This document shows, in pieces, positions 1 to 29,157 of a DNA stretch of 29,157 bases (positions are counted from its first letter, which is position 1; each line of letters starts with the position of its first letter). The translations under genes and the position numbers were made by a program. A model generated the notes under the pieces. That model made no database searches. It was given only the letters and a program-made list of their open reading frames with translations, and was not told where the DNA came from. Origin of the DNA: a virus; IMG/VR virus record IMGVR_UViG_3300021475_000044, positions 1 to 29,157 of that record; one strand, given 5' to 3'.

Positions 1-924
1 GCGCATGATAAGGCCGTCCTGCGTCTGTTCCGGTACGCCGATCAGCGTGTGTTTGATGACTGTCGAATCCGGCGCGTTGGGAGCATACGATCCGGGGAGA
101 TTCGGCGGTCCGTAAGCATAGGCTGGCTTGACTGTCGGATCGAAGCCGAGGGATCTTACGTTGATCCCGCCCGGTCCGATCCACGCCTGCAGATTGTTGT
201 CAGCCGCGATTCCGCGGATCACATCGAAGGGCCTGTTCTGAAACACCTGGCCGCGCGGCATTACCAGTTGCTCGAGCGTTTCCTGATCGATAGCGTCGGG
301 GCCGGCCGGTTTGATTCCGGATTCTTCGAGCGTCTTTGCGAGGACGTCGTAGAAATTCTTGCCGCCCGGCAAGGCGAAGTTCACGATATTCAGCGAATCC
401 TCCACCAGCCCGAGGACGCAGCGCAGGGTCAGCTTCCAGTCGACAATGTTTTCCCGCGACCAGAGCGGCTGCAGAACGTGACCGCTGAAAATGATGTTGG
501 ACAGCGGCGTCCACGGGCCGGACGCTCCCATCTGATAGCCGGCGCACACCGTGACCTGATCGCCGCGGGCGACCTCCTGCCAGTACTGCCACAACTGCCC
601 GCTTTGCGAGGTGGGCGTTTCTTGCGGTTGCGGCGGTCCGAGTACTCCTGTCGGAGTGTTCAGCGGCAAGCCGACCGCAGTATTCTGATCTGGCGGCCCG
701 GAGTTATCCGGTGGCGCGCCAAGAGTCCCGGGGCTGATGTTGTAGATCGTCAGCTCGCCGATCGGATAAGCGAGGAGGACGCGATATTCCACTTTGAAGA
801 TCACGCGCAGCGCCTCGGTGAACTGGCTGCTCGAAATCGTCACTGTGGCCCCGGCCTGGGTGACGATCTGCACCTGCCAGGCGCGCCCGAAATAAGGGAT
901 CAGGCTGGCCGCGTTCGTGCTCAC
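1..924 (-). CDS. Baseplate hub protein (partial, 3' end outside window)
   Basis: This reading frame starts at a GTG overlapping the stop of the plug gene (GTGA) and runs open for 308 codons to the window edge. I translated it by hand. Residues 10-60 look like the first barrel of a phage baseplate hub (Mu gp44/T4 gp27 type), ending in the strand-rich ELTIYNIS. A later part contains MPRGQVFQNRPFDVIRGIAA and then NNLQAWIGPGGINVRSLG, typical of the hub domain in small myophages. Between these, at about residues 66-105, is a Pro/Gly-rich linker with one copy of the GLPxNTPTGVLGPP repeat also present twice in the Dit-like gene. The protein would sit at the centre of the baseplate and cap the tube. 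Family assignment is by pattern recognition. Confidence 0.72.
   Translation of the reverse strand, partial: MSTNAASLIPYFGRAWQVQIVTQAGATVTISSSQFTEALRVIFKVEYRVLLAYPIGELTIYNISPGTLGAPPDNSGPPDQNTAVGLPLNTPTGVLGPPQPQETPTSQSGQLWQYWQEVARGDQVTVCAGYQMGASGPWTPLSNIIFSGHVLQPLWSRENIVDWKLTLRCVLGLVEDSLNIVNFALPGGKNFYDVLAKTLEESGIKPAGPDAIDQETLEQLVMPRGQVFQNRPFDVIRGIAADNNLQAWIGPGGINVRSLGFDPTVKPAYAYGPPNLPGSYAPNAPDSTVIKHTLIGVPEQTQDGLIMR
628..687. repeat. In-frame palindromic repeat, copy A (in hub gene)
   Basis: The segment carries ccgagtactcctgtcggagt (from 638) followed by a g-c-g-g-c-a-agccgacc tail. It matches copies B and C at 1355-1455. On the minus strand it encodes GLPLNTPTGVLGPP. The core ACTCC-(4 nt)-GGAGT can form a short hairpin. 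Confidence 0.7.
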
Positions 925-1256
925 TGGTTATCGTCCCAGAGGAGAACGAAATCGGTGCCGAGATCGCTCGAGTTGGGGAAATCCGGGTTCGATACGCCGC
1001 TCGCGTTGATGACCTGGGCCGATCCGATCTGCATGTACGCAAACGGAGCCAGAATGTTCGCGCCCGGATAGGACCCCGTCACCAGAGGCACGGTGCCGAG
1101 GATCAGGTTGCCGCTCTGGTCATAGATACTCATGATCCAGTAGCCGAGCATCTCGGCAAATCGCACGGCGAACTGCAGGACAAGATTGGCGCCGTTTACA
1201 TAGAGCGGTACCGACAGGCGCTGGTTCGGACTGCTGTTCAGCTGGACGATCTGCAT
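921..1256 (-). CDS. Baseplate plug protein (Pam3 gp18-like)
   Basis: A 111-residue protein starting at the ATG of MQIVQLNSSP. A longer frame upstream runs into the preceding gene and gives non-conserved sequence, so this start is preferred. The order of strands, with the motifs LYVNGANLVLQFAVRF and GYWIMSIYDQSGNLILGTVP, and the small size fit the plug that closes the tube within the simple baseplate of Pam3-like myophages. It lies between the Dit-like gene (7-bp gap) and the hub (GTGA overlap), the order found in such phages. The C-terminus ends NSSDLGTDFVLLWDDNQ. Function is from family resemblance and position only. Confidence 0.72.
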   Translation of the reverse strand: MQIVQLNSSPNQRLSVPLYVNGANLVLQFAVRFAEMLGYWIMSIYDQSGNLILGTVPLVTGSYPGANILAPFAYMQIGSAQVINASGVSNPDFPNSSDLGTDFVLLWDDNQ

Positions 1257-1263
1257 GGAAAGC

Positions 1264-2202
1264 TTAAAAGAACGCCGCGCCGAGCAGGGAACTGAGAGCA
1301 CTCACGTTATTACTGCTCCAGGTGCTTGTGCCGGGGACATTCGCCATACGGCTGGAGCCGAGTACTCCGGTCGGAGTGCTAGCCGGCAGACCGACGGATT
1401 GCGGAGGTCCGAGTACTCCGGTCGGCGTGTTCTCCGGCAGACCGACGGAGTGCTGGGTAACCAGAGCCTGGCTCACCGGCTGCGGCTGCGTCGATCCTGT
1501 AACTGTGGGATTGGAGGTCGATTGCGGCCGCGCGCTCGACGGGTTGATCAATCCGCTGGATACCGAAGTGACGGTCGCGGTGAGGATCTGCGTGAACGTC
1601 ACGCGGCATTTCAATCCGAACCGGGTTTCGTGAGTTTCGACCGGATTCAGATTCGTGATCAGCATGTTGCTGTACTGCGCGATCCGCGTAGCCACCTGGA
1701 GAGGCTGGCGGGATTTCTGCAACATCTGCAGAACCTCATAGGCCGATGCGCTGCGCGACTCGCCGCTGGTGAACTGCCCGAGCGTGAACGACTGCATGGC
1801 ATCGCTCATCAGCACTTCGGCAGTGACCTTCGCCGGGAGCATAAAGGAATGATCGGTCAGGCTGGCCCCGGTCTGGACCGGGTTCTCCGTTACCACCATT
1901 TCCTGGTCGTGCTCGGTGTGCGCGATCCCGTCGAAGACGTAGATGACGGTCGGCGGCACGAAAGGGGTGTCCAGAGCGATCTGAGCATTACCTTCAGCGT
2001 CAACCGCCCCTTGGGTTAACGTACCCCCGGGGCTGCTGAGCGATGAATAGTCCTTTGCCGTGACGGTCAGGGTGGCGCCCGAGCCCTGCTGCCACTCGAC
2101 AGGCCGGTAGCCGGGCGTGTAGAAGCCGGTTTTCAGATTCTGGCTGATTGCCGCGTTCTCGGCTCCCGCGCCCGGGTTGATGTTGATCGGTAGGTCGCCC
2201 AT
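1264..2202 (-). CDS. Dit-like baseplate/distal tail protein
   Basis: A 312-residue protein. The chosen ATG (MGDLPININP) lies 2 bases after the tape-measure stop; the longer alternative would overlap the tape measure by 40 bases. The segment MVVTENPVQTGASLTDHSFMLP followed by KVTAEVLMSDAMQSF (about residues 103-140) is characteristic of the N-terminal domain of Dit-like phage tail proteins, and a later strand-rich part (TRFGLKCRVTFTQILTATVT) also fits. The C-terminal quarter is low-complexity Ser/Thr/Pro sequence with two tandem 17-residue repeats of GLPxxTPTGVLG. Expected role: ring connecting tube to hub. It sits between the tape measure and plug genes. Confidence 0.75.
   Translation of the reverse strand: MGDLPININPGAGAENAAISQNLKTGFYTPGYRPVEWQQGSGATLTVTAKDYSSLSSPGGTLTQGAVDAEGNAQIALDTPFVPPTVIYVFDGIAHTEHDQEMVVTENPVQTGASLTDHSFMLPAKVTAEVLMSDAMQSFTLGQFTSGESRSASAYEVLQMLQKSRQPLQVATRIAQYSNMLITNLNPVETHETRFGLKCRVTFTQILTATVTSVSSGLINPSSARPQSTSNPTVTGSTQPQPVSQALVTQHSVGLPENTPTGVLGPPQSVGLPASTPTGVLGSSRMANVPGTSTWSSNNVSALSSLLGAAFF
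1355..1455. repeat. Tandem 51-bp in-frame repeats, copies B and C (in Dit-like gene)
   Basis: Two copies of a 51-bp unit begin ccgagtactccggtcgg at 1358 and 1409. They encode GLPENTPTGVLGPPQSV and GLPASTPTGVLGSSRMA on the minus strand. Each core is a near-perfect palindrome: in copy B, ACTCCG-GT-CGGAGT. A third copy lies about 720 bp away in the hub gene. Confidence 0.85.
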
Positions 2203-2204
2203 GG

Positions 2205-3713
2205 TTACCCTGGATTCAAAGGCTGGATCTGCACCTGATCCCACTGCGTGCGGCTGGCAAAATGCTGGTCCATCTGACCCCTGATCGCGCTTGCGAATTC
2301 CCGCGGAGCATACTCGGACTTCGGAAGCTCGATCTTCACGTTATTGTTGACAGTGACGTTCGCTGCTCTGACTTCACTCAATTTGGCCGCCGGATTGATG
2401 CCTGTCGAGGCGGATACGCGCCTCAGATACGAGGCCGTGTCGTTCTCCTTCGGAGGAGCCCAGGAATAGATCAGATCGTGCAGCGACATGCCGCGCCCGG
2501 CATCGAGCGCAATTTGTCTTTTCTCGGCATTGAAGCCGGCCTCGTAGCTCGCGAACTTTGCAAAGCCTCTTTCCCCTCTGACAGCGCCGGCCTGGTTATC
2601 GAACCTCAGATTGCCCGGGTTGTTCTGGCGATAGGCGAGAGTTCCCGGCCTGTACCCTTCCTGGTTCTGGATAGCCAGCGCGATCTTGTCGAGGACGGTT
2701 GGATCCATTCCTGTGAAGCCGCCGGCCGCCGCGGAACCAGAGCCGGAACTGGAACCGGAACCGGAACCTGTGGCCTGGTTCTCTTTATCCTCTTTGCTTA
2801 TATATGTGTTGATTGCCGACAACAGCTTTCCGGTCGGGCTATAACTCGCCAGGTATGTTAACCACTTGACGATGTGTGCCAGAACGGTTTCGATCCATGT
2901 AAGCACCTTGAAGAACAGCTCCAGCCAGTGGAGCGAGTTTTCAATCGCTTTCGACAGCTTATCGACATCGAACGTAGTGCCTTCGATTGATGTGTCGCCG
3001 GTGAGCAGACCTACGATGTTAGTGAAGATGACGGCGAATTCCTTCGCCATTTCTCCTACGCTCTTCCACATCTCCCAGGTGGCCTTCAGAACCGGCACGA
3101 GAGTTGTTGCCAGCTTGTCCGCGATATGAGGGATGCGGTCCTGCATCTCCGTCACCCACTCATGCAGCTTTTGCCGGGCATCGCCGAGACCGAGCTTTTG
3201 CCACAGCGACTGCACGAACGACATCTGCAGGAACTCGAATTCCATCCGCAGCCTGACGAATTCGAAGCGGAAGGCCCGTATGTCCTTCATCCCGGGTCCG
3301 AAGGCCTTGCCCAGGTTCGCAGACATATGGTCGAAGTCGGCCGATAGCTGCCTCGCCTGCTCGTGCAGCTCCTTGTCCCAGTAAATCTCTTCGATCGATG
3401 CGCCGAGGGCATCGGTGATCATCTTCAGCTTCTTGCCGCTCTCCTGCGTCATCATCATGCGCAGCGAGAAAAGCCGGAACGACTGGTCGGCCATCGCCAC
3501 TTTGTCGATCATGCCGATAATCGCGCCCGATACGGCCGTGAAGCCGCTGATGATCGCGAGCTGCGCTTTCAGCAGGTTCTTGATCATTCCGGACGTGTGC
3601 TGCTCGACAGCGGAATCCGCCCGGGCGAGAACGTCCTGAAGCTTTTTGAAGGACGGCTCGTCCGGGGCGAAGCCGAGGCGCACCAGATATTCGGAGATGA
3701 CCTGGGCGTTCAT
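2205..3713 (-). CDS. Tape measure protein with C-terminal peptidoglycan-hydrolase-like domain
   Basis: A 502-residue protein. The first ~130 residues resemble phage tape measures (MNAQVISEYLVRLGFAPDEP, then a hydrophobic stretch AIISGFTAVSGAIIGMI). A second hydrophobic part lies around VLTWIETVLAHIVKWLTYLA. A Ser/Gly linker leads into a lysozyme-like domain from about residue 336: IQNQEGYRPGTLAYRQNNPG with a likely catalytic Glu at 353, then FAKFASYEAGFNA. Such domains on tape measures help the tail cross the cell wall. At about 0.15 nm per residue the length predicts a short tail, near 75 nm. Its ATG overlaps the stop of the 57-aa gene (ATGA). Confidence 0.83.
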   Translation of the reverse strand: MNAQVISEYLVRLGFAPDEPSFKKLQDVLARADSAVEQHTSGMIKNLLKAQLAIISGFTAVSGAIIGMIDKVAMADQSFRLFSLRMMMTQESGKKLKMITDALGASIEEIYWDKELHEQARQLSADFDHMSANLGKAFGPGMKDIRAFRFEFVRLRMEFEFLQMSFVQSLWQKLGLGDARQKLHEWVTEMQDRIPHIADKLATTLVPVLKATWEMWKSVGEMAKEFAVIFTNIVGLLTGDTSIEGTTFDVDKLSKAIENSLHWLELFFKVLTWIETVLAHIVKWLTYLASYSPTGKLLSAINTYISKEDKENQATGSGSGSSSGSGSAAAGGFTGMDPTVLDKIALAIQNQEGYRPGTLAYRQNNPGNLRFDNQAGAVRGERGFAKFASYEAGFNAEKRQIALDAGRGMSLHDLIYSWAPPKENDTASYLRRVSASTGINPAAKLSEVRAANVTVNNNVKIELPKSEYAPREFASAIRGQMDQHFASRTQWDQVQIQPLNPG

Positions 3714-3883
3714 CGTCTTCTGGCGCGCTCCTGCGCGGCGGTCGCCGCCCGGATATCGTTTTCCTGTTTGATGTCGAGCACGATATTCACTGTCACCAGA
3801 TCGTGGAAATCGTAAGTGCCATCGGTCAGCTCATGCTGCCGCCAAAGACCGGCAAGGACCGGCCGCCAGCAATAACCGCTCAT
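3710..3883 (-). CDS. Small tail protein between chaperone and tape measure (DUF6889-like)
   Basis: A 57-residue protein found by reading the sequence: MSGYCWRPVLAGLWRQHELT, then DGTYDFHDLVTVNIVLDIKQ and a charged tail. Its ATG overlaps the previous stop (ATGA) and its TGA overlaps the tape-measure ATG, so translational coupling on both sides is likely. A small protein with a WxPVLxGLW...DGTYxxxDL pattern is common at this place in related myophage tail operons, and I match it to DUF6889 from memory. It may work with the upstream tail assembly chaperone, possibly also as a frameshift extension. It fills the 167-bp gap that would otherwise look non-coding. Confidence 0.72.
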   Translation of the reverse strand: MSGYCWRPVLAGLWRQHELTDGTYDFHDLVTVNIVLDIKQENDIRAATAAQERARRR

Positions 3884-4368
3884 GTCCTCGGGGAAGTCGA
3901 CGGGTTCATAGCCGATGTCCCGGGATCCGGCGCGGCTGACGGCAGCATAAAAGGGTCAAGGTTGAAATTCAGAACCTCCGTCATCAACTCGGTCGAAGTG
4001 CCGGCGTCCAGCTGCGGGCACGACGGGACGAGCCATTGCTTGCCGGGAGGGTTCTCCTTGGCGAACATCCGCATGGGCGTTTCGATCTCATTACCCGCGC
4101 CGTCCCTGGTCTTGATGTAGACGGAACAGACGTTGAAACAGTTCGCCTGGACCAGCGCGTACACGGATTCGTCCGTCAGCATCTTCGTCAGCTGCAGCAT
4201 GGTCATGCTGCCGATGGTCGGAGAGAAAAAACCGATGCGGAACTTCCGGCCTTCGCAGGCGAGCACTTCTTCATAAGTCCTGCCGCTCGTCTCCGCGATC
4301 ACCCTGATCCGCATTTTTTTCACCGGATCGGCTTCGATGAATACGTCTTTGTATTTAGGCGTGTCCAT
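3880..4368 (-). CDS. Putative tail assembly chaperone
   Basis: A 162-residue protein directly after the tube gene and before the tape measure, the position used by tail assembly chaperones in long-tailed phages. The sequence is mostly alpha/beta without a catalytic motif and ends in a Pro/Ser-rich tail. The segment LTKMLTDESVYALVQANCFNVC and the start MDTPKYKDVFIEADPVKKMR recall the chaperones of DUF3383/DUF3277 myophages. It overlaps the next small gene by ATGA. The assignment rests mainly on gene order. Confidence 0.6.
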   Translation of the reverse strand: MDTPKYKDVFIEADPVKKMRIRVIAETSGRTYEEVLACEGRKFRIGFFSPTIGSMTMLQLTKMLTDESVYALVQANCFNVCSVYIKTRDGAGNEIETPMRMFAKENPPGKQWLVPSCPQLDAGTSTELMTEVLNFNLDPFMLPSAAPDPGTSAMNPSTSPRT

Positions 4369-4371
4369 GAG

Positions 4372-4827
4372 TTATTCGCTTACGATGTCGCAGGCTTTGA
4401 GGCTCCAGCGGACGCGGCCCGCCTGCTCCGCATAGCTTTTGTCCGGGACTTTGGTGAAAGCCACGCCGTTGCAGGTATGCGTGTCGCCGGTGGTCGACTG
4501 GACGATCAGCAGAGTGCCGCTGAACTGGTTCGACACGTCCGCAGCCCTCGCGGCAACGAGCAGCTGGTTGTACGCTTCTACAAAGTCCTGCTGCGTCGTC
4601 GACGTCTGCCATAGTTCTATGTCGATCTCGCCCCACTCGCCGGGGATGTAACTCGGCACCGCGGCGCCGTCCATGCCGCCCTGGATCGTGGCGTGATCGA
4701 GGGTCATGCGGACGGTGATCGAAGCGAGGCCTGTTTGCGAAACGCCGCCGAACTGAATCGTTCCGTAAGCCGCGTCCTGCAGTGTGCAATTGACGTCGAT
4801 ACCGCTGTAGGTTGTTAGCTGGGACAT
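4372..4827 (-). CDS. Tail tube protein (DUF3277-like)
   Basis: A 151-residue protein: MSQLTTYSGIDVNCTLQDAA, then ITVRMTLDHATIQGGMDGAA and GEIDIELWQTSTTQQDFVEA. Length and pattern match the DUF3277 tube proteins of contractile-tailed phages. It lies immediately downstream of the sheath gene. An AAGGAG sequence about 11 bases before the ATG supports the start. The product would polymerise into the inner tail tube beneath the sheath. Confidence 0.83.
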   Translation of the reverse strand: MSQLTTYSGIDVNCTLQDAAYGTIQFGGVSQTGLASITVRMTLDHATIQGGMDGAAVPSYIPGEWGEIDIELWQTSTTQQDFVEAYNQLLVAARAADVSNQFSGTLLIVQSTTGDTHTCNGVAFTKVPDKSYAEQAGRVRWSLKACDIVSE

Positions 4828-4865
4828 GGAAAAGCTGCTCCTTGTGTTTCAGGGAAAGGAAAGAG

Positions 4866-6710
4866 TTACTGCTGGACGTTGATCGTGATGGCGATCGACT
4901 GGCCGGACTCGGCCAGGATGACCAGCACATTGACCGGAGGGAATTGCCGGTTTGCTTTCTGCGCGGTTGTCAGAGTGCTGACCGGCGGCGCATAGACGGC
5001 CCACCCTTTTGGCATGACCGAGCCGGGGATCCACGGCCCGATCTGGATGCCCTGCCATATGCCGCCGGTGTTGATGAAGCCGATGCCCTGAAGCGTCACG
5101 CAGGCCGCGCCGATCACATTCAGCATGGAAACGACGCCCTGCTGGTTGAGCGGTATCGAAGGATTCTCGGTGAGCAGATTCATCGCGTTGATCTGAATCT
5201 GGGCCTGCAGCATGTCGAGGAACAGGGTGACGTCGAAGAATCGTCCCGTGGCGGCGAATGCCTTGCCGTTCTGGAAGACGGCATAAGCTCCGCTGGCGTA
5301 ATTGGTGTACACGTTGCCGTTCAGGCCGGGCTGCGTGCCATCGGGACTTCCGGTGATCTGGTAAAGCTGGTTGGTGGTGAGAGGCTCCGTCGCGATACCG
5401 CTGAGCGGAAGGTACATCAATGCGAAGTAGCTGCCGGGATTTCCGGTAGCCGAGCCCATGGCCGCGCCCATCGGAGCGGCCGACGCATAGGCATTCGGAG
5501 GGAATTGCCCGTTCTGCGTGGTGGCGTACTGGCCGACGGTCCGGTTGTAATTGAGCGCCTTCAGAGTGGCGAAGAGATTGCCGGAGAACCCCAGCGGTGC
5601 GCCTGCCAGCGCGGCGGTTACAGGCAAAGACAGCACCAGGGCGGGCGGAGTTCCTGACAGAACAACTGTGCCGGGCTGAATGCCGGGCGATCCCGGCACC
5701 AGACTCGACACCAGTTGACCGGCGGCGATATTGCCGGTCACGTTGGCTACTGATAGCTGGGTCGTGTTGATGGCGGCTGTACCATTGCCTGTCGCCGGCG
5801 TGTTGATGAGGATCGAGGGTTCACCGCTCGTCAGGAAGTATTGAGTGGGAGTACTGGACGATTCGACGTAACCGGCGACGGCGACATGATCGCTGTCGGT
5901 GAACGGCGCATAAAACGTCAGCACTTCGTTGTTGAGCACTGCCGTAGTGGGAGCCGACAGCGTCCACTGGAAGCCCTGACCAAGCACCAGTGTGGTGCCG
6001 GGCGTGATCCCCGCTCCCACGACTACCTGACCGGCCTGCAGACCGGTATTGGATTGAACGGTGATGATAGAGGCCCCGGCGCCCGCGTTCGCGGTAGTGG
6101 CCGCACCGCTCGCCCCCATGCCTCCGGCGAACATGAGCAGGTACCACGTCGATGTAGCCTGCCTGCACGCTATGACAGCCTGCAGTGGAGTTTCTCCGAT
6201 GGCGGTTACCGTGACCGTCAAGCCGATGCCTATGCCGGTGATGGCCGTGGTCGTAACAGGAGTGGACGATATTATGTATCCGCTGCCCTGATAACCGGCT
6301 TCCACAGCGACCGTGGATACAGCGCCGCCGCTCTCCCCTGTCACGATCAGTCGGGCGCCGCCGATGTTCAACTGGACGACATCGCCGAGCTGGTAGCCGG
6401 AGCCAACCGCACTCACCGCGAGCGTCTGCGCGGCGTCGATGAACTGGCGTCCGATCCAGACATAGAACGGTTTGGGTACTTGCTGAAAGTACAGACTGGC
6501 GGCCTGGAATTCCGGAGAACTGGCGGGGAAGCCGGCCTGCGCCACCGCGCCGATCGAGTTGTACTGGGCCAGCCTCTGGTTGCCAAGTACGGTGCTCGCG
6601 CCGATGAACAGAGCCTGATTGAATTTAGGCCCGGGCAGTCCGATCGGCGAGACCACCACCGAGATAGGAATGATATTCGAAAGCGGCTGAGAAATAGCTG
6701 ATGTTCCCAT
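4866..6710 (-). CDS. Tail sheath protein (DUF3383-like) with inserted beta modules
   Basis: A 614-residue protein. The N-terminal ~95 residues (IISVVVSPIGLPGPKF-type segment, then FNQALFIGAST and VPKPFYVWIGRQ) and the C-terminal ~235 residues (from about 380) match DUF3383 sheath proteins. The middle looks expanded: a Gly-Ser-Gly-Tyr module at about 98-172, and two modules with the pattern GQxVxGxGIxPGTxV...LSxPxT at about 205-268 and 296-376. Similar modules occur in the cement, connector and 184-aa genes. The insertions are probably displayed on the sheath surface. The ATG has AAGGA about 9 bases upstream. The tube gene follows 38 bp downstream. Confidence 0.83.
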   Translation of the reverse strand: MGTSAISQPLSNIIPISVVVSPIGLPGPKFNQALFIGASTVLGNQRLAQYNSIGAVAQAGFPASSPEFQAASLYFQQVPKPFYVWIGRQFIDAAQTLAVSAVGSGYQLGDVVQLNIGGARLIVTGESGGAVSTVAVEAGYQGSGYIISSTPVTTTAITGIGIGLTVTVTAIGETPLQAVIACRQATSTWYLLMFAGGMGASGAATTANAGAGASIITVQSNTGLQAGQVVVGAGITPGTTLVLGQGFQWTLSAPTTAVLNNEVLTFYAPFTDSDHVAVAGYVESSSTPTQYFLTSGEPSILINTPATGNGTAAINTTQLSVANVTGNIAAGQLVSSLVPGSPGIQPGTVVLSGTPPALVLSLPVTAALAGAPLGFSGNLFATLKALNYNRTVGQYATTQNGQFPPNAYASAAPMGAAMGSATGNPGSYFALMYLPLSGIATEPLTTNQLYQITGSPDGTQPGLNGNVYTNYASGAYAVFQNGKAFAATGRFFDVTLFLDMLQAQIQINAMNLLTENPSIPLNQQGVVSMLNVIGAACVTLQGIGFINTGGIWQGIQIGPWIPGSVMPKGWAVYAPPVSTLTTAQKANRQFPPVNVLVILAESGQSIAITINVQQ

Positions 6711-6721
6711 CGTTTTTTTCC

Positions 6722-7390
6722 TTAGTCAGAAGCTGAAATAGAGAAGGTCCGGGTGATGCCGGTATCGGTGATCAAGGTCACGCCGACGCTCTCGCCGACA
6801 GGTATGTCCAGCGTCTGGAAGACAAACTCGTTGAATCTGAGATCGAGGTCGGCCCGCGGCCACCAGCGTTTCTGGAATACCTCCGGCACGTACACCGGCC
6901 GCACGGCTTCGGAGATCCAGTAGATCGGCTGTACGACCGGCACACCGGAACCCGGGCACAGGTTCACGAGCCAGTCATGAACCCAGTCGATTGTCGAGAC
7001 CGCGGCCGCGATCAACCGCGCACGATCGAAGCAATTCGGCCCGTAGTTGGTGAAGTGGACACGCCATACCTGCGTGTACGCTCCCCGTTGCGTGACACTG
7101 ACAGCGCCCGGCTGATTCGGCAGGCGATTCTGATCGTTCACCCGGCTGTACGGGTCGTCATACGGATAGGCGAGAACGATACAGGTGTCCGTCTCGTAAG
7201 GCGGCCCCGGCTGGCCTTCTGCAGGCCAGCCGCAACGGACCGTGCTGTATGCCTGCGCCGGATTCGCGGGCGGTACAGCAATGCCGAAGATCTGCAGCAC
7301 CAGCGCCTGGAAGATCGCTTCCATCTGCGGCGGCGTGAGCGCGCTCGAGCTGAAAACCTGGCCGGTGGTGGGAAAGGTAACCTGAGACAT
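6722..7390 (-). CDS. Neck/tail terminator protein (gp12-like, LIC_12616 family)
   Basis: A 222-residue protein starting at the ATG of MSQVTFPTTG; an in-frame TTG 24 bases upstream is less likely. The protein ends with WWPRADLDLRFNEFVFQTLD and VGESVGVTLITDTGI, the pattern I associate with the phage neck terminator family that caps the tail tube in this kind of myovirus. It precedes the sheath gene by 11 bp. Its start codon overlaps head-to-head with the possible ATG of the plus-strand gene at 7389. Confidence 0.68.
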   Translation of the reverse strand: MSQVTFPTTGQVFSSSALTPPQMEAIFQALVLQIFGIAVPPANPAQAYSTVRCGWPAEGQPGPPYETDTCIVLAYPYDDPYSRVNDQNRLPNQPGAVSVTQRGAYTQVWRVHFTNYGPNCFDRARLIAAAVSTIDWVHDWLVNLCPGSGVPVVQPIYWISEAVRPVYVPEVFQKRWWPRADLDLRFNEFVFQTLDIPVGESVGVTLITDTGITRTFSISASD

Positions 7391-7844
7391 GGCTCCGCCG
7401 ATGGATCCGAACAAATGCTGTGAATCGTGCGCCTTTCGTAAGCCGGGCAGCGCGGGCGCGGCGGACGAAAACAGTAACCGCCTGGAAAGCCTGATTTGCG
7501 TCCAGGGCGCGATACCGTTCTGGTGCCATCACAAACGGGACGGCACGGAATGGAACTGGCAGGCCGGCATCATCGAGTGGACGGACCTGCGGCCGGATGA
7601 GCGCCGTGTGTGCGCCGGATGGAAAGCGATGGTGCGCAGGCTGTTCGCTACCGGCTGGCGTCAGCGCCTCAGCGAAAAGTCATCGGCCGACAGGCGCGCG
7701 CTGATCATTTACCAGCGCGGTTTGGCGCAAGGCACTCTTCGGGAATTGAAGAAGTACCTCGCCACAGAAGGAAAGCCGGCGAAGGAGCGGGCGAAGGCAA
7801 AGAAGGCGCTCCGCGAATCTCTCCTGACGACGTTTTCCGGGTAA
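7389..7844 (+). CDS. Cys-rich small phage protein, lone plus-strand gene
   Basis: A 151-residue protein, or 147 if the ATG at 7401 is used. The first 50 residues hold a probable metal site: CCESCAF, a single Cys in LICVQG, and FWCHH. A conserved-looking CAGWKAMVRR follows at about 76, then a basic helical tail rich in Lys/Arg/Ala. Small phage proteins with CxxCPFR...PFxCH patterns are common, but I know no established role. It is the only plus-strand gene among the tail and neck genes. Its stop lies 2 bp from the stop of the convergent neck gene, and its 5' end overlaps the divergent terminator gene, so any promoter must lie inside that gene. Confidence 0.7.
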   Translation: MAPPMDPNKCCESCAFRKPGSAGAADENSNRLESLICVQGAIPFWCHHKRDGTEWNWQAGIIEWTDLRPDERRVCAGWKAMVRRLFATGWRQRLSEKSSADRRALIIYQRGLAQGTLRELKKYLATEGKPAKERAKAKKALRESLLTTFSG

Positions 7845-7846
7845 AG

Positions 7847-8236
7847 CTAATTGCCTTTGAGGCGTTCGAGGATAGAGGACCAGAAGCCGAAATCCTTCCA
7901 CGGTTCCACGCTGGTGATCATGTAGATGGTCCCGTTCCACTGGATCTTGTCGCTCAGGCCGCCGGCGGGTGTGCCGTCGGGCGGCGGAATGGCGTCCTGA
8001 TGGGTGACGCACAACCGCATTTCCGTGAGCAGTTGCAACGAGCCCGAGACACGATCACCCTCGGGAATCATCTGCAGAGCCTTCGCGCCCGCCACGGTGA
8101 TGATGCCGATCGTGTTGATGATCAGCGGCTGGCTTTCCTTCCAGCTGCCCGGGCCGAACACGCCCTGTGAGCGCAGCACGGTAACGGGCTGCGCGAGGTC
8201 CATGTCATACATCACTTCCGTCAGGCTGAACGGCAC
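7847..8236 (-). CDS. Head-tail connector/stopper-like neck protein
   Basis: A 129-residue protein with a GTG start supported by GGAGG 6 bases upstream. The pattern TVLRSQGVFGPGSWKESQ, then EGDRVSGSLQLLTEMRLCVT and LSDKIQWNGTIYMITSVEPW, is that of small beta-rich neck proteins found next to the tail completion and terminator genes in similar myophages. It probably belongs to the connector between portal and tail. The exact ring it forms cannot be told from sequence alone. Confidence 0.6.
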   Translation of the reverse strand: MPFSLTEVMYDMDLAQPVTVLRSQGVFGPGSWKESQPLIINTIGIITVAGAKALQMIPEGDRVSGSLQLLTEMRLCVTHQDAIPPPDGTPAGGLSDKIQWNGTIYMITSVEPWKDFGFWSSILERLKGN

Positions 8237-8237
8237 G

Positions 8238-8492
8238 TTAGTCCTCCGGCGGTTCGATGCCGGCCAGTTTGCAGAAGCTGTCGTCGCTGAGAGAGGACAA
8301 AGACGCCTCAGCCCGGGCAGCCCGGGCCGCAGGGCAGTCAGGCGCGTGCTGGATAAACACAGCTTCGACGCCTACCACCATCCTGATCTCGATGTGGCGT
8401 TCGCGGCATCGCTCGAGAAACTCATTAAGCTCGTCATTCTCGGTGAGCGCGGCGTCGACACGTTTTTTCAGTTCGTCAAACAGGTCGTCCAT
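8238..8492 (-). CDS. Small protein of unknown function between neck genes
   Basis: An 84-residue acidic, helical protein (MDDLFDELKKRVDAALTEND) with an Ala-rich middle and a C-terminal SLSDDSFCKLAGIEPPED. No family recognised. It sits between two neck-protein genes with gaps of 1 and 9 bp, so it is co-expressed with them. It may be a minor virion or assembly factor. Confidence 0.6.
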   Translation of the reverse strand: MDDLFDELKKRVDAALTENDELNEFLERCRERHIEIRMVVGVEAVFIQHAPDCPAARAARAEASLSSLSDDSFCKLAGIEPPED

Positions 8493-8501
8493 TTTGAATG
8501 C

Positions 8502-9182
8502 CTACAGGAGCGCAAGGGTTTCCGCGCCCTCAGCAATGGTGCCGACACCCTCGGCGACGCCTTCCACCGCGCCTTCCACTGCGCCTTCCACTGCTTCCGC
8601 TGCTTCCGCTGCTGATTCGGCTTCGTCAGCTTCTTTGCCGATTCGTTCGGCCTCATCTTTGTCGCGCATATCGCGCTTCTCTTTGGTTTGCTTCTTCGGT
8701 ACCTCTTCGAGGTGGACCACGTAAGTGATGGCCCGGCGCAGCTGGCCGGTGTCGATCAAAGGCTTGTCGCTGCCCTTCGATCTGACGGTCGACGGCGCGT
8801 TCGGCGCCCAGCCGTTCGAGGGATCGGTGAAATAGCGCTTGGCCGCGTTCGATGCGACCATGCCCGCGCGGTTCAGCTGAGCGCGCGCCTCGGTCGCGTC
8901 CCCGTCGAGGACCGCCGCCGCCGCCGCGCCCAGTAGCGGAGCGATCTTCGCCTGCGCTTTCGCGATAGCGGGCTCGAGGAAAGGCCTCGGCGGGATGTGA
9001 TTGACCGGCGAGCCGTGAGTATGAATGAACGCGAGCGAAGCGTTGTTCATCTTGCCGCTGCGCCGCTGCAATTTGTCCGAGGGAATTCCCACCAGCACTT
9101 CAGCGCGCGAGATGGCGGTAAGCGACGGTTTGATCGCGCCGAGACCGGGCCCTGTTTTCGTTACCGTCACTGTGGCTGGCAT
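8502..9182 (-). CDS. Tail completion/neck protein (gp10-like)
   Basis: A 226-residue protein starting MPATVTVTKTGPGLG; the ATG overlaps the previous stop (TAATG), so longer in-frame starts are rejected. Residues 20-135 carry the pattern of gp10/Mu G-type neck proteins: VLVGIPSDKL, then HTHGSPVNHIPPRPFLEPAI and later KPLIDTGQLRRAITYVV. These proteins join head and tail. The C-terminal ~75 residues are charged and end in short repeats (EAVEGAVEGAVEGVAEGV) encoded by a 12-bp tandem repeat, a region likely to vary in copy number. Confidence 0.7.
   Translation of the reverse strand: MPATVTVTKTGPGLGAIKPSLTAISRAEVLVGIPSDKLQRRSGKMNNASLAFIHTHGSPVNHIPPRPFLEPAIAKAQAKIAPLLGAAAAAVLDGDATEARAQLNRAGMVASNAAKRYFTDPSNGWAPNAPSTVRSKGSDKPLIDTGQLRRAITYVVHLEEVPKKQTKEKRDMRDKDEAERIGKEADEAESAAEAAEAVEGAVEGAVEGVAEGVGTIAEGAETLALL
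8559..8594. repeat. 12-bp tandem repeat (three copies)
   Basis: Three copies of gccttccac(c/t)gc run head to tail, followed by two degenerate 9-bp units to about 8612. They encode the EGAV repeats at the C-terminus of the neck protein. Strand slippage could change the copy number without shifting frame. Confidence 0.85.
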
Positions 9183-9433
9183 TATTTTTTGTCTGTTGGT
9201 TCGATCGGGGTTGGCGGCGCCGGTGGTTCGTCCTTCGCAGCTCTCGGTGTGCCGAATGCCCATTGGGTGAAGCCGCCGGCCAGAATTCCTATCGTGTTGA
9301 GAACGATGTTCAATCCGTAGCTGGTCGCTTCCTCGACATGGCCGAGTGCAATCCGGGCCGCGAGGAAGCCGAGGATAACCAGCAGGAGATAACCGTAGAC
9401 CATACGCGCGTTGTCAGGCGTAAATGGTTTCAA
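9182..9433 (-). CDS. Two-helix membrane protein (holin-like candidate)
   Basis: An 83-residue protein with a TTG start that has a clear GGAGG 8 bases upstream. Two membrane segments are visible at about residues 11-31 (MVYGYLLLVILGFLAARIAL) and 38-57 (YGLNIVLNTIGILAGGFTQW), followed by a hydrophilic, Pro-rich, charged tail ending TDKK. Size and topology are like those of a small holin, but no specific holin family is recognised. It clusters with two other possibly membrane-linked genes (29 and 124 aa). The only recognisable lysozyme gene is about 7.3 kb away. Confidence 0.6.
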   Translation of the reverse strand: MKPFTPDNARMVYGYLLLVILGFLAARIALGHVEEATSYGLNIVLNTIGILAGGFTQWAFGTPRAAKDEPPAPPTPIEPTDKK

Positions 9434-9447
9434 TGAAGCGACCTCCG

Positions 9448-9537
9448 TTATTTTTTGAATCGGTAAATGATGAGGATTGCCAGCCCGGTGACAAGAAGCA
9501 TCAGAGGGACAGCGTTGACGATCAGGAAGCGCTGCAA
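9448..9537 (-). CDS. Possible 29-aa single-pass membrane peptide
   Basis: The frame reads LQRFLIVNAVPLMLLVTGLA then ILIIYRFKK, starting at a TTG with GGAAAG 3 bases upstream. It is one predicted membrane helix with a basic C-terminus. It fills the otherwise empty 114-bp gap between the 124-aa gene and the holin-like gene. The close spacing to a rare start codon is weak evidence; the hydrophobic, stop-bounded frame is suggestive. Confidence 0.4.
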   Translation of the reverse strand: MQRFLIVNAVPLMLLVTGLAILIIYRFKK

Positions 9538-9547
9538 TGACTTTCCA

Positions 9548-9922
9548 TCAGTCGATGGTGACCTTCGATTTGCCCGGTACTTCCTGTTTTGCAGCCTCAT
9601 TTGAGGGAGCAGAATGAGTAGTGTCCTGCTCCGGCGGCGGCTCCCGGCGTGCCGGTGGTAACCAGATGACGGTCTTGCCGTCTGCCGCTGTGCGCTCGCC
9701 GGATCGCCCGTTGCCTGTAACGTGGCAGATGGCGTCGAACGCAGCGCACAGGACCCAGTTCGCGTTCACGCTGGGCGGTTTCATATAGCGCAGGAAGGCC
9801 AGGACTCCAACGCCGCCGCCGAGGCCGACTTTCTGTGCCAGGTGATAAGCCTGGTCCCAGATAAACCCGAGGGCGTTTACAAAGCCATCCCAGATGCTGC
9901 CTGCTGCATTCAATAAAGCCAT
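9548..9922 (-). CDS. Unknown protein with amphipathic/hydrophobic N-terminus
   Basis: A 124-residue protein. The first ~65 residues are hydrophobic and Gly-rich (MALLNAAGSIWDGFVNALGF, then GLGGGVGVLAFLRYM). The C-terminal half is polar and Pro/Glu-rich (PPARREPPPEQDTTHSAPSN). It overlaps the connector gene by 13 bp and precedes two small membrane proteins. No family recognised. It may belong to a lysis or membrane-interaction group with them, an inference from neighbours only. Confidence 0.55.
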   Translation of the reverse strand: MALLNAAGSIWDGFVNALGFIWDQAYHLAQKVGLGGGVGVLAFLRYMKPPSVNANWVLCAAFDAICHVTGNGRSGERTAADGKTVIWLPPARREPPPEQDTTHSAPSNEAAKQEVPGKSKVTID

Positions 9923-10725
9923 ACAGGTCCTCCGCCGATGACCTGTGCGAGGCGTGCCAGCCGTATTCCGTATTCGGTTTCCTGTAAGTCTCCGTAAGAA
10001 CTAAGCCCGCCGCTGCCCGTGGTCGTCGACGGCTGATAGCCTGCGCTCACGCCGCCCGCGGCTTTCGAAGTCATGATTCCCTTGGCGAGTCCCTGGACGG
10101 CAAGCTGCGTCGCGGTCATCGATGTCAGCCCGGCCATCCCGCCAATCGGCGGCGCGGACGAGCGCAGCCAGAGCGTGATCTCGTGCGCGATGAAATACCC
10201 CATCGCGATGTACCAGTGATCGATCCAGCGGTTGTAGACGAGGCAGTCGGAGGCGAGCGCCACATAAGCGTTCATCACGATCAAAGGGACGAACGGCGCG
10301 TTATAAATGCCGAAAGGCTGGAAACCGCTTCCTGTAGCGGGCAGGATCGCGGGTTGCGACATAGTGAGCTGGGTGTCGCTGTCGACCGACAGGACGGTGG
10401 TTCCGTCCGGAAACGGGCCGGGTGTCGGCGCGCCAGCCAGCTGCATGACATATGGCGATACCACCATGCCGGGCAGGATTCCGCCTGTCGACGTATTCGT
10501 GACAACCGGCGAACCATTCGTCGTCTGGCCGGTGAGGACAAGAGGGGCGCCGCCGAAGTTCGGGTAGAAGGTGAGGAAGTCGGCGACGCTGTAAGGCGGG
10601 TTGGCGCCGATGACGATGTTCGAAGCAATGGAGATCCCGGGGCCGGCCACTTCCGGTGGATAGCCCCAGACATTGCTGATGAACTCGTTGTAATTCGGCC
10701 AGGTCCAGCCGTTCCATCCGCCCAT
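9910..10725 (-). CDS. Head-tail connector (DUF4054-like) with inserted module
   Basis: A 271-residue protein. The two halves of a DUF4054 connector are visible: FLTFYPNFGG near residue 50, then after a break VPLIVMNAYVALASDCLVYN and MGYFIAHEITLWL, with the typical C-terminus SYGDLQETEYGIRLARLAQV. Between them, at about 60-135, lies a Gly/Thr/Pro-rich insert (GILPGMVVSP, PDGTTVLSVDSDTQLTMSQP) of the same module type as in the sheath and cement proteins. DUF4054 proteins form the ring under the portal. The ATG lies 3 bases after the upstream stop. Confidence 0.75.
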   Translation of the reverse strand: MGGWNGWTWPNYNEFISNVWGYPPEVAGPGISIASNIVIGANPPYSVADFLTFYPNFGGAPLVLTGQTTNGSPVVTNTSTGGILPGMVVSPYVMQLAGAPTPGPFPDGTTVLSVDSDTQLTMSQPAILPATGSGFQPFGIYNAPFVPLIVMNAYVALASDCLVYNRWIDHWYIAMGYFIAHEITLWLRSSAPPIGGMAGLTSMTATQLAVQGLAKGIMTSKAAGGVSAGYQPSTTTGSGGLSSYGDLQETEYGIRLARLAQVIGGGPVWLY

Positions 10726-10728
10726 GGG

Positions 10729-11349
10729 CTATTTCTTTTTGGAGCTGGCTGCAGGCGCGGGAGCAGGAGCAGGCGCGGGAGCGGGATCGGGCAATGCCTC
10801 GCGCACGACCGGCGGCGCCGCCTCCGGATTCGGATTGGTTCCGTAGGGATAGATGCCGAGCTTGAATTTGCGGTCCTCTTCGGCGAGCGCGACCTGGGCG
10901 GCCGCCGGCGTGAAGCCGGCCTTCACAAGCTCGTCCATCGTGGGCGGAGCCGATCGCAGGAAAGACTCCTTTCGCAGCGATCGATCGAAGCTGGGCGCGG
11001 GAGCCGGTCCTTCGGGTACTGTGCCCTTCGGTGGATAAGGGTATTCGCCCTGATCGAATTTCACCTTTTCGAGGGCAACGATCTTTTCGGCTTCTTCCGC
11101 CGAGCAGCCGCGGCTGGCGATCACTTCGTCGACAGTCGGCGGCGCGGCAAGCGGCTGTAGCTTCGTCGCCCCGTTATTCACCTCCATGATCAGCCCGGAT
11201 TTCAGGTTGTACTTGAAAGTGTCGGTGTCCCGGATCCAGTCGGGCACCTCCTGGATGCCGGCTTTGTGATCGATCTGGACGTGCCTGTTGATCGATCCGC
11301 CGGCACCGGCGTCAATGAAAGTGAGCGTTCTGTGTGCGAGAACCTGCAT
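10729..11349 (-). CDS. Unknown structural-region protein with two internal repeats
   Basis: A 206-residue protein. An N-terminal part (VPDWIRDTDTFKYNLKSGLI) resembles small head proteins that follow capsid genes. Two ~37-residue repeats lie at about 70-107 and 135-171: PPT(V/M)DE, an Ala/Glu helix, then KF(D/K)xGxYPY. The repeats look like small helical bundles, but I cannot name them. The C-terminus is Pro-Ala repeats followed by SSKKK. The ATG has AAGGA 8-9 bases upstream. The hairpin at 11405-11441 separates it from the capsid gene. Confidence 0.6.
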   Translation of the reverse strand: MQVLAHRTLTFIDAGAGGSINRHVQIDHKAGIQEVPDWIRDTDTFKYNLKSGLIMEVNNGATKLQPLAAPPTVDEVIASRGCSAEEAEKIVALEKVKFDQGEYPYPPKGTVPEGPAPAPSFDRSLRKESFLRSAPPTMDELVKAGFTPAAAQVALAEEDRKFKLGIYPYGTNPNPEAAPPVVREALPDPAPAPAPAPAPAASSKKK

Positions 11350-11404
11350 GATGTGATCCTTGGTTTTACGAAGTGGAAAAGTTGGGCGACGGCCAGCGCC
11401 GTAT

Positions 11405-11441
11405 AAATCTACGGTGATGAGGTTTCGATCACCGTAGATTT
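11405..11441 (-). terminator. Perfect 14-bp hairpin after major capsid gene
   Basis: Inverted repeats aaatctacggtgat (11405-11418) and atcaccgtagattt (11428-11441) are perfectly complementary around a 9-base loop. It lies 29 bp past the capsid stop, in the largest gap of the head-tail block. In the minus-strand transcript the stem ends in UUU followed by AU, a weak U-tract. It may be a partial terminator, an attenuator or an mRNA 3'-end stabiliser that raises capsid expression. Confidence 0.7.
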
Positions 11442-11469
11442 CTATGGTTGCCCGCCGCCCGATAAGCGC

Positions 11470-12552
11470 TTAAATACCGTCCATGTAGGTCATGGTGGTG
11501 GTGCGCTTGAAGACAGGAGGCGCAACAGCAGCCATGTAGATGGACTCGTAGCCGCCGCCGATGCGGGTCGACGGGAGCGTCATTTCGAGCGTGGCCGGGG
11601 TGGGCACCTTGAGGTAGAGCGAGTCGGTGTCTTTTTTGTACATAATGCCGCGGTCGAGCCCGGCGGGCGCGGGGGCGAAGCTGCCGCCGTTGGCCTGGGT
11701 CGAGATCCACGGATTGGGCAGATACTCGATCTTGAACTTCACGCCGAGACGGGTGGCGATGCAGTTCCGGATGATGTAATCGTGCAGCGAGTCGTAGCCG
11801 ACTCCGCCGATTACCATGGGCTGGCTGAACAGCGCGAACTGGGGCTGCAACGGAACCAGCAGGGTATTCGGGCAGCCTTTCTGCGCGGCAAAGCCCGAGT
11901 TGATGATGCAGATGTTCTGGGCGAAGTTGATATCGTTCAGAATCTGCAGGGGCGATTTGGTGGTCCACGCCGTACCGCTGCCGCCGTTCTGCACGACGAA
12001 AGCGGGGGAGTTGGGATTGTTCGCAAGGCCGTACTGGCCCTGGAACCCGTTATAGAGCAGGCCGTCGAGCATGTGGGCAAAGGTGCCGGCCACGCCCTGT
12101 TCATACAGCTCCTGCAGGCTGATCGGCGGTGGCATGCCGCTCTTGACGGCGAAGGCCATACGCTTCATGTCGATGAGCGAGATGGAGAACCCGGCCGTCC
12201 AGGGAAAGACCGGATAGATGCCTTTCTCCACATCGACGGAGACCATCGGGATCTCCGTGTTGTTGGTGGCTTGCAGGCCATAGCCCTGCGTACCGACCGA
12301 ACCGTAGTTCGAGGCGAACACGGACAGTTGCTCGGGATAGCCGCCGCCGAACTGGACGTCGATATCCCGCTGGTGGGTGGTTTCTTCCAGCGGTTTGACG
12401 ACGTCCGGATCGATCAGTTCGAGTTGGCTGGCGAGAAAGGCCATGCCGGACGACGCGGCGGCGTCCGTACCTTGCGCGGCATCGAACGCCTGTGCGAGCT
12501 GGACCGGGTTGCGTCCCATGCCGTTTCTCAGAAGAGAGTGTTTTCTTAACAT
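11470..12552 (-). CDS. Major capsid protein (DUF2184-like)
   Basis: A 360-residue protein starting MLRKHSLLRNGMGRN. An in-frame GTG/TTG-type extension upstream runs over the intergenic ribosome-binding region and is rejected. Features that fit DUF2184 capsid proteins: LELIDPDVVKPLEETTHQRD, YGSVGTQGYGLQATNNTEIP, then the extended strand sequence YLPNPWISTQANGG and IMYKKDTDSLYLKVPTPATL. AAGGAG lies 15 bases and AGAG about 7 bases upstream of the ATG. It follows the cement-like gene by 38 bp, and the hairpin lies downstream, as expected for the most abundant virion protein. Confidence 0.85.
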   Translation of the reverse strand: MLRKHSLLRNGMGRNPVQLAQAFDAAQGTDAAASSGMAFLASQLELIDPDVVKPLEETTHQRDIDVQFGGGYPEQLSVFASNYGSVGTQGYGLQATNNTEIPMVSVDVEKGIYPVFPWTAGFSISLIDMKRMAFAVKSGMPPPISLQELYEQGVAGTFAHMLDGLLYNGFQGQYGLANNPNSPAFVVQNGGSGTAWTTKSPLQILNDINFAQNICIINSGFAAQKGCPNTLLVPLQPQFALFSQPMVIGGVGYDSLHDYIIRNCIATRLGVKFKIEYLPNPWISTQANGGSFAPAPAGLDRGIMYKKDTDSLYLKVPTPATLEMTLPSTRIGGGYESIYMAAVAPPVFKRTTTMTYMDGI

Positions 12553-12590
12553 GTTGTTCTCTGGTTTCTCCTTTCGTTGAATTGGCTGAA

Positions 12591-13622
12591 TTACGACGCG
12601 TGCCGTACCAGAACGGTCACTTCGGCGATGTTGAACTGGTCGAGGTTTCCGGTACGGAACCGGAGCCACGGGTTAGCGAGATCCCCCAACAGGATCATGT
12701 TGGAGAAGCTCGACGGTTCGGCGGCGGCGGTCGCCGTGGCCGGTTGCGACATCACCCACGCGGTTGGACCGCCGGACACAAGATAAGTGTTCGGCGGAAT
12801 ACCGGCGGCGCTGATGCGCTGGCCGACAGCAAGCCCGGTCCCGGCCGAGGTGGTGATATTGGGCGATCCCAGAGTGGTGGTGACGGTGAGCGCTGCCGTA
12901 GCGACATCGTCGGCAGCTTCGAAGTCGCCCACGAAGGTGCCCGGCAGGTTGGGATTCGCGATAGCGCGAACATAGACGCCGAGGTTGGCCTGCGGCGTGC
13001 CATTGGTGATGAGGACGTTGATGGAACCGTCGATCAGGTCGTCGCACATCTGGCCCACGGAATAGAAGCCGAGTTGGCCGCCCGGAATGGTCTGAGTGAA
13101 AGCGACCGGGGTGGCGTTCATGGCTCCGATGGTGGGTAAGGAGATGGCGATAGTCGTGCCGCCGCCGGTGATCCCGGTGACAAGCGTTCCGGCTTGCAGG
13201 CCAGCGCCGTCGATAGCCATGCCCATCACGACCGCGGGATTCGCCGGGATCACGATTGAGGTTGAGCCGATGGTGGCCTGAGTGGCTGTGGTATTGATCT
13301 GAAGCGTACCGCTCGATTGCGTAAGCGACAGATAGTTGAAGTCGGTCTTCACGTTGCGGACACAGATGCCGGCGAACTGCTGTTGCAGGAGCTGGGCATT
13401 GCCTGGTGTCGCGAGAAAATCCGCGAACGACAGGAAATAACCGCCGAGCGAGTTGGAGAGTTCGACGATGCCCGCGCCGAAGGGAATACCTGCGGTCGGT
13501 GAGGCGGTGGGAGAGACGAGCTTGGACATGATGCCGCGATCGCCCATCCGGGTGACCGAACCCACGAAGCCATTCGCCGGCCCGGTAACGGAGATTGCTT
13601 TGCCAAAACTATTCAAAGCCAT
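12591..13622 (-). CDS. Capsid cement/decoration-like protein with inserted modules
   Basis: A 343-residue protein just before the capsid gene, where related phages encode structural cement proteins (gp24-like). The N-terminus (FVGSVTRMGDRGIMSKLVSP) and the central GFYSVGQMCDDLIDGSINVL followed by NLGVYVRAIANP fit that role. Two Gly-rich modules are inserted: about residues 108-170 (MGMAIDGAGLQAGTLVTGIT) and about 245-312 (GLAVGQRISAAGIPPNTYLV, MSQPATAT). These resemble the sheath and connector inserts. Probable role: stabilising or decorating the head surface. The assignment is moderate because sequence conservation in this group is low. Confidence 0.62.
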   Translation of the reverse strand: MALNSFGKAISVTGPANGFVGSVTRMGDRGIMSKLVSPTASPTAGIPFGAGIVELSNSLGGYFLSFADFLATPGNAQLLQQQFAGICVRNVKTDFNYLSLTQSSGTLQINTTATQATIGSTSIVIPANPAVVMGMAIDGAGLQAGTLVTGITGGGTTIAISLPTIGAMNATPVAFTQTIPGGQLGFYSVGQMCDDLIDGSINVLITNGTPQANLGVYVRAIANPNLPGTFVGDFEAADDVATAALTVTTTLGSPNITTSAGTGLAVGQRISAAGIPPNTYLVSGGPTAWVMSQPATATAAAEPSSFSNMILLGDLANPWLRFRTGNLDQFNIAEVTVLVRHAS

Positions 13623-13669
13623 ACGTTTCTGATTCCTTTCCTTTTTTGAATTGGCCTGCTACCGGGTCG

Positions 13670-15394
13670 TTACTCGGCTTTCGGCTTGATGCCGTTTCTG
13701 GCGTCGTTGTAAATCTTCTGGATCTTGCTGAAATCGCGCGTCGGGCCGTTCACTCCACGGCCAGCGGACGTGATTGCCGCCGTGTCCCGGGCGGTCGCCG
13801 CGCGCCCGAAGTCGCTGTAGCTTCCGACTGCCGTGCGCGAAGTACGCAGCAGCCTGCGGACTTCGGCGTCATACGCCCGCCGTACCGCGAGGTCTCGCGA
13901 TCGCGCGATCGCGGGCTTGATGGCGTTCAGGAATTTCACCTCTCCGCTATCGATGGGAGCCATGTCGAAGGCGCGCATGAGAGCCTTCTTTTCCCTCGAT
14001 TTTTCAATCACGGGCAGCAGCGCGGCCGCAGCATCGTTAGCCATCGGTATCTCCTCTGTTGGTGTTACATCGGCTTCGCCAACCGGCTCGAGCAATTCCG
14101 TGCCGGGTTCCGGATCCACGTCGTCTTCCTGATGCTCCGGTTCCTCTGCTTCTTCGCTCAGGAACTGGCTCACAAGGTCCTTCAACTCCTCCACGTCCGC
14201 GTCTTCGCCTTCGAGCGGGCCATGCTTCTGCTCGTGGGCGTCATAGAGCTTGTCGAAGGCGTCGTGCATACGCTTCCGGTGATCGCCGCCGTCCGCGTCA
14301 TGGGCGCCGCGATCCAGACCCTCTACCGCCGGTTCCTCTTCGTCCTTCGCCTTCGCGCACTTGTCGGCCGTGCAGTTCTCATGGCCTTCTTCGCCGGGCA
14401 TGCAGATGCCGGCGTCTTTGATGCGCTTACGCATGTCATCGGCGCGTTTGGTCGCGTCGTCAGCACGCTTCTTTTCGTCGTCGGCGCGCTTCTTCTCGGC
14501 GTCGAGCATGGTCTTGACCGCGTCATCGGCTTTGCGGTCTTCGCCCTTTTCCTTTTCCTTTTCCGTTTCTTCTTCTTCTTCATCCAGCGCGCGAGCGCCG
14601 GAGAAGGCCATCGTCGCCAGTTCCGACGCTGAAGCACCCTCGGTTGCTTTTGCCTTCAGGCCGGCTCCGAACAATTCGCGCAGTGAATCTTTAATGCTGA
14701 ATGTCTTAGCCACGTTCTTCTCCTTGCTTGGATTACCGTCAGGGATGCTTTTGGCTTGCGTATCTCCGGTCCACGCCGCGGCTTCGACCAGACGCAGTTC
14801 GTCAGTGGTCTCCGCGGCGGCGGAATCATTGATGCGGGCCTCCGGGCCTGCCCGGCCTTTCGGCACGACGGCGCAGTGATTGATCACAAAGCCGACTTGC
14901 AGAATTTTGTCGCCATCGCGAGCGAGGTCGTAGTTGTAGCCCAGCGATAGCTCGCGGAGCCCTCCGTCGACCTTGTTGATCAGCTCGTGATCGTTGATGA
15001 CGATGTCTCCCTCGAGCGGCCAGTCGCCGGAATCGAGAGAGGTTGAACCTTTACGAACGTTCTGGATGTGCCCGCGGGCATGCTCGCGGAAGTTTTCCGG
15101 AACGACGAACTCGGACGGATGGCCGTCCGTCAACGGCTTGCCTTCGGCACTCAGGATCGTCTGGTGCGCGAAGACTTCCTCGGCTGGCCGGTAGACGCTG
15201 ATCGACGCGCCGGGATTGCCGGTCTCGATGCCCAGGCCGCGCAGCTTCTCTTCAGGGAAGTTCTTGAGCAGCTCGCTGACGATGTACGTCTGCCAGCCGG
15301 TACGCGCGAGGACGCTGCCACGGCATACGAGAAAGCCGTCCGGCGTCTGGCCGATATTCTCCGAAAGCTTCGTAGCATAGAAGCCGGTTGCCAT
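13670..15394 (-). CDS. Prohead protease (DUF2213-like) fused to scaffold region
   Basis: A 574-residue protein. Residues 1-~190 look like DUF2213 proteases: TDGHPSEFVVPENFREHARG, a D-x-I-x-D strand (GDIVINDHEL), then LRELSLGYNYDL. Residues ~228-320 form a highly charged coiled coil (EKKRADDEKKRADDATKRAD) typical of scaffold. The C-terminal part from residue ~451 (MANDAAAALLPVIEKSREKK) is helical and basic. Two in-frame internal start codons have good ribosome-binding sites (see 14711-14725 and 14042-14057). The protein should cleave itself and head proteins during maturation while its C-terminal portion guides shell assembly. Confidence 0.78.
   Translation of the reverse strand: MATGFYATKLSENIGQTPDGFLVCRGSVLARTGWQTYIVSELLKNFPEEKLRGLGIETGNPGASISVYRPAEEVFAHQTILSAEGKPLTDGHPSEFVVPENFREHARGHIQNVRKGSTSLDSGDWPLEGDIVINDHELINKVDGGLRELSLGYNYDLARDGDKILQVGFVINHCAVVPKGRAGPEARINDSAAAETTDELRLVEAAAWTGDTQAKSIPDGNPSKEKNVAKTFSIKDSLRELFGAGLKAKATEGASASELATMAFSGARALDEEEEETEKEKEKGEDRKADDAVKTMLDAEKKRADDEKKRADDATKRADDMRKRIKDAGICMPGEEGHENCTADKCAKAKDEEEPAVEGLDRGAHDADGGDHRKRMHDAFDKLYDAHEQKHGPLEGEDADVEELKDLVSQFLSEEAEEPEHQEDDVDPEPGTELLEPVGEADVTPTEEIPMANDAAAALLPVIEKSREKKALMRAFDMAPIDSGEVKFLNAIKPAIARSRDLAVRRAYDAEVRRLLRTSRTAVGSYSDFGRAATARDTAAITSAGRGVNGPTRDFSKIQKIYNDARNGIKPKAE
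14042..14057 (-). promoter_or_regulatory. Internal ribosome-binding site and in-frame ATG in protease-scaffold gene
   Basis: AGAGGAG (14051-14057) lies exactly 6 bases before an in-frame ATG (14042-14044). Translation from here would give a separate 124-residue C-terminal protein beginning MANDAAAALLPVIEKS and ending at the stop at 13670. The arrangement is like nested scaffold genes inside protease genes (lambda C/Nu3). Confidence 0.55.
14711..14725 (-). promoter_or_regulatory. Internal ribosome-binding site and in-frame GTG in protease-scaffold gene
   Basis: AAGGAG (14720-14725) lies 6 bases before an in-frame GTG (14711-14713). Initiation would give a protein beginning (V)AKTFSIKDSLRELFGAG, just where the protease domain ends and the scaffold-like region starts. 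Together with the site at 14042 it divides the long gene into three modules. Confidence 0.5.
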
Positions 15395-15439
15395 TTTGTT
15401 CTGGAGTTGAAGGGAAGGAAGGGTAAAACGGAACTGCTT

Positions 15440-15730
15440 TTATTTCTGTCTTTGGCCCCACGAGCCGAGCGACTCGAGACGGAACATAGAACTCTGCCAT
15501 CGATGGGGTGCATTGGATCTGCGAAGCGCCTCGTTAAGCTCATTGACCTCGGGAAGGCTTTTCCTTTCGCGAGCTTCAATGGCATCGGTTTTGGTGTTAA
15601 CGAGGTACCACATTGTTTTTTTGACTGGTAACTGCCGCTCCCTTTCAAGTTGTTCCGGGGATATCTTTCCGGCGTCGCGACCCATGGGCTTTGCAGGGAG
15701 TCTGGTGCCGACGAACGACAGCGCAGCCAT
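15440..15730 (-). CDS. Small protein with N-terminal VGTR tag
   Basis: A 96-residue basic protein: MAALSFVGTRLPAKPMGRDA, then a helical charged part and SMFRLESLGSWGQRQK. Its first 12 residues match the start of the nuclease gene at 18737 (MATALSPVGTKIP). No domain recognised. The ATG overlaps the upstream stop (TAATG). It directly precedes the protease-scaffold gene and probably belongs to the same group of tagged accessory proteins. Confidence 0.6.
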   Translation of the reverse strand: MAALSFVGTRLPAKPMGRDAGKISPEQLERERQLPVKKTMWYLVNTKTDAIEARERKSLPEVNELNEALRRSNAPHRWQSSMFRLESLGSWGQRQK

Positions 15731-16362
15731 TACTTCCGCCTTGCGTCCCCGGTCGCGTAGACGTGATCGAGGAAGTTGTCGAGCATCGCGTGGCCGCGAG
15801 TGCGCGAGTCTTTGGTTTTGCCGGAACGCAGGTATTCGTTCAGACTTTCAGGCGAACGCCACTGACCAGGAGGATCCCCGAGTAGCCGCCACAGGTCTGC
15901 CCCGGGAGGAGCAGGGGAGTTACCTAAAAACCCGTGGCCTTGAGGATTAGTCGTATCCGTGATTTTGGTGCCGACCGGCGTCAGCGCTGCGTCGTCTTCG
16001 TGGGTTTCGCTGTTGGCGACTTCGCGCCATTGGCGGGTCTTTTCATCCCTCACCATTACCTCCTCGCCGGTTCTCGAAGCGTGGCTGGCCGCGCTATCGT
16101 AATCGGTGAAAATTCTGCCGCCGACTTTGAATTCTTTACTCGGTGTGTCTGCGGCGCCGTACGACTGTTGCGGCCTGCCGAGGGTATTTGCCAGTTCCAG
16201 CAGCGTGTCCAGAGGGTTTAAGAAATCGTCCTTGCCGGGCTTCTGGCCGCGCTTGTTCGCGGTCGCGTAAAACACCTCTTCGCCGTGCTTGCCGCCGTAG
16301 CGCTCCTTCATCTCTTTCATGACTTTGGAGCCGTGGCCGCCGTAGTAAGAGCCGATGGGCAT
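15730..16362 (-). CDS. Modular head-region protein with EEVFYATANKR motif
   Basis: A 210-residue protein. The N-terminus (GGHGSKVMKEMKERYGGKHG, then EEVFYATANKRGQKPGK) is a motif I recognise from many phage structural-region proteins, where it occurs as a separable module. The middle contains DDAALTPVGTKITDT, another copy of the VGTK tag, here internal. The C-terminus (RTRGHAMLDNFLDHVYATGD) resembles the RRxAGHxALDxMLDxLYA helix in the two neighbouring genes. No enzyme domain is visible. It starts 2 bp after the upstream stop. Confidence 0.65.
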   Translation of the reverse strand: MPIGSYYGGHGSKVMKEMKERYGGKHGEEVFYATANKRGQKPGKDDFLNPLDTLLELANTLGRPQQSYGAADTPSKEFKVGGRIFTDYDSAASHASRTGEEVMVRDEKTRQWREVANSETHEDDAALTPVGTKITDTTNPQGHGFLGNSPAPPGADLWRLLGDPPGQWRSPESLNEYLRSGKTKDSRTRGHAMLDNFLDHVYATGDARRK

Positions 16363-16364
16363 GG

Positions 16365-16736
16365 CTATTTAGCTTTGTTCTTCGCGCATTCGGGGCAACC
16401 CGGCATGTCCACCGGATGACGCGGGCATCCGGACGGCCGCGGATTCTCGTCCTGGGCATACAGGGCATCGAGCATTACGTCGAGCGCCATGTGACCGGCC
16501 GCGCGCCGATCTTTGATGCCGCGACGCTGGTTGAATTCCTTCGCCATGCGAATATCTTCGGGAGTCGCTTTGACCTTGCCGATGAAGCGCGGCTTGCCGC
16601 CCTCTATCGTCCAGTTAGGTCCGGCCGGACGTCCTACCCAAGCGGTCTCAGTCCCGGCGGTGACCATCTTCGGCGCATCTGTTGCGCGAGCCCGTGGCGC
16701 TAAAAGTGTTCCCACTGTGGATAAGGCAGTACGCAT
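16365..16736 (-). CDS. Small tagged protein with C-terminal Cys cluster
   Basis: A 123-residue protein starting MRTALSTVGTLLAPRAR; GGAG 9 bases upstream of this ATG supports it over a longer frame that would overlap the lysozyme gene. It has the VGT tag at the N-terminus, a helical part EDIRMAKEFNQRRGIKDRRA, the module RRAAGHMALDVMLDALYA at about residues 81-98, and a terminal CPRHPVDMPGCPECAKNKAK that could bind a metal ion. Function unknown. The same tag and helix precede a nuclease domain at 18737, so this may be a truncated or minimal member. Confidence 0.62.
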   Translation of the reverse strand: MRTALSTVGTLLAPRARATDAPKMVTAGTETAWVGRPAGPNWTIEGGKPRFIGKVKATPEDIRMAKEFNQRRGIKDRRAAGHMALDVMLDALYAQDENPRPSGCPRHPVDMPGCPECAKNKAK

Positions 16737-16750
16737 ACTTTTTGACTCCT

Positions 16751-17320
16751 TCAGACGGAATGAGCACAAGACAACAACAGCTGCGCCGCGTAATCGTTCC
16801 GCGCCTGCTGGATCCCGTTGCGCGCCGACTCAGCGGCGGCCTTCGCCCAGTCCCGGGCGCGGATCGCGGCCATCATGCTAGGCCAGCCGCGCGGTGCGGG
16901 CGCTTTCAGCCTCGAGGCGCCGACGTTGAATGAGAAGTCGAGCAGGACCTGCCGGGCCGGGGCGGGGAAGTCCATCACGTCGGGAACGTACAGCAGGAGA
17001 TCGCCTTGCTTATCCCCGATGTCGTTGTCGAGCAGATCATCCATCACCGCGTCAGACATCCGCAGGCGGGTGCATTCCTCGCACTGCTGGACCGTGAGAC
17101 CGGGCGTCGACTTCAGATGCGTCCATTCGGCAGTGGCTGCGCCGGGAGTGAATAAGCCTGTCCATTTGATGAGTTCGGCGTCGTGCGCCGTCGCGAGCAA
17201 GTGCCCCACGCCGCATGTCACGTTTGACAGGCCATCGAGATATTGATGCGGAATCCGGCCTTCGAACACCGAGGTCCGGGACCGGAAGTCAGTCAGATAA
17301 GAATCGGGTAGGAGGTTCAT
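16751..17320 (-). CDS. GH24-type lysozyme (endolysin or virion lysozyme)
   Basis: A 189-residue protein. The catalytic pattern of T4/P22-type lysozymes is exact: Glu20-(8 residues)-Asp29-(5 residues)-Thr35 within VFEGRIPHQYLDGLSNVTCG. The C-terminal half has the helical part ARQVLLDFSFNVGASRLKAP and WPSMMAAIRARDW. No signal peptide or membrane anchor is visible, so export would need a holin, or the enzyme is packaged. Unusually it sits among head accessory genes rather than with a clear holin. It overlaps the 3' end of the winged-helix-like gene by 32 bp. Confidence 0.82.
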   Translation of the reverse strand: MNLLPDSYLTDFRSRTSVFEGRIPHQYLDGLSNVTCGVGHLLATAHDAELIKWTGLFTPGAATAEWTHLKSTPGLTVQQCEECTRLRMSDAVMDDLLDNDIGDKQGDLLLYVPDVMDFPAPARQVLLDFSFNVGASRLKAPAPRGWPSMMAAIRARDWAKAAAESARNGIQQARNDYAAQLLLSCAHSV

Positions 17321-17645
17321 AACTTTTCACCGGACGGAGAAGACTTCTCCACTCAGGCCTCGCGCTCATATGCGAACGCCGCGCCGCGCACATGCGCCCC
17401 GTCTTCTCGCACAGGCCCAGCTTCTTGGCGCGCAGCAATACCGGGCCCAGCGCTTTGTCGTTGTGGGCAGGCCTCAGACCCGCGTCCCACACGTCGTCGC
17501 ACATGAAGACATCGCGCTCGCGGCAGAGGCGCTCGATTACGGCCAGAGCTTCTTCGTTCCATGCCGGACCGGCGTTCTCTTCGACCAGATCGAGCGCCAG
17601 CTGCAGGCCAGCCGAGGCTTCCTTTTTTGTGGGAATTCCCGGCAC
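17289..17645 (-). CDS. Small winged-helix-like phage protein
   Basis: A 118-residue protein with a GTG start. The pattern FMCDDVWDAGLRPAHNDKAL then GPVLLRAKKLGLCEKTGRM and the final RPEWRSLLRPV is that of small phage proteins in which the helices and basic C-terminus suggest a winged-helix DNA-binding fold. Such proteins are common next to phage replication or endonuclease genes; here it lies between a virion-type gene and a lysozyme. Function not established. Confidence 0.6.
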   Translation of the reverse strand: MPGIPTKKEASAGLQLALDLVEENAGPAWNEEALAVIERLCRERDVFMCDDVWDAGLRPAHNDKALGPVLLRAKKLGLCEKTGRMCAARRSHMSARPEWRSLLRPVKSYEPPTRFLSD

Positions 17646-17659
17646 TTCGATTGACCTGT

Positions 17660-18214
17660 TTACGTACCGGCAGCCACGTTCAACACGGCCTGTATCGGGT
17701 AGCCCGGGTAAGACCCGAGAGGACTGCCGGGAGGACCGCTATAGCCGGGCGTCCCGCCGTTGAACGAGATGTAAGAGATGAACTGGCTCGTTCCGATCGC
17801 CAGGGCCACCGGCATCTGGGGTGTCACTGCGATGCCGGTTGCGTTCGAAACACTCAGTACAAAGAACACGCCTGCTCCGGCCATTGACACAGTGATCGCC
17901 TGGGACAGCGTCAGCACAAGACCGTTGATCGCCGTGACAGCTGTGCCCGCAGGGATCTGGCCACCCGGCGTATAAACCAACTGGCCGAGCACCACACCGG
18001 CTGTGCTGGGTACGCCGAGGGTCTTGCTCCCGGCGGTTCCGGTTCCGGTTGTAGCGAGGACCGCCGCCGACAACAGCACGATCGCCGGCTGCCCGCCCAC
18101 GGCCGTGATCAATAGCGTGGACGGTGTCCCGGCCGACGGGATCGGCGCGCACTGCGCGTACTGGACCGCGGTGAGCTGGAAGTTTTCGAGATCGGTGAAT
18201 GTATTCAGCGGCAT
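17660..18214 (-). CDS. Putative virion protein with beta-type module
   Basis: A 184-residue, mostly uncharged, Gly/Ala/Thr/Pro-rich protein. About residues 60-120 form a module of the type seen in the sheath, connector and cement genes (VVLGQLVYTPGGQIPAGTAV, LVLTLSQAITVS). The C-terminal QFISYISFNGGTPGYSGPPG is Gly/Pro-rich like fibre or decoration proteins. AAGGA 8 bases before the ATG supports the start. A surface decoration or minor tail role is possible; there is no specific family. Confidence 0.55.
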   Translation of the reverse strand: MPLNTFTDLENFQLTAVQYAQCAPIPSAGTPSTLLITAVGGQPAIVLLSAAVLATTGTGTAGSKTLGVPSTAGVVLGQLVYTPGGQIPAGTAVTAINGLVLTLSQAITVSMAGAGVFFVLSVSNATGIAVTPQMPVALAIGTSQFISYISFNGGTPGYSGPPGSPLGSYPGYPIQAVLNVAAGT

Positions 18215-18228
18215 CTAAATTCCTTTTG

Positions 18229-18603
18229 TCAGCGGTCGCAGCGGGCGCCGAGCAGCCCGTAGGTCTCGATGGTCCGAAGCCCGACTTTGCGCGGGTCCGG
18301 ATCCCATACGAGCTTGCCGTTCAACGCCACGCAGGCGTGCGGTATGTTGTTCGGGCTCACGCCTTCGATGGTCGAAAACGTGTTGCCGTATGCGAACATC
18401 ACCTTCACGATCGGATCGGTCTTCGGCACCTGTACGTAATACAAGCCGAAGCGGTCGAGATAGCCGGCGAGCTGGACCAGCCAGTGCTCGCCTTCGCCCG
18501 AGAACTCCGGAACCGTTTCGAGCGGCACTTCAAGGATCGAGGCGATGCAGGCGTTGAAGCAATTCCCGTTTTTGCCGATCCGGGTCTGGGTAACGCGGTT
18601 CAC
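18229..18603 (-). CDS. Papain-like Cys/His/Asp protein
   Basis: A 124-residue protein whose GTG start overlaps the preceding stop (GTGA); a longer frame upstream would overlap the newly found 46-aa gene and is rejected. The sequence GNCFNACIASILEVPLETVP, with Asn14-Cys15, is the start of a phage family often annotated as hypothetical. The later PHACVALNGKLVWDPDP supplies His89 and Asp101. A Cys...His...Asp order with this spacing fits a papain/NlpC-like fold, so a peptidase, amidase or acyltransferase activity is possible. It sits 3' of a nuclease gene in the accessory cluster. Confidence 0.65.
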   Translation of the reverse strand: MNRVTQTRIGKNGNCFNACIASILEVPLETVPEFSGEGEHWLVQLAGYLDRFGLYYVQVPKTDPIVKVMFAYGNTFSTIEGVSPNNIPHACVALNGKLVWDPDPRKVGLRTIETYGLLGARCDR

Positions 18604-18740
18604 GGCTTCTTCGCGGGCTTGTCGCCCTCGTCCTCGCGCATGCCTTCTTCCATCGCGCGTTCCCACTGCTTCAGGTACTCATCCATCAGCTTGCGGTCCT
18701 CGTCGACGACTTCCGGCGGCGGCTTCAGATCGTCTCTCAT
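18600..18740 (-). CDS. Small charged 46-aa protein
   Basis: The frame reads MRDDLKPPPEVVDEDRKLMD, then EYLKQWERAMEEGMREDEGD and KPAKKP. Its ATG overlaps the nuclease stop (ATGA) and its TGA overlaps the next GTG, so it is stitched between two genes by coupling, which supports that it is real. It is acidic and probably helical. Function unknown; an accessory to the flanking nuclease or papain-like protein is possible. Confidence 0.62.
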   Translation of the reverse strand: MRDDLKPPPEVVDEDRKLMDEYLKQWERAMEEGMREDEGDKPAKKP

Positions 18741-19678
18741 TTGTAGGTGTACGTCCCCAGATAGGCCTTGTTAATAGCCGGGTTTACGCCCTTCTTGAGG
18801 GTCCACGGAATGCGGTCATGGAACCCGGGGAAGCTGAAGATGTCGACCGATTTCGTATCCGGATTGACGATGCAGGTTACGGTTCTCGCTTTGACCTGCT
18901 TGCCCAGCCGTTTGGTGAGCGCTTTGCAGAGATCGTTTTTGCGCTGCATGATCTCGCGGGATTTCTGCTCGTTATAGTCGCTGACGACAGCGCTCGCTTC
19001 CTCATGGGTGATGTCGCCGTTTTGCTCCAGCTCGTCTATCCGGTCTCGCCATTCTTTGTACTTCTTGCTGGTGCCGCCGATCGTCTGCCGCCAGTGCTGC
19101 GCGGTGTCGCTGTTCGATACGAGGCCGCTCTTGACCTCGATGCCTTCGTGATCCTGTATCAGATCGAGCGGCAGGTTATTACGTTTGGTGTCCAGCTCAA
19201 TCGGCGCGGGCCGTGCGTCTTTGAACTCGTGGTCCTGGAGGTACTGGACAACGGCCGCTTCGCCGATCCGGTCCGTTATCAGCTTGGCCCTTTTTTCGTG
19301 GATCCACGGCGTTTTCAGCTCCACTGGCTCGCCTTGAAACACGCGCTGCTTCGCGGGCTTGAGCGTTATGCCGGTCTTGTATCGGGGAAGCTTGCGCGGG
19401 CCTTCGCCGCCCCATTTCTTCAGGTTCGCGGCATACGTGGCCTTTTTCTTCTCCGCTCTCGGGTCGGCTTCCGGCTCGGTTACGCCCGGCTCGCCCTTGC
19501 TGGCGAACTCGCCCTTGTTCTCCGGCTGCCCGCGCTTGACCTTCGCTTCATTCCAGTCGAGCGCCCTGGCATACAGGCAGTCGAGCATGAGATCGACCGC
19601 CAGATGCCCGGCGATGCGCCGCGCATCCATCGCAACAGCCGGGATCTTCGTTCCGACGGGAGACAGCGCGGTGGCCAT
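18737..19678 (-). CDS. Tagged PD-(D/E)XK nuclease-like protein in head gene cluster
   Basis: A 313-residue protein with three short modules ahead of an enzyme-like domain: MATALSPVGTKIPAVAMDAR (1-20), RRIAGHLAVDLMLDCLYARA (20-39) and KRGQPENKGEFASKGE (48-63). The C-terminal domain (about 120-310) has Asp172 in LPLDLIQDHEG and Glu181-Val-Lys183 in GIEVKSG, the D...ExK pattern of PD-(D/E)XK nucleases, followed by a basic, helix-rich region. The KRGQPENxGxFASKG module also ends the portal. A nuclease among structural genes could be packaged and injected, or act in DNA processing; both are inference. Confidence 0.66.
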   Translation of the reverse strand: MATALSPVGTKIPAVAMDARRIAGHLAVDLMLDCLYARALDWNEAKVKRGQPENKGEFASKGEPGVTEPEADPRAEKKKATYAANLKKWGGEGPRKLPRYKTGITLKPAKQRVFQGEPVELKTPWIHEKRAKLITDRIGEAAVVQYLQDHEFKDARPAPIELDTKRNNLPLDLIQDHEGIEVKSGLVSNSDTAQHWRQTIGGTSKKYKEWRDRIDELEQNGDITHEEASAVVSDYNEQKSREIMQRKNDLCKALTKRLGKQVKARTVTCIVNPDTKSVDIFSFPGFHDRIPWTLKKGVNPAINKAYLGTYTYK

Positions 19679-19684
19679 GAGTGC

Positions 19685-19903
19685 TTAGTCGTCTTCGTCC
19701 ACAATCAATGGGTATGGCGGAACGTCCTTTGGTTCGATCGGTTCGAAGCGGATGTCATGATCACCGGGGTACGCCATCCTGTGATCGAACTTCTGCTCCG
19801 TGATTTCTTCGGGGATTCCGTCGGGGAAAGCGGTACAGCGGTCGATCTCCCGGTTGTTGCGATCGAAGTGGACGCAATTCATGCACAGCGGAACGTAAGT
19901 CAT
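19685..19903 (-). CDS. Small conserved phage protein with CxxC and PGDHxIRFEP
   Basis: A 72-residue acidic protein: MTYVPLCMNCVHF, then DRCTAFPDGIPEEITEQKFD and HRMAYPGDHDIRFEPIEP. I recognise the CxxC...C-AFPxGIPxEI...H...PGDxGIxFEP pattern from small proteins near phage portal and head genes. Three Cys and a His could bind a metal. It overlaps the metallopeptidase stop by ATGA. Function unknown. Confidence 0.7.
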   Translation of the reverse strand: MTYVPLCMNCVHFDRNNREIDRCTAFPDGIPEEITEQKFDHRMAYPGDHDIRFEPIEPKDVPPYPLIVDEDD

Positions 19904-21015
19904 AGCAGCGGGCCTCTGAATTTTTTGTACATCTCCATGACGTCCCCGCCATAGGCGCTGCCTGCCTTCATCCCCGCGAACACTTCCGCCACGAATTCCA
20001 TGGGGTTTTTGCCAGCATAACGGCTGACCTTCCTTGCGATCCGCGCTTCGTCTCCGCTGAAGCGCATCGACCTCAACCGGTCCAGGGTTCCGCTGTCGCT
20101 GTTGTGGTAGTGGGCTATATGCCCGAGTTCATGAAGAACCACGCTTGTCTGAGTCATCCATCCGCTTTCGAGCATCTCGCGCTGCGCATAGCCCGGAGTC
20201 CTCCAGACAGGGTGACCCGCATTGATGGTCATGGGCGGATGAGGAATGCCTTGAACACGGATATCGTTGACGAGCGCCATGGTCGGCGACAACGGTCTGT
20301 TCTGCGTATGGATCTGGTGCGGCATCACCAGTCCTTGTTCTTTATACTTTGCCAGTTGGCGATTGACCTGATTCGCCGTTTCCACGTCGGCGAGCCTGTA
20401 ATCGACATAGCGGATGCCAAGCGATTCGGCATGCGCGGTCGCCTGTCTGAGTGTTGTGGCTTTGCCGATATCCGGCGACACCTTCGTTTCCGCAGGCTTG
20501 GGAACCGGAGCTCGCTTCGGTGCTTTCGGGACTTCGCCGCCTTGCCTTTTTATTTCAGCGGCTACCTCGGCATACGTTTTGCCGGTTTGACGCGCGATCT
20601 CTTTGATGCGCCGGATCTTCTCCCAGGCCTTCTTTGAACCGGCTACCCGAGGCGGATCGGCGGGGCCGGGTGGCGGCGGCGGCGCCGGTGGTGGTGGAGC
20701 AGGCTTGACCGGCTTGGGCGTGGCGGGTGGGACTTTCGTTCCGACCGGCTTCAAGCCGACCGGCGGGGCCTTCGGAACCACTCCTCCCTGTTTTTTGATC
20801 TCAGCGGCTACCTCGGCGTAGGTCTTGCCGGTCTTCGCCGCGATCTCTTTGATGCGCCGGATCTTCTCCCAGGCCTTCTGCGCCGCGGTGCGCCGCCATT
20901 CCTCCAGCTTCTCGGGTGTAGGATCCTCCCGGTAAGCCTGCTCGGCCGCCTGAACCGGATCGCTTTCAGCAGGCGCGGCGGCCTCGGCCGGTTCAGCTGT
21001 CTTCAGGCTTTTTTT
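19900..21015 (-). CDS. HExxH metallopeptidase region, probably a frameshift extension of the portal
   Basis: The frame is open for 371 codons. The first possible start codon is a GTG at 20781 (giving 293 residues) with an SD-like GGAGG only 1 base away, too close to be efficient. The sequence upstream of it is clearly coding: it contains a second copy of the helical repeat KAWEKIRRIKEIAAKTGKTY found downstream. Order: acidic Ala/Pro linker, repeat, VGLKPVGTKVPP tag, polyproline, repeat, then a zincin domain with HELGH (H217, E218, H221 counted from GTG) and a likely third ligand Glu in NPMEFVAEVFAG. A -1 slip on the A run at 21009-21017 joins it to the portal. If the GTG is used, the peptidase is separate. 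Confidence 0.75.
   Translation of the reverse strand, partial: KKSLKTAEPAEAAAPAESDPVQAAEQAYREDPTPEKLEEWRRTAAQKAWEKIRRIKEIAAKTGKTYAEVAAEIKKQGGVVPKAPPVGLKPVGTKVPPATPKPVKPAPPPPAPPPPPGPADPPRVAGSKKAWEKIRRIKEIARQTGKTYAEVAAEIKRQGGEVPKAPKRAPVPKPAETKVSPDIGKATTLRQATAHAESLGIRYVDYRLADVETANQVNRQLAKYKEQGLVMPHQIHTQNRPLSPTMALVNDIRVQGIPHPPMTINAGHPVWRTPGYAQREMLESGWMTQTSVVLHELGHIAHYHNSDSGTLDRLRSMRFSGDEARIARKVSRYAGKNPMEFVAEVFAGMKAGSAYGGDVMEMYKKFRGPLL
20555..20633 (-). repeat. 79-bp direct repeat, copy 1 (in metallopeptidase frame)
   Basis: Matches 20801-20879 at 71 of 79 positions by eye, including an identical run of about 41 bases at one end. The 246-bp offset keeps frame (82 codons). It encodes a Lys/Arg/Ala-rich helical module (KAWEKIRRIKEIARQTGKTY). 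Confidence 0.9.
20801..20879 (-). repeat. 79-bp direct repeat, copy 2 (upstream of first possible start)
   Basis: Second copy of the repeat at 20555-20633. It lies upstream of the only plausible GTG of the metallopeptidase frame, which shows that the coding sequence extends beyond that codon. Confidence 0.9.
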
Positions 21016-23306
21016 TTACCCTCGCTTTCGCCCTTCGATGCAAACTGACCGGCGTTTTCAGGCTGGCCGCGCTTGATCTTCGACTCTTCGAAGTCGCGGG
21101 CCTCAGCCAGCGGGCCGACTTCCCCCAGCTCAGCCAGATCCGGCAGCTCCGCGCCGTGGGCATCCTCGAGGCGGTTAATGAAGTCCTCGAGCGTTACCTC
21201 TTCGATCGCCCGCAGGAAGTCCGGCGGGTACATGCCGAGAAACGCACGCTTCGCGTCCTCCTCGGCCGGGAAGCCGAGCATGATCTTGTCTTCGTCCTCG
21301 CGCTTGTCCACGTCAGGCCCAAGGTCCTGCATGTCGATGATGTAGACATTCGGCGCGTTCTCGACGGGGCCCAGGATGATATCGATCTCATCGCCGTCGC
21401 GCCCGACCGTATTACGGATGAAGCCGTAAGGATGCTTGACGAGATTGTCGAAGACGAGCTGGCCGCGGTCGTTATGGATCTGGCGCCGTTCGCCTTTCTC
21501 GTATTCGATCGAGAGTGGAATGCCGGCGAAGTCGAGATCGCGGTGCTCCTCGGCATGGGCCGCAACCGGATCGTCCACCTCCGCGTCCGCCGCTTTCGCG
21601 ACGAGTGCGCGGCCTGAAGGCCGTCCCATCTGCTGCTGCTTCGCCTGAACCTTTTCACCTTTGGCGCCCGCGCCGCCAGCCCCTATTTCCTTAGCGGGAG
21701 CTTGAGGCGAAGGCTCGCCTTCGTTCTTCGTTTCGCCTTCTTCGCCTTCGCCTTCTTCGCCGGGCGCGCCGCCTGCCAGTAATTGCTGTTGCTGCTGTTC
21801 CTGAACCTCTTTGGCGGCTATGTCTTCTTCCTCGGCCGACTGGACGTCCTCGTCGGTGATGTTGGTCCAGATGCCGGTCGAATCGGAAGACTGCTTCAGT
21901 TCGTTGAGCGCGATCCTCTTATTAATGATGCCGGCGCCGAACATGGAGACAACCGAATCGCCGATGTTCTTGGCGAGGGTAGCCCTCTCGTCCTCGGTGG
22001 GAATCCGGATCGACGGAAACGTCAGGTCGAGATCTTCCGGAATCTCGCCCAGCGTCGACATGCAGATCACGGGATAGAGCTGATCGAGCGCCGGCCGCAG
22101 CTGATCTTCCTGATCGGCGGAAATCTTCTCCTCGTACAGCCGCTCAGCCGGGTCGTCCTTGACGCCCATGCCGGCAGGGCTATGCCCGAACAGGCGCATT
22201 TCGGGGATCTCGGCCGCGCCGGAAATGACCAGCCGGAACTGTTCGAGAAGATCCGAACAGCCGGTGAAAGCATACTGGGTCTGCTCGAGCCCGCCGTCCT
22301 TCGGGAAGATCATCATACTGTTGTTGGAAACCATCTGATTCATGGCTTCCATGCGCTGATAGAACGCCTGCAGCGCCGCGGAATTCATGCTGACGCCGGA
22401 CAAGGCCTGCGCCAGCTCATCGAACTTGATGCCCAACAGATTTGCCCGGAAGCTCAGATTGAGCATGTTCCAGAGCATGTTGTCGAACATGCGGATCGCT
22501 TCGTAAGCGATCTCCAGCACCGAAATGCCCCAGTACATCTGGGCCTGATACTCAGGGGCCGGGACGGTGGGCCCGGTGAAGCGGAGGATCCGGCTCGCAT
22601 GGATGCGGAAGCCACGGGCGCCGCCGAGCGACTGCACCCGGTAGTGCTCAGGCAGGTTGAATTCGAGAGGCCGCTCGATGTCGTGAGCTATGTTCGTGTC
22701 GGGATAGATGCCGACCCAGCGGTCGAACGGGATCAGCCCGCGGTAAGACCCGAGCTCCACCGTGTCGTAGTCGAGCGGTTCGTCAAGACGGTTCTCCTGG
22801 CCGTCGATGACGATCAGAGCGCCGGCACCGCCGAACAGCCGCGCCCACTTGATGGTTTCGAGCAGCTTCGCTTTGGTCTTTGTGTTGCGGATCACGCGGT
22901 CAAGCTGTGTAAGGTCCTTCGGGTCAAGATCCGAAGTCAGCCGGGGCCACGCGCGAACCATATCCTGCGCCGGCATGTCCACGATCCGCCGCGAGATCCA
23001 GTGATTGCGGTAGAGCGTGTACATCAGCTGGTAGTCGTAGGACCAGCGGACGAGCAGATAATCGGCTGCTTCAGCTACGCTCGGGGTGCCGAAGCCGGTG
23101 CGCGCCGCCGCGTTGACAAAGGCATCAGTGGCGCGGCCTACCAGCGCGCCCTGTTCGTTGAACGGCACGAGGCCGGAATTGATGAGATTCCGGTCGTGCA
23201 TGGCCAGCGCGTTCGTCTGTCCCTGACGCGCATCCCGGGCGCGCTGATCGTAGAATTGGCGGGTTTCAGCAAGGCTGAGTTTCAGCCGTGGGCGCGGTGG
23301 GCTCAT
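21003..23306 (-). CDS. Portal protein (DUF1073-like) fused to inorganic-pyrophosphatase-like domain
   Basis: A 767-residue protein. Residues ~80-480 have DUF1073 portal features: LYRNHWISRRIVDMPAQDMV, then LPEHYRVQ, RIHASRILRFTG and FGHSPAGMGVKDDPAERLYE. A Gln/Glu/Gly-rich linker follows. From ~588 a second domain reads SIEYEKGERRQI, KHPYGFIRNTVGRDGDEIDI, EDKIMLGFPAEEDAKRAF, the pattern of the InPase domain known in phage polyvalent proteins. The end is ESKIKRGQPENAGQFASKGE and a poly-Lys tail encoded by nine As. The portal forms the dodecameric DNA gate in the head. The ATG has no strong SD; a divergent plus-strand gene starts 39 bp away. Confidence 0.83.
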   Translation of the reverse strand: MSPPRPRLKLSLAETRQFYDQRARDARQGQTNALAMHDRNLINSGLVPFNEQGALVGRATDAFVNAAARTGFGTPSVAEAADYLLVRWSYDYQLMYTLYRNHWISRRIVDMPAQDMVRAWPRLTSDLDPKDLTQLDRVIRNTKTKAKLLETIKWARLFGGAGALIVIDGQENRLDEPLDYDTVELGSYRGLIPFDRWVGIYPDTNIAHDIERPLEFNLPEHYRVQSLGGARGFRIHASRILRFTGPTVPAPEYQAQMYWGISVLEIAYEAIRMFDNMLWNMLNLSFRANLLGIKFDELAQALSGVSMNSAALQAFYQRMEAMNQMVSNNSMMIFPKDGGLEQTQYAFTGCSDLLEQFRLVISGAAEIPEMRLFGHSPAGMGVKDDPAERLYEEKISADQEDQLRPALDQLYPVICMSTLGEIPEDLDLTFPSIRIPTEDERATLAKNIGDSVVSMFGAGIINKRIALNELKQSSDSTGIWTNITDEDVQSAEEEDIAAKEVQEQQQQQLLAGGAPGEEGEGEEGETKNEGEPSPQAPAKEIGAGGAGAKGEKVQAKQQQMGRPSGRALVAKAADAEVDDPVAAHAEEHRDLDFAGIPLSIEYEKGERRQIHNDRGQLVFDNLVKHPYGFIRNTVGRDGDEIDIILGPVENAPNVYIIDMQDLGPDVDKREDEDKIMLGFPAEEDAKRAFLGMYPPDFLRAIEEVTLEDFINRLEDAHGAELPDLAELGEVGPLAEARDFEESKIKRGQPENAGQFASKGESEGKKKA
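21009..21017 (-). promoter_or_regulatory. A9 slippery run at portal stop: candidate -1 frameshift/slippage site
   Basis: Nine consecutive As in the minus-strand message (GGT AAA AAA AAA GCC TGA) lie 3 bases before the portal stop. A -1 shift, or transcriptional insertion of one A, gives GGT AAA AAA AAA AGC CTG and enters the metallopeptidase frame. The zero-frame product is 767 aa and the shifted product about 1135 aa. A missing A in the assembly would look the same. Confidence 0.65.
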
Positions 23307-23345
23307 CTCAAACGGGGTACACTTTCAGGTCAAAGGCTACGTTTT

Positions 23346-24128
23346 ATGAAGTGGCTCTATGTCTTGATCTGCGAAACCGCCGAGTTGAACATCAAGGCCA
23401 TGTTTCCGAACGACTATTTCCAGTTCTCCGAGTTCAACTATCTGCTCTGGTTCGAAGGCAACATTCATACACTGGCGCAGCGGCTCGACATCACAAACGG
23501 ACGCTTCGGCCGTGCCATCCTTCTGCAATTCCACGCCAGTCAGGGCTGGGGTCCGATTCCGATGTGGCAATGGATCAACAGCCGGCAACTGGAAGCGCCC
23601 GAGATCGTACGGCTGCAGGCCCTGGCGACTAATCTGTCAATGCAGGTTGCCCAGGCGGCAAGGGTGGAGCCCGCGATCCTCGCGGAGCTCGCCACCACCC
23701 GCGCCGCCCTGAAAGCGGAACAGCAGCGCCACCGGGACGAACTGGCCGCCGAGGTTGAGTTCCAGCAACTCCAGCAGGCCGATACAAAGATCAAAGAACT
23801 GACCGCCGACCTGAAACGTTTATCCAAGCTGTTCTGGGAGCAAAACAACAAGCTTTATGAAGCAGAGGATAAGCTGAAAACTCTCGAAGGCATCGGGCGC
23901 CCCTTCGCGCGGATTACCTGCCGGTCAGGAAGCATTCGAACCCTGAACATCCCGAAAGTCAGAGGCACGATCTCCGACGAAAGCATCTTCGCCACGCACG
24001 ATCCGCACGCACCGGCGCGGTTCCTGACCGATGATCCCGAGCAGGCCGCACGCATCGAATCAGTGGTCGAATCAGCGCCGCATCTGGAGTTCCTGCCCGA
24101 TTACGGCAGGCGACAGGCTAAAAGCTGA
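23346..24128 (+). CDS. Unknown protein with central coiled coil
   Basis: A 260-residue protein, first gene of the plus-strand cassette. The ATG (MKWLYVLICETAELNI) has AAAGG 9 bases upstream; the longer frame to its left is antisense to the portal and rejected. The N-terminal ~95 residues are rich in aromatic residues (NDYFQFSEFNYLLWFEGN). Residues ~115-185 form a long charged coiled coil (ELTADLKRLSKLFWEQNNKL). The C-terminus ends LEFLPDYGRRQAKS. No family recognised; a regulator or DNA-associated protein is possible. It is divergent from the portal with a 39-bp gap. Confidence 0.65.
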   Translation: MKWLYVLICETAELNIKAMFPNDYFQFSEFNYLLWFEGNIHTLAQRLDITNGRFGRAILLQFHASQGWGPIPMWQWINSRQLEAPEIVRLQALATNLSMQVAQAARVEPAILAELATTRAALKAEQQRHRDELAAEVEFQQLQQADTKIKELTADLKRLSKLFWEQNNKLYEAEDKLKTLEGIGRPFARITCRSGSIRTLNIPKVRGTISDESIFATHDPHAPARFLTDDPEQAARIESVVESAPHLEFLPDYGRRQAKS

Positions 24129-24156
24129 CAATTAAAAGCTTTGCTAAGGTAGATGC

Positions 24157-24300
24157 ATGGCACTCAAAGCTTTGACTGTCCGGATTGACGAGCGCGTGAT
24201 CCGCCGCGCGAAAGCCTACGCCAAAGAAACAGGACTGAAGCTGTACGTGGTGGTCGAATCCTCGCTCAAAACCACGATTCCGGAAAAAGCAAAACGCTGA
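24157..24300 (+). CDS. Ribbon-helix-helix-like small protein
   Basis: A 47-residue protein, too short for most gene callers: MALKALTVRIDERVIRRAKA, then YAKETGLKLYVVVESSLKTT. A short strand (ALTVRID) followed by two helices with the spacing of MetJ/Arc-type proteins suggests a DNA-binding dimer. AAGG lies about 9 bases before the ATG. It could repress the cassette or the divergent portal promoter. Assignment rests on pattern and size alone. Confidence 0.58.
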   Translation: MALKALTVRIDERVIRRAKAYAKETGLKLYVVVESSLKTTIPEKAKR

Positions 24301-24305
24301 AAGCG

Positions 24306-25052
24306 ATGCTGGACGAACAGACCGTAAATTACCTCGACGCACTGCAGCTCCTCGACAGAATAGGCAAGTGCTACCGGACCATGCTGGAAAGCCTTCCGGC
24401 CGTGGATCGCGAAGCCGGTTACCGGGTAACCGGCAGGATTGAAGCCAAACCGCTCATGAAAGAGATTGTTGTCATCGAGGAAATCCTCCTCGACATGAGA
24501 AGGCTCCTGCCGCGGATCGACCCGGCTTACTTCAGGATCACCTCGCTCAATCAGGACTTGAGCGGGCTGGTCGAGCTCGCCGGGCAACCGCCGCTTGAGA
24601 ACAACCTGCTGGTGCTGCCGATCCAGCCGCCGCAACAGGAGCCGTGCGAATGCGGCAAGCCGGGAACGCACACCGAACATCGCGGCTTCAATCAGGCGAC
24701 CGGTACGCAGCATATCGTCTGGAAATGCTGCGACTGCCACGTCAACGAAGGCCATGCTCCGCTCGACTGGCACGCAGGCTGCCGCGCGGCTTACCGCCGC
24801 CTCGAAGTAAGACTCGAGCGCCAAAGCCGGTACGAGCCAGGGTGCGAATGCGCCTGGGACGCAAGAGGGCTTAAAGTCTCCCGTTACTGCCCTGTGCACG
24901 ACGTCTGCGAGACGTGCGAGGAACGGATGGGCGTAATGAAAGACCCTACGTTCGACCCGCAAACGGAAGCGCGGCCATACTGGATCTGCGGCGAGTGCGC
25001 CGCCGAAGCCAGGGAAGCCGTGGCGGAAGGCGAAACAGAATCACATGGATGA
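24306..25052 (+). CDS. Cys-rich zinc-ribbon-like protein
   Basis: A 248-residue protein. The N-terminal ~100 residues are helical (NYLDALQLLDRIGKCYRTML). From ~113 on there are several Cys groups: CECGKPGTHTEH, WKCCDCHVNEGHAPLDWHAG, CECAWDARG, YCPVHDVCETCEERMG and WICGECAAEA, consistent with two or more zinc ribbons. No catalytic motif is seen. The start lies 5 bp after the small RHH-like gene, and the end overlaps the next gene by 8 bp. Likely a nucleic-acid or protein-binding factor; specific role unknown. Confidence 0.65.
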   Translation: MLDEQTVNYLDALQLLDRIGKCYRTMLESLPAVDREAGYRVTGRIEAKPLMKEIVVIEEILLDMRRLLPRIDPAYFRITSLNQDLSGLVELAGQPPLENNLLVLPIQPPQQEPCECGKPGTHTEHRGFNQATGTQHIVWKCCDCHVNEGHAPLDWHAGCRAAYRRLEVRLERQSRYEPGCECAWDARGLKVSRYCPVHDVCETCEERMGVMKDPTFDPQTEARPYWICGECAAEAREAVAEGETESHG

Positions 25053-25374
25053 GCCGGTTCGGATGGTCGTCGTGTGCCGATCCGTCGCGGATCACCTGAT
25101 GAAGAATCATTCGATCAAGCCGGGCTCGCAAGTCTCGCGCTGTGTACGCTGCACTCAGCCGGTGGTCATCAGCGCCGAAGCGCAGGGACGGATCGATCAA
25201 CAGGGCCGTGAGAACGTGTTCATACTGTGCAACCCCTGCGTGGTCAAAGCGGTCCCGTCAAATGCCAATATCGAAACGACCATGACGAAAAACTGCTCGG
25301 ATCAGGTCGATCGCTCACCAGATGCCCGGCGGACCATGGAACATATACTGAGCAAGCTTCCCCATGACTTCTGA
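25045..25374 (+). CDS. Zinc-ribbon-like small protein
   Basis: A 109-residue protein with one apparent zinc ribbon: CVRCTQPVVIS...ILCNPC (about residues 33-65). The N-terminus MDEPVRMVVVCRSVADHL and C-terminus RRTMEHILSKLPHDF are helical. It overlaps its neighbours on both sides (8 and 11 bp), indicating a tight operon. Function unknown; related zinc ribbons in phages often bind DNA or RNA polymerase. Confidence 0.65.
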   Translation: MDEPVRMVVVCRSVADHLMKNHSIKPGSQVSRCVRCTQPVVISAEAQGRIDQQGRENVFILCNPCVVKAVPSNANIETTMTKNCSDQVDRSPDARRTMEHILSKLPHDF

Positions 25375-25621
25375 ATGCGTCTACTGTAAAGAGCCTGTCC
25401 TGCCCGGTGAAACACTTCCGCTCGATGCCGTTCCGTTTTTACAGAACGTTCATCGCGAATGCGCGATCCGCATGGTCATAGGTTCAGCAGCCCATCAACT
25501 TGGCGACTGTTCATGTGCCGGCAACACGCGCGAAGATCCGCCCGGCATGACCATCCGCCAGGCCGCAAGACTTGCCGCCGACACGTTCGACGCACTCCGA
25601 AAAGCACCCCATGAATCCTGA
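25364..25621 (+). CDS. Small Cys/His protein (HRECxxRMVxGSxxHQLGxCSCxG family)
   Basis: An 85-residue protein: CVYCKEPVLPGE, then NVHRECAIRMVIGSAAHQLG, DCSCAGNTREDPPGMTIRQA and ARLAADTFDALR. I recognise this Cys/His pattern from many small phage and bacterial proteins of unknown function; the paired Cys and His residues probably bind zinc. It overlaps the flanking genes by 11 bp. Confidence 0.7.
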   Translation: MTSECVYCKEPVLPGETLPLDAVPFLQNVHRECAIRMVIGSAAHQLGDCSCAGNTREDPPGMTIRQAARLAADTFDALRKAPHES

Positions 25622-25874
25622 CCGCCTTCGCTCGCTCGAACTGTTCGCCTGGGTAGGCGAGGACGAGCTGGGCTCCGGCGTCATCGGCCTCAAGCAGGGA
25701 CTGGTCCCGGCGGGCTACATTCCGCTGGTGGCCACCGCGAGAGAAAAGGTCGATCGCGACTATATCAGGATGGCTATGAGCATCCAGGCTGAAACCTACG
25801 GCAAGAAGATCTATCTGTGCCGGTTCACGTTTGCCGAAGTCATTAAGCAGACTCGGCCCGGTGAGCCATTATGA
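25611..25874 (+). CDS. Small conserved phage protein (WVGEDELGSGVIGLKQG)
   Basis: An 87-residue protein starting MNPDRLRSLELFAWVGEDEL; an upstream in-frame extension would overlap the previous gene by 50 bases and is rejected. The conserved-looking parts are WVGEDELGSGVIGLKQG, VPAGYIPLVATA and YGKKIYLCRFTFAEV. I have seen this pattern in other phage genomes without a known function. Its stop overlaps the next ATG (ATGA). Confidence 0.65.
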   Translation: MNPDRLRSLELFAWVGEDELGSGVIGLKQGLVPAGYIPLVATAREKVDRDYIRMAMSIQAETYGKKIYLCRFTFAEVIKQTRPGEPL

Positions 25875-26338
25875 AACCGTTCATCGAAGGCGACCCGCCT
25901 CCGCAGCGGTTGAATGCCGGCGACCGGGCGTTCTACAACGGCAAGTATCAGGCCATCCTCAAGTACGATGGCGATATCACCATCCTGACGATCCGCCGCG
26001 AGGATCGGCGGCCGGTTACCGATTGGCGCGACGTGCAATGGATCAAGAACCAGCTTCTCGGTCCCGAAATCGAGGCTGTCCAGTTGTTCCCCGCCGAGTC
26101 GCGGCTGGTCGATATGTCGAACCAGTTCTATCTCTACGCGGTCACGAGCCCGCCGGGTTACCGGTTTCCGTTCGGATTCCAGGAGCGCCGTGTTTCCGAG
26201 TCGATCACTGTCAACGTGGCAAACAGCGGGCCGAGTCAGCAACGGCCATTCGCCGATCACGTCCGGCCGGCCGACCTTAAAGAGAGCGAAGAGAAAGTAA
26301 GTGCGGATCTCAGGGAAATAGGATTCAAGCCGAAATGA
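25871..26338 (+). CDS. Conserved phage protein (WRDVQWIKNQLLGPE family, DUF7694-like)
   Basis: A 155-residue protein. Conserved-looking parts: FYNGKYQAILKYDGDITILT, DWRDVQWIKNQLLGPEIEAV, FPAESRLVDMSNQFYLYAVT and FPFGFQERRV. The run of acidic and aromatic positions in the middle matches a small phage family that I recall as DUF7694, function unknown. It overlaps its neighbours by 4 bp on each side. Confidence 0.65.
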   Translation: MKPFIEGDPPPQRLNAGDRAFYNGKYQAILKYDGDITILTIRREDRRPVTDWRDVQWIKNQLLGPEIEAVQLFPAESRLVDMSNQFYLYAVTSPPGYRFPFGFQERRVSESITVNVANSGPSQQRPFADHVRPADLKESEEKVSADLREIGFKPK

Positions 26339-26730
26339 AACGTCTTACGCCTGAAGAGAAACAGCAGCGAAAGGTCGAACGCCAGAGACTGGACGAGGAA
26401 GAACGGGCGAATGCTCCACGCTGGATGGAGTACAAAGTAGTGAAAGACACCGGTAAGATCCTCGCATCAGGGGATGCTGTATGGCTGACTACGGAACAGG
26501 GAGCGGGCACGTTTCACGTCGACATTCATCGAGCGCTGCCCGACGGTGGCCGATTGATCGAAGGCGTGACATTCCACTTGACGCTGGAGCAATGGACGAA
26601 TCTGGCTGACGCCGCGATCCGGAGAGTTAAATGGCTCCGAGCCATTCTGGCTGAAGATCTTGACCCCACAGTGAAAGCAGCACTCGACCTGCCGAAAATG
26701 AACGGCTCAACGCCTGTCGGTCATCAGTAG
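26335..26730 (+). CDS. Unknown protein, last gene of the plus-strand cassette
   Basis: A 131-residue protein: a basic/acidic helical start (MKRLTPEEKQQRKVERQRLD), then a beta-rich middle (WMEYKVVKDTGKILASGDAV) and a helical end with WLRAILAEDLDPTVKAALD. No family recognised. Its stop is 52 bp from the stop of the convergent MuF-type gene, and no clear terminator is seen between them. Confidence 0.6.
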   Translation: MKRLTPEEKQQRKVERQRLDEEERANAPRWMEYKVVKDTGKILASGDAVWLTTEQGAGTFHVDIHRALPDGGRLIEGVTFHLTLEQWTNLADAAIRRVKWLRAILAEDLDPTVKAALDLPKMNGSTPVGHQ

Positions 26731-26772
26731 TGCAATCAGCACCAGCACAGCAAATGTTACCAGCCTCTCCAT
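26707..26772 (-). CDS. Possible 21-aa membrane peptide
   Basis: The frame reads MERLVTFAVLVLIALLMTDR R. It lies 10 bp after the MuF stop on the same strand and overlaps the 3' end of the last plus-strand gene. One hydrophobic helix is the only support; there is no clear ribosome-binding site. Confidence 0.2.
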   Translation of the reverse strand: MERLVTFAVLVLIALLMTDRR

Positions 26773-26782
26773 GCTTCTTAAT

Positions 26783-27613
26783 TTAAGCCGCCTGCGGCCA
26801 GCTCGCAAACTTCTTGAAAGCCGCCCGCGTCATCCGTTTGATCGATCCCATCGAATACACCCGCGCCGGCCACGTCACTTCATCGAGCGAGATCAGGGGC
26901 AGGGAAGCGCAGCGGCAATTGGGAAACTCCCCGGGCGCTCCTGGTCCCAGAGTGCTGCGCTCGCCGATCAGCATTTCGGGCTGCGGTAAATCGGCCCAGC
27001 GCACCAGTACCAGATTCAGATTCTTGTGCGATGGCCGTACGCGCTCATCCTCGGCCGTCGACCACTGGAACCAGTCCGCGCCGATCTCTTCCGATCGCGC
27101 CCGGGTGACCGCGGACTCGGCTTTGCCGACTTCGGTACGCGCGATCAGCTGGATCCGGCTTTTGGCCAGGGAGGGCGACATCCGCCGGACCTCAGCTTCG
27201 ATTTCACTCGCGCGCCCGCCCCGCTGCTCGACTTTCGCCGCGTAAGCCGTGATGCTCTCGGCTATCTTCAGCGGGACCGAACTGATCATATGCGCGTTCG
27301 CCGCGACCACCTGATCGATGCGATGCCCGACGCCTGTTGCGCGCAACTCCTTCTTGAGCGCCTTCCAGATATCGCCGGCGCGCGTCGATTTGAAGGCTGC
27401 CTCGCGCCATGACGCCGCGTTCGCGGTACCGGCGGCCGCGGCGAACTTTTTCGCCATGTCCCACGCGGCTTTCTTGAACTGCGGATCAGCTGCGATGCGC
27501 CGCAGAATGACTGGCGTCAGCGGGCGTCGTCCGCCGAACGTCCGCAGCAGTCTGGTGAGCTCACGTTCGTACAGGTTCTGGAGCCGGGTGAAAGCAGGAA
27601 CAGCCAGAGGCAT
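26783..27613 (-). CDS. MuF/SPP1 gp7-like head morphogenesis protein
   Basis: A 276-residue protein. The MuF domain lies at about 155-240: RTEVGKAESAVTRARSEEIG, then the signature DERVRPSHKN (189-198) and PNCRC (231-235). The N-terminal ~150 residues are helical. MuF proteins are minor head components associated with the portal. Here the gene is separated from the portal by the 3.4-kb plus-strand cassette, whereas the two are usually adjacent. No effector domain follows the MuF domain. A gene-free repeat region lies upstream. Confidence 0.85.
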   Translation of the reverse strand: MPLAVPAFTRLQNLYERELTRLLRTFGGRRPLTPVILRRIAADPQFKKAAWDMAKKFAAAAGTANAASWREAAFKSTRAGDIWKALKKELRATGVGHRIDQVVAANAHMISSVPLKIAESITAYAAKVEQRGGRASEIEAEVRRMSPSLAKSRIQLIARTEVGKAESAVTRARSEEIGADWFQWSTAEDERVRPSHKNLNLVLVRWADLPQPEMLIGERSTLGPGAPGEFPNCRCASLPLISLDEVTWPARVYSMGSIKRMTRAAFKKFASWPQAA

Positions 27614-27666
27614 AAGCCAAGAGTTTCAAGAGGCTGCCGCAAGGCAGGCCGGATCTGCCGGGACGA

Positions 27667-27678
27667 CCAGATATCTGG
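27667..27678. promoter_or_regulatory. Perfect 12-bp palindrome CCAGATATCTGG
   Basis: A self-complementary site overlapping the first repeat copy. Could be bound by a dimeric protein. Chance occurrence of one 12-bp palindrome is possible, but a second lies 64 bp away. Confidence 0.4.
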
Positions 27679-27730
27679 CGAGCCGGGAAGAGCAAGCCGG
27701 GACGACCAACTGCCGGGACGATCCTCTACC

Positions 27731-27742
27731 GGAAGATCTTCC
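27731..27742. promoter_or_regulatory. Perfect 12-bp palindrome GGAAGATCTTCC
   Basis: A self-complementary site between repeat copies in the gene-free region. With the site at 27667 it suggests a control region upstream of the MuF gene. Confidence 0.4.
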
Positions 27743-28051
27743 AGCATGGGTGGCCAGAGCGCCGGGACGACCAGAGTTTCCCTCTCGACGCCGCAGCCGG
27801 AACGATTCGTTTTCCGGTTTGTGGGAATTTTCGATGCCCAGCCGGGACGACCAATGATCGCTCCCGACGCCGCGCAGTCAGACTATCCAGGCGGCCGTGC
27901 CGGGACGACCAGAGTTTCAATGATCGCTTCCGGGGCTGCCTCGGCAAGCCGAAGATATCCCGAACACTTAACAGCCTTTCCGCGGGCAGTGGGTCGGCAA
28001 GCGTACCCACGCTGAGAGCGGACTTCGCCAGCCGGTGGCGCTGAATAGATT

Positions 28052-28855
28052 CTACTGCGCCCAGCCTCTTCGCTCGCGCTCGCGACGGTTGATATCGAAG
28101 GCATTACGCCTGAACCAGTCGGCGTCCTCTGCGAAAATCCCGTAGGGTGTAACATGCAGAGTTTCGGCCGGTTCCGGAAAAACCGGATCACCGGTGGTTT
28201 TGATTAAGCGCGCCGGCGATGATACAAGGCCTAATGGATCTTCGTCGTATGCGATGCTTCCCCGGTTGGTTGGCGTGTATAAACCGGTGCCGGATTTTCT
28301 GTACGCGTAAGGCGTTGCTTCGACGACGTTTCGATAGTCGTCCATGAACAGCAGGCTTTTTTCCGAGAAGCAACGGCATGGCCTGCCTTTTATTTCTCGA
28401 TCGTAAAATGGCTGCTGTTTCAGTTCTTCGAGTGTTTGCCCTAATAACCCTACAGGGCACTCAGGCAGAGATCCCCCTGGGCTCAAAAATAACAGCCATG
28501 TTTTCAAACCAGTCTGGTCTTCGATGCTTTCGTAGTCATCCCAGGATATGTAGTCGATACCGACCAGCCACTCCCGCTCTGTCTTGTCATAGTAAAATTG
28601 CCATCTCCATTTGACTTCGACGTACGCCACGACAGGTAATGACGACGGATAGACCTTCAAGTTCTTGGCAGCCAGTATATCCGGCAGCGCGTAGCTGATT
28701 CCGTCCTTTCCGCGTAACCTCGGACCGTTGCCTGTTTTACTGATTTCGCTAAACCGGTTGGTCAGATAATCCAGTTCAATGAGCCATCCTTCAACGTACG
28801 CTTCTCCTTTCAGTCCGGTATCCAGGCGGTCGTCATAAGTCCTTGTTGCGAGCAT
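28052..28855 (-). CDS. Putative PD-(D/E)XK endonuclease
   Basis: A 267-residue protein starting MLATRTYDDRLDTGLKGEAY; the ATG overlaps the previous stop (TAATG), so longer in-frame starts are rejected. Pattern: KGEAYVEGWL near residue 20, LPDILA with Asp59, then YVEVKW with Glu80-Val-Lys82, the D...ExK signature of PD-(D/E)XK nucleases. Aromatic and charged sequence follows (LVGIDYISWDDYESIE). The C-terminal half has no recognised domain. Such phage nucleases may act in recombination, host DNA breakdown or exclusion. It is separated from the MuF gene by the repeat region. Confidence 0.6.
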   Translation of the reverse strand: MLATRTYDDRLDTGLKGEAYVEGWLIELDYLTNRFSEISKTGNGPRLRGKDGISYALPDILAAKNLKVYPSSLPVVAYVEVKWRWQFYYDKTEREWLVGIDYISWDDYESIEDQTGLKTWLLFLSPGGSLPECPVGLLGQTLEELKQQPFYDREIKGRPCRCFSEKSLLFMDDYRNVVEATPYAYRKSGTGLYTPTNRGSIAYDEDPLGLVSSPARLIKTTGDPVFPEPAETLHVTPYGIFAEDADWFRRNAFDINRRERERRGWAQ

Positions 28856-29037
28856 TAAGACTCCATTCCACGCGCGATCTGACACTCGATCATCAACTTG
28901 ACGGTAGCTTCTTCGTCGGCCTCGAGCGGCCCGTTCATCCTCGTCCATTCGGCGAGCTGCTCGATCCGATCGGTGATGTCGTCAAGCCCGCTGATCAGAG
29001 TCCAGCCGCTCGATATAGCAGAAAATCCGTCGCGCAC
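28855..29037 (-). CDS. Small helical protein upstream of nuclease
   Basis: A 60-residue protein with a GTG start (VRDGFSAISSGWTLISGLDD, then ITDRIEQLAEWTRMNGPLEA). Its stop overlaps the nuclease ATG, and its start is immediately after the upstream stop, so the three genes are coupled. Acidic and helical; no family recognised. Confidence 0.55.
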   Translation of the reverse strand: MRDGFSAISSGWTLISGLDDITDRIEQLAEWTRMNGPLEADEEATVKLMIECQIARGMES

Positions 29038-29157
29038 TCAGTCGGCGCCCTCGGCCGGGATCACCCAATGACCGGGGCTCAGCTGCGTGCCATCGGGTAG
29101 CGTGGCTTTACCGGAATACCGCTTCGCGCCGCACTCTTCGCATCGGGCGACGAGACT
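29038..29157 (-). CDS. Partial protein with CxxC, 5' end outside window
   Basis: The last 39 codons of a gene entering from the right edge: LVARCEECGAKRYSGKATLP, then DGTQLSPGHWVIPAEGAD and TGA. CEEC may be half of a zinc ribbon, with the rest upstream. The stop abuts the GTG of the 60-aa gene, which supports this frame. No further function can be assigned. Confidence 0.55.
   Translation of the reverse strand, partial: SLVARCEECGAKRYSGKATLPDGTQLSPGHWVIPAEGAD

Follow-up and report, generated by a model that had tools for sequence, protein, structure and literature searches.

The portal protein gene in the viral DNA analysed here (IMG/VR record IMGVR_UViG_3300021475_000044, a stretch of 29,157 nt referred to as the window) ends just after a run of nine As, inside a linker whose second half opens a long coding region in the -1 frame with a predicted metallopeptidase at its end. 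The chances are about even that the two frames together specify one polyvalent portal protein, with slippage at the A9 run giving a short form and a minority long form. The order of such a chain would be portal, inorganic pyrophosphatase-like domain (InPase), GQFASKG linker, two short repeats and zincin-type metallopeptidase, and the one-base offset at the A9 run would interrupt its frame within the flexible linker.

The portal ORF (23306..21003, minus strand, 767 aa; ORF list and Pfam) combines a portal and an effector-type enzyme in a single frame, namely a Phage_portal_3 domain (PF06381, residues 97-452, 23018-21951 on the minus strand, E 1.7e-92) and an InPase domain in the C-terminal region (PF18823, residues 588-712, 21171..21545, minus strand, E 2.1e-23). 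These are followed by a KIKRGQPENAGQFASKG linker (21030..21080, minus strand) that ends 8 residues ahead of the stop. The C-terminus QFASKGESEGKKKA and its stop are encoded by GGT AAA AAA AAA GCC TGA, as the preliminary description had read them, with the A9 run, the proposed slippage site, at 21009..21017 on the minus strand (T9 on the plus strand) and the TGA that ends the short portal-InPase-linker product at 21003..21005 (minus strand). No homopolymer in the window is longer; three T7 runs come next. Since 0.14 A9/T9 runs per window are expected by chance and 12 of 100 shuffles contained one, the run is unremarkable by itself, and its noteworthy feature is the position one codon ahead of the stop. 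As in genes expressed by slippage, a homopolymer of at least nine A/T thus lies at the frame junction with a stop soon after (A9, GCC TGA), and the downstream frame codes without a usual start of its own.

That downstream frame (19900..21015, minus strand) is open for 371 codons and comprises the remaining linker, the two repeats, a Pro-rich spacer and the metallopeptidase. Its first ATG, GTG or TTG is a GTG situated 78 codons in (20779..20781, minus strand), in a poor start context with GGGAGGA directly abutting it. The stretch ahead of this codon (21005-20782) nevertheless codes in the -1 frame. Scored with the codon usage of the clear genes of the window, it reaches +24.6 bits in this frame (0.33 bit per codon), whereas the remaining frames score -51 and -45; the undisputed genes of the window have 0.19-0.34 bit per codon. 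It also holds most of the first copy of a repeat (KAWEKIRRIKEIAAKTGKTYAEVAAEIKKQGG, 20764..20879, minus strand), which lies mainly 5' of the first start codon, the second copy (KAWEKIRRIKEIARQTGKTYAEVAAEIKRQGG) being located further downstream at 20518..20633 (minus strand). The two copies measure 116 nt and are 83% identical, and their differences fall at codon positions 1/2/3 in the ratio 2/3/15 (38 codons; p = 1.7e-4), indicating past or present selection on the -1 frame in at least one copy, although the comparison alone cannot tell which copy was under selection. A non-coding spacer is ruled out by the codon score, the repeat and the third-position differences taken together. The preliminary description was thus right about an open frame of about 370 codons starting without ATG, GTG or TTG for about 78 of them, about the coding nature of this part and about a repeat of downstream coding sequence, which it had measured as 79 bp. 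It was less accurate on two details: there are two repeats, with no structure behind calling them helical, and the VGTK stretch that it had taken for a tag is part of the first repeat unit, within its tail.

The linker itself runs on across the break, with SKGESEGKKK before it and the Ala/Pro/Glu-rich SLKTAEPAEAAAPAESDP after it, similar to what is seen in fused relatives. The break therefore splits a linker whose second half heads the -1 frame and, to judge from the sequence, the peptidase is part of that chain. Joining the two frames gives a computed product of 1135 aa, the length previously estimated. No convincing family was obtained with Pfam on the -1 frame; Herpes_US12 and LysM matches (Pfam/PHROGs) were rejected, being matches to the Pro-rich stretch without a scoring stretch of their own.

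The metallopeptidase domain (19903..20280, minus strand) harbors an HELGH motif at 20133-20119 and a conserved EFVAEVF at 19998-19978. It had been described as an HELGH metallopeptidase, and the HELGH and conserved motifs are indeed there, whereas neither Pfam nor NCBIfam provides a family name. Its nearest named relatives form the C-terminal ends of two head proteins, in frame in both: the MuF-like protein of Halorubrum phage Hardycor1 and ORF39 of Halorubrum tailed virus BLv36, the latter a portal protein (Portal_Mu, E 1.1e-6). Further relatives occur in HGTV-1, in Brevibacillus phage Jenst (annotation: low-copy virion protein) and on a Streptomyces plasmid. Their common motifs are HExxH followed by YA..NP.E.VAE: of the six sequences aligned, the window and four relatives have the first and all have the downstream E...E motif, the plasmid sequence being a fragment that spans the downstream motif only. 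HExxH and the downstream acidic residues predict a zincin-type metallopeptidase. The single-sequence structure model (pLDDT 50) was too poor for a fold search, and the profile gave a weak match to PDB 4l7a (E 0.0064). Because this family sits in frame on the BLv36 portal and the Hardycor1 MuF protein, and because the portal clade of the window is often enzyme-fused, the peptidase is best explained as portal cargo whose frame is broken here. An orthologue with the same peptidase module was not found in that portal clade, and peptidase searches of viral and genome contigs gave no match. Other zincin-like domains are found near related portals. In a relative of the window (L098/L099) one of them (E 6e-4 to the profile) is encoded by a separate downstream gene with its own N-terminal helix, and a different motif, HEWGH, closes a 1486-aa Phage_portal_3 fusion read in one frame (L088:4106-8563), which also contains two linkers and two regions that are ADP-ribosyltransferase-like by eye.

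Relatives of the portal were collected by two pattern scans of IMG/VR, giving 69 and 80 loci, many of them in common or near-identical; they are mostly 41-62% identical to it over the portal. Several carry enzymes in frame: topoisomerase IB behind portal and InPase (L015, 1074 aa; L039, 1596 aa with an intein) or behind the portal (L020, L021), ADP-ribosyltransferase behind portal and InPase (L032, 1217 aa) or on the portal (L024), and a GNAT acetyltransferase (L066). The nearest relatives, L094 (58% identical, 1050 aa) and L095 (60%, 984 aa), consist of portal, InPase and linker plus about 300 residues in one frame, and by eye their tails appear akin to the topoisomerase tails. The modules are joined by a linker of the form ESxHPRxKxGxxAGQFxxKG, which is followed by 146-506 in-frame residues in 13 of the 16 distinct linker-bearing portal lineages. 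The three exceptions are the window (8 residues), L129 (29) and L058 (23); the last has no third domain, its next gene starts immediately, and its contig shows a further frame break within the portal. Natural short forms also exist, with L006-L010 stopping at InPase and a basic tail. In L024, L025 and L033, InPase has a gene of its own, which overlaps the portal-ADP-ribosyltransferase fusion at its end, so that modules also occur split into genes that have ordinary ATG start codons. Two portal genes (L039:5070-9857 and L053:4851-8405) contain in-frame inteins (Hint and LAGLIDADG matches). An A run or comparable slippery site at the linker junction was present in none of the homologues compared, which support the fusion of other enzymes in one frame and not a conserved A run. 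No match was returned by the InPase tail as the sole query or by the portal query in genomes, and a pattern tolerant of A-run length found no second contig of the same phage.

Fusion in frame being the rule among relatives, the true run may be ten As misread as nine, the gene then being a plain in-frame 1135-aa portal-InPase-peptidase fusion. The break falls at the longest homopolymer of the contig, and such singletons are usually errors, unclustered frame transitions with BLASTp support having been treated as mostly sequencing errors by Antonov et al. 2013 (PMC3711429). However, 186 kb compared between near-identical IMG/VR contigs contain 1 indel, a rate that does not capture homopolymer-specific error, and the window contig has no other frame break over the 9.8 kb of it covered by relatives. 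Random assembly error is for these reasons not the default, and we consider a misread A10 somewhat unlikely. By the precedents of tssM3 and dnaX, a run of ten As would still yield some short product, and either length is expected to give short and long products in differing proportion. The prediction of two forms is therefore less fragile than that of a programmed event.

The junction is also broken elsewhere. The sole indel between L054 and L053, which are 99.95% identical over 8,174 bp, is one G lost in L054 just before the linker, breaking its fusion, and it is this case that makes up the indel rate given above. At that rate, 16 junctions of 120 nt should together show about 0.01 frame breaks, so the breaks cluster here beyond what general assembly error predicts, on few cases and in loci not sampled for this purpose. 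Such breaks (the A9 run of the window, L129, L054 versus L053) might recur because they set the number of enzyme-bearing subunits per ring or toggle the cargo, an idea we consider rather unlikely. The base lost in L054, together with the complete lack of the third domain in L058, would also fit a real one-base deletion or run-length variation in the window that recently uncoupled the peptidase without rescue, making it decaying or phase-variable cargo. We find this improbable, as the -1 frame is intact over all its codons with gene-like codon usage, and the HExxH and EFVAE motifs are intact as well.

In L129, the domain found behind the linker of L012, L014, L016 and L053 lies in the -1 frame, and the sequence at the portal stop is CGCTGAAG, which lacks a slippery run; a break at the junction need therefore not mean slippage. 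The window and L129 share a CTGA at the portal stop, in which a CTG of the -1 frame (21004..21006, minus strand, in the window) overlaps the TGA and could be a non-canonical reinitiation start, preceded 12 nt upstream by GAGGG in the window and GAGAGG in L129. A separate peptidase protein could then be produced by termination-reinitiation from this CTG or, less likely, from the GTG at 20781. Overlaps of the ATGA/GTGA type are common at the portal stops of relatives (L006-L010, L012, L014, L016, L027 and L053), and the peptidase stop itself overlaps as ATGA the start of the next small gene (19685..19903, minus strand). But CTG start codons are rare, every TGA stop makes an NTG in the -1 frame, and the product would open with the second half of a linker, while initiation at the GTG would remove the first repeat and has no spaced Shine-Dalgarno (SD) sequence. 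We consider this origin of the peptidase quite improbable.

With slippage at the A9 run, normal decoding would give the 767-aa portal-InPase-linker protein, which resembles the complete short forms of relatives, and slippage would give the 1135-aa protein as a minority, either by RNA polymerase adding one A or by a ribosomal -1 shift on A_AAA_AAA. This slippery heptamer is in phase within the run, but a downstream stimulatory RNA structure is ruled out (z 0.29 versus shuffles), and inspection found no SD-like stimulator about 10 nt upstream, as only about 3 nt separate GAGGG from the heptamer. The lack of both favours RNA polymerase slippage, which we propose with moderate confidence, by analogy with known genes, as the route to the long form. 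In Thermus thermophilus dnaX, a run of 9 As leads to about 50% of the product being of the second length (PMC1088944). In Citrobacter rodentium tssM1, a run of 11 As shortly before the stop yields 20-25% of the long form and both forms are needed, tssM3 being the inverse case (PMC4256274). By these examples, nine As would be the length at which bacterial transcription slippage turns appreciable. We infer the occurrence and the level of slippage here from the anatomy of the locus and these precedents. As no relative has the A run, programmed slippage is unproven, and a slippage switch at this site is plausible but unconserved. The preliminary proposal that portal and metallopeptidase are joined by slippage is thus borne out in part, as regards a coding -1 frame that is part of the portal chain, but not as regards a programmed slip, which has neither a conserved A run nor an RNA structure behind it.

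Incorporation into virions would lead to a 12-subunit ring bearing a few peptidase domains, probably on the side of the capsid interior; slippage of the 10-25% class would correspond to roughly one to three of them per ring. The peptidase might process the linked domains or act in the host after entry.

The gene following the small gene downstream of the peptidase (18737..19678, minus strand) is cargo-like and has a KVKRGQPENKGEFASKG linker. It had been called a nuclease whose FASKG linker the portal fusion mirrors; the linker is present, and neither Pfam nor NCBIfam confidently places the protein in a family or names it a nuclease. A helix-like motif, D[RH][RK]ARLHRALD[RK]VLD, occurs in 23 distinct forms and in 0 of 1346 shuffled ORFs. 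It is located in the region of the DUF2213 head-maturation protease (gene 13670-15394, minus strand, in the window), in small neighbouring genes and immediately ahead of GQFAS linkers in free-standing cargo proteins (L098), the loci being the window (13719-15485, reverse strand), L002, L010, L012, L016, L020, L027, L053 and L098. Cargo not fused to the portal may use this motif as a tag for docking to the scaffold or for packaging. Looser versions (GHLAVDLMLDCLYA, GHMALDVMLDALYA and GHAMLDNFLDHVYA) were identified in the window genes 19678-18737, 16769-16365 and 16362-15730 (minus strand), and VGT-type stretches near the N-terminus are common to several small genes in the same three regions. 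After the portal-InPase gene of L098 comes a 716-aa protein (L098:5543-7690) that has two modules of helix plus linker and, at its C-terminus, a domain kinase-like by eye, followed by a separate helix-tagged zincin (L098:7938-9017). In L129, a gene adjoining the portal (L129:9368-10702) has a GQFTSKG linker and then an HEVGH metallopeptidase-like motif, and L083:6394-7677 has a NUDIX domain, the same HPRGQPENAGQFASKG linker and then an HEVNH zincin-like region.

The locus of the window is a polyvalent portal fusion, a known kind of phage protein. Iyer et al. 2017 described polyvalent phage proteins including portal fusions, with BcepF1.124 as a portal-InPase example, and proposed that metallopeptidases process such chains into functional units (PMC5512222); a cut at the linker common to these portals would extend that proposal by analogy. 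The portal-InPase fusion, a recurrent zincin metallopeptidase and the head-gene context are alike, whereas the peptidase of the window matches no Pfam model and lies in the -1 frame, not in one frame with the portal. BLv36 ORF39 and the Hardycor1 MuF protein likewise carry the same peptidase family C-terminally on a head protein; unlike the window, they have a continuous frame, no InPase, a portal of the Portal_Mu family and an archaeal host. Whether or not slippage occurs, the portals of this uncultured clade amount to a cargo rack, in which interchangeable enzymes are attached behind a GQFASKG-type linker common to them. Should slippage take place, a single gene would supply mixed rings in which a few subunits bear an enzyme, solving the problem of placing bulky cargo on a 12-fold ring without filling its surroundings. 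The window resembles tssM1 (A11) and dnaX (A9) in having an A run shortly before the stop and two C-terminal variants per gene, but slippage was measured there, and the locus of the window is known from sequence and its run is not conserved. In the lambda gpG/gpGT pair, too, a phage morphogenesis protein is made at two lengths in a set ratio, by programmed frameshift. In lambda the shift is ribosomal, widely conserved and concerns a tail chaperone, whereas in the window it would concern a portal with an enzyme tail.
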